From Hellea sp. (GTDB lineage: Bacteria; Pseudomonadota; Alphaproteobacteria; Caulobacterales; Maricaulaceae): 64,000 nt of DNA. The notes beneath the pieces are model-generated. The model saw nothing but the letters and a program-made list of their open reading frames with translations, ran no database searches and was not told the origin of the DNA. This document shows, piece after piece, positions 1 to 64,000 of the stretch. The stretch covers positions 19,026-83,025 of the forward strand of contig JAHDDX010000004.1 of the NCBI GenBank assembly GCA_020629135.1, in the 5' to 3' direction. The translations under genes were made by a program, and so were the position numbers. How positions within the stretch are numbered: position 1 is the stretch's first letter; each line of letters starts with the position of its first letter.

Positions 1-1
1 G

Positions 2-1957
2 GATCACAGTCTGAATCTGAAACCCCCACAAAAACATCTTCGCCGTATTGTTGGTGCCGAAGATGAAACCGCTTTAGAGCGGCTTGTCGCCCAATCGGAT
101 ATTATCGATTCTATAAATTTACCTGCAGATGTGAAACAATTATGGGATGTTTGCCAAATTCCCGATTTCAGAAATCAAACAATAGACAGCCATGTTCGCC
201 TGCTAAGCGACATCCACAAAACCCTTAAATCCCATGACGGGAAAATACCCCATAAATTCATGGAAGAACGTGTATCACGCCTTGACCATATAGAAGGCGG
301 CGTTGATATCTTATCTGCGAGACTTGCTCAAATCAGAACTTGGACCTATTGTGCCAATAAGCTGATCTGGATGGGGGACGCCAATTATTGGGTGGAACAC
401 ACCCGTGCTGTAGAAGACAGACTTTCGGACGCACTACACGACCGATTGACAGCACGATTTGTCGACCGCCGAACAAACGCGCTCCTCAGGGGCATAGGAT
501 TGGGCAGAGACATGGAAGTATCCATCAAAGACGATGGGGAAGTATGGGCTGAAAACCATAAGATCGGGACGTTAAAAGGCCTGAGGTTTAAACTCGACGG
601 TAGCTCGTCTGATCTGGAGGCCAAGGCCCTAAATGCGGCCGCTGAAAAGGTTGTCGGTCCAGAAGTTAACCGTCGCCTGACCAGTTTATGCGCGGGAACT
701 CATTCTATTTTCACCTTGTCCAAAGATGGCAAGATCATGTGGGGCGAACATCCCGTTGGACGAATTTCCAGAAATGGTACTATTTTTAATCCCGATGCAG
801 AGGTCATCGGTGGCGATCTGGGTGAACCGCGTTTGAAATCTTTAGCCGAAGATCGAATGCGTGAGTTTTTACGATCGGAAGTCGAAACTAAGCTTGCGCC
901 ATTGCATGCGTTAAAAACATTTACCCAAAAGGAAGATGTATCCCCAGAAGCCAAAGGCTTTGCTTATACCTTGCTTGAAAACTGGGGACATATTGATCGA
1001 CAAAGTCAAAGAAACCTGACGCGCAATCTGGATCAATCCTCTCGAGGAGAGCTCCGTGAACTCGGCGTGTTTTTCGGTCAATATGATGTGTTCATGCCTG
1101 AATTGATCCGGCCGAAACCCGCTACCCTTTTAGGGCTCTTGGTCGCTTATGGTGTTGGCGGTGACAATATGGCCTTTATTCCCTTTGCGGGCGTTACCTC
1201 GATCCCGAATGAAGGCCACCTTTCCAGTGAAAATTATACCCCTCAATCCTTGGCGATTGCCGGTTATAAAGCTTTGGGCACGCGCATTATAAGATTTGAT
1301 ATTTTAGATCGTTTGGCGGGTCTTGTCCGGCAGGCACAACGTGAAGCCGGAACCCGCCGTTTTCAGATCATGCAGGAAATGTTAGCCTTACTGGGGTGCA
1401 CCTATACGGATGTCCGCGAAGTTCTGAAAGCCTTGGGATATAAATCTCAAAAGATACGTGAAGGCGATTTATCCGATAACGCGCCCGCGGAATTGAAAGC
1501 GGCAGTCCCGCAAAGGTTTATTGATAAAGCACCCGAAAAATCCGCCCAGGACGCTAGCTCAGAAACATCAGACAGCACGCCGCAAGAGGCGGCGCCGGTC
1601 AAAGATACTGATAGCGGCGTCGATCCAGCTGAGGCAACGTCTGAGAAAACTGACGAAACTGCAAAACAAGCTGAAACAAAACCTAGGAAAAAGAAAAATC
1701 AACTCAATGTGTTCCACCACCGCGAAACTGCGGAGGATGGCACTGTCACCATGCGAAATAATAATGAGTACTGGTTTTTACCATTCAAGGGCAAGTCTGA
1801 TCGGCGGCAAAATAACAGAAGTCACGACCGAAGACGCCAGCAATCTAAAGGGCCTCGACCGCCTAAAAGAAATAATGCGCCTCGTAAGAAAGACCTTTCA
1901 AATTCGCCGTTTGCTGCCCTCGCCGCATTAAAAGACACTGGAAAAGATAAAAAATAG
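2..1957 (+). CDS. SUV3-like / helicase-related protein, C-terminal part (truncated at window start)
   Basis: Frame is open from base 2 (DHSLNLKPPQKHLRRIVGAEDETALERL... upstream of the listed ATG). Low-complexity basic C-terminus (RRQNNRSHDRRRQQSKGPRPPKRNN...) is typical of alphaproteobacterial SUV3-like helicases next to S4/fdxA/carD. Confidence 0.75.
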   Translation, partial: DHSLNLKPPQKHLRRIVGAEDETALERLVAQSDIIDSINLPADVKQLWDVCQIPDFRNQTIDSHVRLLSDIHKTLKSHDGKIPHKFMEERVSRLDHIEGGVDILSARLAQIRTWTYCANKLIWMGDANYWVEHTRAVEDRLSDALHDRLTARFVDRRTNALLRGIGLGRDMEVSIKDDGEVWAENHKIGTLKGLRFKLDGSSSDLEAKALNAAAEKVVGPEVNRRLTSLCAGTHSIFTLSKDGKIMWGEHPVGRISRNGTIFNPDAEVIGGDLGEPRLKSLAEDRMREFLRSEVETKLAPLHALKTFTQKEDVSPEAKGFAYTLLENWGHIDRQSQRNLTRNLDQSSRGELRELGVFFGQYDVFMPELIRPKPATLLGLLVAYGVGGDNMAFIPFAGVTSIPNEGHLSSENYTPQSLAIAGYKALGTRIIRFDILDRLAGLVRQAQREAGTRRFQIMQEMLALLGCTYTDVREVLKALGYKSQKIREGDLSDNAPAELKAAVPQRFIDKAPEKSAQDASSETSDSTPQEAAPVKDTDSGVDPAEATSEKTDETAKQAETKPRKKKNQLNVFHHRETAEDGTVTMRNNNEYWFLPFKGKSDRRQNNRSHDRRRQQSKGPRPPKRNNAPRKKDLSNSPFAALAALKDTGKDKK

Positions 1958-2289
1958 CCGGCACCCAATTAAAAAACCCGACGCCCGAAGATAAGGGGCA
2001 GAGGCTGGACATCTGGTTGTACCGTACACGGCTTTTTAAGTCCCGCTCAATTGCTGTGCAAATCATCACCAAGGGCAAGATTAGAATTTCGAGACATGGC
2101 GTAACCTCTCGAATTCGAAAACCTGGTTTTAGTGTAAAATTAGAAGATGAAATTTTATTGCCGCGGGGCAAAGATTTATATTGTGTTCGCGTTGTCGGAT
2201 ATCCCCACCGCCGAGGCCCTGCACCTGAAGCCCAATCACATTACTGTGTATTGCATAAAGAAACCCGTTTCCCGAATGATGGCGGTTGA
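1954..2289 (+). CDS. S4-domain RNA-binding protein (HslR-like); start codon unclear
   Basis: QRLDIWLYRTRLFKSRSIAVQIITKGKIRIS is an S4 motif. The frame is open from 1951 with no ATG/GTG/TTG before the TTG at 2017, which lies inside the S4 motif. Confidence 0.65.
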   Translation: MAGTQLKNPTPEDKGQRLDIWLYRTRLFKSRSIAVQIITKGKIRISRHGVTSRIRKPGFSVKLEDEILLPRGKDLYCVRVVGYPHRRGPAPEAQSHYCVLHKETRFPNDGG

Positions 2290-2300
2290 CAAGTTGACAA
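2285..2300 (+). promoter_or_regulatory. tandem GTTGACAA GTTGACAA, possible -35 region for fdxA
   Basis: Two perfect 8-bp copies containing TTGACA, about 40 bp upstream of the fdxA ATG. Confidence 0.3.
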
Positions 2301-2340
2301 CAGTTCGCCAAATCCCTTTCGAATTTTCTAAGAGCTCTTC

Positions 2341-2682
2341 ATGACTTATATCGTCAAAGATGAATGCATCCGTTGCAAATTTATGGACTGTGTCGAAGTC
2401 TGCCCGGTCGATTGCTTTTACGAGGGCGAGAACATGCTGGTCATTCATCCGGATGAATGCATTGATTGCGGCGTTTGTGAGCCAGAATGTCCGGTTGATG
2501 CAATCGTGCCTGACACTGAAGATGACCCTGACGGTAAATGGCTTGAGATCAACTCCAAATATGCAGAAATCTGGCCCAATATCACATTAAAAGGCGAGCC
2601 CCCAGCCGACCGCGAAGACTTTGAATCTGAGACCGGAAAGTTTGAAAAATACTTTAGCGAAAAACCCGGCAAAGGCGATTAA
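2341..2682 (+). CDS. fdxA: ferredoxin family protein (7Fe-8S type)
   Basis: [55 protein letters not shown]; characteristic Cys pattern and length of FdxA. Confidence 0.95.
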
Positions 2683-2692
2683 ACAGCCTTAA

Positions 2693-2711
2693 TTTCGCGA
2701 AAATCGCGAGA
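2693..2711 (+). terminator. hairpin downstream of fdxA, weak terminator candidate
   Basis: TTTCGCGA-AAA-TCGCGAGA stem followed by a T-rich stretch (ttattaacttttctt). Confidence 0.4.
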
Positions 2712-2809
2712 TTATTAACTTTTCTTGTCATTTTTCTCCGGTTTTTGACCAAATTCAGATCGATATACTGGATTTTTTGTCATTTTTCTGATATGTTATT
2801 CTCATATCC

Positions 2810-2840
2810 AACGGCGTGGACCTTAATAATCCGCGCCGTT
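2810..2840 (+). promoter_or_regulatory. long hairpin in the carD 5' leader
   Basis: AACGGCGTGGA (2810-2820) pairs with TCCGCGCCGTT (2830-2840), 11 bp with one G-T wobble and a 9-nt loop. Confidence 0.5.
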
Positions 2841-2890
2841 TGTGTGTTTTCTCTGCGATTTGATGCAGATACAAAAAGGGTTATCCAGAT

Positions 2891-3514
2891 ATGGCAACAA
2901 GATCATCTTCAGCCAGTAAAAAGGCTGCAGCAAAGAAAAAGTCATCCTCAAAAAAAGGATTTAAAATTGGCCAGCACATAGTCTACCCCGCACATGGGGT
3001 CGGCAAAGTGACCGGTATTGAACAAGAAGTAATCGCAGGCTTTGATATCGAAGTTTATGTCGTGGCTTTCGAACAAGACAAAATGACTTTGCGCGTTCCA
3101 ACTGCAAAAGCCAGCACCTCGGGCATGCGCGCGCTTTCAAACGAAAACGTTTTAAAAGACGCCTTTACCACCCTTAAAGGACGGGCGCGCATCAAACGCA
3201 CTATGTGGAGCCGTCGCGCACAGGAATATGAAGCCAAGATCAATTCCGGCGACCTCATTCTTGTTTCCGAAGTTGTTCGGGATCTTCACCGCGGCGAAAC
3301 GCAGCCTGAACAGTCCTATTCCGAACGCCAGCTATATGAGTGTGCACTTGACCGTATGGTCCGCGAAGTCGCCGCGATCAAATCCGCAGACCGCGGCGAA
3401 GCGTTGGACGAAATTTTGGAAACATTGACCAAAGCCCGGACACGTCAAGCGGCCAAAGCGGCCAAGGAAAGCGAAAATGACAATTCCGAACAGGATGACG
3501 AAGCCGCGGCTTAA
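2891..3514 (+). CDS. carD: CarD family transcriptional regulator (CdnL-like)
   Basis: KKGFKIGQHIVYPAHGVGKVTGIEQEVIAGFDIEVYVVAFEQDKMTLRVPTAKA...RALS; CarD/CdnL N-terminal domain. Confidence 0.93.
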   Translation: MATRSSSASKKAAAKKKSSSKKGFKIGQHIVYPAHGVGKVTGIEQEVIAGFDIEVYVVAFEQDKMTLRVPTAKASTSGMRALSNENVLKDAFTTLKGRARIKRTMWSRRAQEYEAKINSGDLILVSEVVRDLHRGETQPEQSYSERQLYECALDRMVREVAAIKSADRGEALDEILETLTKARTRQAAKAAKESENDNSEQDDEAAA

Positions 3515-3539
3515 AAATTCCAAATCCGGTATTTCACGA

Positions 3540-3562
3540 ACGCCCCATTTGGGGCGTTTTTT
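3540..3562 (+). terminator. rho-independent terminator after carD
   Basis: ACGCCCC-ATTT-GGGGCGT followed by TTTTT. Confidence 0.88.
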
Positions 3563-4367
3563 ATTTCAAGACTTCAAGTCTTTCAGGATGATCTAAATAT
3601 ATCGCCGGTCCATTGCTGAATTCGACCCATCCCCGCACTCGGACCCACGTTCCAGAAAGATCCTTCAAGCTATAGTCCTTATTTTCGAATTTTTTGATAT
3701 CCGGCTTGTCGACAATGACCGTGAAATCGGTTCGATAATCGGATCCAAAGTTTAAAAATATTCGGTCTTTCACAAAAGCCGACTTAACAACCAATCCTTC
3801 AATGATTTGAAAACTGTCCAGATCCTGCGACAGGGCATTCGCATCCGGCGACCGCACTTTGTAATATGGATCATTCCAAATACCTAAATCAGCAGCTCTT
3901 GCAGATTGTTCGGCCAGATATAATTTTTTTGAATCCTGCCAAGTGTCCGGCCAGGTATAAACCCGGCCCATACCTTGCTTAATCATGGCCTCTTGTAGCC
4001 AGATATCTTGTTTACCGTCTGCGTCCAGAAGATAGACTTGAGCCAAGGCACGGTCATATCGATCCCGCTTTAATCCGCCGTAATAAAGTTGAACCTTTTT
4101 GCCTTTGGCAAGTTCTGTCAGGGCCGCTTTGGATTCGTCCGCCATAGGCCATTTTTCAAATCCGGGCCTTCCTAATGGGAGCTTAGGTGCCTGCATGGCT
4201 GAAAGACGAACTTTGAGACCATTGTCCAAAAACAGAGTATCGCCGTCTACAATGGATTTAACATGGCCGATTTCTCCTGGCGTCAGATAAGACGCTTTTG
4301 CGCCGAGGCTCGTAGACGCCAGCAATAAGGCGCCACCTAAAGCCTTGAATTTATGTTTCCATGCCAT
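3561..4367 (-). CDS. secreted thermonuclease (SNase-like) family protein
   Basis: Signal peptide plus VKSIVDGDTLFLDNGLKVRLSAMQAPK...RDRYDRALAQVYL...GMGRVY; SNase fold motifs. Confidence 0.88.
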   Translation of the reverse strand: MAWKHKFKALGGALLLASTSLGAKASYLTPGEIGHVKSIVDGDTLFLDNGLKVRLSAMQAPKLPLGRPGFEKWPMADESKAALTELAKGKKVQLYYGGLKRDRYDRALAQVYLLDADGKQDIWLQEAMIKQGMGRVYTWPDTWQDSKKLYLAEQSARAADLGIWNDPYYKVRSPDANALSQDLDSFQIIEGLVVKSAFVKDRIFLNFGSDYRTDFTVIVDKPDIKKFENKDYSLKDLSGTWVRVRGWVEFSNGPAIYLDHPERLEVLK

Positions 4368-4468
4368 GTCCGGATTAATGACGGAAATCTGAAGGCTCGT
4401 CCACTCCCGTAATCACACGAATGAATTGTTATTGCTCCTGATCAACGATCAGATTACTAGAAATCAAC

Positions 4469-4545
4469 GTCCCCGTAGCTCAGTCGGATAGAGCATCAGA
4501 TTCCTAATCTGAGGGTCGGAGGTTCGAATCCTCTCGGGGACGCCA
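4469..4545 (+). tRNA. tRNA-Arg (anticodon CCT)
   Basis: GTCCCCG...CGGGGAC acceptor stem, anticodon stem-loop TCAGA-TTCCTAA-TCTGA, GGTTCGAATCC T-arm, encoded CCA. Confidence 0.95.
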
Positions 4546-4608
4546 GTTATTATTGACCCGATCAATTCTCACGGTATTGTCCGCAAAAAATAAGCACAGG
4601 AATTCAAT

Positions 4609-6402
4609 GTGGGCCTAATACAAACAATAAAACGCGAAACCCATTATTTGTCAGGCGTTTTCCGGCTGCTCCGCTCCGTTAAAACCGTAGACCCGGACTC
4701 GAACAATCTAATTTGTGATGATTTAGAAGGCTGGGTGGACAAGTTTGGTAAAAACCGGGCTTTCATCGAAGATGAGCGAAGCTTCACATTTGACGAGTTT
4801 GAAACCTATGCGAACCGGGTCGCCAATTGGGCCATATCTCAAGACTGCAAAAAAGGCGATACGGTCGCTATTTTTGTGCAAAACAGGATGGAATATGTCG
4901 CCCTTTGGTTTGGATTAACAAAGGCTGGCATAGTTCCAGCCCTGATTAATTATCAATTGACAGGGCCAGCTTTGGCCCATTGCGTGAATATTTCTAATGC
5001 CAGAGTTGCAATCATCGATCACGAATTGAGTAAGGCGTGGAACAGCTCAAAAAAAGAGATTTCCAAGGACATCACACCCTATTCCGTATTCGGGGACGTC
5101 AAGGGCATGGTTCGTCTGGACGAGGCTCTTTTGGATACGCCGCCACATCGCCCCAATCGAAAAATTCGCGAGGGTATAAAAGCCTCCGATCAATGTATGA
5201 AAATGTTCACCTCCGGAACGACAGGCATGCCTAAAGCGGCAAAGGTCACCCATGTCAGAGCGCAAAATTATATGCGAGCCTTCGGCGCCGGCGCGCAAAC
5301 CAAACCATCGGATCGGATGATGATGGTATTGCCTCTCTACCACGCAACCGGCGGGCTGGTCGGCGTTGGCGCAGCCATTTCCCGGGGTGGCTCGGTTATT
5401 GTCAGACGTAAGTTTTCTGCAACCAAGTTCTGGGACGAGGTCGATCAATTTGGCGCAACATTGTTTATGTATGTCGGGGAGCTTTGCCGCTTCCTGCTTT
5501 CAACCCCTGCCCACCCCAAAGAAAGAACCCACAAATTGCGATGGATTATAGGCAATGGATTGCGCCCTGAAGTTTGGCCAGGATTTGTTGATCGGTTTAA
5601 TATCCCTCACGTTATTGAATTTTACGGCGCGACAGAGGGCAATGTTAGCCTTCTCAATGTCGATGGCCCTGTGGGCGCGGTCGGAAGGGTCGCTGATTAT
5701 CTAAAGTCGCGATTTAACATCGATATCATTCGATATGATGTGGAATCCGATACAAATGTTCGCGGCTCTGACGGTTTTTGTATACGGGCCGATATCGGCG
5801 AAGTTGGCGAGTTAATCGGTGAAATTAGATCTGACGATCCCCGCTTTCGCTTTGACGGCTATGAAACCAAAGAAGCTACCCAGAAAAAAATCCTTCGCGA
5901 CGTGTTTAAGAAAGGTGATGCCTGGTTTCGCACGGGTGACCTAATGAAGCGTGATGATCTTGGATATTACTATTTCATGGACCGCGTTGGCGATACTTTC
6001 CGGTGGAAAGCAGAAAATGTAGCAACTGGCGAAGTCGCCGCTGCGATTTCGAATTTCAAAGGCATAACTCAGGCAAATGTCTATGGTGTTCAGGTCCCAG
6101 GTTATGATGGTCGCGCCGGCATGGCATCGATAATTTGTGACAATGAACCTGATCTTAGCGCATTAAAAAAACATCTGGACGCCGCATTACCGCATTATGC
6201 GAGACCTGTATTCTTAAGGCTGTCCAAGGAAGCTGACACCACGAGCACATTTAAGTTCAAAAAAACCAACCTTGTGAAAGCCGGATTTGATCCTGAAAAA
6301 ATAACTGAACCGGTCTATGTACTTAACAACTCTGAAGACCGTTACGTGCGGATTGATTCTGATTTATATAAAGCAATCACCAATGGTGAATTTCGACTTT
6401 AG
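4609..6402 (+). CDS. long-chain acyl-CoA synthetase (FATP-like)
   Basis: MFTSGTTGMPKAAKVTH AMP-binding motif; EFYGATEGNVSLLN; FRWKAENVATGEVA of the FATP subgroup. Confidence 0.88.
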   Translation: MGLIQTIKRETHYLSGVFRLLRSVKTVDPDSNNLICDDLEGWVDKFGKNRAFIEDERSFTFDEFETYANRVANWAISQDCKKGDTVAIFVQNRMEYVALWFGLTKAGIVPALINYQLTGPALAHCVNISNARVAIIDHELSKAWNSSKKEISKDITPYSVFGDVKGMVRLDEALLDTPPHRPNRKIREGIKASDQCMKMFTSGTTGMPKAAKVTHVRAQNYMRAFGAGAQTKPSDRMMMVLPLYHATGGLVGVGAAISRGGSVIVRRKFSATKFWDEVDQFGATLFMYVGELCRFLLSTPAHPKERTHKLRWIIGNGLRPEVWPGFVDRFNIPHVIEFYGATEGNVSLLNVDGPVGAVGRVADYLKSRFNIDIIRYDVESDTNVRGSDGFCIRADIGEVGELIGEIRSDDPRFRFDGYETKEATQKKILRDVFKKGDAWFRTGDLMKRDDLGYYYFMDRVGDTFRWKAENVATGEVAAAISNFKGITQANVYGVQVPGYDGRAGMASIICDNEPDLSALKKHLDAALPHYARPVFLRLSKEADTTSTFKFKKTNLVKAGFDPEKITEPVYVLNNSEDRYVRIDSDLYKAITNGEFRL

Positions 6403-6404
6403 AT

Positions 6405-6959
6405 ATGATTGAGCCTGAAGATATTTTGAGTTTCTGGTTTGTCGAAAAGGGCCCCAGGTTTTGGTGGAAAAAAAGCGACGCTTTTGACGCAGAAATTCGT
6501 GACCGTTTCGAACAAGTCGCCATAAACATTGCGGGAAAAATGGTTAATCCTCCCCATCACTGGGAAGCTCGTCCAGAACATAGCCTCGCCCTTATAATTG
6601 TTTTAGATCAGTTTTCACGGAACATGTACCGTAATACACCCGCCGCATTTGCATGGGATTCATATGCGCTTGGCGTGGCTAATCGCCTTCTTGAAAAAGG
6701 CTGGGATAAAAATTTTTCTGAAAATCAAAAACAGTTTACCTATATGCCATATATGCATTCGGAAAAAATTATAGATCAGGAAAAATCGGTGTCGTTGTTT
6801 CGAGATCGATTTGAAGGCGACAGCAATTTGTTTCATGCGGTAGAGCATAAGAAGTTAATCGAAAAATTCGGACGCTTCCCGCATCGCAACTCAATTCTTA
6901 GTCGCCAAAGTACCGATGAAGAAGTGCAGTTCCTCAGGCAGGGCGGATACCAACCTTAA
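6405..6959 (+). CDS. DUF924 family protein
   Basis: ILSFWFVEKGPRFWWKKSDAFDAEIRDRF...LIIVLDQFSRNMYRNTPAAFAWD. Confidence 0.88.
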   Translation: MIEPEDILSFWFVEKGPRFWWKKSDAFDAEIRDRFEQVAINIAGKMVNPPHHWEARPEHSLALIIVLDQFSRNMYRNTPAAFAWDSYALGVANRLLEKGWDKNFSENQKQFTYMPYMHSEKIIDQEKSVSLFRDRFEGDSNLFHAVEHKKLIEKFGRFPHRNSILSRQSTDEEVQFLRQGGYQP

Positions 6960-6998
6960 TTGGAAATCTATTCAGCTCTATTCTTAAATCGACATCCT

Positions 6999-7925
6999 AT
7001 GAAGAAAATGAAATCTCCCGTTGAAATCGCTGAAGAATTACGCGCCCACTTGGACAAATTGAAACTGGGCCCGCAAAATATCAGCCAGTTCCATATGCAT
7101 TTTCGAAAAGCTATGGACCAATTTGATCAACCCGGTCCACGCATGCAAAACATCGTGAATTTTGAAATCCCAAGCGCGACCCATTCCATTCCTGTCCGTC
7201 TTTATGAACCTTTTGGATGCACTGAGGACCCGGGCCCGACTTTGGTGTTTTTACATGGCGGCGGTTTCGTGGCCTGCTCTATGGATACGCATGAAGGCAT
7301 ATGCCTGCGCATCGCAAATGGATCCTCTTGCCGGGTCTTATCTGTTGAATATCGCCTGGCGCCTGCCCATCCCTATCCGGCAGGTCCTGAGGATTGTGAG
7401 AAAGCCCTACAATGGGCCTTATCGGATCAAAGCGAAGCTTACGGGATTGATTCTAATCGTCTGGCCATTGGTGGAGATAGCGCGGGCGGGAACATGTCCG
7501 CATTTCTGGCTCAAAAATACCGCAATGATTTGAAGGCTCAAATATTGCTATATCCATTAATGCAATTAGTGGAGTTAAAACCGGTCAAACCCGGCCCTCA
7601 GGATATTTTACCTCTCGGCTATGTCGCCCTAAAATTCATCGAAGAACATTACGTCCGCCAGGCTGACACGCATAATCCTCGTCTATCTCCATTGTTAGAG
7701 CGGAATTTGAAAGGATTACCCCCGGCCTTCATGTTAACTTGTGGTCTGGACCCGTTACGTCAGGAAGGTAAAGCCTATACAGAAAAATTAAGAGCTGCAG
7801 GCGTATATGTGAAAGACCATCACGAAAAAACCATGCCTCACGGATTTTTAAATTTTGCCAAAGCCTTTCCAAGAGCGCGAAATATCCCGCTGATGGCCGG
7901 GGAGTTTTTAAGGCAAAACATCTAA
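6999..7925 (+). CDS. alpha/beta hydrolase, HSL-type esterase
   Basis: VFLHGGGFVACSMDTHEGIC and GDSAGGNMSA motifs. Start could also be TTG at 6960. Confidence 0.88.
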   Translation: MKKMKSPVEIAEELRAHLDKLKLGPQNISQFHMHFRKAMDQFDQPGPRMQNIVNFEIPSATHSIPVRLYEPFGCTEDPGPTLVFLHGGGFVACSMDTHEGICLRIANGSSCRVLSVEYRLAPAHPYPAGPEDCEKALQWALSDQSEAYGIDSNRLAIGGDSAGGNMSAFLAQKYRNDLKAQILLYPLMQLVELKPVKPGPQDILPLGYVALKFIEEHYVRQADTHNPRLSPLLERNLKGLPPAFMLTCGLDPLRQEGKAYTEKLRAAGVYVKDHHEKTMPHGFLNFAKAFPRARNIPLMAGEFLRQNI

Positions 7926-7984
7926 CGACCAGACGTGTTAAAAAATCCATTTAGTTTCAGTTCAGCTTAGATTTGTATGGTGAA

Positions 7985-8063
7985 TCACCCTTGTGTGGGG
8001 TGACCAAGCATTCAGTCCTAAGTGGGACCTGAACGCTGGGCTCTGTAGTCCGCTGCAGAGCCC
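7985..8063. other. three tandem hairpins between convergent genes
   Basis: TCACCC/GGGTGA (7985-8003); AGC-A-TTCAGTCC/GGACCTGAA-C-GCT (8007-8037); GGGCTCTG/CAGAGCCC (8038-8063). Confidence 0.55.
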
Positions 8064-8078
8064 AATTTGCTTATAAAA

Positions 8079-9029
8079 TTACTTTTCTAACAAAGATTTT
8101 GGCAATCCTGGTGTCCCCAATTGATCGGGATGATTTTTAATATATTGCTGCTTTATGTCGACGCTGCCTGTTCTGGACCCGTCATGAGAATAACCTGGCG
8201 GGGCAAATACATATCGAAAGCGTTCACGAATTGTCAGGCCCCTTGCAAAAGCGTCTCTAAATATATTGACCATTTCAATAAAGGCGATCTTGACCGGATT
8301 AAATGTGCCAACAGGTTTAACAATCCCATAGGTAATATCTTCTGCGTCCAATTCAGGCACAAACGTCCCGAAAATCCGGTCCCAGACAATAAAAATACCG
8401 GCAAAATTTGCATCCAGATATCTGGGGTTTGTCGCGTGATGCACGCGGTGGTGACTAGGCGTATTAAAAATGGCTTCAAACCATTTGGGCATTTTATCAA
8501 TGGCTTCGGTATGGATCCAGAATTGATAGATAAGATTGATCGACCCAACAAATCCTAACAAATAGGGATGAACACCCAAAAGCACGAGCGGTGAAGATAA
8601 AATGAAAAATCCGGTTAGCGGGCTGTTCCAGGGCTGTCGTAAAGCTGTGGTTAAGTTGTAATGTTCGGACGAATGATGAACGACATGGGCGGACCAGAAC
8701 CAGCGGATTTTATGCGCGGCGTAATGTTTCCAGTAATACAGAAAATCCTGCGCGATGAGTGCGCCCAAAACGGCCCAGATTCCAAAGCCCCAATCCAAAA
8801 GCCTGAACTTCCACACCCACATCAGAAAGGTTAAGCTGAGGAGAGCGAGTAATGCATCACTGATTAAATTTCCAACTCCCATAGACATTGACGCGAAACC
8901 GTCTCGCTTTTCATATCGCCCTCTAAGCACTTTTGTGGATACACCCCACCATTCCAGGGCAACAAAAAGTACAAAAAAGGGCGCCGCAAATAATAAGAGC
9001 GGTGGATAATCTGGCCAAACTTCGGTCAT
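8079..9029 (-). CDS. sterol desaturase / fatty acid hydroxylase family membrane protein
   Basis: Histidine motifs WKHYAAHK, HVVHHSSEHYN, HHRVHHATNP. Confidence 0.92.
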   Translation of the reverse strand: MTEVWPDYPPLLLFAAPFFVLFVALEWWGVSTKVLRGRYEKRDGFASMSMGVGNLISDALLALLSLTFLMWVWKFRLLDWGFGIWAVLGALIAQDFLYYWKHYAAHKIRWFWSAHVVHHSSEHYNLTTALRQPWNSPLTGFFILSSPLVLLGVHPYLLGFVGSINLIYQFWIHTEAIDKMPKWFEAIFNTPSHHRVHHATNPRYLDANFAGIFIVWDRIFGTFVPELDAEDITYGIVKPVGTFNPVKIAFIEMVNIFRDAFARGLTIRERFRYVFAPPGYSHDGSRTGSVDIKQQYIKNHPDQLGTPGLPKSLLEK

Positions 9030-9280
9030 AGCTTATCAAACTATAACACTTCGAAATGTCAATTGAATGCAATGCCGCATATCTGACTGAAAAAATAGCT
9101 TTTCATTTGCCATAAATCCGCCAAAATCAGAGTTCATTAACGTTAAAGTTTTATGTGGACATTTATCGGTTTCTGAATAGATTTCGGCACTTTCTCTGAA
9201 GAAAACCCTTCGGGCGCGCTCAGGATCTGTTCATCGAAAATAGCGTGACTTAAAACCGTTTAATACAGTTAGGGCATCAT

Positions 9281-11095
9281 ATGTGCGGGATCATCGGAAT
9301 TGTCGGTAATGCCTCAGTTACGGACAGGCTTATTCAAGGTCTAAAAAGGCTGGAATATCGAGGCTATGACAGTGCCGGTGTCGCTGTTATCAGTGACGGA
9401 AACCTGCTGCGCGAACGCGCGGAAGGCAAAATCGCGGCCCTTGAAGCCAAATTGGGTTCAAATCCGATCGACGGTCCAGTCGGAATTGCGCATACGCGCT
9501 GGGCGACACATGGGGTCCCCAATGAAACCAATGCCCATCCTCATTTCGCAGGTCGGGTTTGTATTGTTCACAACGGTATAATTGAAAATTTTCTGGATCT
9601 TCGTCAGTCATTGAACGGTCGGAATTTTCGCACCGAAACAGATACCGAGGTGGTCGCCCATTTGGTTGATGAAGAAATGTCAAATGGTGCAAGCGCCAAA
9701 GAAGCCTTTCAATCCACATTGGCAAAACTAAAAGGCGCCTACGCATTTGGTATGGTGATCGACGGAGAGGATGACAAACTTTTTGCGGCACGCGCAGGAT
9801 CACCTTTGGCGATCGGTATTGGCGACGGCGAGATGTATCTCGGCTCGGACGCCTTGGCACTGGCCCAATTGACGTCGGACCTTGTCTATCTTGAGGAAGG
9901 GGACTGGGCGATTTTAACATCAGATGGCTATGAAATTTTTGACCGACACAATAATGCCGTAGAGCGGGATGTCACCGTTATTGTTGGCGGCCCAGCAATG
10001 GCGGACAAAGGAGGTTATGCTCATTACATGCTCAAGGAAATTCACGAGCAACCGGAAACAGTCAGCCGAACCCTGTCAAATTATATCGACGAATTTCGGC
10101 AAACACCGTCTTTGCCAACCGACATAGATTTCGCCGAAATCGATAGAGTGATATTGGTTGCCTGTGGAACAGCATCTTTTGCAGGCGAAGTGGCGAAATA
10201 CTGGTTTGAGCAAGTTGCGGGTCTCGCGGCTGATGTCGACATCGCGTCAGAATTTCGATATCGCAAACCTGTTTTATCAGAAAATTCTCTATTTATAGCT
10301 GTGTCCCAGTCTGGAGAAACAGCCGATACGCTTGCAGCTTTACGATATTGCAAATCTCATGGTGTTAAGACGGCCGCCTTAGTCAATGTCATGACGTCAA
10401 CAATGGCGCGAGAGGCTGATATTGCCCTCCCCACCCATGCTGGTCCAGAAATCGGCGTCGCTTCAACAAAAGCATTCACGTCTCAACTGACCGCCTTGGC
10501 CGCTTTAGTAATTAAAGCCGCGTCTGACCGTAAGACCATCGATAGTGAAGCCGTGTCAGATCACATCAAAGCGCTTATGAGCGTTCCAGGCCTGATCGCC
10601 CAATCCCTGCAGGATGAACCCCATATTCAAGAGGTCGCCAAAACCCTAACCAGCGCCGAACATGCGTTCTTCCTAGGTCGGGGCCAATTTGTCCCGATCG
10701 CATTTGAGGGAGCGCTCAAGTTAAAAGAAATATCCTATATCCATGCTGAATCATATGCAGCCGGCGAACTTAAACATGGCCCAATCGCCCTGATCGAAGA
10801 CGGCACGCCCGTCGTCGTCGTTGCGCCCATGGATGAATTATTTGAAAAAACCCTCTCAAATGCGCAGGAAGTAATCTCTCGCGGGGCTGAGATTTACATG
10901 GTGACAGACAAAGCTGGTCAACAACATGCGGCTGGAGCCGCCCGACATATACTACAAATCCCAGAATGCCATAATTTTGTTTCTCCGATTTTGACTACGA
11001 TTCCTTTACAACTTTTAGCGTACTATACGGCCGTTCATTTAGGAACGGATGTGGATCAACCTCGAAATCTGGCCAAATCCGTAACTGTTGAATAA
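9281..11095 (+). CDS. glmS: glutamine--fructose-6-phosphate aminotransferase (isomerizing)
   Basis: MCGIIGIVGN...RGYDSAGVAV...DVDQPRNLAKSVTVE C-terminus. Confidence 0.98.
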   Translation: MCGIIGIVGNASVTDRLIQGLKRLEYRGYDSAGVAVISDGNLLRERAEGKIAALEAKLGSNPIDGPVGIAHTRWATHGVPNETNAHPHFAGRVCIVHNGIIENFLDLRQSLNGRNFRTETDTEVVAHLVDEEMSNGASAKEAFQSTLAKLKGAYAFGMVIDGEDDKLFAARAGSPLAIGIGDGEMYLGSDALALAQLTSDLVYLEEGDWAILTSDGYEIFDRHNNAVERDVTVIVGGPAMADKGGYAHYMLKEIHEQPETVSRTLSNYIDEFRQTPSLPTDIDFAEIDRVILVACGTASFAGEVAKYWFEQVAGLAADVDIASEFRYRKPVLSENSLFIAVSQSGETADTLAALRYCKSHGVKTAALVNVMTSTMAREADIALPTHAGPEIGVASTKAFTSQLTALAALVIKAASDRKTIDSEAVSDHIKALMSVPGLIAQSLQDEPHIQEVAKTLTSAEHAFFLGRGQFVPIAFEGALKLKEISYIHAESYAAGELKHGPIALIEDGTPVVVVAPMDELFEKTLSNAQEVISRGAEIYMVTDKAGQQHAAGAARHILQIPECHNFVSPILTTIPLQLLAYYTAVHLGTDVDQPRNLAKSVTVE

Positions 11096-11121
11096 ACAAA
11101 AACGTTACGCGAGGAAGCATC

Positions 11122-12003
11122 ATGAAACCTATTCGTAAGGCTGTTCTGCCTGTTGCGGGACTGGGCACGCGTGTTCTTCCAGCGACTAAAACCATCCCGA
11201 AGGAAATGATGCCAGTCGTTGATCGGCCCGCATTGCAATATGTTGTCGATGAGGCCAGGGAAGCTGGAATAGAACATTTTGTATTTGTGACCGGACGCAA
11301 TAAAGGGGCGATCGAAGATTATTTTGACCGGGCTTTTGAACTGGAAGCCACCCTAAGAGATAAGAATAAATCAGATATCTTAGACCGCATTACCGCAGAA
11401 ATTCCGGCAGCAGGAACCACCAGTTTCGTACGACAACAAAGCCCATTGGGTTTAGGGCATGCGATTTGGTGCGCACGCGATGTTATTGGTGACGAACCAT
11501 TTGCGATTTTATTACCCGATGTGATTGTCAAAGCTGCGCCAAGCTGCCTGGCCCAAATGGTCGAAGCCTATAATCAAGTCGGCGGCAATATTATCGCCGT
11601 TGATCCGGTTCCGATGGACCGAGTATCTTCCTACGGGGTAATAGCGCCGAAAGCGGGATCTGATACCTCTCAAGCATTGATAGAGATGGAGGCCATGGTC
11701 GAAAAACCACCTCAGGCCGAGGCTCCGTCAAATCTAAAGATAACTGGGAGATATATTTTACAGCCCGAAATCATGAAATTACTTTCGGACCAAGCCGCAG
11801 GCGCGGGCGGAGAGATTCAGCTTACGGACGCGATGGCCCGCCTCATGCAAGATCAATCTTTCTTTGCCTATAAATATGATGGTCTGGATTATGATTGCGG
11901 GTCAAAACTGGGTTATTTCGAAGCAGTCCTTGCCTTTGCGCTCGACCATCCCGAAATCGGAATTGACGCCAGGGCCCTCACCAAGAACATGCTCTCCGAG
12001 TAA
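11122..12003 (+). CDS. galU: UTP--glucose-1-phosphate uridylyltransferase
   Basis: RKAVLPVAGLGTRVLPATKTIPKEMMPVVDRPALQYVVDEA. Confidence 0.97.
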   Translation: MKPIRKAVLPVAGLGTRVLPATKTIPKEMMPVVDRPALQYVVDEAREAGIEHFVFVTGRNKGAIEDYFDRAFELEATLRDKNKSDILDRITAEIPAAGTTSFVRQQSPLGLGHAIWCARDVIGDEPFAILLPDVIVKAAPSCLAQMVEAYNQVGGNIIAVDPVPMDRVSSYGVIAPKAGSDTSQALIEMEAMVEKPPQAEAPSNLKITGRYILQPEIMKLLSDQAAGAGGEIQLTDAMARLMQDQSFFAYKYDGLDYDCGSKLGYFEAVLAFALDHPEIGIDARALTKNMLSE

Positions 12004-12021
12004 ATGCCGAGCTGACCGGGA

Positions 12022-13140
12022 ATGACACCCGACATAAAATCCCAAACCGACTGGCTTATATCTTGGGTCACAGATAAAGCTTTACCATTCTGGGCTAGCA
12101 CAGCTATTGATAACCAAGGCGGGTTTTACGAAGACCTTGATCTCTCAGGACAAGCTCGAACCCATGTCGTGCGTCGTTTTCGCGTGCAAGCGCGTCAGTT
12201 ATATGTTTATGCGCTTGCAACCCAATTGGGCTGGATCGACGGTCGGGAAATTCTAAGAACCGGCTTTGATTTCATGATGGACAAAGGGTTTGAGGTGGAT
12301 AATCAGCTTGGCTTCATTCATCTACTCAATGCAGATTATTCGGTAAATGATCCAAAGCGAGATCTATATGACCATGCTTTTTATCTTTTGGCGGCAGCCT
12401 GGGTCCACCGTGTCATAAATCATCCGAAATCTATCTCGTCCCAAAAAGCAATCTTGTCATTTCTTGAAAGTGATCTCAGATCCGAAACCGGCGGCTGGAA
12501 AGAAGGATCTCCATCCCAACTTCCAAGGCGACAAAACCCGCATATGCATATGTTTGAAACCTGCCTCAACTGGATGGCTATTTCAGATGATGAGCACTGG
12601 AGAACGCTTGCCGACGAGATTTTAGATTTGTTCAAAACTCGTTTTTTCGACCCTAAAACACATTCTATAATCGAATTTTTTGAAGCTGATTGGACACCCT
12701 TAAAAGGCCGCCAGGGAAAGTCACGTGAACCCGGTCACGCCGCTGAATGGATTTGGCTGTTACGATGGTATCAACGCCAAACGGGTGTCGATACGTCACA
12801 ATATTCAAATGCGCTTTATAATAAACTTAACATGCGAACTGATATATTTCTAAATGACGAAGAAAATTCAGATGATAAGGTCTTACGAAACACCAAACGT
12901 CTTTGGTGTCAGACCGAATTAATCAAAGCGCATTTGGCACAAGCAGAAAGTGGAATAAGTGGCGCTGCAGAAATGGCCTCATCCCTAATGTATGGATTTC
13001 GTCAAACCTATTTAAATGAAAATGGCACCTGGATTGATCAATTGGATCATCAAGGACGACCTTGTGCAAACACCATTCCTGCCAGTACATTTTACCATAT
13101 CATCTGTATGATCAGCGAAGCGCGTAGACTTTGCAACTAG
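12022..13140 (+). CDS. AGE family epimerase/isomerase
   Basis: RFRVQARQLYVYALATQLGW...DLYDHAFYLLAAAW...RQNPHMHMFE...EPGHAAEWIWLL. Confidence 0.88.
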   Translation: MTPDIKSQTDWLISWVTDKALPFWASTAIDNQGGFYEDLDLSGQARTHVVRRFRVQARQLYVYALATQLGWIDGREILRTGFDFMMDKGFEVDNQLGFIHLLNADYSVNDPKRDLYDHAFYLLAAAWVHRVINHPKSISSQKAILSFLESDLRSETGGWKEGSPSQLPRRQNPHMHMFETCLNWMAISDDEHWRTLADEILDLFKTRFFDPKTHSIIEFFEADWTPLKGRQGKSREPGHAAEWIWLLRWYQRQTGVDTSQYSNALYNKLNMRTDIFLNDEENSDDKVLRNTKRLWCQTELIKAHLAQAESGISGAAEMASSLMYGFRQTYLNENGTWIDQLDHQGRPCANTIPASTFYHIICMISEARRLCN

Positions 13141-13697
13141 TCACTTTTGTGAGTTTCGGGTTTTACTGAAATTTCGAGCACATCAATGTTTCGATTTTTG
13201 CCTTCAGGGTCCGGCCAAATTCCAAAGTAAAAGAAGTCGTCTCCTTGAACATTTTTCTTCGCGATATGAGTAAAGATGTATTCTTCAAATTCACCGGTTA
13301 GCTCAAATTTTTGCCACGGCTTGGAAGACGCTGGCGAGAAAAAACCCGACTGAAAATAACTATTACCATTCTGATCTGATTTTCTTACTTTCAAAGAAAA
13401 GTTCAATTTTATTCCATCGTAATAATCCTGATAGGTTTTTGGAATGGCCAAAAATATACCCGCAGATGGAGCTTCCTTATGAGTTGCGCTTGAACTCAAT
13501 CTTGCAACAGGGCCAGCTTGTGTTTCTATTACTTTCAAATGATTTCCTGGACCGACGACCAGACGACTAAAACCGTCTCCGCGAATTGTAATACCTTGTG
13601 CCGGGTCAATGTCTTCGGTTTCCCCAATCGAGACAGCAATAAAAATCATCGCGCCGGCAATGAGCATAATCAATGGATAAAACAGCCAATCCTTCAT
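13137..13697 (-). CDS. hypothetical membrane-anchored protein
   Basis: Single N-terminal TM (LFYPLIMLIAGAMIFIAVSI) and an extracytoplasmic domain; not assigned to a family. Confidence 0.6.
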   Translation of the reverse strand: MKDWLFYPLIMLIAGAMIFIAVSIGETEDIDPAQGITIRGDGFSRLVVGPGNHLKVIETQAGPVARLSSSATHKEAPSAGIFLAIPKTYQDYYDGIKLNFSLKVRKSDQNGNSYFQSGFFSPASSKPWQKFELTGEFEEYIFTHIAKKNVQGDDFFYFGIWPDPEGKNRNIDVLEISVKPETHKSD

Positions 13698-13736
13698 GGG
13701 ATGCTGATAAGCGATCCGCGTTAAGTCCGCTACTGT

Positions 13737-15644
13737 TTAGATCAGAAAAAGAACCGCGCGATCATCGGCGCGTTCCGCCAGAGCCCGCTCCAAAGTCGAT
13801 ATCAGCTCCGAAGTAAATTTTTCGGTAGCGGCCAGGTCCCAGGCTTCTTTAACGGCCTCGATCAATTCAGGTCGCTGTTTTTTTATGGCACGTCGAATGC
13901 GACCATCCGTCAGAACCTTTCTTGCAATTACAGGGACATTTGCACTCTTAAACCTACCGGAAAGTGCCTTTTTCCCGGCCATATAGCCGCCCCCTGCCAA
14001 AACACCGCCAATGATCAAACCAATAGGGTTCGCAAGTAAAGGCGCCAGGAGATTGGCCTTCGCTAGAAGCGCACCAACAATCAATGTGGTAATGGTTGTG
14101 CCTGCAATGGCTGTATCGGTCTCAAGACTGGCAATGCGCGGGGCGTCTACGCTCATCCCTTCAAGGTATTGACTAACATGCTGACTATCATCAAGTGATA
14201 GGACCATAGCGGGTAAACCATGTTCCCGGCAGAGCGGATCAGTATCCTGTTCGATATCGCGTTGGAGTTCCGAAAACCATTCATCAATGACGGGTCGCAG
14301 GCTTTGGCTGGCTTTTTCGCTTCCAAGCCAATCACGGATCTGCATTTCGAGGACTTCGTCAATGTCGTCTAAACTTGCGATACGGCCAGACCGCCAATCT
14401 CTGAAAATCGGAATCATAACTTCGTGAGAAAGTGCGTCAATGAGCTTTGGGCCCAAACGCTCCCCGAGATTTAAGCTCGCCGCTTCAGCCTTTTTATAGA
14501 TATCCCCCTTGGGTGCCATCAGGGTCGCGACCGCGGATTTGAAACTGGCATGAAGATATTCAAAACGACCCAACCAGGCCAAGCCCCGGGCAATGGCAAA
14601 TTCCGGCTCAGCGCCCAAGATAACCTTGGCCCTTGGGAAAGCTTTTTCACAAGCTGGTCGAATAAGCGGTAGACGTGACGCACCACCTGTCAAAAGAACC
14701 GTTTCCGGCGCCCGACCACCCAGCATCTCCAAGGCTTCTTTCAAGGCATAGTTAAAAGCATCCGGCCAGGTAAAGCCGTTCAACGCCTCAAGTGGTGTGT
14801 TTAAGATCGTATCCGCATCCGTTTTATCCAACCGGATTTCAAATAGAACGCCCCGGTCAATCGGCAGCCGCTTGATAATTTCGACCGGCATTTCCTGACC
14901 GTTGAAATATTGTTCTTTGGCCAGTCGGCACCAATATTCCATGATCGGCTTATAATGCGGGAACTTGCGGATTAACTTTTCGATCTTGGGCTTGTCTGTT
15001 TGTCGGGCCAGATTGAGCTTGAAAATTTCACTATCCAGCAGACCTGATCCCAATACGTTATGTCCAACGTCTTCGGCGTCGAGGTCCTGACAATAGGTGA
15101 AATCTGTCGTCGATGAACCGACATCGACAATTAAAACGCTCGACTTGGCTGCTTCCAAAGACAGATATCCCTGCTCCAAGGCCGTCATCAAGGCTGCGCG
15201 GCTTTCGGGTACAACGCGCACTTGTTTTAGACCAGAATTTTCAAACAGTTCCTTATATTGTTCCCGTTCGGTTTGGCTCCAGCCAGACGGACAGCCGATA
15301 ATAAATTGAGAGGCCTTTAATCCCTGAATTTTCTTTTCAGTTTGAAGGTCACTGATTAGCGTATTGGCAAATAGCTCCGTGGGTCGTTTGATATCGGGGT
15401 CTGAAACATCGCGTCCTTTGAATTTCACCCACACATCAGGCTTGTCACCCATAACGGATAGGTTGACGGCATCCGAACCAATTTTGATCCCTGATTTGGT
15501 TTTTGCAACAGCCGTGACAAAGCTCTTTTGGCCGTGAAAATCCAATATTTCCGGTTCTCGCATGGACCGGGCATAGGCTCGCCCAAGAGCGGTTTCACCA
15601 TGCCCCAGATCAAATCCGATAAATTCAATTTCAGGACTACTCAT
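13737..15644 (-). CDS. Hsp70-family (DnaK-like) ATPase with divergent C-terminus carrying a hydrophobic Gly-rich segment
   Basis: GFDLGHGETALGR, VLIVDVGSSTTDFTYC, TVLLTGGASRLPLIRPACEKAFP (actin/Hsp70 fold). C-terminal TTITTLIVGALLAKANLLAPLLANPIGLIIGGVLAGGGYMAG. Start ATG (MSSPEIEF) overlaps the stop of the upstream ORF. Confidence 0.85.
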   Translation of the reverse strand: MSSPEIEFIGFDLGHGETALGRAYARSMREPEILDFHGQKSFVTAVAKTKSGIKIGSDAVNLSVMGDKPDVWVKFKGRDVSDPDIKRPTELFANTLISDLQTEKKIQGLKASQFIIGCPSGWSQTEREQYKELFENSGLKQVRVVPESRAALMTALEQGYLSLEAAKSSVLIVDVGSSTTDFTYCQDLDAEDVGHNVLGSGLLDSEIFKLNLARQTDKPKIEKLIRKFPHYKPIMEYWCRLAKEQYFNGQEMPVEIIKRLPIDRGVLFEIRLDKTDADTILNTPLEALNGFTWPDAFNYALKEALEMLGGRAPETVLLTGGASRLPLIRPACEKAFPRAKVILGAEPEFAIARGLAWLGRFEYLHASFKSAVATLMAPKGDIYKKAEAASLNLGERLGPKLIDALSHEVMIPIFRDWRSGRIASLDDIDEVLEMQIRDWLGSEKASQSLRPVIDEWFSELQRDIEQDTDPLCREHGLPAMVLSLDDSQHVSQYLEGMSVDAPRIASLETDTAIAGTTITTLIVGALLAKANLLAPLLANPIGLIIGGVLAGGGYMAGKKALSGRFKSANVPVIARKVLTDGRIRRAIKKQRPELIEAVKEAWDLAATEKFTSELISTLERALAERADDRAVLFLI

Positions 15645-16533
15645 TATCTGAGTCCCAGACCGTGCCACGGCGGATAAGTTGATCACCGGCTATTAAGGCC
15701 GGGGCTGCCTGTCGAGCTTGGTCCGTTCCGATACCAGGCAATATGTCAAAATATTTGGCCGTCTTTTTAGTGTAATCCAGTTTGGTTACGCCTTCTGCCG
15801 CCAGAACAGATTCGAGCTCTTGCCCGATCAGTTTGAGCGCAAAATCACCGTCGCTGGCATCGCCGGCCTCTAACAAACCCTGAACAAGTGTCATAAGACG
15901 ATCATCGTCGCGCCAATGGGTTTGCGCGGTCGGCTCAGCCAATCGCAATATAATATGATCGGCTGTCTTCAAGCCCTCTGATATTGCCGTCAGATAGCCG
16001 CCCATATTTGTCTTAACTTGGGCTTCCGCTCGCATTGATCGACCTGAACGATCTTCCAAACGCGTATTTTTTGAAAATCCCGGCAAACGGCTCATCAATG
16101 CAGTTAAATTTTTACGGTCTAGCGCCCGGATTAAGGAGAGCAATCCAACGCTTAAAATAGCGGTTCGAGATTCTTCCAAAAACCCATAAACAAGAAGCGC
16201 ACCCGCAACGCCAAAAAAGGCCGTTTGACCAAACCAATTGGTATTCTTTTCCCGCGGAACTTCGTGCCAGACAATATCCGCACCCATAGATTGATCCAAT
16301 ATACTGGCGCCGCTTTTAATCATCTCAACGAGCCAAAGCCCGGCTTTTTGAAGTTTGGGATCAGTGACCCCGTCGACAAATCGCGCACCCGTCCGATCCA
16401 GGGCCCGACGCGTCTCGGATACAATCATGGCCGCGGAGACCTGCTCCTTTGAAAGTCCATCCAGCAAGGCCTGACGTTCAGGTTCAAACGCCTTATAAAG
16501 AGACGGAGGAGTATTAATGAGGTTTTGGCTCAT
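15637..16533 (-). CDS. hypothetical protein with hydrophobic segment, co-operonic with the Hsp70-like gene
   Basis: ORF overlaps the Hsp70-like start (aATGAGTAG); central hydrophobic FGQTAFFGVAGALLVYGFLEESRTAILSVGLLSLI. Confidence 0.65.
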   Translation of the reverse strand: MSQNLINTPPSLYKAFEPERQALLDGLSKEQVSAAMIVSETRRALDRTGARFVDGVTDPKLQKAGLWLVEMIKSGASILDQSMGADIVWHEVPREKNTNWFGQTAFFGVAGALLVYGFLEESRTAILSVGLLSLIRALDRKNLTALMSRLPGFSKNTRLEDRSGRSMRAEAQVKTNMGGYLTAISEGLKTADHIILRLAEPTAQTHWRDDDRLMTLVQGLLEAGDASDGDFALKLIGQELESVLAAEGVTKLDYTKKTAKYFDILPGIGTDQARQAAPALIAGDQLIRRGTVWDSDNE

Positions 16534-16623
16534 GGGCCTGATGTTGGCATGGCTTGCCCAACTGTCAAGGTAAGTCCCTGTTTTAAAAAGGCTTCGTTAA
16601 CGCTGTTCTGTCAGGCTGTGTTC

Positions 16624-17553
16624 ATGTCAAACCCGGCGCGCATATCGGCCACCCAGGCACTCGAGATATTTCTGGCCCATCTTGCCGGAGAACGTCGACT
16701 GTCAAATAAAACCGTAGAGGCCTATAATCGCGATATATCCGCTTTTATTCGATTTATGACCAGCCATCTGGGACATGCCATTACACTTGGCGATTTGCAG
16801 AAATTAAAAGCATTGGATTTTCGAGCCTATCTCGCCCATCGGCGTAAAGGCGAAAAATCTTTGTCAGCCGCCTCTGTTGGCCGCTTATTATCAGCGTTGC
16901 GCACCTTTTATCGTTATCTTGACCGACGCTGGGACATTAAAAATGAAGCCCTGTCCATGGTCAAAGGTCCCAAGCCGAAACGACATTTACCTAAACCTCT
17001 GTCTGAAAGCGGCGCGGCCGATATTGTCGCCATGGGGACTTGCACGGATGAGCGTCCTTGGATCGAAGCCCGAAACGTGGCGGTTATGATGCTGCTATAT
17101 GGCGGAGGCCTCCGAATTTCCGAAGCCCTGTCTTTGACCGGACATGATCTGCCCCTCAGGCAGTCCCTGGCCGTGAAAGGGAAAGGCGGTAAGACCCGGA
17201 TTGTACCTTTACTCCCGGCTATTTCTGAAGCCGTAGATCGCTATATTCGCCTGTGTCCGCATATGTTGACCAAGGACGATCCGATTTTTCGCGGCGTACG
17301 AGGTGGTGTTTTATCAGCCCGTCAAGTGCAGCTCGATATGCAAAGATTGCGCGGATTTTTGGGCCTGCCGGATACCGCCACGCCCCATGCCTTGCGCCAT
17401 AGCTTTGCCACGCATCTACTGGCTGGCGGTGGCGATCTTAGAACCATTCAGCAATTGCTCGGCCATGAAAGTCTGTCCACAACCCAACGCTATACGGATG
17501 TGGACGTCGCGGCGCTAAGGCGCGTTCACAAAGCCGCCCACCCAAGAGGCTGA
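16624..17553 (+). CDS. xerC: tyrosine recombinase XerC
   Basis: FLAHLAGERRLSNKTVEAYNRDISAF...GGGLRISEALSL...HALRHSFATHLLAGGGDLRTIQQLLGHESLSTTQRYT; ATG of MSNPARIS at 16624. Confidence 0.9.
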   Translation: MSNPARISATQALEIFLAHLAGERRLSNKTVEAYNRDISAFIRFMTSHLGHAITLGDLQKLKALDFRAYLAHRRKGEKSLSAASVGRLLSALRTFYRYLDRRWDIKNEALSMVKGPKPKRHLPKPLSESGAADIVAMGTCTDERPWIEARNVAVMMLLYGGGLRISEALSLTGHDLPLRQSLAVKGKGGKTRIVPLLPAISEAVDRYIRLCPHMLTKDDPIFRGVRGGVLSARQVQLDMQRLRGFLGLPDTATPHALRHSFATHLLAGGGDLRTIQQLLGHESLSTTQRYTDVDVAALRRVHKAAHPRG

Positions 17554-18939
17554 TTACATCTGCATGGTCCAGCCTTCGACGCCCATAGCCGCCTGACGAA
17601 TGGCTTCGGACAAGGTCGGGTGTGCATGACAGGTTCGTGCGATATCTTCTGACGCCGCGCGGAATTCCATCGCCACACAGAGCTCACCGATCATTTCGCC
17701 AGCACATACGCCGATCATATGGGCCCCCAAAATTTCATCTGTCTCAGCATGGGCTAGAATTTTGACAAACCCATCCGTGTCGTGATTGGCCCGAGCACGG
17801 GAGTTAGCCGTAAAAGGAAACTTACCGGCTTTGAATGGAATACCAGCCGCTTTAAGTTCTTCTTCGGTTTTACCGACAGCGGCGATTTCCGGCTTGGTAT
17901 ATACCACGCCAGGGATAACGTCGTAATTCACATGTCCGGCTTTACCTGCAATCTGCTCAGCCACTGCAACGCCTTCGTCTTCGGCTTTGTGGGCCAGCAT
18001 CGGACCATGGGTGCAATCGCCGATTGCCCAGATTCCAGCAACATTGGTTTTGAAATGATCGGTTTCGATAAAGCCGCGCTTATCAGTGGTGACATTGATT
18101 GTGTCGAGCCCGAGTCCTTCCGTGTAAGGACGGCGTCCGATACACACCAATACAACATCTGCATCAAGCGTGGCCTCATCACCGCCTTTGGACGGTTCCA
18201 TTGTCACTTTGAGCTTGGTCTTGAGTTTTTCAATTCCGGTGACTTTATGGCCGAGCTTGAATTTCATTTTTTGCTTTTTGAAGACGCGCAGGCCCATTTT
18301 CTGAACCTCGGCATCCATACCTGGCAGAATATGGTCCAGATATTCAACGACGGTAACTTCTGCGCCCAAACGCCGCCAGACAGAACCAAGCTCAAGCCCG
18401 ATAACGCCGCCGCCAATAACGACCATCTTACCCGGAACTTTGGACAATTCCAGCGCACCCGTTGAAGAGACAATACGTTCTTCGTCAATCTCAATCCCCG
18501 GTAGGGTTGCAACTTCGGAGCCTGTCGCAATGACAATATTTTTGGTCGCCAGTTTTTTCCCATCAACATCTACCGTATTGGGATCAACAATTTTACCGGT
18601 TCCCGAGATATGCTCGACATTGTTCTTTTTAAACAGATAGGCAATGCCCTGGGTCAGGCCATCTACGGTTTTATCCTTGGAAGCCATGAGTTGTTTATGA
18701 TCCAGGGATACGCTGGTCTTGATGCCCATGTCTGCGAAATCTTTTTCCGCTGCTTCGTAAAGTTCAGTCGCGTGCAAAAGGGCCTTGGACGGAATACACC
18801 CCACATTCAGGCATGTTCCGCCGAGAGTCTTCCGTTTCTCAATACAGGCCACTTTCAGGCCGAGCTGACCCGCCCGAATGGCACAATTATAACCCCCCGG
18901 ACCACCGCCTATTACGATGACGTCATAAGTGTCTGACAT
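17554..18939 (-). CDS. lpdA: dihydrolipoyl dehydrogenase
   Basis: [28 protein letters not shown]...[17 protein letters not shown]...[16 protein letters not shown]. Confidence 0.97.
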
Positions 18940-19005
18940 GAAAAACTCCTGCGCATAAATTTGGGTCACCCCATACGCGCAGGAGGAATTCGGGTCAATG
19001 TGTGT

Positions 19006-19437
19006 TTAACGAAGGACGCCGTTATCCGTGTTTTTCTTGGCAAACCATATTAGCAAAATCGCTACAATAATCACGGCGACGACCTGAATTTTACCGGCCG
19101 CGCCACCCGCATTTATTGCGCCGGACATAAACATCCAGATATTATGAACGACGACCCCGATTAAAGACAAAATAAACAAATGTTTTGCCCATGCCTTTCT
19201 CAGCAGCAATGCGATACACCCAAGCACGCCGCCAAATACAGCAATCGCGAACGCCCCGGTTGCCCATGCAGGTTTGCTGGCAAACACGGCAGCCATTTCT
19301 TCCCCGTATGATTCGACCATGATTTCTGGTGGCGCCATGGCCATGCCGAGATAAGCCATTACACCCATCAGATTCCACAAAAGTGCCAAGATTGCGATGA
19401 CCCAGAAACTGGTCGTTGGTTTGATTACGTCTGACAT
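19006..19437 (-). CDS. hypothetical four-TM membrane protein
   Basis: Four hydrophobic segments; between sucB and lpdA on the same strand. Confidence 0.65.
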   Translation of the reverse strand: MSDVIKPTTSFWVIAILALLWNLMGVMAYLGMAMAPPEIMVESYGEEMAAVFASKPAWATGAFAIAVFGGVLGCIALLLRKAWAKHLFILSLIGVVVHNIWMFMSGAINAGGAAGKIQVVAVIIVAILLIWFAKKNTDNGVLR

Positions 19438-19499
19438 AAATTCTCCCCTTTATGTATTTTAGAGGAGAATTTTATCGATTAACGAAAAACAAGTCGAGT

Positions 19500-21026
19500 C
19501 TAAAGATCGAGCAGCAAACGTTCCGGATCTTCGAGGCATTCCTTGACGCGGACGAGGAAAGTCACGGCCTCTTTGCCATCAACGATCCGGTGGTCATAGG
19601 ACAGCGCCAGATACATCATTGGACGAATGACGATTTGATCGTGAATTACGACCGCACGTTTCTCGATCTTATGCATACCCAGAATACCGGATTGCGGCGG
19701 GTTCAGAATAGGCGAGCTCATCAATGAACCGTAAACGCCGCCATTTGAAATCGTGAATGTGCCGCCCGACATATCATCCATAGACAGGTTGCCGTCGCGG
19801 GCTTTCTGGCCGAGGGCAGAAATACCTTTTTCGATGCCGCCCAGTGAAAGTTCGTCACAATCGCGCAGAACCGGAACAACCAGGCCTTTATCGGTCCCGA
19901 CCGCAATACTGATATCATAGTAATTTTTGAAAATAATATCTGTACCGTCAATTTCGGCGTTCACAGATGGAACGTCTTTCAGAGCCTGCACACAGGCTTT
20001 GACGAAGAAGCTCATGAAACCCAGCTTGATGCCATGTTTCTTGATGAACAGCTCTTTATATTGCGAGCGCATCGCCATGATCTCGCTCATATCCGCCTCA
20101 TTATAAGTGGTGAGCATGGCGGCTGTATTCTGAGCGTCCTTCAGGCGGCGGGCGATGGTCTGACGCAAACGTGACATGCGCACACGTTCCTCGCGCGGAT
20201 GATCAGTCCGCGGCGCTTTGGGCGCGGCTGGCGTTGGTGCCGGTGCAGACGGCGCCGGTGCGCTCGCTGGCGGATTAGCCTTGGCGTTCAACGCGTCCGC
20301 TTTGGTGATACGGCCGTCTTTGCCCGTTCCGGAAATCGCACTGGCATCAAGGCCATTTTCACTGATCACGCGCTGAGCTGATGGCATGACTTTGTGATCG
20401 CCGCTGGATGCAGCAGCCGCAGGTGCAGCTTCGCTCGTGGTCGCCTGAGCCGAACTTGCCCCGCCAGAGGCACCAGCCATAAGTGTGCAAAGTGTCTGAC
20501 CGACCTTCGCAACTTCGCCTTCGGCGACCAGAATGTCACCCATTACACCGGATTCTGGGGCAACGAGTTCCTGGGCGGCTTTGTCCGTTTCCAGTTCAAC
20601 AATGGCTTCGTCCTTAGCCACCGCATCGCCAGGCTTTTTGAACCAGCTGGCCACGGTCACTTCAGACACGCTTTCGCCGACATTAGGCACATCAATATTC
20701 ATCGCATTACCGCCGGACGCCGCCTTTGGCTCAGCCGCCGATGCTGGGGCTTCCGCTGCGGCTGGCTCGGACGGCGCAGCAGCCGCGCCTGAACCATTGC
20801 CGAGACGAGCGATTAAAGCGCCAACGGCCGCGTTCTCGCCTTCTTGAACGACGATTTCTTCGAGCACACCGTCCTCGGGCGCCACGAGTTCCTGCGCGGC
20901 CTTGTCGGTCTCGAGCTCAACAATCGCTTCGTCCTTTTTCACCGTGTCGCCGACCTTTTTGAACCAGGTCGCGATGGTGACTTCGGAAACGCTTTCGCCA
21001 ACATTGGGTACGGTAATATCAGTCAT
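19500..21026 (-). CDS. sucB: 2-oxoglutarate dehydrogenase E2 (dihydrolipoyl succinyltransferase) with two lipoyl domains
   Basis: Two copies of (T)[11 protein letters not shown]...[32 protein letters not shown]; catalytic [19 protein letters not shown]. Confidence 0.96.
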
Positions 21027-21033
21027 ACTTACT

Positions 21034-24000
21034 CTACTTCGCAAAGGCGTCATCAAGGATCGCCTGTTGTTCTTTTTTGTGTTTAGCGGCAATACCCGTC
21101 GCCGTCGAGGCTGAAGCCTTGCGACCTATATAGGTTGGACGGGTCTGTTTCGCACCGATTTCAATAAGAGTTTCCTCAATAAAGGGTTCAATGAAGCTCC
21201 ACGCACCCATATTTTTTGGTTCTTCCTGACACCAGACCATATCCGCTGATTTAAATCGGGCTAATTCGGTTTCAAGCGCGTCACCCGGATAAGGGAATAG
21301 TTGATCCAGGCGCATCAGGTAGACATCATCAATACCGCGCTTTTCTCGCTCCTGGAACAGGTCAAAATAGACCTTACCCGAACACAGAATGACTCTTCTG
21401 ATCTTGTCATCAGCTGCCAGCTTAATAGTCGTAGTCTCGGGCTTATATTGCGCATCATCCCAAAGTACGCGGTGGAAATAGGTCCCCGGTCCCATTTCTT
21501 CAAGTGATGACACACACAGCGGGTGGCGCAACAGGCTTTTTGGGCTCATGACAATCAGGGGTTTGCGGAACTTTCGTTTAAGCTGTCGGCGAAGCACATG
21601 AAAATAATTGGCCGGGGTCGTCACATTCACGACCTGCATATTATCTTCGGCGCACATTTGCAGATAACGCTCAAGCCGGGCCGATGAATGCTCCGGGCCC
21701 TGCCCTTCATATCCATGGGGCAGAAGCATAACGAGGCCGGACATGCGGAGCCATTTCTGTTCAGCCGAACTGATAAACTGGTCAACCATGACCTGAGCCC
21801 CATTGGCAAAATCACCAAATTGCGCTTCCCAGATCGTCAGCGCATTAGGAGCGGCCGTCGAAAACCCGTATTCAAAACCCAGAACCGCTTCTTCGGACAG
21901 GTGGGAATTCATCACCTGATAATATTCCTTGGCAACGGTAATATGATTGAGCGGCGTATATTTATGACCATCTTCCTGGTCGATAAAATTGGATTGGCGC
22001 TGGGAGAATGTCCCGCGTTCACTATCCTGACCGGACAGGCGAACCGCATGGCCTTCTTCGATCAGCGTCCCAAACGCGAGATGCTCGGCCAAACCCCAAT
22101 CAATGCCTATACTGGCCTCAATTTTTTCTCGTCTCGCCTGAATAATACGCTTTAGTGTTCGGTGAATATTAAAACCGTCGGGAATTTTCGTAATTTCCTG
22201 GCCAATTCGCTTAAGCTGATCAAGCGCGACCGAAGTATCCCCAGAGCGCTTTCCGCCTTCGGGCAGACTTAGGCCCTGCCAAACCCCTTGCAGCCAGTCC
22301 GGCTGCTTGGTTTCAAAATCCTTGGCAAGGTCAAACTCGGCATCAAGATAAGCGTAAAACTCATCGACCATTTTCTGATAATCGCCCTCTGAAATCGTGC
22401 CATTGGCTTTCAGGCGGTCCGCATACATGCGCGCCACGGATGGCAGGCTGCGAATAACTTTATACATGATCGGCTGAGTGAAAGACGGGTCGTCGCCTTC
22501 ATTATGACCATAGCGGCGATAGCAGATAATATCGAGCACCACATCCTTGCCGAATTTCTGACGGTATTCCGTCGCGACCCGCGCCGCATAGACCACGGCT
22601 TCGGGGTCGTTACCGTTGACATGGAAAACGGGCGCTTCGACCATAAAGGCCACATCTGAACAATATTGCCCGGTGGCGTATTCTTCTGGCGTCGTGGTAA
22701 ATCCGATCTGGTTATTGACCACCACATGCAAGGTTCCGCCGGTTTTATATCCGACCAGTTGGGACATCTGGAAACTTTCCATCACGACCCCCTGCCCGGC
22801 AAAGGCGCTGTCACCATGCAGGATCACCGCCATGACCTGTTCCGGATTGGCGGTTTTATAAGTGCCGGACGCCATTTGTTGCTTGGCCCGGGTTTTCCCC
22901 ATGACAACCGGACCGACCACTTCAAGGTGGGACGGGTTCGGCGCCAAAGACAGATGAACACTATTGCCATCAAATTCACGGTCATCCGACACACCCAGGT
23001 GATATTTCACATCGCCGGAGCCGAAATCTTCGGCACCTGAGGCGACACCGCCTAGAAATTCAAAGAAAATCGCTGAATAGGGTTTTTGCATGACCGCGGC
23101 CATGACATTGAGACGTCCCCGATGGGGCATGCCGAAATTGATATCTTTGAGACCCAGCTGCCCACCGCGCTTGATGATTTGCTCCAGCGCAGGAACAAGG
23201 CTTTCCGCCCCGTCAATACCGAAGCGTTTTGTGCCCGGATAGCGCTTGTGCAAAAGCTGTTCAAAAGACTCGGCTTCAATACATTTTTGCAGGATCGAGC
23301 GGCGACCCTCAGGTGTGAACGAGATTTCTTTATCCGGGCCCTCAATGCGTTGCTGGATCCAGGATTTCTCTTCCGGATTGGACACATGCATGAACTGTAC
23401 GCCAAAGGTCGAACAATAGGTCCGCTCCATGATCTCAATGATTTGACGGAGCGACGCGGTTTCCAGCCCCATAACGCCGTCAATGAAGATCGGGCGATCA
23501 AGGTCAGATTCGGTGAAACCGTAACTGGTATATTCGAGTTCCGGATGGCGTTTCTTTTCACGTAGGCCAAGCGGATCGAGATCGGCTATCCGATGACCTC
23601 GAATACGGTAAGCCCGGATCAACATTAAGGCGCGCAGCGAGTCCTTGGTCGCTTGACGAATGTCTTCTTCGGAGGCGCCGCTCATCGCGCCTTTGACCCG
23701 GTTTTCGACCTGTTTTTCAACCGGCCAATCCCCCGTCAGCGCAGCTGTCAGTTCACCATTGGGTTCAACCGGCCAATTCTGCTTCTTCCAGACCGGGCCA
23801 TCAGCGTTTTTACGCGCCAACATACGGTCTTCCTGCAGGCTGGAGAAATAGTCGCGCCAGCTGGGATCAACGCTATTGGGGTTTTCCATATAGCGGGCCA
23901 GCATCTGGTCCAGATAGGCTGCATTGCCCCCGTCAAGGAACAGCGTATCCAGAAAAGCCTGGTTTTGGTCGGAACGCGACTTGTCCTTATTGTTTTTCAT
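21034..24000 (-). CDS. sucA: 2-oxoglutarate dehydrogenase E1 component
   Basis: [31 protein letters not shown]...[11 protein letters not shown]...[19 protein letters not shown] at 24000-23998. Confidence 0.97.
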
Positions 24001-24749
24001 CACATTACGCTTCGCTGATAATTTTCAGTTTCAAACAGAACAGTAAATGCAGGATCGGGCAAATTACCTTCAAACAACTTATCGTCAGGACAAAATTTTG
24101 CACTAAATAATGTCCCGTAACCGTCCGCGCACATTGAATATCTAGAACTGGACCTGACAAAACCTGCCTTCTCCCCGGAGACATCAAAGATTTCTGAAGA
24201 ATAATCTTTTGATTTTGTTCGGATATTTTCCGAATACGCAATCAAATGCATAAATTCGCTATTGGCTTGGCTTGCCATCAAATCGAAATAAATACGTTCA
24301 TTCGTTCGCGTTGCAAAAATGTTCTTTCGAGCAATCGCAAGAATTCCGGGACATTTTTCATTTGCAAAATATTTCACGTTTTCGCCCGGCCAATTTGATT
24401 TCGATTTTAAAAGAGATTGAAAATAATCCTGATCGCCTGGTTCTACACAAGAGAGTGAGGCTAATTTAAATATATTGAACCGATTAGATCTGAGAGTTTT
24501 TACTTCGTCGCTTGAAAGAAAAACATTCCTCCAACCGCCCTTAATTAAAACATGTTCAATGCAATTTAATAGTCGTTCTGGATGCTTATCCCGCACTGAT
24601 ATCATGAGGTTAATCGCTATGGAAAGTGCAACGAATTCTTCTTTTTCAAAACTCGATCCATCTAATGTTTTTTGTGTCACGCCAAAAGCACTAACCACTT
24701 CATTTTGGAATTGTGTCTCGTTGTGTAGCGTGAAACGGCGATAATCCAT
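24000..24749 (-). CDS. hypothetical protein inserted between sucD and sucA
   Basis: 249-aa ORF; its TGA overlaps the sucA ATG by one base (TGATG). No family recognised. Confidence 0.6.
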   Translation of the reverse strand: MDYRRFTLHNETQFQNEVVSAFGVTQKTLDGSSFEKEEFVALSIAINLMISVRDKHPERLLNCIEHVLIKGGWRNVFLSSDEVKTLRSNRFNIFKLASLSCVEPGDQDYFQSLLKSKSNWPGENVKYFANEKCPGILAIARKNIFATRTNERIYFDLMASQANSEFMHLIAYSENIRTKSKDYSSEIFDVSGEKAGFVRSSSRYSMCADGYGTLFSAKFCPDDKLFEGNLPDPAFTVLFETENYQRSVM

Positions 24750-24755
24750 AACGCA

Positions 24756-25640
24756 TTACCCTTTCAGGAGCTCCATCATAGTCTCGCCCAGCTTGGCTGG
24801 CGAGGCCGAAACGCGGATACCTGCAGCTTCCATGGCTGCAATTTTATCCTCAGCACCGCCTTTACCACCTGAGACAATCGCACCGGCATGGCCCATAGTC
24901 CGGCCCGGAGGTGCTGTACGTCCCGCAATAAAGCCAACAGTCGGTTTGGAGCGGCCTTTTTTGGCTTGATGGGCCAAATATTCTGCAGCTTCCTCTTCGG
25001 CGGAACCGCCAATTTCACCGATCATAATGATTTGTTTGGTGTCATCATCAGCCAGGAACATTTCCAGACAATCGATGAAATTCGTGCCGTTAATCGGATC
25101 ACCGCCTATACCAATCGCCGTGGTTTGGCCCAGTCCGACCTGAGTGGTTTGAAATACGGCTTCATAGGTCAGCGTGCCGGAGCGCGAAACCACGCCGCAA
25201 GAGCCTTTTTTGAAAATCTTGCCCGGCATAATGCCGATCTTGCATTCTTCAGGGGTCAAAACACCTGGACAGTTTGGCCCAACGAGGCGGGACCGAGACC
25301 CCTGCAGTGCCCGCTTAACCGGGATCATATCGGCCACAGGAATCCCTTCGGTAATCGCGATGATCAGTTCAATTTCTGCGTCAATGGCCTCAAGAATTGA
25401 ATCAGCCGCAAAACGCGGCGGCACATAAACGACAGAGGCCGTTGCGCCGGTCGCATGCTTGGCTTCGTGAACCGTGTTATAAACCGGCAGTCCGATATGG
25501 GTTTCACCGCCCCGGCCTGGCGTCACACCAGCCACCATTTGGGTGCCATATTCGAGGGCTTGCTCCGTATGGAAGGTGCCCGTTTTACCCGTCATACCCT
25601 GGGTGATGACTTTGGTATCTTTATTGATCAGTACTGACAT
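24756..25640 (-). CDS. sucD: succinyl-CoA synthetase subunit alpha
   Basis: [45 protein letters not shown]. Confidence 0.97.
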
Positions 25641-25642
25641 GG

Positions 25643-26836
25643 TTACGCTCCCACCGCGGCGACAATTTTTTGCGCCGCATCATCCAGATCGTCCGCTGCA
25701 ATAACGTTCAGGTCGTTATTATTGATAATCTCTTTGCCTTTTTCGACATTGGTCCCTTCCAAGCGCACAACGAGCGGCACCGTCAGTCCGACATCTTTCA
25801 CCGCTTGGACAACGCCATTGGCAATGACGTCACATTTCATGATGCCGCCAAAGATATTGACCAGAATGCCTTCAACATTTGGATCAGAAGTGATGATTTT
25901 AAAAGCGGCCGTGACTTTCTCCGTCGTGGCGCCGCCGCCAACATCGAGGAAGTTGGCCGGTTCCTTGCCGTATAGCTTGATAATATCCATAGTCGACATG
26001 GCCAGACCCGCCCCATTGACCATACAGCCAATATTGCCGTCAAGCGCCACATATGACAGGTCATATTTGGCGGCTTCAATTTCTTTTTCGTCTTCCTCGG
26101 TTTCGTCGCGTAAAGCTTCGATGTCCGGATGACGAAACAGAGCGTTATTATCAAAGCTGATCTTGGCATCGAGACAATGAAGACGTTGATCCTCAGTAAC
26201 AATGAGCGGATTAATCTCGAGCATGCTCATATCTTTGGCCAGGAAGCCGTTATAAAGCGTCCGGCCGAGCTTATTGGCCTGTTTCGCGAGATCGCCGGTC
26301 AGATTCAACGCCCGGGCCAAAGTCCGTCCATGATGGGGCATGAAGCCGGTAGCGGGATCAATATCGAAATTGATCACTTTCTCCGGCGTGTCATGGGCGA
26401 CCTGTTCAATATCCATCCCGCCTTCGGTTGAAGCGATGAACGAGACACGTGAGGTTTCGCGATTGATGATAATGGACAAGTAAAATTCTTTTTCGATGTC
26501 CGAGCCATGCTCGATATAAAGCCGGTTGACCTGCTTGCCTTCAGGGCCGGTTTGCGCTGTCACCAAATGAGAGCCCAGCATTTGCTTGGCGTTTTCGACA
26601 ACTTCGTCAACCGACCAGGCCAGGCGAACGCCGCCCTTTTCACCAGCACTTTCCTCAATAAAGGTCCCTTTACCGCGTCCACCGGCGTGAATTTGCGATT
26701 TAACCACCCAAAGTGGTCCGCCTAGTTTTTCAGCCGCCGCTTTGGCTTCGCTGGCATCAAAAATAGCGATCCCTTCGGAAACGGGCGCGCCAAGTTCTTT
26801 AAGGACAGCTTTGCCCTGATATTCGTGTATGTTCAT
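25643..26836 (-). CDS. sucC: succinyl-CoA synthetase subunit beta
   Basis: [26 protein letters not shown]...[10 protein letters not shown]. Confidence 0.97.
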
Positions 26837-27023
26837 GAAAAAATTCCGCTATCGATCATCGATTAGGTTGCAGGTTTGTCAAACACCTTAAAATTGAACC
26901 GGGTTTATAGAATCGTGGCAACCGACTCGCAACCGTAAAAGGCGGAAAAGGTTAGAATTTGAATATGCATCACATCTGCGTGTATTTATTGCGGGTTCAT
27001 GACGAGTTTGGTAAGAATCGGCT

Positions 27024-28664
27024 ATGAAAAACTATATCTCCGCAGTATCTTTGCGCGCCCTCGCTTTATCTTCAATTTTTGTTTTGGCTGCCTGTGGCGG
27101 TGGCGGCGGCGGATCGATCGTAGCACCCCCACCGACAACGGGTGGAGGCGGTGGATCAACCGGCCCGACCTGGACCCAGGGAGTGTTCGAAGACGAAGGT
27201 CAGTTTAAAAACAGATGCGAAAGCCCGCGTAGCGGCTCCAGCCCTCATACAGGAAACGCCTATCCGGACATTGCGGGATCAACCTTGGAAGAAATGCATT
27301 GGCTGAGATCATGGAGTGATCGCACTTATCTATGGTATAATGAGATTACGGACCAAAATCCGGCCAATTTCTCTGACCGTCTGGCCTATTTTGACGTTTT
27401 AAAAACCGAAGCGACGACCGCGTCAGGTGCGCCGCGCGATAAATTTCACTTTACAATTCCGACAGACGAATATGAGCAGTCCGTCAGCAGTGGGGCTTCG
27501 GCTGGATATGGCGCCCGGTTCCGCCTGATCGCCTCTTCCCCGCCCCGTGAAATCGTGGTTGCCTATAACGAACCCGGATCGCCAGCTGAGGCGGCCGGAC
27601 TGGTTCGCGGATCTCAAATCCTCGAAATAGACGGCGAAGACGCGATAAATGGCAGCAATGTATCAGTTCTTAATGCCGGATTATTTCCAGACAGCGAAGG
27701 CGAAAGCCACACATTCGTTATTCGCGAACCCGGAAGCACAACTAATAAAACCATCACAATGACGTCCGAGGTGGTTACAACAGCCCCCGTCCGCGCAACT
27801 GACATTATTACCCGTCCCAACGGTGATCGAGTGGGTTATATGTTGTTTAATACGTTTGGCACGACGATAGCTGAAGATGCTTTGTTTGACGCTTTTACGA
27901 GCTTCAGTGCACAAGGGCTTGATGATCTGGTTTTAGATCTTCGCTATAATGGCGGCGGCTTTTTGGCCCTATCATCCGAGCTAGCCTATATGGTTGCCGG
28001 CGCGACTGCGACAAACAACAAAACCTACGAAACGCTGGTATTTAACGATAAACACCCGACCACCAATCCAGTTACCGGTGATCAGCTCAGCCCCACACCT
28101 TTCTACAACACGACGCTGGGGTTCACGACTACGCGCCCACAGGGGACCCCGCTTCCCACTCTAAATTTACCGAGAGTATTCGTATTGTCGACAGGGGGAA
28201 CATGTTCGGCTAGCGAATCGTTTGTCAACGCTTTGATCGGAATTGACGTTGAGGTCATCCTCATAGGCGATACCACATGTGGTAAGCCTTACGGCTTTTA
28301 CGCTACAGATAATTGTGGCGAGACCTATTTTACTATTCAGTTCCGAGGCGAAAATGACAAAGGCTTTGGCGATTATTCAGATGGGTTCTCGCCGAGCGAT
28401 AGCTCGACTGTAGTGGGTGAATCAGTCACCGGTTGTTCCGTAGCGGACGATTTCTCGAAGCAGCTTGGAGATTCCACCGAGGCCCTTCTCAGCACAGCGC
28501 TTTCCTATATTGATAACGGGTCCTGTCCGACGGTTACGACGAAGCCAATTGTTCAGTCTAAAATTCAGCTGGACAATGAAGGACAATATTCTCTTCTGGA
28601 TGATCCGCGCATTCGAAACCGCGAAATGTTGGACTCATCTAGAATCCTCAACCTGCCGCAATGA
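27024..28664 (+). CDS. S41 family peptidase, lipoprotein with PDZ domain
   Basis: Lipobox LAAC; VYNEPGSPAEAAGLVRGSQILEIDG PDZ; LDDLVLDLRYNGGGFL; STGGTCSASESFVNAL. Confidence 0.88.
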   Translation: MKNYISAVSLRALALSSIFVLAACGGGGGGSIVAPPPTTGGGGGSTGPTWTQGVFEDEGQFKNRCESPRSGSSPHTGNAYPDIAGSTLEEMHWLRSWSDRTYLWYNEITDQNPANFSDRLAYFDVLKTEATTASGAPRDKFHFTIPTDEYEQSVSSGASAGYGARFRLIASSPPREIVVAYNEPGSPAEAAGLVRGSQILEIDGEDAINGSNVSVLNAGLFPDSEGESHTFVIREPGSTTNKTITMTSEVVTTAPVRATDIITRPNGDRVGYMLFNTFGTTIAEDALFDAFTSFSAQGLDDLVLDLRYNGGGFLALSSELAYMVAGATATNNKTYETLVFNDKHPTTNPVTGDQLSPTPFYNTTLGFTTTRPQGTPLPTLNLPRVFVLSTGGTCSASESFVNALIGIDVEVILIGDTTCGKPYGFYATDNCGETYFTIQFRGENDKGFGDYSDGFSPSDSSTVVGESVTGCSVADDFSKQLGDSTEALLSTALSYIDNGSCPTVTTKPIVQSKIQLDNEGQYSLLDDPRIRNREMLDSSRILNLPQ

Positions 28665-29038
28665 TAAAACCTATTGCCTTATCATTGGGGCTTTGCGTCG
28701 TAATGGCCGGCTGTGCGTCAATTAATTTAGAAACGGCGAAAGACGCTGTTTTGACACAAACATCTGACGAGTCGCGAGCCGAGATCACATCTGCTATTTC
28801 GGATGCCTTAGGCGGGCGCAAAGTGACGATTGCACCGGACACTTTTACCGAACAAAGTTCTGTGAGCATTGTACAACGCGATATGATCGGGCCGGACGGA
28901 AATCCTGTTCTTGGGCGACGTTATGACAGGCCGGACCATTTTTATCTCAAAAAGTCAGGTGCCTCCTGCATTCTCGTTCATCCATCTGGTCGTGAATTCA
29001 CGGTTTTAGAGACGGTTCATTGCAAACCATTGGGTTGA
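28661..29038 (+). CDS. hypothetical lipoprotein
   Basis: Lipobox MAGCASIN; overlaps the upstream stop (ATGA). Confidence 0.65.
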   Translation: MIKPIALSLGLCVVMAGCASINLETAKDAVLTQTSDESRAEITSAISDALGGRKVTIAPDTFTEQSSVSIVQRDMIGPDGNPVLGRRYDRPDHFYLKKSGASCILVHPSGREFTVLETVHCKPLG

Positions 29039-29434
29039 TTAATTCCCAAAAACGACGTGCCACATCAGGCGTCCAGGCAGGAAGGATATAAAGCCCGGAA
29101 TAAGGAGAGCTCCAAAGAACAGGCCCCGCACTGCCTTCTCATGCTTTTTAATGTTCCCTTGGCGCAGATGATGAAAAAGCTCCCAGATGGCGTAGAATGT
29201 CACAGGAACAAAAAGGTGGATCCAGCTAAAATTGTCCCCATTCAAGCCTTTGATAAACAGGGCACTGATCGCGGTAACAGCCATAAAAACGACAAAAATT
29301 CGACCGATCAATTTATGACTGGCTGTCCCCTTTTTACGCACCCACATCACGATGCCTAAGCCAAGCGCAGTAAATGCTGCCAATGTGTGAATAATGATGG
29401 CCGGTTTGGCCGTTAAAAACAAATCTATGTTCAT
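29039..29434 (-). CDS. DUF2306-like four-TM membrane protein
   Basis: AIIIHTLAAFTALGLGIVMWVRKKGTASHKLIGRIFVVFMAVTAISALFI. Confidence 0.75.
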   Translation of the reverse strand: MNIDLFLTAKPAIIIHTLAAFTALGLGIVMWVRKKGTASHKLIGRIFVVFMAVTAISALFIKGLNGDNFSWIHLFVPVTFYAIWELFHHLRQGNIKKHEKAVRGLFFGALLIPGFISFLPGRLMWHVVFGN

Positions 29435-29594
29435 GATTTCACCTCAAATTAAATGAATTGAAATCACAATGATCCTTGCTTTTGGGTTGAAAAGCCGAAC
29501 TACGCCAATCCTCATTTTTTTTGCGTGAATTGCAGGCAATGCCGTTTACGAAGCGTGAAATGTCGCCTTTGCAGTTGATCTGCGTCAAAGATTT

Positions 29595-30338
29595 TTGAAT
29601 GATGTCAGCGTGATCGAGAAATTAAAATCCTATTCGGGCGTCTTGACCTCCTTCCTTGGCACCTGTGCCGTAGCCGGTACAATATTGGCCATTATGGCCC
29701 CATATGGGACCCATCAATCTCCATTTAGCGTCAGGCTGCTTTTCTGGATTGGCCTTTGCATGGCTGGTGGAATGGGCGCCATGATTGGCAATCATTTCAT
29801 TTCAAAAACTCAATTCTCACACAAACCATGGGTTCTGGTCTTCGCACAATCCATCGGAGCCACAACCATTGTTTTCCTATGTTTCTTGGGACTGCGAGTG
29901 ATCACGACCGGATGGCCAGGTTCAGAGTTTTATTATACAATACCTTTTTTCATCTGGATCATAAGCCTAGTCATCAGCGGCGTCAGCGTGCTGGCCAATC
30001 GACCCTCACAATCATCAAATGACAGGCCCGATATTTTTGAACGGATCAAACCGGGTTTAAGATCAGCCGATATTTATGCTCTGTCCGCCGAAGATCACTA
30101 TGTCCGTGTGATTACTTCGGCCGGAGATGACTTGATACTTATGCGGCTCAGCGACGCGATCAAAGAGACCGCGCCTTTGATCGGCCTGCAGGTGCACCGG
30201 TCATGGTGGGTCGCGGAAAAAGGGGTTAAGTCCGTTTCGCGAGCAGACGGAAAAATGACGATTACCTTAAACAATGACAGTGTGGTTCCTGTCAGTCGCG
30301 CCAATCAGAAAATCGTTCGTGATGCGAGTTGGGCTTAG
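29595..30338 (+). CDS. membrane-bound LytTR-family DNA-binding protein
   Basis: Four TM segments followed by DIYALSAEDHYVRVITSAGDDLILMRLSDAIKE...LQVHRSWWVAEKGVKSVSR (LytTR). Confidence 0.88.
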   Translation: MNDVSVIEKLKSYSGVLTSFLGTCAVAGTILAIMAPYGTHQSPFSVRLLFWIGLCMAGGMGAMIGNHFISKTQFSHKPWVLVFAQSIGATTIVFLCFLGLRVITTGWPGSEFYYTIPFFIWIISLVISGVSVLANRPSQSSNDRPDIFERIKPGLRSADIYALSAEDHYVRVITSAGDDLILMRLSDAIKETAPLIGLQVHRSWWVAEKGVKSVSRADGKMTITLNNDSVVPVSRANQKIVRDASWA

Positions 30339-30853
30339 GGTCGTTCCTGTCCATAGGCCCAGCAATTCACCTCACCAAATGGCGGCAAATCATTGACGTG
30401 ATATAACCGTTTCGATCCGATGGCTTCCGCCGTTTTGATACTGGCAATGTTTTCTTCGGCAATTACGTGAATAACCCGTTCCCAGCCAAGCTCATTAAAC
30501 GCATAGTCAACGCAGGCGGCGCCAGCCTCTTTGGCTATGCCTTTACGGGTATGCGCCGGATGAACGGTCCAACCAATTTCCGGCTCGGGCCAGCCTTCAG
30601 GCGCCCAATGTCCAATACGACCGACCCAGCTACCCGATGACTTCTCGATAACCGAGTAAAAGGTATATCCGCGAATGTGAAAATGACCGATCATAGATGC
30701 CATTTGCCGCCAGCATCCGGCCCGGTCCAAAACCTGACCGCCGATAAACCGCACAGTGTCAGCGTCGGACATCATTTCTGTCCAAGGCTCAATATCCGCT
30801 TCCATATCGATATGGCGTAAAATCAATCGTTCCGTTTCAAAGACTATGGTCAC
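30335..30853 (-). CDS. GNAT family N-acetyltransferase
   Basis: FETERLILRHIDMEADIEPW...PEIGWTVHPAHTRKGIAKEAGAACVDYAF. Confidence 0.9.
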   Translation of the reverse strand: MTIVFETERLILRHIDMEADIEPWTEMMSDADTVRFIGGQVLDRAGCWRQMASMIGHFHIRGYTFYSVIEKSSGSWVGRIGHWAPEGWPEPEIGWTVHPAHTRKGIAKEAGAACVDYAFNELGWERVIHVIAEENIASIKTAEAIGSKRLYHVNDLPPFGEVNCWAYGQERP

Positions 30854-30862
30854 AAAAGGCCT

Positions 30863-31369
30863 CTATTTTACAAGCCGTAAAAACGGCTTCGCTGATTTTG
30901 GCGTATCGGGCTGATATTCAGGCAAGAAAACGTTTTCAGATTCCGTCTCTACCATATCATCTTCTAAATGTCTGACACGCGGCTTAAATTTGGGCTTGGC
31001 CTTGGATTTAAAACCACCTTTCGATCTGAATGTCGACTTTTCGTCTTGGCCTTTGGCTTTTTTCTTTAAGGCCGAAACGACACGCTTTTGAGCAAAAGAC
31101 AAGGCGTCCGCCGGACGTCCTTTCTGAGGATCTTGGAACGCTGACCCAAATTTATCCAACCGCTCCGCAACGCTCTCTGAAAACTCGTCTTCCCAGTCAG
31201 TCAGTTTCCCGGAAGCCTCCAATTGTTGACGAAGACGTTCAATTTTGCGCACTGCATTGCGCGCAGAGCGCGCTTTCAGCTTTGCAAATCGCTCACGTTC
31301 GCGCTGTTCAAGGCGATCATGCTCAGCTTGCGTGGCCTGCCATTCCTGTTTGTCAAAATCTGTACTCAC
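30863..31369 (-). CDS. hypothetical charged protein
   Basis: Highly charged ORF upstream of the GNAT gene and downstream of gapR on the same strand. Confidence 0.55.
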   Translation of the reverse strand: MSTDFDKQEWQATQAEHDRLEQRERERFAKLKARSARNAVRKIERLRQQLEASGKLTDWEDEFSESVAERLDKFGSAFQDPQKGRPADALSFAQKRVVSALKKKAKGQDEKSTFRSKGGFKSKAKPKFKPRVRHLEDDMVETESENVFLPEYQPDTPKSAKPFLRLVK

Positions 31370-31393
31370 GCACCGAACATAACAGGAACAAAC

Positions 31394-31645
31394 TTATTCG
31401 TCTAGAGCCCCCATATAAAGATCGAGCATGGCTTCCTGTTCTTCACGTTCATGGGCCTCAACCTTTCTTAGGCTGATGACTTTGCGGAGCGTTTTCGTGT
31501 CAAACCCGAATGATTTGGCCTCAGCGTAAACTTCCCGGATGTCAGCAGCCAGCTCAGCCTTTTCGGCTTCAAGGCGCTCAATCCGAGCAATTGTTTGCTT
31601 AAGCTTTTCGCGGGTCGCCTGCCCCATTGAGTCAACAGTATCCAT
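31394..31645 (-). CDS. gapR: GapR family (DUF2312) DNA-binding protein
   Basis: [47 protein letters not shown]. Confidence 0.93.
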
Positions 31646-31786
31646 GTTTAGACCTTTCGAATCTATAATCGCCGCGTTGTCTTAGAGATATGTCATTTCA
31701 TTCTCAATGGCGTGCATGCAGAAATTCTAGATTGTTGTGGATTGAATTATGCAGTAGCCAAGATCTGTTAAAAACGGGATTTTCTT

Positions 31787-32950
31787 ATGAACAAGCTTAA
31801 GCGAAAGATTGGGTTTTTAGGTCTTGGTATCCTCATTTTTGCTGGCTTATATGTTTACGGCGTTTTTGTGCCGGGCACCGACAAATCTATGAACGTTGTT
31901 ACAGCCCACAATCCTTATAAAATTGCCGAAAGCACCCGCAAATTTCATGATAGTTTGACCATTGCCGATTTGCACGGCGACACTTTGATGTGGCGACGAA
32001 ATCCGGAAAAGCGCCATTCCAGAGGCCATATTGATCTTCCGAGACTACGTGAAGGCGGCGTAAATATTCAGGTCTTTAGTACGGTGACCAAAGCGCCTCG
32101 CGGACTTAATTTCGACGGCAATTCAGCGGAAGCCCCGGATAATATTACCCCGGTGGCTGTGTTGCAGTTTTGGCCGATCAAGACCTGGAATTCTATTTTC
32201 GAACGGGCTGTCTTTCAGGCTCGCCGATTACAAAAACTAGAAGCCAATCCCGATAATAAATTGGTCATAGCCCGGAACCGGGGTGACATGGATCAACCAG
32301 AGGGCACAATTATTGGTCTGTTACTGACTGAAGGTTCTCATCCGCTCGAAGGCAAAATTGAAAATATCGACCATCTGTTTGACGAGGGTTATCGCATGAT
32401 GGGGCTTCAGCATTTCTTTGACAATGAACTAGGCGGCTCTCTTCACGGCGTAAAGAAAGCCGGACTGACCGAGTTTGGGCGCGACGCGGTCCGGCATATG
32501 TGGGAAAAAGACATTATCATTGATGTGGCCCATTCATCCCAAAAAACCGTCAAGGACGTCCTCGCCATGTCTGATCGGCCGGTGGTTATTTCTCATGGCG
32601 GACTGGCCAGCCATTGCCCCAAAACAGCCAATCGCAATTTACCGGATGACATGTTGCGCGAAATCGCCCGGCGGGGCGGCCTCATTGGAATCGGTTATTT
32701 TTCTGGCGCTATTTGCGATATTTCGCCTGCAGGAATTGCTGACACGATAATTGCTGCCGTAAATCTCATGGGCGAAGATGCCGTTGCTTTAGGGTCTGAT
32801 TTTGACGGTACGGTTACAACCTCACTGGATACGTCTGAACTCGCCGCAATTACGCAGGCCCTGACCGATCACGGCGTTAGCCAGAAAACGATCCGAAAAG
32901 TCATGGGCGAAAATGTTCAAAATTTCTTGAAACAAAATCTTCCAGAATAA
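31787..32950 (+). CDS. membrane dipeptidase (peptidase M19 / renal dipeptidase-like)
   Basis: IADLHGDTLMW; DVAHSSQKTVKDVL; PVVISHGG; ALGSDFDGTV. Confidence 0.92.
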   Translation: MNKLKRKIGFLGLGILIFAGLYVYGVFVPGTDKSMNVVTAHNPYKIAESTRKFHDSLTIADLHGDTLMWRRNPEKRHSRGHIDLPRLREGGVNIQVFSTVTKAPRGLNFDGNSAEAPDNITPVAVLQFWPIKTWNSIFERAVFQARRLQKLEANPDNKLVIARNRGDMDQPEGTIIGLLLTEGSHPLEGKIENIDHLFDEGYRMMGLQHFFDNELGGSLHGVKKAGLTEFGRDAVRHMWEKDIIIDVAHSSQKTVKDVLAMSDRPVVISHGGLASHCPKTANRNLPDDMLREIARRGGLIGIGYFSGAICDISPAGIADTIIAAVNLMGEDAVALGSDFDGTVTTSLDTSELAAITQALTDHGVSQKTIRKVMGENVQNFLKQNLPE

Positions 32951-32962
32951 TTGAGTTTGGAC

Positions 32963-32999
32963 AAAAAAAATCGGTCGCGAAAACGACCAACGCGACCGA
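32963..32999 (-). terminator. minus-strand rho-independent terminator with no upstream minus CDS
   Basis: Minus strand: TCGGTCGCG-TTGGTCGTTTT-CGCGACCGA-TTTTTTTT; perfect 9-bp stem and 8-T tract. Confidence 0.85.
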
Positions 33000-33100
33000 C
33001 TTAACTACCCATTTAAATCACGATGCGCCCCGCTCGTGAATCTGTGCGAAAATGGGGTAGATGCGCCCCGAGGGATTAAGAGGAGAATAAGCCTTCGCAC
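32963..33100 (-). ncRNA. candidate intergenic sRNA (5' end unknown)
   Basis: Minus strand: GTGCGAA...TTCGCAC stem (33100-33044), TCACGA/TCGTGA stem (33039-33018), then the terminator hairpin; no ORF explains it. Confidence 0.5.
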
Positions 33101-33129
33101 TCAGCTCTCTCTCCGTACGATTCTCTCTC

Positions 33130-33142
33130 GTAATGATTACGT
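33130..33142. promoter_or_regulatory. palindrome CGTAATGATTACG
   Basis: Perfect odd palindrome in the same intergenic region. Confidence 0.35.
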
Positions 33143-33202
33143 TTTAGGTGACAGCGCTCAGTTTGAGGAGTTGCAACAAACACCGCCAACGTGCGCGTAC
33201 AG

Positions 33203-33228
33203 TTGCATTTAGTTGCATTTGGTTGCAC
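33203..33228 (+). promoter_or_regulatory. three GTTGCA repeats with 10-bp period
   Basis: aGTTGCATTTaGTTGCATTTgGTTGCAC at 33203, 33213, 33223; a fourth GTTGCA(AC) at 33171; 30 bp upstream of the HTH ORF. Confidence 0.5.
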
Positions 33229-33257
33229 GGGTAAGTTTTCTATGTTAGGCGATTTTC

Positions 33258-34139
33258 ATGGAAGTGGACAATTTCGCCGAGAAATTACAGCTTGTTTTAA
33301 AAGTTATGGTGCTCAGCCGAACCGGCTTGGCGTCCAAGTTAAACGTGGATAAATCTCTGGTCGGACGCTGGGTTTCCGGGGCCGTTCGCCCTTCTGAACA
33401 CAATCTGGCCAAACTCACGCGGTTTATCGCTGAAAATGTACCCGGTTTTACCTTATTGGACTGGGATCGCGACCTCGAAAATCTGCAAAAACGCCTTGGT
33501 GTGGCGCGTAAAAAACCTGAAGGCGGCGCGGTCGTGCCCGAAATCGGCTCTCTGTTGCCTCATGGCATTATTCAAGAAGCCAAAGGTACAATGCGTAAAC
33601 GCGGCAAAGCCTATACGGGGCTTTGGAAATCCACTCGGGCTTCCTATGATCTCCCGGGTCGATTTATCCATGACATATGCCTGACCCAACAAAGAGATGA
33701 CGGTATGTTACGGTTCCGATTGGGGGTCGAAGGCGTCCGTTATGAGGGCTGGTCGCTTTTGATGCAAAATCAGCTATTTTCGGTCGCCTGGGACTTGGAA
33801 TCTTCGGCTATGTTATTTTCAATTTTCAACGGTGTTGCCCGACATCGTCCTGAGGTTATCGATGGAATCAATCTCGCAACCCTGATGGATGCGGGCGGAT
33901 CCCCTGTTGCTTCAGCCTGTATCCTAACCCGCATTGGCGATCCAACCGGCGACGAAGATCAAGATACGGCAATGTTTGAACAAGCAATTGCCAATCTCAA
34001 CCCGCTGGCACCGGAAGGGTCAGTTTCTGCTGATATTGCCGAACACCTTCAACGCGACGTGTCAGATGGGCCGGCAGGCATTATGCGTCTTTTATTCAGC
34101 CGTTCTTTTGCCCGCGGCGCCCGATTGGGGGACAAATAA
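33258..34139 (+). CDS. helix-turn-helix (XRE-like) protein with C-terminal putative sensing domain
   Basis: LSRTGLASKLNVDKSLVGRWVSGAVRPSEHNLAKLTRFI HTH; downstream about 200 aa uncharacterised. Confidence 0.75.
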   Translation: MEVDNFAEKLQLVLKVMVLSRTGLASKLNVDKSLVGRWVSGAVRPSEHNLAKLTRFIAENVPGFTLLDWDRDLENLQKRLGVARKKPEGGAVVPEIGSLLPHGIIQEAKGTMRKRGKAYTGLWKSTRASYDLPGRFIHDICLTQQRDDGMLRFRLGVEGVRYEGWSLLMQNQLFSVAWDLESSAMLFSIFNGVARHRPEVIDGINLATLMDAGGSPVASACILTRIGDPTGDEDQDTAMFEQAIANLNPLAPEGSVSADIAEHLQRDVSDGPAGIMRLLFSRSFARGARLGDK

Positions 34140-34142
34140 GTC

Positions 34143-34859
34143 CTACAAAACGTCACCGTTCAGCTCGCTCTCCAGAAACAATAAGCGTGTTTTTAGAGCT
34201 TCGAGTTCCGGATAAAGTTTCGAGGCTTCCTGATAGGCCTCATAGGCGGCTTCGCGCCGACCCAGCTTTTCCATAATATTACCCAGTGTCCAAAGCGCGT
34301 AAAAATGCCGGGGCTCCAGAATCAAAGCCTGTTTGACTTCGTGATAGGCGCGGTTCAATTCGTCCTGGGCATAGGCCAAACGCGCTGAACGGGCCCACCC
34401 TTCCGCATAATCCGGAGACAGATTTGTCACATGATCATACATACGCCGGGCCAGATCAATATCCGCCTTTTTTTCAGCCGCCGTCCCGCGACGCAAAATC
34501 ATATTAACACTGGCTGATCCTGAATCGAGCCAGATCGCCCAGATTTCTTCGGCAACCAGATCCGCCTTTTCAGCATCAGTTTCATCTTTTAACCGCTCAA
34601 AAAGGCGGTTTAACTTGGCGGTGCGTTCCGCCTCGGGCGTAAGACGGGAATAGTCAGGTTCAGGATCTATGACATCGGGTAGAACCGTGAAGTCGTCGTC
34701 ATCTTCCGGCGTTGAACTTTCATCACCTTCGGTTTCAGGGACCGGTTCGACCGGCAATTCTTCAGGCGTAATGTCAGGAAGGGTTTCAGGCTCGACCGTT
34801 TGCGCCGTAGCGCTGACAGCCAAGAACAAAGCAAAAAATGTGATAATTGCGCGTATCAT
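34143..34859 (-). CDS. TPR-repeat periplasmic protein
   Basis: Signal peptide MIRAIITFFALFLAVSATAQ; TPR-like DLARRMYDHVTNLSPDYAEGWARSARLAYAQDELNRAYHEVKQALILEPRHFYALWTLGNI. Confidence 0.8.
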   Translation of the reverse strand: MIRAIITFFALFLAVSATAQTVEPETLPDITPEELPVEPVPETEGDESSTPEDDDDFTVLPDVIDPEPDYSRLTPEAERTAKLNRLFERLKDETDAEKADLVAEEIWAIWLDSGSASVNMILRRGTAAEKKADIDLARRMYDHVTNLSPDYAEGWARSARLAYAQDELNRAYHEVKQALILEPRHFYALWTLGNIMEKLGRREAAYEAYQEASKLYPELEALKTRLLFLESELNGDVL

Positions 34860-34942
34860 ATTGCCAGATACACTGACGCCCCCGACCATATTTGGCAAGA
34901 GGCGTTCACAGATCATAGGCCCGCGAACGGGCAAATATCAAC

Positions 34943-35068
34943 TTAACCCTGACGGGCCTTAAACCGTGGATCGGTTTTGTTGATAACATAAAGACGACCT
35001 TTGCGACGAACAACTTGACAGTCGCGGTGACGGTTTTTCAAAGATTTTAAAGAGCTGCGGACTTTCAT
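34943..35068 (-). CDS. rpmJ: 50S ribosomal protein L36 (bL36)
   Basis: Translated by hand from minus strand: [41 protein letters not shown]. Missed by the ORF track because it is under 60 aa. Confidence 0.95.
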
Positions 35069-35225
35069 GACCTTGGCTTTCTTAACTGGGTAAATTCGAA
35101 GTGCGCCGTTTATAGGGGGGATTCGAGAAAGTCAATGCCTTTTCACGGTCCTATTTAGCCCTGAATTTGACCTCTTTCTGCGTTTATATCTGGTCAGACT
35201 CAACCCCTCTTGTTAGATTCCGCCC

Positions 35226-36485
35226 ATGAAACGTTTTAAAGCCCTTCCCCTCCTCTTTTCAGCTATTATGAGCCTGTCCGCTTGTGCAACCGCAACCGAG
35301 GCTGCGCAGTCCGGACCTCAGCTTGAGAACCCGCCGCAGGCGAGCCCGCTTAGCCAGTCGGAAAAATTTGCCCATTGGAAACAGGATTTCATCAGCCGGG
35401 CAGTCGCAAAAGGCTATGACGAAACCCTTGTTCGATCTCTGATTTTGCCGGCAAAAATCAGTGAAAAGGCATTGGATCGCGATCGGTCTCAACCCGAATT
35501 CACCAAACCGGTCTGGTCCTATGTGGACAATGCGGCCAACGCCACACGACTGAACGGTGGGCGGGGCCAGCTTGGCGATAATCGCCTAATGTTTGACGCT
35601 ATCGAAGCCCGCTATCAGGTGCCGCGCGAATATCTGACATCTATCTGGGGGCTGGAAAGCGCCTATGGTAAAATTCAAGGGGATTATGATCTGATCAGCG
35701 CCCTTGCCACCTTCGCCCATGACGGACGGCGTTCAGCCTTTGGCGAGCAACAACTTTTTGCCGTGCTTGATATCGTTCGAGACGGTTATGTCCGCCCCGA
35801 TCAACTCAAAAGCTCCTGGGCCGGGGCTATGGGCATGATGCAATTTATCCCGACAACTTTTCGCGATTATGCCGTGGACTTCAATAATGATGGTAATAAG
35901 GACCTTTGGAATTCGTCAGAAGACGCGGTTGGATCTGCCGCCCATTATTTATCCCGCCATGGCTGGCGTTGGCGTGAACCCGTACTTACCGAGGTCGCCC
36001 TGCCCAGCGGGTTTGACTACGCTCTGTCAGATGGCACGAAAAAGTCGGTAAATGACTGGACCGCTCTCGGGGTTGCCCCTATTGGCGGACAACGCTGGTC
36101 GGCCGATGCCGGCTTTCTCGAAGCCAAACTATTAGTCCCGTCCGGTCACAAAGGTCCGAAATTCCTGACCTTCAAAAATTTTGACGTCATCAAACGCTAT
36201 AATAACTCAACCAGCTATGCCTTGGGGATCAGCGTCCTCGCCGAAGCGCTTGACGGAAAAGTCGCCATCAAAACACCCTGGCCGCGTGGCGACGAACCAT
36301 TATCCCGCACCGACAAGGAAACGATGCAGCGGCGCCTGACCGCGCTTGGTTTTGATACCAAAGGTGTCGACGGTCAGATCGGCCCCAACACTCGCCGCGC
36401 GATTATGGCCTGGCAAAAAGCCAAGGGTCTGATCCCTGACGGTTATATGACTCAGGCATTGTTTCAAAAACTGATCCGCGGATAA
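35226..36485 (+). CDS. lytic murein transglycosylase (MltB family) with peptidoglycan-binding domain
   Basis: IWGLESAYGKIQGDYDLISALATFAHDGRR...GAMGMMQFIPTTF...VDGQIGPNTRRAIMAWQKAKGL. Confidence 0.92.
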   Translation: MKRFKALPLLFSAIMSLSACATATEAAQSGPQLENPPQASPLSQSEKFAHWKQDFISRAVAKGYDETLVRSLILPAKISEKALDRDRSQPEFTKPVWSYVDNAANATRLNGGRGQLGDNRLMFDAIEARYQVPREYLTSIWGLESAYGKIQGDYDLISALATFAHDGRRSAFGEQQLFAVLDIVRDGYVRPDQLKSSWAGAMGMMQFIPTTFRDYAVDFNNDGNKDLWNSSEDAVGSAAHYLSRHGWRWREPVLTEVALPSGFDYALSDGTKKSVNDWTALGVAPIGGQRWSADAGFLEAKLLVPSGHKGPKFLTFKNFDVIKRYNNSTSYALGISVLAEALDGKVAIKTPWPRGDEPLSRTDKETMQRRLTALGFDTKGVDGQIGPNTRRAIMAWQKAKGLIPDGYMTQALFQKLIRG

Positions 36486-36489
36486 ACCG

Positions 36490-37644
36490 TCAATCCCAGC
36501 CTCGGTCTGTCATGAGGTAAGTCGCAAAGCTCGCCAGCCAATGCGAACCTGAATAATGCTCATCCGAGACGGCGGCGACACCCGTATCGGCATGTATTTT
36601 AGCTGCAGCCAACAAAGCGCCAACTCGTCGGTCCCCTTCCGGTAAGGCTCTGGAAATATTGTAAAGATTCCAGGCTCGGGACGAATTCACGCCGTCCAAA
36701 TGAACCAATTTACCGTCACTCGCATCTGTGACTATGCCGGGTGCGAGCCAATCCCCGCTGCCATCCAAAGGAATGTCTGGCATAAAACTATCAAGCCAGC
36801 TTGCGAATTCATCTTGCGGCAATATTCGGCGCATCAGATCCGCTTCCATTAAACAAGGCGAGAGGAAATCCTCCCCGCTGGGTTCATAGGCCATCGGACA
36901 GTTTTTATCATTGAGATGAAAATAGCGGGACCGCTCAATGATCAATCTCTCCATTTCCGTATCACCGGCCACGCGCGCCCAGTCCAGCATCAGGCCAAAG
37001 GCAAAGGCGGATTGGTTATGGGTCCCCAACCGGATGGGATAGGCCAGCTTAGGCAGCCAGGACCGCAAGCTTGCGGCGATATCGTGTTCCAGAGGCTTTA
37101 AACTTCGCAACCAGACTTTGGCCTGAGGATCATCCCACTCTCTCAGTTCAGCCGTCAGCTGTAAAAACCAGGCCAGACCATAGGGACGCTCCCAGGAACC
37201 CGGCGTTACAGCGTCAAAACTGGCAACTTCACCCGCCACATTGAGATCCGAAAAGCTCTGATTTAGCTTGGCGATGGCCTCGTCGCGCCAAGGCGCGTCT
37301 TGCGGTCCGACCCGCAATAGGCGCACTAACAGCCAGTGCCCATGCACAGAGGAATGCCAATCAAAACAACCGTAAAAGACCGGAAACAAATCCTGCGGGG
37401 ATCCAATGTCCGCATCAGCACGGTAGGTCCGTGAAATTTTGTTCGGATATTCCCGGTGAACACAATCCAGAGCCAGACGTGAAAACCGATCCGCCAGAGC
37501 CGGATCAATATCACCGGGATATAGATAGGCGGCAATTCCCGGCTTAAGCTCGTTATGTGGTTGTTCAGATTTTTGAGATTGCTGAACGGGTTGGCAGGCC
37601 GCCAATAAAGCACATCCAGTCAGTAAAATTAGTCGGTTTATCAT
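36490..37644 (-). CDS. DUF2891 family lipoprotein
   Basis: Lipobox LLAACQ; CVHREYPNKISR...PVFYGCFDWHSSVHGHWLLVRLLR. Confidence 0.85.
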   Translation of the reverse strand: MINRLILLTGCALLAACQPVQQSQKSEQPHNELKPGIAAYLYPGDIDPALADRFSRLALDCVHREYPNKISRTYRADADIGSPQDLFPVFYGCFDWHSSVHGHWLLVRLLRVGPQDAPWRDEAIAKLNQSFSDLNVAGEVASFDAVTPGSWERPYGLAWFLQLTAELREWDDPQAKVWLRSLKPLEHDIAASLRSWLPKLAYPIRLGTHNQSAFAFGLMLDWARVAGDTEMERLIIERSRYFHLNDKNCPMAYEPSGEDFLSPCLMEADLMRRILPQDEFASWLDSFMPDIPLDGSGDWLAPGIVTDASDGKLVHLDGVNSSRAWNLYNISRALPEGDRRVGALLAAAKIHADTGVAAVSDEHYSGSHWLASFATYLMTDRGWD

Positions 37645-37694
37645 GACCCCAGGATAGGGCCTCGGACCCATCACGCCAAGTCGAAAGATAACCC

Positions 37695-38459
37695 TCAATC
37701 TTGTTTACGAAAGCTTTCCATTTTCTTTGGCGAAGGAGACGGCGATAGCCGGTAAGGACCACCCTCAATCACCAAAGTGTCCGCTCCAATCAGTTCCAGT
37801 TGCTCAAGGCTAACGACAAATTGCTCATAAAAGGGCTCAATGACCAGGCCTTTGACCGGTTCGCCGTCCCGCGCGGCGCTAACCTGAGGTTCGGTTGCCT
37901 CGTCTTCATAGGTCAAGGTTACATATTTAAATTTCGGCACCAACATCGCCGCCGGACCAGGCGCCAGCTTCTTATAAAATGATCGACCATCTTTCGTCCC
38001 TTTCTTTAGAGATTCCAGGGAATGGATGCCATTGGTCTCTTTAAAAAATACGCCGAAATTCATGGAGAAAGACATATCTTCACCGTCCCGAGCCTGCCCG
38101 ACACGGGTCGGGTCTTCAGTGCAGAGTTTAGCGCCCTCTCCAGCTTGTCGAACCTGTTCAAAATCAGGAATTTGCCCGTCTTCTTTGAGCGTAAAATCTA
38201 TTTCACGCGATTGATCTTTTAAGAAAAATCTTTCTGGCATGACCCCGCCGTCTTTGGGCAATAGTTCGGCGGTGAACTGGCTATCCACAATTTGGCGCTT
38301 ACTGGCATCTACGCCGTCCAGTTTTTTGATGACCTTGGTCAGTCCATCAATCTCGGTGCAGGTGATCAATTCGCGTAGCGGAACATTGTCATCGGCCCAA
38401 ACCACGATGCCGTGTGAAAGGCTTAAAACAGCCATAGAAGCAGTAAAAATAAGTCTCAT
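37695..38459 (-). CDS. hypothetical secreted protein
   Basis: Signal peptide MRLIFTASMAVLSLSHGIVVWA; no family recognised. Confidence 0.6.
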   Translation of the reverse strand: MRLIFTASMAVLSLSHGIVVWADDNVPLRELITCTEIDGLTKVIKKLDGVDASKRQIVDSQFTAELLPKDGGVMPERFFLKDQSREIDFTLKEDGQIPDFEQVRQAGEGAKLCTEDPTRVGQARDGEDMSFSMNFGVFFKETNGIHSLESLKKGTKDGRSFYKKLAPGPAAMLVPKFKYVTLTYEDEATEPQVSAARDGEPVKGLVIEPFYEQFVVSLEQLELIGADTLVIEGGPYRLSPSPSPKKMESFRKQD

Positions 38460-38587
38460 ACCCAGTCCTCGAATAAGGAGCTAAAAAATTTACTCCATAA
38501 ATTCCAGTGAATTTTCGGTTAGACTTCACCTTCCCTCTCGACGGAGCGGATTCCCATGCTAAAAGACTTATTCGATTGGAGACTGCT

Positions 38588-38737
38588 ATGCGTAAATCGA
38601 CCTTGCCAATTGTGATCACGGGATTGATCCTTCTATCTGCCTGCGGCGTGCGTGGCGACTTGGAAACTCCGCCTCCGCTATGGGGTGATAAAGACAAACG
38701 GGAACAGACCGAAACCGAGACACCTGACTCAAACTAA
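38588..38737 (+). CDS. small LptM-like lipoprotein
   Basis: MRKSTLPIVITGLILLSACGVRGDLETPPPLWGDK; lipobox LSAC and PPP motif; directly upstream of lysA. Confidence 0.8.
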   Translation: MRKSTLPIVITGLILLSACGVRGDLETPPPLWGDKDKREQTETETPDSN

Positions 38738-38740
38738 ACC

Positions 38741-40009
38741 ATGCGCCATTTTGAATTCATAGACGGCGAAATGCGAGCCGAAGGCGTCGCCTTGCGCGCA
38801 ATAGCCGAACAGGTCGGCACACCGGTCTATGTCTATTCAACGGCAACTTTGGAACGTCATTACAGAGTCTTTGATGAGGCCTTTCCAACGCGAAGCGTCT
38901 TGGTGGCTTATTCTGTCAAAGCCAATTCCAATCTGGCGGTATTAGCCACGCTTGCCAGATTAGGAGCCGGTGCGGATGTTGTCAGCGGCGGGGAACTGAT
39001 CCGGGCCCTGCGCGCCGGCATCCCAGCTGACAAAGTCGTATTTTCTGGTGTTGGTAAAACCCAAGATGAAATGAGCGGAGCTCTGACGGCGGGTATTCGA
39101 GTGTTTAACATCGAAAGCGAACCAGAGCTGACAGCGTTAAACGCAGTTGCCGTTTCAATGGGAAAACGAGCCCCTATTGCCTTTCGTGTGAATCCGGATG
39201 TCTCGGCTGGCGGTCATGAGAAAATATCGACGGGAAAAGCCGAAAACAAATTTGGAGTGGCCTGGTCACATGTTGAACAGGCTTACGCCGAAGCGTCCAA
39301 TATGCCCGGCATTGAAATTGTCGGCGTTGACATGCATATCGGGTCCCAGATAACGGATCTGGCCCCCTTTCAAAAAGCCATCACCAAAGTCGGCGAATTG
39401 ATCAAAACCCTGCGTGCCCAAGGTCATCCGATCCGCTCATTTGATCTGGGCGGCGGGTTAGGCATTCCCTATGGAGACAATGCGGGTGCCCCACCTCTAC
39501 CCAATGCCTATGGGGCGCTCGTCAGTCGTTTGACGCAGGATATGGATGTCGACCTAATTTTTGAGCCGGGCCGTATGATCGCCGGAAATGCCGGTGTGTT
39601 ATTGTCCAAAGTGCTTTATGTCAAAGAAGGCGCGGACCGAAATTTTTTAATCATAGATGCGGCGATGAATGACCTTATCCGACCGTCGCTTTATGACGCC
39701 TTTCACGATATCGAACCCGTCTGCGCACCGGGATCAGATTTCACCGAGACATTATACGATATTGTCGGACCGGTTTGTGAAACCGGTGATACCTTTGCCA
39801 AGCAAAGGGCGTTGCCGCCCTTAGTGGCCGAAGACCTGGTCGTTATTCACACGGCCGGTGCCTACGGTGCCGTTCAGGCCAGCCAATATAATACACGCCC
39901 GCTGGTGCCAGAAGTATTGGTTCAGGGCGACCAGTTTGAAGTCATCAGGCCCCGACCCTCAATCGAGGATATTCTGAGCACCGAATCCATTCCGAACTGG
40001 TTGGTGTAA
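38741..40009 (+). CDS. lysA: diaminopimelate decarboxylase
   Basis: VYVYSTATLERHYRVFDEAF...VAYSVKANSNLAVL...FDLGGGLGIPY...GAYGAVQASQYNTRP. Confidence 0.96.
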   Translation: MRHFEFIDGEMRAEGVALRAIAEQVGTPVYVYSTATLERHYRVFDEAFPTRSVLVAYSVKANSNLAVLATLARLGAGADVVSGGELIRALRAGIPADKVVFSGVGKTQDEMSGALTAGIRVFNIESEPELTALNAVAVSMGKRAPIAFRVNPDVSAGGHEKISTGKAENKFGVAWSHVEQAYAEASNMPGIEIVGVDMHIGSQITDLAPFQKAITKVGELIKTLRAQGHPIRSFDLGGGLGIPYGDNAGAPPLPNAYGALVSRLTQDMDVDLIFEPGRMIAGNAGVLLSKVLYVKEGADRNFLIIDAAMNDLIRPSLYDAFHDIEPVCAPGSDFTETLYDIVGPVCETGDTFAKQRALPPLVAEDLVVIHTAGAYGAVQASQYNTRPLVPEVLVQGDQFEVIRPRPSIEDILSTESIPNWLV

Positions 40010-40062
40010 TTGTTGATCAAAATTAATTCTTTTTACGCCCAAGCTGACCTATAGTCGGGCTT

Positions 40063-42708
40063 ATGACGGATCAAGAATCCATAACCCAAATTCGAAAGCG
40101 AACGGCGCGCCTGACCTGGCAGGCGCGGGCAATGATCTTTTGGGAGCGTTACGCCCCGGTATTTGCCTTGGCCGGTTTGATCTGCGGCTTATTCCTGATT
40201 GGAGCTTTTAGCGGGATCTGGGAACGGATTGGTGACCCCTGGCGGTTAATCGGATTACTGATTGCGATTTATGTCTTGATAAAGGCCGGTTTGAATGCTC
40301 GTCGTAAGAAATTACCATCGCAATCTGAGGCCCGCCGCCGGGTAGAGCAGGATTCAAACGCGACACACCGTCCGCTCGACACGATTGACGATAAGCCGGC
40401 ACTCAGCGCAGACGCCTGGCCTATTCATTTCAAAAAGGCAGTTGAAAGCGCCCGTTTATTAGGCGCTCCCAGGTCCCGGCCGGCCCTGGCACCTTTAGAC
40501 CCTTATTTTATTCGGTTTGCCCTGCCCGCTGCAATTGGTCTGGCTTTAATGGTTGGCGCTGGAGACAATTTCGAGCGTCTTAAACGTGCCATGGCACCAA
40601 GCTGGCAGGCGGGCATTTCGGCCTCGGACGCAATATTTGAAGTCTGGGCTGATCCGCCGGATTATACAGGACGTCCACCGATTTATTTCAAGGACCGCCA
40701 GACTGTCGACATACCCGCTGGATCAAAACTGGTCGCCCGTGTTTCTGGCGTAAAATCGCCAACCCGTCTGAAAATATCGACGGCAAAACGAAGTCGATAT
40801 CTGCCGCTTGAGCGTCTCGGCCCGGAAAGTTTTGAAGCGACGACAATCGTTAAAGACCGCGCCAAAGCCCGTTGGCGGATCGGAAACCAACAGACGGAAT
40901 GGACCCTTAACGCCATCAAGGATCAGAACCCGGTTATTTCGGTCCTCGAAAACCCAATAGCGGATAAGCGAGATCGGTTAAGCCTGACCTATTATTTCGA
41001 GGACGATTACGGCGTTGAAGAGCTATTCCTGATTATCAATCCTTTATCTGAAGACCCAGAAGAGGCCGCAAAGATTTCAAGGATCGACATTCCGTTATCC
41101 GGACGATCTATACGTAAAGCAGACAATATCACAACCCCACTCGACCTGACAAAGCATGAATGGGCGGGCCGAAAGGTCAAAGCCCGACTTTATGCCCGGG
41201 ACGGCGCCAATCAAAGCGCAGGCAGTGTTGAGTTTTTTTTCACCATCCCAGACAAAATATTCGTCGAACCCTTGGCCAAGGCCGTTATAGAGCATCGGCA
41301 ATTGGTTCTCGCTGGCGCTGGCGAATATGCGCCCCTTCCCACTTATACACGCCGGGAATTACGCAATCTGCCCTGGTTTGACACTTATGATACGGATAAT
41401 CGCCTTGGACGCGCGCCCGCAGAAATTCAACGCGCAGCTGTCCTGATTGACGCCGTCACAGATGCTCCAGCCGATATTTTCAAAGACCCAGCCGTTTATA
41501 TGGGGCTTAAGAACGTAGTTGGCCGAATACGCTACGCCCGTTCGGCTGATGCGCTCGCCGGAATTCCAGAAGACCTTTGGTCAATCGCAATCCGCGCCGA
41601 ATTTGGCGTGCTTGGTACCGCGCTCGAGGAAATGCGCGAGGCAGAGCAAGCCCTGCGCGACGGGATTGCCAGACGTGCGCCGCAGCGTGAAATCGACACC
41701 TTGTTTGACCGCTATAACGAAGCTGTCGACCGCTATACAGAAGAGCTTCGCCGCAAAGCCATGGAAGAAGGTAATTTCGCCGAGGCGAATGGCGGCGGCG
41801 GAAATGGTCAGAACATGGACCAAATCCAGGAACTTCTCGATGCGATTGAAGAGGCTAATCGGATTGGAGATACGGAAGGCGCACGGCTCGCTCTCGCTAA
41901 GCTCGCGGAATTACTTGAAAATATGCAGATCCAACTGGCCGCTGGCGGTGGTGGTGGCGACGGCCCTCCTATGGAAGGCGAAATGTCCGAGGAAATGAAA
42001 AAATCTCTCGAAGAACTGGCCGATTTGCTCGGGGAGCAACGTGAACTTCAAGACGAAACCCAACAGGCTGAGAACGAAGAGCTTCAACGCGAACTCGATC
42101 AAATGCTCAATGGACAATCCGGACAAGGTCAATCGGAAGACGGTGAACAAAGCGGGGGCAATGCGATGACACCCCAAGAGCTTGCTCAGCAGCAACAAGC
42201 CCTTGAAGAAGCGCTTCAGGCTTTGCGGGAGGGCATGACCGACGAAAACGGAGATCCATTCCCTGAAATGGGCGAAACCGTTACCGCAGAGCGCCAAGGC
42301 GGCGGAGAAGACGGCGAAGACGGCACGTCACTCAATCCGGAAGAGGCTCTCGACGATGCCGAACAAGCTATGAATAGGAGCCAAGGCGCCCTTCAAGGCG
42401 GTGATTTTGATGGTTCGCAACAAGCTCAAAGTGAGGCCATTGAAGCCCTGCGCCAGGCTGGCCAAGCTCTCGCTGAACTGGCAACCGATGGACAGGAAGC
42501 TGAAAACGGTCAGGACGGCAAAAGCGATCCACTTGGCCGGGATAGCGCCAATGGCGGTTTGGACGAAAATGCCCAACAGGATATAGACCAAAGAGATAAT
42601 GCCACTCGATCCAGAGAGTTACTCGAAGAGCTTCGCAGGCGCGCAGGGGAACAGGAACGCGAGCAATCCGAACGAGAATATCTGGATCGACTGTTAAAGC
42701 GGTTCTGA
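40063..42708 (+). CDS. TIGR02302 / DUF4175 family membrane protein
   Basis: N-terminal TM pair, low-complexity Gln/Glu/Gly-rich C-terminal half, position after lysA. Confidence 0.88.
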   Translation: MTDQESITQIRKRTARLTWQARAMIFWERYAPVFALAGLICGLFLIGAFSGIWERIGDPWRLIGLLIAIYVLIKAGLNARRKKLPSQSEARRRVEQDSNATHRPLDTIDDKPALSADAWPIHFKKAVESARLLGAPRSRPALAPLDPYFIRFALPAAIGLALMVGAGDNFERLKRAMAPSWQAGISASDAIFEVWADPPDYTGRPPIYFKDRQTVDIPAGSKLVARVSGVKSPTRLKISTAKRSRYLPLERLGPESFEATTIVKDRAKARWRIGNQQTEWTLNAIKDQNPVISVLENPIADKRDRLSLTYYFEDDYGVEELFLIINPLSEDPEEAAKISRIDIPLSGRSIRKADNITTPLDLTKHEWAGRKVKARLYARDGANQSAGSVEFFFTIPDKIFVEPLAKAVIEHRQLVLAGAGEYAPLPTYTRRELRNLPWFDTYDTDNRLGRAPAEIQRAAVLIDAVTDAPADIFKDPAVYMGLKNVVGRIRYARSADALAGIPEDLWSIAIRAEFGVLGTALEEMREAEQALRDGIARRAPQREIDTLFDRYNEAVDRYTEELRRKAMEEGNFAEANGGGGNGQNMDQIQELLDAIEEANRIGDTEGARLALAKLAELLENMQIQLAAGGGGGDGPPMEGEMSEEMKKSLEELADLLGEQRELQDETQQAENEELQRELDQMLNGQSGQGQSEDGEQSGGNAMTPQELAQQQQALEEALQALREGMTDENGDPFPEMGETVTAERQGGGEDGEDGTSLNPEEALDDAEQAMNRSQGALQGGDFDGSQQAQSEAIEALRQAGQALAELATDGQEAENGQDGKSDPLGRDSANGGLDENAQQDIDQRDNATRSRELLEELRRRAGEQEREQSEREYLDRLLKRF

Positions 42709-42752
42709 CGCAATTACTTCCAATTTTGCTCGGACTATGTCAAATTACCTTT

Positions 42753-43391
42753 GTGATAGTCGCGGTTACAACTCGAATAAAATATCTGTTGCTATGTGGG
42801 TTTGCACTTGTTTCGACGGCTTATGCTGATGGAATGAATTTTTTCAACAATGCAGCAAAAATAGACAATGATGGTGAAATTGTCGCCTTTGTCGGACGAA
42901 AAGTGTTTCTGGAAAAGAGACATATTCCTGAATTTGGAATGGTAGAGGTTCGCGAAGGTCATTTTGAGCTGCGCGAAATACCCGATTGGAATACAAGATT
43001 TGAGGCACGGTATGAAATCTTGGATGTGCTTAAGGGAAACCTCTCTCAACCAACCATCGATTTTGAAATGTTTGATCACTATGGCCGATCCGATATTTCG
43101 AATATTGAAACGCCGCTGATTGTCCTAACTAATGCCAAAGGTCGCTGGGTTCGGATGTTTAAGACGCATTTGGAACTCCACCCTACGCTCGATGACGACT
43201 GGGCAATTTGTGGTGAAAAGAATAAGGAAATGATCAAACACCTTAGATTGCAACCCAATCAAAATCTGGTCTTCAGAGACGAAGTTAAGGACGATAATGA
43301 TCAACAATGCGCATCAGGCATGCGCGTCAGCGACGTTTTTAACAAGTTATACGAAACCAGGATGAGTTTTGAACCCAGCCAAAATCATTAG
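42753..43391 (+). CDS. hypothetical secreted protein
   Basis: Signal peptide region TRIKYLLLCGFALVSTAYADG; start uncertain (42726 TTG or 42753 GTG). Confidence 0.5.
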   Translation: MIVAVTTRIKYLLLCGFALVSTAYADGMNFFNNAAKIDNDGEIVAFVGRKVFLEKRHIPEFGMVEVREGHFELREIPDWNTRFEARYEILDVLKGNLSQPTIDFEMFDHYGRSDISNIETPLIVLTNAKGRWVRMFKTHLELHPTLDDDWAICGEKNKEMIKHLRLQPNQNLVFRDEVKDDNDQQCASGMRVSDVFNKLYETRMSFEPSQNH

Positions 43392-43936
43392 TCCTCAACA
43401 AGCGTAAACGTCTTCCCTGTAACTTGTTCCAGTCTTAACGGCCACCAGCCCTGGGCATGGGTCAATGCTTCGTTTAAAGGCATGCCCTCTTCTTCAACCA
43501 ACCAGGCGACGGTGACAACCGAAGCTCGATAACCTGACCCACAATGTAATAGAACCGGACCGGTTCGACCTTTCATGAACTCTGTCAGTTTACTCACAGC
43601 TTCCGGATTATAAGGATAGTCGTCGCCCCCAATCGGGATTGGCGTATAAGAAATGCCAGACGCGTCCAAAATGCTCGCTTCGTCAAAATCAAGTCGCGCC
43701 ATTTCCTCCGGCGTTCTGAAGTTTACAACATGAGCTATGCCTTGGGTTTTCAGGGCGGCAATATCTATTTCCTGAGGTTGTCCTCCGATAAAAATATCCT
43801 CGGTTACGGATTTAGCATCCTCCTGAAAATAAGCGCTGATTTCCGGCTCACTGACGATTTCTTCAGATATTGTTGAGCAAGCTGCCAACACGATGGATGT
43901 CAAAACCCATGTCAAACAAATTATAAATTTATTCAT
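43388..43936 (-). CDS. tyrosine phosphatase-like (DUF442/DSP-like) protein
   Basis: DIFIGGQPQEIDIAALKTQGIAHVVNFRTPEEM; HCGSGYRAS (HCxxGxR) active-site loop; lipobox LAACST. Confidence 0.85.
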   Translation of the reverse strand: MNKFIICLTWVLTSIVLAACSTISEEIVSEPEISAYFQEDAKSVTEDIFIGGQPQEIDIAALKTQGIAHVVNFRTPEEMARLDFDEASILDASGISYTPIPIGGDDYPYNPEAVSKLTEFMKGRTGPVLLHCGSGYRASVVTVAWLVEEEGMPLNEALTHAQGWWPLRLEQVTGKTFTLVED

Positions 43937-43963
43937 TTAAATACGCTCCTTTTATAATTTCAC

Positions 43964-44722
43964 CTAATTCCCGACGGGAGTGCCAATGCTCTGATCCATC
44001 GTATCATTGACAAACCGATATTTAAGAGTGGAAGCGTCGAGCGGTGGATTTGGATATTGCGAGATATATTCAACACGATCACCTGCAGATAATGATCTTT
44101 GATCTAATTCGACCAACCAGGTCGCAACACTTTCTCCTGCGGTATTGTGCAATGACAATTCGACCATCGGTAAGAGCTGATTTTCGTTTGAAAGATTACG
44201 GATAAATCCATTAATCACCAAAACTGGCTCGCTGTCTATTATGATATTTTTCGTTTTAGGTTTTTCAAAATCAAGGCCCGAGACTTTCACCTGAATGCCA
44301 ACAGCATTGTAAAGCGTGGCGGCGGCCGGAGTTCGGTCCACAATTGTCTGACGAAAAACATAGGCCAAAGCTAATCCAATGGCGAGCAAGCCTAATGTCA
44401 CAATCCAAATCATGGATACACCGACGAGCCGCCGATTACGCCGCTTTTGATCAGCTTTGTCGCGAATTTGAACATGGGCACCGACGGTCGGTTTGGCTTC
44501 GACAAAACTCTCTGTCGTCGTCACTTCCTCTTCTGGATCTATGCCATTTTTAACAATATCCAGATCACTTTTTTGATTATCTAACAGTTCAAGCGTATCT
44601 GCATCATGAGACACAAACCAGGACGCTTTGCAATTTGAGCATCGAACCATGCGCCCATTCGGCCCAATAGCGTCATCTTTCGCCGAATAACGGGTGGCAC
44701 ATTCCGGACATGTGATAATCAT
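43964..44722 (-). CDS. MJ0042-type zinc-ribbon domain protein with one TM
   Basis: MIITCPECATRYSAKDDAIGPNGRMVRCSNCKASWF. Confidence 0.9.
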   Translation of the reverse strand: MIITCPECATRYSAKDDAIGPNGRMVRCSNCKASWFVSHDADTLELLDNQKSDLDIVKNGIDPEEEVTTTESFVEAKPTVGAHVQIRDKADQKRRNRRLVGVSMIWIVTLGLLAIGLALAYVFRQTIVDRTPAAATLYNAVGIQVKVSGLDFEKPKTKNIIIDSEPVLVINGFIRNLSNENQLLPMVELSLHNTAGESVATWLVELDQRSLSAGDRVEYISQYPNPPLDASTLKYRFVNDTMDQSIGTPVGN

Positions 44723-44753
44723 TGTTTGAACCGATTCGTCATTTATATATAAA

Positions 44754-45476
44754 GTGCCTAATCCAGAAAAGAAGTCCAGTCCCCAGACTATGCGCCCAAA
44801 TCATTCCCCCATAATCAAATTGGACCGTGTGGCTCTGCGTTATGGCAATGGACCTGAGATTTTATCAGATATTGATATGGAACTGAGCCCAGGGTCATTT
44901 TCATTTTTAACGGGGGCCTCTGGAGCCGGAAAATCCAGCCTTCTAAAGCTGATTTATCTGGCTTTGGCCCCAAGCCGCGGGATGGTATCCCTGTTTGGCG
45001 AAACCCTATCGAAACTGGATCCAGAGGCCATTCAATTGCTGAAACGGCGTATCGGCGTTGTTTCACAGGATTATGAACTGATCCCCCATTTAAGCGTTTT
45101 TGATAATGCGGCCCTGCCCCTGCGCGCGACCGGGAAAACCCGCAAAGCATATGAAGCCAACACCAAGGAATTGCTCGACTGGGTCGGTTTGGGCGACAAG
45201 CTTTCACATTCTCCCAGAACCCTATCAGGTGGCGAACAACAACGGGTTGCGATTGCACGTGCCGTTATGACTAAACCTGAAATTCTTATCGCGGACGAAC
45301 CCACGGCCAATGTTGATCCGGATATGGGACAAAGATTACTTCGCTTGTTTATGGAGCTTAACCGGTCCGGAACCACCATTTTTATCGCCACCCATGATAT
45401 GCATTTGTTAGATCAATTTCGCGCAAACCGTTTTCATTTGGAAAATGGCAGTCTAACCATGAGTTCGACTAAATGA
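44754..45476 (+). CDS. ftsE: cell division ATP-binding protein FtsE
   Basis: LTGASGAGKSSLLKLIYLALAPSRGMV...LSGGEQQRVAIARAVMTKPEILIADEPTANVDP; start may be 44790. Confidence 0.93.
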   Translation: MPNPEKKSSPQTMRPNHSPIIKLDRVALRYGNGPEILSDIDMELSPGSFSFLTGASGAGKSSLLKLIYLALAPSRGMVSLFGETLSKLDPEAIQLLKRRIGVVSQDYELIPHLSVFDNAALPLRATGKTRKAYEANTKELLDWVGLGDKLSHSPRTLSGGEQQRVAIARAVMTKPEILIADEPTANVDPDMGQRLLRLFMELNRSGTTIFIATHDMHLLDQFRANRFHLENGSLTMSSTK

Positions 45477-46366
45477 GTGATACGACGCCAATAACTGAAG
45501 CTCCAATTTTGCCGGACAATCAGCCGGAAGAACGGCCATTGTTTTTTATTATGGCGATTATGAGTTATCTCACCGCCCTGACCCTTCTATTTGGCCTGAT
45601 GGGATTTCGGGTCAGCCAGTCCTGGCAACAGGATCTCGCAGGTTCCATGACCATTCAGCTGCTCGAAGCGGCCGACCCACTTGATCCTAATCCCGGCCCA
45701 AAAATAATTGAACATATTCGAGAGGTTTCGCCTCGTCATAAAGCCAGCGTTGTTTCAGAAAAAGATTCTCGTGCGCTTCTTCGTCCCTGGATCGGCGACC
45801 TTGAATTACCAGGCGATTTATCTCTCCCTGTCTTAATTCGCCTAGATGCCCTTCCGCAGGACAAGCTAACTGAGCTCCAATCCAAATTGGAAGTGTCTGG
45901 CTTTGAGGTCGATATCGATGATCATTCTGTCTGGCGCAAAAACATCCAACGCAGCTGGCGCGGCGTTCAACTTGGGATGCTGGCAATTATCTTAATTATT
46001 CTCACAGCCAGTATATCAATTTCAAGCTATGCGACACAATCCGTGTTACGGGCCCGACAAAATATAATTGATGTTCTTAGTCATGTCGGGGCCAAGGACC
46101 AGTTTATCGCCAAATTATTCGTCTCGAGATTTGGAGGTCTCGGCCTGAAAGCCGCTTGTGTTGGCTCAATTCTGGCCCTGATTTCTGTCCTGGTTCTTGG
46201 CTTGTTTATTGGGTTTACCGGATCTGATCTTCAAAAAATTGTCGGCCCTAAACTCAGCGATCTGATCATATTGGGTTTGTTGACAGCTATTATGGGAATT
46301 ATTAGCGGGGTCACCGCAGGTCACATCACGCGATCAAAACTTCGAACGGATCGGGTGTCCTTATGA
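45473..46366 (+). CDS. ftsX: cell division protein FtsX (permease)
   Basis: Directly follows ftsE with ATGA overlap; four-TM permease with conserved topology. Confidence 0.9.
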   Translation: MSDTTPITEAPILPDNQPEERPLFFIMAIMSYLTALTLLFGLMGFRVSQSWQQDLAGSMTIQLLEAADPLDPNPGPKIIEHIREVSPRHKASVVSEKDSRALLRPWIGDLELPGDLSLPVLIRLDALPQDKLTELQSKLEVSGFEVDIDDHSVWRKNIQRSWRGVQLGMLAIILIILTASISISSYATQSVLRARQNIIDVLSHVGAKDQFIAKLFVSRFGGLGLKAACVGSILALISVLVLGLFIGFTGSDLQKIVGPKLSDLIILGLLTAIMGIISGVTAGHITRSKLRTDRVSL

Positions 46367-47028
46367 CATCTTCCAAGGTAAAAGAAACCCGAAAAGGAGG
46401 CTGGCGACGCTTCTGGCTTTATTTAGCGCTTCTCGCTTTAGGATTGCTTTTTGGAGGCTTCATCGCCTTTGCCAACCATGTGCAAGCGCTTAAAAGCCCA
46501 TCGGCCATACCTGATGCTGACGGGATTGTTGTCTGGACTGGCAAAGGTGGCGGCCGTCTGGAAACCGGGGCTGATCTCTTGACCCGTGCCCATGGCGAAC
46601 GACTTCTTATTTCAGGTGTCAATCAATCCCTTGAACGCGAGCAGGTTCTGGCACTGTTAAATCTTTCGGCGGAGCTTGAAAATTGCTGTGTCGACCTAGA
46701 CTATGTCGCGGTCGACACGATCGGCAATGCCCGCGAAACGGCGGCCTGGTCACGTGCTTTGGGGTATGAACATATAATCCTGGTCACCTCGGCCTATCAC
46801 ATGCCGCGCGCCGAAAACGAAATTTCCTCCGTTGCCGGACGTATTCGCATTACGCCCTACCCGGTTATCTCAAACCCGAATGTCAAATGGTGGTCAGATC
46901 GAACAACCCTGAATCGTTTGATGCAAGAATACGGGAAGCTCCTGCTCACCTATTTGCGCGGTGCCGGTTCAAAAAAACAACGCGGCACCCCGATTCTGGA
47001 AACCCCGGTCGACGCTGAAAGCAACTAA
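46363..47028 (+). CDS. YdcF/SanA-like DUF218 protein
   Basis: DADGIVVWTGKGGGRLETGADLLTRAHGERLLISG...NARETAAWSRALGYEHIILVTSAYHMPRAENE. Confidence 0.9.
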   Translation: MTSSKVKETRKGGWRRFWLYLALLALGLLFGGFIAFANHVQALKSPSAIPDADGIVVWTGKGGGRLETGADLLTRAHGERLLISGVNQSLEREQVLALLNLSAELENCCVDLDYVAVDTIGNARETAAWSRALGYEHIILVTSAYHMPRAENEISSVAGRIRITPYPVISNPNVKWWSDRTTLNRLMQEYGKLLLTYLRGAGSKKQRGTPILETPVDAESN

Positions 47029-47942
47029 TCGTCAAGCGTGTTTCTGCCGAAATTCGGCTCATCGGAATCCTGACCTGCATCGACGATACGACGGCGAATA
47101 TCTCGGGTTTTGGAAAAATGTTCGAGCAGAACTTCGTCCTTGTCCCACCGAATAGCCCGCTTGATCGCGCTCAGATCTTCTATAAACCGATCCACAATTT
47201 CTAGCACGCTGTCTTTGTTTTGCATGAAAACATCCCGCCACATCACCGGATCTGAAGCAGCGATGCGCGTAAAATCTCGAAACCCACCGGCACTGAACTT
47301 GACGACTTCGTTACGAGTAACGGTCTCCATATCCATGGCGGTTCCCACCAATGTGTAAGCTATCAAATGCGGAACATGCGAGGTTGTTGCCAGTACAAAA
47401 TCGTGCCGCGCAGCATCCATTACCGCAACCTCGCTACCCATAGCCTCCCAGAAACGTTTGACCTTTTCGACGGCTTTTCTTTCCGGGTCCTCGGGCGTTA
47501 AAATACACCAGCGTTGTTCAAACAAAGTGGCAAAACCGGCCGAAGGGCCGCTATTTTCGGTACCCGCAATCGGGTGAGCGGGTACAAACTCGATATCGTC
47601 ACGAATATGCGGCGCTAATTGATTTATGATAGACGTCTTGACCGAGCCCACATCTGTCAGAATGGCCCCTGATTTCATCACAGGCATGATCGCTTCGGTC
47701 ACAGCCTGCATTGTTCCTGGCGGCGTCGCTAAAATAATCAGATCAGCGTCTTTGGCGCCTAAGGTAAAATCGGTCTCGACTTCACGCGCAAGATTTATCG
47801 TCTTCGCGATTTTAACAACATCATCGGACTGATCCGCAATGGATAGACGGTCGGCAAGCTCAAAGGTTGTCACAGCCCGAGCAATCGACGAACCAATCAA
47901 ACCACAACCAATGATGTGAATATGCGAAAAATGAACGGTCAT
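47025..47942 (-). CDS. prephenate/arogenate dehydrogenase
   Basis: HIIGCGLIGSSIARAV...LTDVGSVKTSII...EFVPAHPIAGTENSGP. Confidence 0.93.
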   Translation of the reverse strand: MTVHFSHIHIIGCGLIGSSIARAVTTFELADRLSIADQSDDVVKIAKTINLAREVETDFTLGAKDADLIILATPPGTMQAVTEAIMPVMKSGAILTDVGSVKTSIINQLAPHIRDDIEFVPAHPIAGTENSGPSAGFATLFEQRWCILTPEDPERKAVEKVKRFWEAMGSEVAVMDAARHDFVLATTSHVPHLIAYTLVGTAMDMETVTRNEVVKFSAGGFRDFTRIAASDPVMWRDVFMQNKDSVLEIVDRFIEDLSAIKRAIRWDKDEVLLEHFSKTRDIRRRIVDAGQDSDEPNFGRNTLDD

Positions 47943-47946
47943 ATGA

Positions 47947-48726
47947 TTAGTTTTCTGAAAGTGGCGGGCTCAGATAGCCTATGATTTTTGCACTGGGGTC
48001 CTGAGCTTTCACATCCTGAATGCGTTCAACGTCCTGCCCGGCATCAAGCCATATCAAATGTTTTTGGCCAGACTCAGCTTTTAAAACCCCGGTGATAGAA
48101 AGGTCATGGAGAACTTCAGGACGGTCCAATGTCAAGAGAAGCCGGTCATTACTAGATGCGATCATATCGACCGTAGACACGGCGACGGCGCGCGGCCATT
48201 CCTCATTTGATACCCGAGGAAGGCCGGCCAGAATACGCATATCCGGCATAGCGCCATCTGCGCTCAAAGCCGTCCACCATGTGTTCATACCAATTGGAGA
48301 TGGCAAAATAGCGACACCTTCCGGGTCTGAATAAGCAGCGGCCAGGGCGGAACTGGCGGTTGGATAAGACGACATTGGGATCGCCGCCCCAAACCGGTCC
48401 CGAACCAGAGACCAGACATCAACCGCATCCCCTTCCAAAGCAATATGAAGTCGAATGGGTCCCTGCAAAGCCAGGCTGGCACTCATCAATTCGGCCCATA
48501 TCCGCGACACGAGATGGGCGGACGTGTCACCAGAAATATCAGATAAGTGACGGATCAGGCTATCTTCCCGGCTTGGTCGCCAAACCCGTGACCCGCTTTT
48601 CGCCTCACGAACGGCACGCGCCAGTTCCAGTCGTTCCGCCACAAGCGACAACAGTGCTTCATCCACCCGGTCGATTTCGCGACGAATATGAGAAATATCA
48701 GTCTTTGGGCTATTATTCTGGGTCAT
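47947..48726 (-). CDS. chorismate mutase domain protein
   Basis: HIRREIDRVDEALLSLVAERLELARAVREAKSGSRVWRPSREDSLIRHL. Confidence 0.88.
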   Translation of the reverse strand: MTQNNSPKTDISHIRREIDRVDEALLSLVAERLELARAVREAKSGSRVWRPSREDSLIRHLSDISGDTSAHLVSRIWAELMSASLALQGPIRLHIALEGDAVDVWSLVRDRFGAAIPMSSYPTASSALAAAYSDPEGVAILPSPIGMNTWWTALSADGAMPDMRILAGLPRVSNEEWPRAVAVSTVDMIASSNDRLLLTLDRPEVLHDLSITGVLKAESGQKHLIWLDAGQDVERIQDVKAQDPSAKIIGYLSPPLSEN

Positions 48727-48728
48727 AG

Positions 48729-49469
48729 CTATTTCGTTCGCGAAGCCGCATTTCCTATAGGGGTCGTTCCAAATACAGGACGGGACACGCGCTCCCGGTG
48801 GCCATCCGAAGAGTCCACATATAGACGCTTGACCGCTTCGACAAGCACAAGTCCTGAAAATCCGGGAAATACGGTTTCACCAAATTTTTCACAAACATTC
48901 AGCGAGGTTTGACCGGTCAGCCATTTTGCTGGCGGGCTATATAAAGCCCCTGACCAAATTGTCGGTATAAAGCCAGCGGTCTTAAGGGCGTTACGCAATT
49001 GCGCACGACTAAATGGCCGCCCTGCTCCATACGGGCTTTTGTCTGAGCGCGCCCAAAGACCGGCACGGTTGGCGGCAATGACAACAATCCTGCCCTCCGG
49101 CTTCGTCACACGCCACAATTCGGCGAGCAATTCATTGAACCGATTGGTTTCTTCAAAACCGTGTGCCACTAAAACGCTGTCAAAACGCGCATCAGAAAAG
49201 GGGAGAAATTCCTCTTCAGATAAAGTCGCGATTATGCCACGTTTTCCACTATGAGCAATGGCGCCCTGAGCACCAGGCATAGCCAAAACCACGCGTTTTG
49301 CTGAATCACAATATGGTAATAAAAAAGGATAACAATATCCGAAACCTAATACGTCTTTGCCTGATAAATCGGGCCAAACACTCGAAAGACGCCGTCCCAC
49401 CATAGACCGAGCAGCCTGCCCCAATCGGGAGGCATAAAATTTCTCGAGTTCAATTACGCTTTGACGCAT
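48729..49469 (-). CDS. class I SAM-dependent methyltransferase
   Basis: VLGFGYCYPFLLPY...FLPFSDARFDSVLVAHGFEETN...LAELWRVTKPEGRIVVIAANR. Confidence 0.88.
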   Translation of the reverse strand: MRQSVIELEKFYASRLGQAARSMVGRRLSSVWPDLSGKDVLGFGYCYPFLLPYCDSAKRVVLAMPGAQGAIAHSGKRGIIATLSEEEFLPFSDARFDSVLVAHGFEETNRFNELLAELWRVTKPEGRIVVIAANRAGLWARSDKSPYGAGRPFSRAQLRNALKTAGFIPTIWSGALYSPPAKWLTGQTSLNVCEKFGETVFPGFSGLVLVEAVKRLYVDSSDGHRERVSRPVFGTTPIGNAASRTK

Positions 49470-49531
49470 CTTCGCGGTTCCTTATGATAAGTCTAACGGT
49501 TTAACTACATTAGAAAAGCGGAATTTCGTTT

Positions 49532-50263
49532 ATGCCCGGTCCTTTAACCATTCATATGTTTCCCTGCCTCTTCGATAATTACGGTTTTCTAGTTCATTCT
49601 GAAGAAACCGGTGAAACCGCCGCGATCGACACGCCCGATGGGGGTGAGATTGAAAAGCAATGCCAAGAGCAAGGCTGGACGCTCACCCATATCTTAAATA
49701 CCCATCACCATCCGGATCATGTCGGCGGAAATGCGCACCTCATTCAGGTTTGTAATCCGGTTGTGATCGGACATGAAAAAGACAAAGCGCGAATTCCCGG
49801 GTTAACACGAGGTGTGAACGATGGGGAAGAATTTGAATTTGCGGGACACGCAATCAAAGTGATAGAAACGCCCGGACACACAATCGGTCACATTATCTAT
49901 CATATCCCAAGTGCTAAGGCTGCTTTTGTTGGCGATACTTTATTTGTTATGGGATGTGGGCGCTTGTTTGAAGGCACGGCCGCCCAAATGCATGAGAGCC
50001 TGTCTGCCATCGCCCATTTACCAGATGAAACCCAGCTTTACTGCGCACATGAATACACCCTATCAAACGGCAAATTTGCTTTGACGGTTGAACCTGAAAA
50101 TGCTGACCTGCAGGCTTATATGGAAAAGGCCAAATCATTACGTGAAGCCGGCATTCCAACCGTCCCAACGACCGTTGCTCAGGAAAAACTGATTAATCCA
50201 TTTATTCGGGCTGGCAGTTCTGAAAGGCTTGGTGAAATCCGAACTGCGAAAGACAATTTCTAA
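49532..50263 (+). CDS. gloB: hydroxyacylglutathione hydrolase
   Basis: ILNTHHHPDHVGGN; HTIGHIIYH; FVGDTLFVMGCGRLFEG; YCAHEYTLSN. Confidence 0.95.
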   Translation: MPGPLTIHMFPCLFDNYGFLVHSEETGETAAIDTPDGGEIEKQCQEQGWTLTHILNTHHHPDHVGGNAHLIQVCNPVVIGHEKDKARIPGLTRGVNDGEEFEFAGHAIKVIETPGHTIGHIIYHIPSAKAAFVGDTLFVMGCGRLFEGTAAQMHESLSAIAHLPDETQLYCAHEYTLSNGKFALTVEPENADLQAYMEKAKSLREAGIPTVPTTVAQEKLINPFIRAGSSERLGEIRTAKDNF

Positions 50264-51888
50264 CTATCCAAAATCGCACCGGGAAATCCGAAAAGATAAC
50301 CCTGTAGATAATCAACGCCCAGATTTTCCAAGCGCCTCGCATCGGCCTCATTATCGACCATTTCCGCGACGGTTTTTATTCCAAGAGTCTGTGCCAGATC
50401 GACGATCAAACGTACAAATGTCTGTTGGTGGGTTTTTATAGAGATATCTCGTACGAAGCTGCCATCTATTTTGATAATATCCGCTTCAATGCCGAGCAGG
50501 TTTCTAAAACTCGTATAACCCGCACCAAAATCATCGACCGCAAATTGACATCCCAGTTCACGCGCACGGGCGGAAAAACTGGACGCCAGGTCAGAGGCTT
50601 TTAATGCCAAAGTTTCGGTAAGTTCGATTGTCAAACGCGTCGCCTTTTCACCCATTTCAGCCAGATAGTTCAAATAGGCTTGATGAGCGGTTTCGTGTTC
50701 AACAGTTCCGGCTGACAAATTAAGGGCTAACCTGACATCCGGATAGAGCGTCAGGGTCGCATTTGCAATTTTAAGCGCGCGCTGGTCAAGCAGATGGACA
50801 AGCCCCAATTGTTCAGCATCCAGGATCAATTTCCAAGCCGAATGCATTAGCCCGTCGTCATCGGTTATCCGCAAAAGGCTTTCATAATATTCAATATCCC
50901 GGTCATCGGATCGAATTATCGGTTGATAAACCAGAGACAAGCGATCATTTTCGAGCAGATCAAGAATATCCTGCTTAGAAAAACGCGTTGGGATTGCGCT
51001 ACTATCTCCCAAAATCGGTTTGGCTGATAATTGATCAGAATCAAATTCGGGAAATTTCAATTCACTCAGAGGCCGGATCTCAACCTGTCCTGTCATTGAA
51101 ATCTCACCGGCTGACGTCTCAATCGGCGCAGCAAACAATCTGGTTTGTAAATCCGGACCTAAGGTTTCGGCTGTGGCAACTAAATGAGGTGGGACGAGGC
51201 CAAGGATTTGCCCCTCAGACAAAATACCAAATTTGAATTTGTCCGGGCAGATCTCGTTGAGTAAATCCGCGCAATATTTCAAACCGTCAGCGCGGGTTCT
51301 CTGTCCATAAATTTTCGCAATATCATCCAGGTTGTTCAGAGTTATCAGAATTGATTTTGGGGCCTGTACCTTGGGCGCCCAGGACAATTCATGAGCCATC
51401 AAATCATGCAATGCCGGGGTGTTCAGCAACCCTGTCTCAGGGTCATATTTTTCATTTTCTTGCTTTGCGGACCGATCAAGAACACTATCGGTAATATCTT
51501 GAAGAATGCCCGTTATTTCGGTCGCCACCTCATTATTGCCCCGCGTTCGTTCTCCTAATTCTTCTATCCAGATAAGGTCGCCGTCAAAGGATTTGAGCGC
51601 ATATTCAATTTTATATCGTGCCCCGTCCCAGTTGAGCGCAGCAATGGCTTTCATTCGCTTCTGGACTATATCATCGTCAAACAATCCGTTTAATGCGCCG
51701 CTGATCAAAGGATTCATGTTCGCCGGAAGTTTGAGAAGGCGTGCCACAAGCTCCGGCTCATTAGTCTTCAGCTCATTCTCTGCCCCATTCCAATGAAAGG
51801 GAACCGCGCGCAATAATTCGAGTTCGATTGAGCGTGTATCATCATCAGCAGCAACTTTATCAAGATTGAATTCGACGAGGCTTTGCAT
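50260..51888 (-). CDS. EAL domain protein with degenerate GGDEF-like domain
   Basis: LVYQPIIRSDDRDIEYYESLLRI; ELTETLALK; DDFGAGYTSFRNL; central domain lacks a GGDEF motif. Confidence 0.88.
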   Translation of the reverse strand: MQSLVEFNLDKVAADDDTRSIELELLRAVPFHWNGAENELKTNEPELVARLLKLPANMNPLISGALNGLFDDDIVQKRMKAIAALNWDGARYKIEYALKSFDGDLIWIEELGERTRGNNEVATEITGILQDITDSVLDRSAKQENEKYDPETGLLNTPALHDLMAHELSWAPKVQAPKSILITLNNLDDIAKIYGQRTRADGLKYCADLLNEICPDKFKFGILSEGQILGLVPPHLVATAETLGPDLQTRLFAAPIETSAGEISMTGQVEIRPLSELKFPEFDSDQLSAKPILGDSSAIPTRFSKQDILDLLENDRLSLVYQPIIRSDDRDIEYYESLLRITDDDGLMHSAWKLILDAEQLGLVHLLDQRALKIANATLTLYPDVRLALNLSAGTVEHETAHQAYLNYLAEMGEKATRLTIELTETLALKASDLASSFSARARELGCQFAVDDFGAGYTSFRNLLGIEADIIKIDGSFVRDISIKTHQQTFVRLIVDLAQTLGIKTVAEMVDNEADARRLENLGVDYLQGYLFGFPGAILDS

Positions 51889-52341
51889 TTAGTCGACAAA
51901 GCCTCCGTCCCCGACGGCAAAGTCACGGCGCGCGGATGCAATGGTGACCATAAACCCGGCCATTACGTCCAGTAATGTCATTAACATGATTAGGAAAAAA
52001 ACCGATGTCGCGAAGGCCGGAAACATCAAAAATTCAATCAAGCAAACAATAAACAATATCATGGAAAACGCATGGTTCATTATGGCGGCTCGCCCAAATC
52101 CCGTTGATTTCAGCAATTCGAAAAATAACAACACGATCGTAATTCCGATCAGCGCATGGCCGGGCGTAATCAGCCACTGGGCATCGGACGCCATTTGTAC
52201 CGACAGAAAATGCTCATCCATACGGGCCCGCACAGCGTCAGCGGTCGCAAATTCTGACCCGCTAAGCGCTATTACATTGTAAATAGCTACTGGGATGATC
52301 AGGAGCGGAAAAACCGTGAATATCCGCAATGTCGCCTCCAC
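51889..52341 (-). CDS. hypothetical four-TM membrane protein
   Basis: Hydrophobic ORF directly upstream of the EAL gene. Confidence 0.65.
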   Translation of the reverse strand: MEATLRIFTVFPLLIIPVAIYNVIALSGSEFATADAVRARMDEHFLSVQMASDAQWLITPGHALIGITIVLLFFELLKSTGFGRAAIMNHAFSMILFIVCLIEFLMFPAFATSVFFLIMLMTLLDVMAGFMVTIASARRDFAVGDGGFVD

Positions 52342-52403
52342 TTTCGATTCTTACTTAACAGAGTCTAAAAAGAAAAGGCTTGCAAGGGGTTAACAAAATT
52401 GCG

Positions 52404-53141
52404 CTAAACTTCCTCCCACCCTTCTGGGTTTTTCGCTCTTCGATTGAGCCACATCACACCCCTTAGATCCGAGAGTGAGACTATAAGACGTCCAAAATTC
52501 GTATATTTTGAAACCCCAAATTCGCGGTGGCGATGGTTCACATCGGCAAATTCGATAATGTAGCCCTCGCGTAGCATCAGTGCCGGGATATAGCGGTGAA
52601 TATGATCAAAATATGGGAGCCGCAGAAAGGCCTCACGTGAAAAGACTTTTAAACCACAGCCCGTGTCATCCGCGGTATCTTTAAGAAGCCACTTACGCAC
52701 ACCATTGCCAATACGCGATCCAATTTTTTTGGCCCAGCTATCTTGACGCTTAGCCCGACGCCCACCCACTAATGCCAGGTTTTCAGGCCGATCCTTTCGG
52801 GAATATTGCGCAAATAGTGCCGGAATATCGGCTGGATCATTTTGTCCATCGCCGTCCAAAGTCGCAATAACATCCGACCGTGCTGCCATAACTCCACTTC
52901 TCACCGCCCGCGACTGACCCGCATTTTTGCGGTGCGAGAGAGCTCGCAATTCTGGATAAGTCGACTTGAGGTCTTTCAGGACGGCCTCAGTCGTGTCCGA
53001 GCTGGCATCATTGACGAAAATCATTTCAAAGGCCTGCCCTTTTAAGGCCATCGCAATTTCGGCGGCCAGATTGGCCACGTTTTCTTCCTCATTGTAAACG
53101 GGGACGACAACGCTGAGTTTGGGTTTAGGTGATTTAGCCAT
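52404..53141 (-). CDS. GT2 family glycosyltransferase (dolichyl-phosphate mannose synthase-like)
   Basis: KLSVVVPVYNEEENVANL...SRAVRSGVMAARSDVIATLDGDGQNDPADIPAL. Confidence 0.92.
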   Translation of the reverse strand: MAKSPKPKLSVVVPVYNEEENVANLAAEIAMALKGQAFEMIFVNDASSDTTEAVLKDLKSTYPELRALSHRKNAGQSRAVRSGVMAARSDVIATLDGDGQNDPADIPALFAQYSRKDRPENLALVGGRRAKRQDSWAKKIGSRIGNGVRKWLLKDTADDTGCGLKVFSREAFLRLPYFDHIHRYIPALMLREGYIIEFADVNHRHREFGVSKYTNFGRLIVSLSDLRGVMWLNRRAKNPEGWEEV

Positions 53142-53227
53142 AATATTCCTTTGCGCGGCCTGATGGCATGTTGAATTTTGTAAGACAACAAGATTGATCA
53201 GGATTTAGGCTCAACACTTGTTTCAAC

Positions 53228-54940
53228 ATGTCATATAGGGGCACTATGGAATCATCCCGTCAACATTTGCCTTCGCACAAACTTTATCTTTCCTGCCTGC
53301 TGATCCTGACTTTGTGGATGTCCCTTTTTGGAATTTCCAACCTGCCGGTCATCGACAGGGATGAAGCCCGATATGCCCAAGCCACGGTTCAGATGGTGGA
53401 AACAGATGATTATTTGAATATCCGGTTTCAAGATCGTGCCCGCAATAAAAAACCCGCCGGTATTTATTGGATGCAGGCTGCCAGCGTAAAGGCATTCACC
53501 GATCCAGGCGAACGTAAAATTTGGGCGCATAGAATTCCTTCGGTTCTCGGTGCCATCCTTGCGGTTTTCGCCACTTATTGGGGTACGTTGGCGGTATTGG
53601 GACGTCGCGAGGCCTTTATTGCAGGGGCGGTTCTGGCCACCTCCGCTTTGTTTGTTTTTGAAGCCCATATCGCCAAAACAGATGCGATGCTATGCGGATT
53701 TTCGGCATTAGCTCTTGCTGCAATGCTTCGACTAAGAGTTAATCTGGACAAATGGGCGCCCTTATTATTCTGGGTGGCAATTGGCGGAGCCATCATGATC
53801 AAAGGTCCGATCACGCCTGCGCTTATTATCTTGACCCTTATTTGTCTCGCCGTCTGGGAACGTGACCTCGGCTGGATGCGTCGCCTGTTCAGTTGGCCAG
53901 GGATTTTAATGGCCCTGTTAATCGTTTTGCCTTGGAGCATTGCAATAGGGATTGAAACCAATGGCGCATTTTTCAAAGATGCGATTGGCGGTGATCTGGC
54001 CCCTAAACTGGCGGGCGGACAAGAAAAACACGGAGCCCCACCCGGTTATTATTTAGGAACGCTTCCGATTTTATTTTGGCCTGCCTGCTTATTCCTGATC
54101 GCCGGTATGTGGACAGGGCTGAAACAATCTCGGTCAAGCGATGAGGCGGGCAATAAGGAGGCTTTAACAGCACGTTTGCTCCTATGCTGGATCGTTCCAT
54201 TTTGGCTTTTACTTGAGATTGTTCCGACAAAGCTTCCAAACTATCTATTGCCGATTTATCCGGCGCTGGCGATTTTGTGCGCGGTCGCGATCTCAAAAAT
54301 GATCAAACAGCAAAACTATAAATGGTCACGATGGTTAGGCGGAGTTTTGATTTTAATCGTAACAGGGGTACTCGTTGCCGCCATTGTCACCACCGAAAAT
54401 TTCTACTCTGTCCCCAGTACCATTACACGCGGCTTTGTCAGCATGGGGGCGGCACTGGCCATGGCCGCAGCGTTTTTTTTCTGGCGGAAAGAGGCACTTA
54501 AAGCGCTTATAGCGGCTATAATGTCGACAGTCATAATGACACCCCTCGTTTATCAACATGTCTTGCCCCGAAGTCAGACCTTGTTGATCAGTCCTCGCAT
54601 TCAAAACGCGTTTGAAAATAATAGGATTATCCTACCAAGACATTCTGGACCTCGTATACTTTCACCTCACTTTACAGAACCCAGCCTGGTATTTCATTTG
54701 GGTACCGATATTGTCTTAGGGGATAAAATTGAAACAATCCTGGCCGGGAAATTACTGAAATCCGATATCATACTGCTTGATGAAAAAAATGAACGTTTCA
54801 CGACGGATTTCGAATTGATTTCTCAAAAATATAATGGGTCAAATTTATGTCTGAGACCATTGTCTAGTGTTGATGGCATAAATTATTCGAAGGGTGACGA
54901 CGTTAAAATCACGATTTTTGAAACAGGTGATTGTGATTAA
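53228..54940 (+). CDS. ArnT-like (GT83) glycosyltransferase
   Basis: LPVIDRDEARYAQATVQMVETDDYLNIRFQDRARNKKPAGIYWMQAAS. Confidence 0.92.
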   Translation: MSYRGTMESSRQHLPSHKLYLSCLLILTLWMSLFGISNLPVIDRDEARYAQATVQMVETDDYLNIRFQDRARNKKPAGIYWMQAASVKAFTDPGERKIWAHRIPSVLGAILAVFATYWGTLAVLGRREAFIAGAVLATSALFVFEAHIAKTDAMLCGFSALALAAMLRLRVNLDKWAPLLFWVAIGGAIMIKGPITPALIILTLICLAVWERDLGWMRRLFSWPGILMALLIVLPWSIAIGIETNGAFFKDAIGGDLAPKLAGGQEKHGAPPGYYLGTLPILFWPACLFLIAGMWTGLKQSRSSDEAGNKEALTARLLLCWIVPFWLLLEIVPTKLPNYLLPIYPALAILCAVAISKMIKQQNYKWSRWLGGVLILIVTGVLVAAIVTTENFYSVPSTITRGFVSMGAALAMAAAFFFWRKEALKALIAAIMSTVIMTPLVYQHVLPRSQTLLISPRIQNAFENNRIILPRHSGPRILSPHFTEPSLVFHLGTDIVLGDKIETILAGKLLKSDIILLDEKNERFTTDFELISQKYNGSNLCLRPLSSVDGINYSKGDDVKITIFETGDCD

Positions 54941-54947
54941 CCGCCTA

Positions 54948-55865
54948 TCAATGCCCAGATATTGACTGCCTGATATTGTTGATCCAAGCCCGCCCCATTA
55001 AGGCCAAAGCCATCAACGGCGTCCAAGCCAATACCAGAGTCTTTTCAAAAGGATTTCGTGAAAACTTCATAAAATAACGAATGAAGCCTTTGAGTTTTTC
55101 CCATTCAACTTTTTGCCTGGTCACTTTGCTTGTTGATCCATAATGCATCGCTATAGATTTGGGCTGAAAATAAACATCTCCGCCCAGCCGGCGCGCGCGT
55201 TCGCAAATATCGATGTCTTCAACATGCAGGAAATAACCCTCGTCAAAACCGTCCAGTTGTTCAAATGAAGAATGATCTGTCATCAGGAAAGCCCCGCTGA
55301 CAACTTCCACTGGCGCGGCGGCAGCTGGTATCGGCCGTGTTTCCAAATGTAGGGATTTAAAAAACGGCAGATGGTAAAGACCCGTAAACGAAACAATTGC
55401 GCTACGAAGTGTCAATCTATTGCGCCGACTGCCACGTTGTTCCGTTCCATTTTCATTACGCAACATTCCACCCACGATCCAAGGCCTGTTCAATGTGCAT
55501 CCGCATTCAGCCATCTGGCGAACCGTTGATGCCGACAAAATAGCATCGGGGTTTAGGAATAAAAAAAGGTCCCCTTCTGCAATTTCCGCCCCGTAATTAC
55601 ATGCCTTCGCAAATCCTATATTTCCATGGCCCTGTAACAATTTGACATTTGAAAATTGACTAGCAAACTGGGAAAGACTGTGGCGGGTCGCCTCAGAATT
55701 TCCATTATCCACCAAAATAAGTTCATGTATTTCAGGGTCAGACAAGACAGCATGCACCGCCTCAAACAAAGCCGGTCCTGTATAATAGGATACCATAATC
55801 ACGCTGATCCTGGCCTTTGCCTCGGTAGATTTTAGCGGAATAATATTTGAATTCGTATTGCTCAT
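54948..55865 (-). CDS. GT2 family glycosyltransferase (rhamnosyltransferase-like)
   Basis: RISVIMVSYYTGPALFEAVHAVL...ELILVDNGNSEATR...FLFLNPDAILSAST...DEGYFLHVEDIDICERARRLG. Confidence 0.92.
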   Translation of the reverse strand: MSNTNSNIIPLKSTEAKARISVIMVSYYTGPALFEAVHAVLSDPEIHELILVDNGNSEATRHSLSQFASQFSNVKLLQGHGNIGFAKACNYGAEIAEGDLFLFLNPDAILSASTVRQMAECGCTLNRPWIVGGMLRNENGTEQRGSRRNRLTLRSAIVSFTGLYHLPFFKSLHLETRPIPAAAAPVEVVSGAFLMTDHSSFEQLDGFDEGYFLHVEDIDICERARRLGGDVYFQPKSIAMHYGSTSKVTRQKVEWEKLKGFIRYFMKFSRNPFEKTLVLAWTPLMALALMGRAWINNIRQSISGH

Positions 55866-55921
55866 AATTCTCTGGTCGCAATATAATTGCGTATCGGTTT
55901 ACAAGTAAACCACTTATTGTA

Positions 55922-57160
55922 TCAGGAACTTGAACTATCCATTAAGACTGGTAATTTTGAATAGAGCGCTGCGAAAAATATAACCGAAGCCCATAGCCAC
56001 TCTTGCCAGACTCCATAACTGACGGTTCCTAGAACGATTAAGCTCGCAACAAATCCGCAGATTGGGATCGCGAATCCCGGGTTTGAATGTAACTGGTTTA
56101 AAATTTCTTTCCCCACAAACAAAATCGATAGACCCGCTAAAATCGCGCCAATCATGCCCGTTTCATACCAGATATGAATTCCAAAATTGTGCGGATGCAA
56201 TGATACGATCGTCATTTCGTAATTTGCATTTCCAATGTAAGTCTCTCCCAAGACCCGAACGGAATCAAAACCATGCCCCAATAAAAGAGCCTCTGGAATT
56301 TTAGAGGAGACATATTTCCACATAACGACTCGATGTTCCCAGGAGGTCGGCAAGTTACTCGTCAGGTCGACCGGAATTATCGACAAAACAATATATAAAA
56401 GCGGTGCCAATACGATCAGCACAATAGAAGCGGATACAAAAAATTGGGCCGAAAACCGCGGCGAAAATTTCGTAAAAACGATGCTTAAGGCAAATAATAA
56501 TAGAAAAATGATACCGACATTGAATTTCCCAGCCCAGGCGACTCCCAATAAAATTACGCCTAAAATAGCTGTCGCAAATAAATACCGCGCTCTATTCCCG
56601 TTACCAAGCCCCCAGACGACCAATGGAAACATCATAGTTGCCAAAGCCACACTATGCCCAAGATTCATAAAGGTTTGAATGTTTTTCTCCAAGATGATCT
56701 CATCTTGATTTGGTGGATCAAATAAATTTGTCACCATCAAACCAAATACGAGATCAAGGATCAACAATACCGACATGACGAAGAAAGCGAATACCAATAC
56801 CTTGAAAATACGGGAAATCTGAATTGCGGTTAGGGATTGAACTGACAAAAACGCTCCACAAAACAGCGTGTACCCCAAAACAATTTTCATCGGGTTTCTT
56901 AGAAATTGAGTATCATGATATGGGCTCCACACCGAAGTGATAGCCGCCCATATTAGGAAAATAGTTGTCATCCAAAACCATCCGGGGATTTGTTGCAATG
57001 ACAATCGTCCAATATTAGAAATATACCCTGTTCCGCCTATAATCGCCGCAAGGACGGCCATGCCCAGTCCCCCCGCATGAGCAATAGCTGGCAGGAGCAA
57101 TAGGCAGATAACCCACACCCAGAAATTCAATTTTGAGCGGATATCAGTTTTTGTCGGCAT
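55922..57160 (-). CDS. O-antigen ligase family protein
   Basis: Polytopic protein with WEHRVVMWKYVSSKIPEALLLGHGFDSVR...SLHPHNFGIHIWYETGMIGAIL (Wzy_C). Confidence 0.88.
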   Translation of the reverse strand: MPTKTDIRSKLNFWVWVICLLLLPAIAHAGGLGMAVLAAIIGGTGYISNIGRLSLQQIPGWFWMTTIFLIWAAITSVWSPYHDTQFLRNPMKIVLGYTLFCGAFLSVQSLTAIQISRIFKVLVFAFFVMSVLLILDLVFGLMVTNLFDPPNQDEIILEKNIQTFMNLGHSVALATMMFPLVVWGLGNGNRARYLFATAILGVILLGVAWAGKFNVGIIFLLLFALSIVFTKFSPRFSAQFFVSASIVLIVLAPLLYIVLSIIPVDLTSNLPTSWEHRVVMWKYVSSKIPEALLLGHGFDSVRVLGETYIGNANYEMTIVSLHPHNFGIHIWYETGMIGAILAGLSILFVGKEILNQLHSNPGFAIPICGFVASLIVLGTVSYGVWQEWLWASVIFFAALYSKLPVLMDSSSS

Positions 57161-57175
57161 GGAGGGCCTGAAAAC

Positions 57176-59128
57176 TTAACTGACTTTGAGGTCTGGTGCG
57201 AGGGCTTCGTTTGACAGAGATTTAATCGCGTCTTCCAAGGTCAGTATTTCCTGACGCCGGCTTTCATCGCCCAGGCGACGCAGAGCAAGTTTGCCCTCTT
57301 CCGCCTCTCGCTTACCCACAACAGCGATCACAGGAATTTTGCCAACGGAATGTTCCCGGATTTTGTAGTTGATTTTCTCATTGCGCAGATCAGTTTCAAC
57401 CCGAAGTCCGGCCGCACGCATCTCTTCGGCAACTTGCTCTGCATATCCATCCGCATCAGACGTAATGGTCGCGACCACAATCTGTGTCGGTGACAGCCAA
57501 AGCGGAAACTTCCCGGCATAGTTTTCGATCAAAATTCCGATAAACCGTTCCATTGATCCAAGAATAGCGCGGTGCAGCATAACCGGCACATGACGTTGAT
57601 CATCCTCACCAATATAGCTGGCGCCAAGGCGCCCCGGCACAACAAAGTCCATTTGCAACGTACCGCATTGCCAGTCCCGCCCAATCGCATCCCGCAGAAC
57701 AAATTCAAGCTTGGGCCCGTAAAACGCACCTTCACCCGGATTAAGCACCACCTCTTCGCCGGCCGCTGTGGTCGCATCCATCAGCGCTTTTTCAGCCCGG
57801 TCCCAGACATCATCTGTGCCGGCCCGCACCTCAGGTCGATCCGAGAATTTAACGGTCAAATCCTCAAAGCCAAAATCTTTGTAAATCGATTTGAGCAGTT
57901 TAATGAAACTGATCGATTCTTCTGTAATCTGATCTTCACGACAGAAAATATGGGCATCATCTTGGGTAAATCCGCGTACGCGCATAATTCCATGCAATGC
58001 ACCTGAAGGCTCATTGCGGTGACAACAGCCAAATTCAGCCATTCGAATAGGCAGATCACGGTAGGATTTCAGACCTTGCTTAAACACTTCAACATGAGCT
58101 GGACAGTTCATCGGCTTCATCGCGTGAATTTCTTCATGTGACCCATGTTTAACTTCGGAAACGAACATGTTCTCGCGGAACTTGTCCCAATGGCCACTGG
58201 CCTGCCAAAGTTTATTATTGATCAAGATGGGCGTTTTGACTTCTTGATATTCGGCAGCTTGCAGCCTGCGCCGAATATAATTCTCAACAACCCGCCAAAG
58301 GGTTGCGCCCTTGTCGTGCCAGAACACCATGCCTTGCGCTTCGGCCTGCATGTGGAACAGATCTAGCTGTTTGCCCAGACGTCTGTGGTCGCGCTTTTCG
58401 GCTTCCTCGATCTGATGCAGATGCGCGTCAAGCTGTTCCTGGTTCGCCCAAGCAGTTCCGTAAATGCGCTGGAGCTGCGCATTATTGGCGTCACCACGCC
58501 AATAGGCCCCGGCAACCTTCATTAATTTAAACGCCTTGCCGACCTTGCCTGTACTTGGCAAATGCGGGCCGCGGCAAAGGTCATACCATTCGCCCTGTCG
58601 ATAAATTGTAATGGTTTCGTCTTCGGGTAGATCAGAAATCAGCTCGGCTTTATAGGTCTCGCCGATGGAGTTGAAATGCGCAATCGCCTCATTACGGTCC
58701 CAGACTTCGCGTGTGAACGGCTTGTTCTGATCCACAATGAACTTCATCTTCTTTTCGATGGCCGCGAAGTCTTCTTCCGAGAAGGGTTCATCCCGGTGGA
58801 AATCATAATAAAACCCGTTCTCAATCACGGGACCAATGGTGACCTGAGTACCCGGAAACAATTCCTGAACGGCCTCGGCCAGGACGTGGGCCGCATCGTG
58901 GCGGATCAGCTCTAGACCTTCAGGATCGTCGGCGGTGACGAGCTCAATATTCGCGTCTCCTTCGACCGGACGGGTCGCATCGCGCAGCTCACCGTTTAAC
59001 TTGGCCGCCAGAACTTTTTTGGCCAGGCCTTTGGAAATGCCTTTGGCAACGTCCATTGGCGTGATTCCGTCCTCGTAATCACGAACAGCGCCATCGGGAA
59101 AAGTCAGTTTGACCATTTTATTATCCAT
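57176..59128 (-). CDS. thrS: threonine--tRNA ligase
   Basis: [27 protein letters not shown]...[21 protein letters not shown]...[23 protein letters not shown]; start 59128 or 59116. Confidence 0.96.
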
Positions 59129-59432
59129 CTTCGTCAAGTCGCCAGACACCGTAGCGCCATGGAGCCCAGAAAGGAGGCTTAGTAATACTTTCCGGGACAT
59201 TATCAACCCCGGACGTCGCGCCCAGGGATTTAAACGGATGACAGCGCAGAAGCCGCGCCAAGGTCATCCAGCCCCCGGCCCAGAACCCATGCTTTTGCAT
59301 GGCCTCAATCCCGTAGCTTGAACAGGACGGCGAATGGCGGCATCGTACCCCAACCGCAGAGAAAGCCGGCGAAAGGGTATATTTGTAAATATAGATCAGC
59401 AAAATTGCCGGATATGCCAAAAATCGGGACAT
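59121..59432 (-). CDS. yidD: membrane protein insertion efficiency factor YidD
   Basis: [56 protein letters not shown]. Confidence 0.93.
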
Positions 59433-59451
59433 GGCCCGGTCTAAGTCTAGC

Positions 59452-59877
59452 TTAGCCCGTCTTGCAAGCTTTTATCGCCTCAACCGCCGCATCAAAGGCC
59501 AGCATAGTAGAGATATGACGGGCGGGATATTCACGTACACCGATCAAAAGCTTCAATTTCTCAAATCGACCAGTGGGCGGATCACCCCCCTCTTTCAACA
59601 TAGCATAGAGCGCGTCGCGCGCGGTCTGAACTTCTTGCAAAGACGCACCGATGATATTGCCTTTCAGGATCGCTGCACTGGCCTGCCCCAGTGCACAGGC
59701 CTGCACCCGCATCGCGCATTCACTGACAATGTCGCCCTCCAGATTGATATCAATCTCGACCCATGATCCGCAAAGCTTCGAGACTTTACGGGAGGTTCCG
59801 CACGGCTCACTCAGCGTTTCATTGCGCAGCGAGGCCGACAAAGCGAGAATGTCCGTATTGTACAAATCGTCTAACAT
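59452..59877 (-). CDS. iron-sulfur cluster assembly scaffold (NifU/IscU-like) protein
   Basis: LYNTDILALSASL...GSWVEIDINLEGDIVSECAMRVQACALGQASAAIL...FEKLKLLIGVREYPARHISTMLAFDA. Confidence 0.88.
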   Translation of the reverse strand: MLDDLYNTDILALSASLRNETLSEPCGTSRKVSKLCGSWVEIDINLEGDIVSECAMRVQACALGQASAAILKGNIIGASLQEVQTARDALYAMLKEGGDPPTGRFEKLKLLIGVREYPARHISTMLAFDAAVEAIKACKTG

Positions 59878-59923
59878 GGGCTGTATATAGGTTTACATGA
59901 GGCACAAACCAATGCCCGAAGGA

Positions 59924-60946
59924 TCACATCAGGTTAAAAAACCGATCCTCTGTCGCATAATCAAATAAATCTCTCGGATAATTTGACAAGACTGGTAGAC
60001 TGGATTTCCAATTCTCAGGATCAATATTGTCTATCAAAAAACGAATAGTCGAACTCACTTCATCCGCATAATTATACTTAGAATTTATCATCGCAACCGC
60101 TGGATCATGACTCGTTAAAATCATAGGCCTAGGAATGGACCAGGGCGAGAGGCCAATTAATGGTTCGCCTTGTCTAACTTTAACGCACTCAATGCTCGTG
60201 CCCATATTCTTCGCGATGGCTTGTCCAATTTCACCGGTAGAAAGTGCAGTTTGATCTGCCACATTGAAAATTCCCGTTTTGCTGTGCTCGAACAGATAGC
60301 AAGTTACATGGGCTATCAGGTTGACCGAAGTCGTATGAAAACGGCTTTCTCCACGAAAGGCCAACGGAATTTTGGTCCGTCCATCCAGGATTCTTTTTAC
60401 GAAATACCATTCGCGGGCGTGATTGGAAAATGGACCGTAAATTGCACAAGGACGTAATATACTTATTGGCACCGAGCTGCGCTCCATCAACAATTGCTCC
60501 ATTTCCCGCTTACGGGTGGAATATGTATCACCGCTTGGTCCTACGGTCGTATGGGCTTCAGTTATCGGTAATTGAAATTCAGGGAATCCATTGGTGGAAG
60601 CCTCATCCAAAGTTCGCCTTTGAAAGTCGCAATAGACGCTTGCAGAGGAAACTACCGAAATATTTCCGGTCAACGGGGACAATTTAAGTAACGTCTCAAC
60701 ATCGTGTTTATGATAACAAATACAATCCAGTATCAGGTCAACGGGGTCACCCAAGGCATATTTGAATTCTTCAGTATTTTTACGGTCGACTAATAAGTAT
60801 CTTAGGTCATCATGCCAAATTGGGGCCACAGGCATATTTCGGGCGTTTACGACTACAAACCAACCCAAATTTAAAAAATGTCGAGTAACTGCCCTGCCGA
60901 TTTGACCTGTGCCGCCAATGATTAAAATTTTTGGACGTCGTCTCAA
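59924..60946 (-). CDS. NAD-dependent epimerase/dehydratase family protein
   Basis: KILIIGGTGQIGRAVTRHFLNLGW; VSSASVYCDF; YSTRKREMEQLL; ILRPCAIYGP. Confidence 0.9.
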   Translation of the reverse strand: MRRRPKILIIGGTGQIGRAVTRHFLNLGWFVVVNARNMPVAPIWHDDLRYLLVDRKNTEEFKYALGDPVDLILDCICYHKHDVETLLKLSPLTGNISVVSSASVYCDFQRRTLDEASTNGFPEFQLPITEAHTTVGPSGDTYSTRKREMEQLLMERSSVPISILRPCAIYGPFSNHAREWYFVKRILDGRTKIPLAFRGESRFHTTSVNLIAHVTCYLFEHSKTGIFNVADQTALSTGEIGQAIAKNMGTSIECVKVRQGEPLIGLSPWSIPRPMILTSHDPAVAMINSKYNYADEVSSTIRFLIDNIDPENWKSSLPVLSNYPRDLFDYATEDRFFNLM

Positions 60947-61473
60947 TATCCGCCTCTAGCTTCATCCGCCTCTTCAATGACAATGACCACGCGCCTGGCT
61001 TTGAGATCAACGACAGGCACGGCGGCTTTGGTAAAAGGATGATACCAGTCCTTTTCCCCACGTTTTTGGATTTCAATAACATCACCGCCACCGAAATCAT
61101 GTACCGCCTTGATCCGGCCCATTACGGTACCGTCTTCCAGCTCGACCGTAAGCCCGATCAGGTCTGAATAGTAAAACTCGTCCTCGTCAGGGTCCGGCAG
61201 CACGTCCCGACTGACATAAAGCTTGGTCGATTTGAGGGCTTCTGCCTGCTCCCGGGTTTTGACCTCTTTGGCCCGAACCGCAAAACCGCCTTTAACGGAC
61301 CGGGACGCCGTAATTGTAAGAAGCCTATCCCCCTTGTCATTCAGCAAAGGTCCATAGGACAGGATTGCCGCCGGATCATCGGTAAAAGATTTAAGACGCA
61401 CCTCTCCGCGCACGCCAAAAGCACCCGCAATGGCCCCTATGCAAATCAACTGCGCTGTTTGGTTCTCATTCAT
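60943..61473 (-). CDS. rimM: ribosome maturation factor RimM
   Basis: LICIGAIAGAFGVRGEVRLKSFTDDPAAI...DEFYYSDLIGLTVELEDGTVMGRIKAVHDFGGGDVIEI. Confidence 0.95.
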   Translation of the reverse strand: MNENQTAQLICIGAIAGAFGVRGEVRLKSFTDDPAAILSYGPLLNDKGDRLLTITASRSVKGGFAVRAKEVKTREQAEALKSTKLYVSRDVLPDPDEDEFYYSDLIGLTVELEDGTVMGRIKAVHDFGGGDVIEIQKRGEKDWYHPFTKAAVPVVDLKARRVVIVIEEADEARGGY

Positions 61474-61518
61474 GTGGAATTTTGTAGTATGAATCGTAAC
61501 TCAGCATAAGGACTTTCT

Positions 61519-61971
61519 ATGCGTCATCTTATTTTAGCTCTCTCAGCCGGATTGTTATTCAGTGCGCCAGCGCTGGCCCATCCCGAAAAAACAGAGCCCA
61601 AACCCAAAACCGATATTTCGGAAATCCAGCTTCCGATTGAGGCTGACGTTGAAAAAATGATCGATGATATGCCCGATTTCAACGCTTTGATGGGGGCTAT
61701 GATGAATATCATGCAAGATGAAGATATCCGCGACAGCCTCAAAGACGCTGGTCAATCTTTCGCCAAATCCGTCGAAAAGTCAGGTATTTCGGATATGACG
61801 GCGGATCTGGATAAGGGCGAATTGCCGGATATCAACAAGCTCATGGCGACCATGTTGCGTCTGACCGCCGATGACAATGTTATGGGCAAAATGCTGGATG
61901 TCGCCAAAGAGCTAGAAGCGACGGTCGAAGAGAATATCGACGAGGATATGCTCAAACCAAAAGCCAAATAA
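61519..61971 (+). CDS. hypothetical secreted protein
   Basis: Signal peptide MRHLILALSAGLLFSAPALAHP; DVEKMIDDMPDFNALMGAMM. Confidence 0.65.
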   Translation: MRHLILALSAGLLFSAPALAHPEKTEPKPKTDISEIQLPIEADVEKMIDDMPDFNALMGAMMNIMQDEDIRDSLKDAGQSFAKSVEKSGISDMTADLDKGELPDINKLMATMLRLTADDNVMGKMLDVAKELEATVEENIDEDMLKPKAK

Positions 61972-62059
61972 CGTCGAACAATACTCTCACTGTACGACTT
62001 AATTGTAGAAACCATAAAAATCGGCTATTCTGGGATATAACTAACTCAGAAAGATTTTT

Positions 62060-62428
62060 ATGCGAGCTTGCTTGACGACTTTAGCTTTTCTCTTAACCAG
62101 TTTCGGTCAGATTGTTTATGCGTCCGATACTAAGGAACAAGCCCTAACAGACGCTGAAATTGAAGCTATGCTCGAAGAGATACCCGATCTCAATATGTTG
62201 GTCGCAGTTTTGGATGCAGGCAGTAAACGAGTCAGTCAGTCATTGAAAAATGCTGAGAAAGCCGAAGATAATTGCGACATTGTTCAAAACGGCTATGTCA
62301 CGATATTTAAGGAAGCCACAGGTAAAAATAAAACTCAGACTCCACAACCCAAGGAAGACGTGGACGCCGAAATTCGCGCTGCGCTCATAGAGGTTTTAAG
62401 AACTGAGGGTAAACGTAAATCCGACTAA
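62060..62428 (+). CDS. hypothetical secreted protein, possible paralogue of the preceding ORF
   Basis: Signal peptide MRACLTTLAFLLTSFGQIVYA; DAEIEAMLEEIPDLNMLVAVL resembles the preceding protein. Confidence 0.6.
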   Translation: MRACLTTLAFLLTSFGQIVYASDTKEQALTDAEIEAMLEEIPDLNMLVAVLDAGSKRVSQSLKNAEKAEDNCDIVQNGYVTIFKEATGKNKTQTPQPKEDVDAEIRAALIEVLRTEGKRKSD

Positions 62429-62444
62429 TCGATTTGGGTGATTT

Positions 62445-63500
62445 TCACCAATTTTCGATTAGCCAGTCATAGGCCTGATTAAGATCAGCCATTTTGTCGG
62501 ACGCCTTTACTTCATCCGGGCCGCAATTTCGATCTGGATGATATTTAAGAGCCATTTTACGATAAGCAGACTTTAGGTCTTTGAGGCTTGCCACTGCCGT
62601 CAACCCGAACAAAGCGAGTTTGTTGGATTTTTCATTTCCGTCGCCTCTATATTCTGTTCGAGTCGACCCTGGGTTTTCCTTAAAATACGCCTCCGACTGC
62701 CGTGCGGCCTCTTCGGGGGTCAGTCCATCCCATATATCCCCAATATCATAGCGGTCCGTAATCCGTAGAAAATCGGCAGCCACGAGCCCCGCCAGCGAGG
62801 CCGAAACAAGGACTCTCTGCATCGTATTGTCATCAAGGCAATTTAGCGACACGGCCACTTTGACCACATCGTCATAAATGCAGCAGACCGTTTCATGATC
62901 AAATTGAGCCCGAATTTCCCGGGCCGAAATCAATGGATCTACATGTTCCAAAAAGGCTGAAATATCCGCATCGGAATACCGGCTTTTCAAATGTGTTTTG
63001 GTAAAATTCTCGAGCGATGGCTGAGGGGTTAGAATCCGTTTTGCCAAACTGACTACAGCTTGGGCTTCATTCAGGTCATAGGCCTGTGATGCTGGAAAAA
63101 GACCTTGCCTTATCTCACGCGCGAGGCCTTTGATCGATATATTGTTTTCGCCTGCCCAATAGGTGAAGTTTAGAAGGCTACCGGTCATTCTTCCCGTGCA
63201 AAATCCCACAATCGGTGCAAACAATAAAAAGAACATAGGAACATCATTTTTAGTAACCCACTTTAGTTTTTCCCATGATATATATTGATAAGTAAAAAAC
63301 TCTGGAAAATCAGAGCCGAATTCACTCGTAATCGCATCGCTTATTTCGACGTCTGGATAGAGGTATTCAAACAACAGATCGAAACCAAGGAACACTGATA
63401 AAAATATGGGCCATGCTACGAGCAACACCCATCGTTTGCCCACCGTAAATAATCCGACGGTGAATAAAATCAGGCTAAGAATGACCGCTATAAAAAGCAT
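62445..63500 (-). CDS. membrane protein with C-terminal J-domain
   Basis: N-terminal TM segments; SLKDLKSAYRKMALKYHPDRNCGPDEVKASDKMADLNQAYDWL (HPD motif). Confidence 0.88.
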   Translation of the reverse strand: MLFIAVILSLILFTVGLFTVGKRWVLLVAWPIFLSVFLGFDLLFEYLYPDVEISDAITSEFGSDFPEFFTYQYISWEKLKWVTKNDVPMFFLLFAPIVGFCTGRMTGSLLNFTYWAGENNISIKGLAREIRQGLFPASQAYDLNEAQAVVSLAKRILTPQPSLENFTKTHLKSRYSDADISAFLEHVDPLISAREIRAQFDHETVCCIYDDVVKVAVSLNCLDDNTMQRVLVSASLAGLVAADFLRITDRYDIGDIWDGLTPEEAARQSEAYFKENPGSTRTEYRGDGNEKSNKLALFGLTAVASLKDLKSAYRKMALKYHPDRNCGPDEVKASDKMADLNQAYDWLIENW

Positions 63501-63525
63501 AAAATCCCCACGCGATGCGTGAGGA
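63501..63525 (-). terminator. rho-independent terminator after metK
   Basis: Minus: TCCTCACGC-ATC-GCGTGGGGA-TTTT; lies between metK and the J-domain gene. Confidence 0.75.
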
Positions 63526-63560
63526 TATCATTTCTCGCTTAAAAAATGGTTTGGATGGAT

Positions 63561-64000
63561 TTAACCAAGTGCCGCTTTAAGCTCATCAACAAGATCTGTG
63601 CGTTCCCAGGTGAACCCGCCTTCATTGTCCGGCTTGCGGCCAAAGTGACCATAGGCGGCTGTCCGCGCATAAACGGGCGCGTTTAGACCCAAATGTTTGC
63701 GAATGCCATAAGGCGTCAAATCCATAGACTTACGGATCGCGTCTTCAATGGCTTCGCCTGATATCGCATTGTCATCCGGTACGTTGACGTAAATCGAGGT
63801 CGGCTGCGCAACACCGATCGCATAAGACACCTGAATGTCGACCCATGGCGCGAAACCAGCGGCGACGATGTTTTTCGCCAGATATCGCGTCGCATAGGCT
63901 GCTGAACGATCAACTTTCGTCGGATCTTTACCAGAGAACGCGCCCCCGCCATGCGGGGCCATGCCGCCATAAGTATCGACAATGATTTTGCGTCCCGTCA
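63561..64000 (-). CDS. metK: S-adenosylmethionine synthase, C-terminal part (5' end beyond window)
   Basis: [54 protein letters not shown]. Confidence 0.97.

Follow-up and report, generated by a model that had tools for sequence, protein, structure and literature searches.

A terminated minus-strand element in Hellea sp. as the probable divergent transcription unit of an acquired XRE-type regulator module

What is a strong intrinsic terminator doing where no ordinary gene runs into it? The question is raised by a short minus-strand element in Hellea sp., within the 64,000-nt stretch of contig JAHDDX010000004.1 that was analysed here (the window). A preliminary description proposed that the element is a trans-acting small RNA (sRNA) whose CU-rich segment pairs with Shine-Dalgarno sequences. 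The analysis reported here favours a different answer: the element is probably the divergently transcribed unit in an XRE-type regulator module, and this module would have been acquired in the form of a 1.19-kb insert that separates two convergent genes. On this evidence we regard the element as unremarkable in kind, though interesting in its setting. The features of the locus are collected in Table 1.

Table 1 Features of the locus, in order along the window
Feature	Position	Strand	Basis
M19 dipeptidase gene	31787-32950	+	
Insert of 1192 bp (1.19 kb) separating the convergent M19 dipeptidase and TPR genes	32951-34142		Congener comparison
Intrinsic terminator: 9-bp perfect stem, 11-nt loop, T8	32963-32999	-	Sequence and window-wide stem scan
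31-codon ORF, GTG start, MRRLILLLIPRGASTPFSHRFTSGAHRDLNG, putative coding	33005-33100	-	Start position relative to regulator
CU-rich segment UUAUUCUCCUCUUAAUCCCUC, predicted paired with 33114-33105	33070-33090	-	Pair probabilities
GGAGAGAGAG, Shine-Dalgarno-like, predicted sequestered by CU-rich segment	33105-33114	-	Sequence and pair probabilities
5' hairpin UACGA-GAGAGAA-UCGUA	33116-33132	-	Pair probability 0.65-0.76
CTAAAA, candidate -10 element	33142-33147	-	Register with TCAgAA / CATAAC in relatives; suggestive only
Fourth TGCAAC, at place of conserved TGCA(C/A/T)CT element	33170-33175	-	75-column profile
Three TGCAAC repeats, 10-bp spacing (putative operator)	33202-33227	-	Homologue upstream comparison
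XRE-type regulator gene, 293 aa, N-terminal HTH and beta-rich C-terminal domain	33258-34139	+	Homology; HTH_3 just under Pfam cut-off
TPR gene	34143-34934	-	

The terminator and the predicted fold of the RNA

The perfect intrinsic terminator claimed for the minus strand is present: TCGGTCGCG and CGCGACCGA, separated by 11 nt, lie at 32999-32971, and T8 follows at 32970-32963. On neither strand of the whole window is there another perfect stem that is 9 bp or longer and has six or more T in eight, and the terminator exceeds chance, the expectation from simulated sequence being 0.05 such terminators per 64 kb. The plus-strand side of the stem has no T run, and the terminator is therefore directed to the minus strand only. 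For the same reason a terminator serving the plus-strand M19 gene was ruled out. The idea of an ancestral TPR-gene terminator that has persisted was also rejected, since the two genes are too close together in congeners to accommodate one.

The other motifs of the preliminary description are likewise there as letters. They are GTGCGAA (33100-33094) and TTCGCAC (33050-33044), TCACGA...TCGTGA (33039-33018), a CUCCUC complementary to Shine-Dalgarno sequences inside 33090-33070, and two copies of CGGGGCGCATC, with minus-strand starts at 33070 and 33032. This 11-nt repeat is unusual (25 of 5000 shuffles).

The structure proposed for these motifs fares differently. In transcripts with the purine-rich 5' part, the nested GUGCGAA/UUCGCAC stem has a pair probability of about 0; it reaches about 0.28 only when the RNA starts at 33101. 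The CU-rich stretch had been taken as single-stranded, whereas about eight pairs are expected between it and GGAGAGAGAG at 33114-33105. Terminator aside, the RNA structure is no better than that of shuffled sequence: for 33137-33000, from which the terminator is excluded, the folding z-score against shuffles is -0.82 (p about 0.2), and with the terminator included the full-length transcript scores -1.55. A differently bounded stretch, 33120-32958, gives -2.1. By eye only, a purine-loop hairpin is apparently found in relatives at the place of the 33116-33132 hairpin.

Homology searches were also made. Rfam covariance models at the gathering threshold match one tRNA only in the window, and at permissive thresholds they yield only below-threshold noise at the locus. 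A DNA search of 40 relatives for a homologue of the element returned the window itself only. Membership of known anti-Shine-Dalgarno sRNA families is not supported. Of the original proposal, a short minus-strand transcript ending at the terminator is plausible, given the divergent promoter that would lie upstream (below); the anti-Shine-Dalgarno part is unsupported, the CU-rich segment being paired in cis in the predictions and neither an Rfam match nor a homologue having been found.

These results bear on the explanation that the RNA is a functional sRNA, controlled by the regulator, which base-pairs in trans by means of its CU-rich segment or its 3' tail. Such an sRNA would be well served by the strong terminator with its U8 tail, and the CU-rich segment is present. 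That segment is predicted to be occupied in cis, however, the structure outside the terminator is at chance level, and Rfam and the 40 genomes provide no relative; we consider this explanation rather unlikely.

An insert carrying a regulator and its putative operators

Eight congeners have the M19 and TPR genes side by side. In seven of them the gene ends are 2-15 nt apart, and in the eighth the gap is 156 nt. In the window the insert in Table 1 separates the two genes, and it contains the candidate minus-strand element together with the XRE-type regulator gene. A homologue search found the regulator gene in no congener, and the congeners with syntenic flanking genes have no candidate element, the locus being empty there. 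Conservation of the structure at the syntenic locus, to which the preliminary description had looked, could not be shown, as there is nothing at that locus in the syntenic congeners. Since the M19 and TPR genes abut in congeners, none of which carries the regulator, the insert is most simply a gain, and the 1.19 kb would most simply have been acquired horizontally with the regulator. The terminator would thus be part of the insert and not an old terminator of a neighbour. Plasmid and viral contigs gave no match, and hence no sign of a plasmid or phage carrier. As a separate observation on the congeners, the match to a lytic transglycosylase homologue in one of them (L060; G004, contig C93) is interrupted by a single TAA, which may reflect a broken gene copy or an error in the assembly.

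The C-terminal domain of the regulator is predicted to be beta-rich and belongs to no Pfam family. Comparison with solved structures gave weak lipocalin-like matches, to the C-terminal part only and none with E below 0.001. The C-terminal domain might be a ligand-binding part. A contig scan with the single regulator protein as query gave no match, and the same search for relatives using the alignment instead of the single protein gave 84 relatives. The homologues in the alignment, which have both the HTH and the C-terminal domain, are 47-60% identical over their full length. Their distribution is patchy, with full-length homologues in 14 of 137 family genomes and 26 of 398 order genomes. The named homologues point to an uncultured member of the Caulobacterales as the source of the window, in the family to which Maricaulis, Marinicauda and Hyphobacterium also belong. 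The window regulator clusters with Parvularculaceae homologues (support 100/99).

The TGCAAC repeats in the window are 30, 40, 50 and 82 bp from the regulator start. In nearly all of the closer homologues the start codon has TGCAAC upstream of it at distances of about 30, 40-41 and 50-52 bp, with a TGCAnCT in addition at about 70-84 bp. Of the 22 homologues examined, 21 have a TGCAAC that begins 29-31 nt from the start codon of the regulator, and most of these have further copies about 10 and 21 bp on. Of the traits of the module, a regulator homologue, TGCAAC at about 30/40/51 bp and TGCAnCT at about 82 bp are found in the window. Of the 137 family genomes, 7 contain the exact triple repeat; each of these is one of the 14 regulator carriers, and a reversed control gave none. 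Six of the seven sites are the regulators' own upstream regions, so these counts partly reflect shared ancestry and are not independent events.

A profile of the promoter region was built from relatives, leaving the window out. When all 75 columns of this profile are used, the window site has the highest score among 127,852 positions, with 10.2 bits against 4.5 for the next. The downstream half of the profile alone does not single out the -10 region of the window, and the assignment of CTAAAA (33147-33142) as -10 element is therefore made by register only. From these sequence comparisons, the region upstream of the terminator is judged to be a divergent promoter/operator of an XRE-type regulator module. 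We infer that the regulator would bind the TGCAAC repeats at 33202-33227 and 33170-33175, and that when bound it would control the minus-strand promoter as well as its own gene. Transcription from that promoter would start near 33137 and stop at the terminator at 32963, giving an RNA of about 175 nt.

The earlier statement that no minus-strand gene feeds the terminator needs qualification. It holds for ordinary genes, but there is a 31-codon ORF with a Shine-Dalgarno-like sequence, and the conserved divergent operator/promoter lies directly upstream.

Another conceivable role for the terminator is as a roadblock only, halting stray antisense transcription from the regulator promoter region into M19, with the RNA as a by-product. 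The terminator does point to the 3' end of the plus-strand M19 gene, about 20 nt beyond its stop, and congeners show no such terminator. The conserved divergent operator/promoter layout, on the other hand, suggests purposeful transcription, and we find a mere roadblock improbable.

The divergent position in relatives and in the window

In most Maricaulaceae and Caulobacteraceae homologues, the divergent position is occupied by a gene that begins 133-195 nt from the regulator start, is preceded by a Shine-Dalgarno sequence and encodes a signal-peptide-like N-terminus. These secreted proteins (L075-L093) fall into groups with LLLPA(V/I)Q or VHDI(I/L)(V/I)TSN motifs. A Pfam search with three of them found no family, with one marginal FG-GAP match.

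The divergent secreted-protein gene is absent at the window locus, where there is only the 31-codon ORF, and it is absent in all three sampled Parvularculaceae. In one of these, the cultured strain Parvularcula mediterranea (L073), a 17-bp stem followed by GCTTTTCT is found 288 nt from the regulator start, compared with 287-291 nt in the window. Two of the three have no canonical terminator in the divergent region, and the Parvularculaceae divergent regions have no evident sequence in common with the window. A loose terminator scan of the homologues was noisy, 101 of 150 random stretches also passing. Two close relatives in Maricaulis offer what reads as a parallel case of divergent-gene shrinkage: L085 has a divergent gene of 147 aa, whereas that of L087 has only 62 aa and is followed by a terminator.

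The start of the 31-codon ORF has GGAG, 10 nt and then GTG, and is 157 nt from the regulator ATG, a distance that falls inside the relatives' range for divergent genes. The 31-residue sequence has no similarity to the relatives' divergent secreted proteins, and no remnant of the secreted family was found. In the predicted fold the CU-rich segment masks the start of this ORF, the only one in the RNA, which would leave the RNA untranslated, weakly translated or conditionally translated.

The ORF could still be real, the RNA being a tiny mRNA for a small protein of 31 residues, with the hairpin of Shine-Dalgarno and CU-rich sequences restraining its translation. A GGAG precedes the GTG by 10 nt, and the GTG stands where the relatives' secreted protein starts; the N-terminus, MRRLILLLI, is basic and then hydrophobic, and the ORF ends just ahead of the terminator. 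The hydrophobic core is only about six residues, however, the start codon is GTG, the internal copies of the 11-nt repeat are in different frames, and there is no homologue among the divergent proteins. We give the small protein a slender chance.

The best reading is that the minus-strand transcript is an eroded or minimal target gene under regulator control. The secreted-protein gene, which is at this position in most relatives, would have gone or shrunk in the window and in its Parvularculaceae relatives. The remnant here would be a short RNA that ends at the terminator and has no more than the 31-codon ORF, the Shine-Dalgarno sequence of which is folded onto the CU-rich segment.

The same operator layout occurs elsewhere. 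On another contig of this genome (L160), TGCAAC-N4-TGCAAC with GTTGCAAC about 31 bp on precedes a secreted-protein gene (L160:1501-2115; G000 contig C88, about 5254-5868), which is absent from nine congeners. Its protein is locally similar to Caulobacter divergent proteins, at an E of about 3e-6 that is weak because the set was small and composition correction was off. In another genome (G127, L158:1501-1527) a triple TGCAAC and TGCACCT precede a secreted-protein gene away from its regulator gene. These two layouts support the repeats as the regulator's operators. The L160 secreted-protein gene is a likely target of the window regulator, and the arrangement suggests that in this genome regulator and secreted target have come apart. 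Further TGCAAC pairs in Parvularculaceae (L168, L169) adjoin genes that look unrelated, and were taken as chance.

Such a target with the same operators elsewhere in the genome, and the lack of a protein gene in the divergent place of the regulator's closest relatives, are the two further points that favour an sRNA acting in trans. In a more specific form, the divergent secreted gene would have been replaced, in the window and the Parvularculaceae subclade, by a functional sRNA under the same operator, which adjusts the secreted target now elsewhere in the genome. This seems to us unlikely. More generally, the transcript may have a regulatory role as an RNA.

Comparison with known systems

The locus shows how what looks like a convincing sRNA candidate can be what is left of a regulator/target module. 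The module, with its XRE-type regulator, TGCAAC operators and secreted proteins outside any Pfam family, is apparently undescribed in Caulobacterales. If the transcript is functional, a protein target would have been exchanged for an RNA under a conserved operator.

The element has in common with the anti-Shine-Dalgarno sRNAs of Rhizobiales (PMC3927594) that it is short, CU-rich, complementary to Shine-Dalgarno sequences and alphaproteobacterial. The rhizobial RFMSmelA075/A099 carry CCUCCUCCC in the loops of three or four hairpins (PMC3927594). The window element differs from them in having only one CUCCUC, predicted to be paired with GGAGAGAGAG and not in a hairpin loop, and no repeated hairpins. 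The CCUCCUC(CC) motif of the CCUCCUCCC family is absent, the window reading UUCUCCUCUU. A Rho-independent terminator with a U tail, as expected of Hfq-type sRNAs, is present.

The DicA-controlled dicBF operon of the E. coli Qin prophage yields the DicF sRNA and the small protein DicB (PMC10448788). The likeness would lie in an HTH repressor with repeated operators close by, which controls the unit next to it, one that yields an sRNA and a small protein. The window regulator is of another family (293 aa, with its own C-terminal domain), its operators are different and no prophage context was found; the resemblance would be one of layout at most, and not kinship.

The closest comparison is with the divergent modules of Caulobacterales (L075-L093). 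Unlike them, the window has no secreted-protein gene and its unit would end at a terminator after about 175 nt. It shares with them the regulator, the TGCAAC repeats, their spacing and the position of the divergent start.
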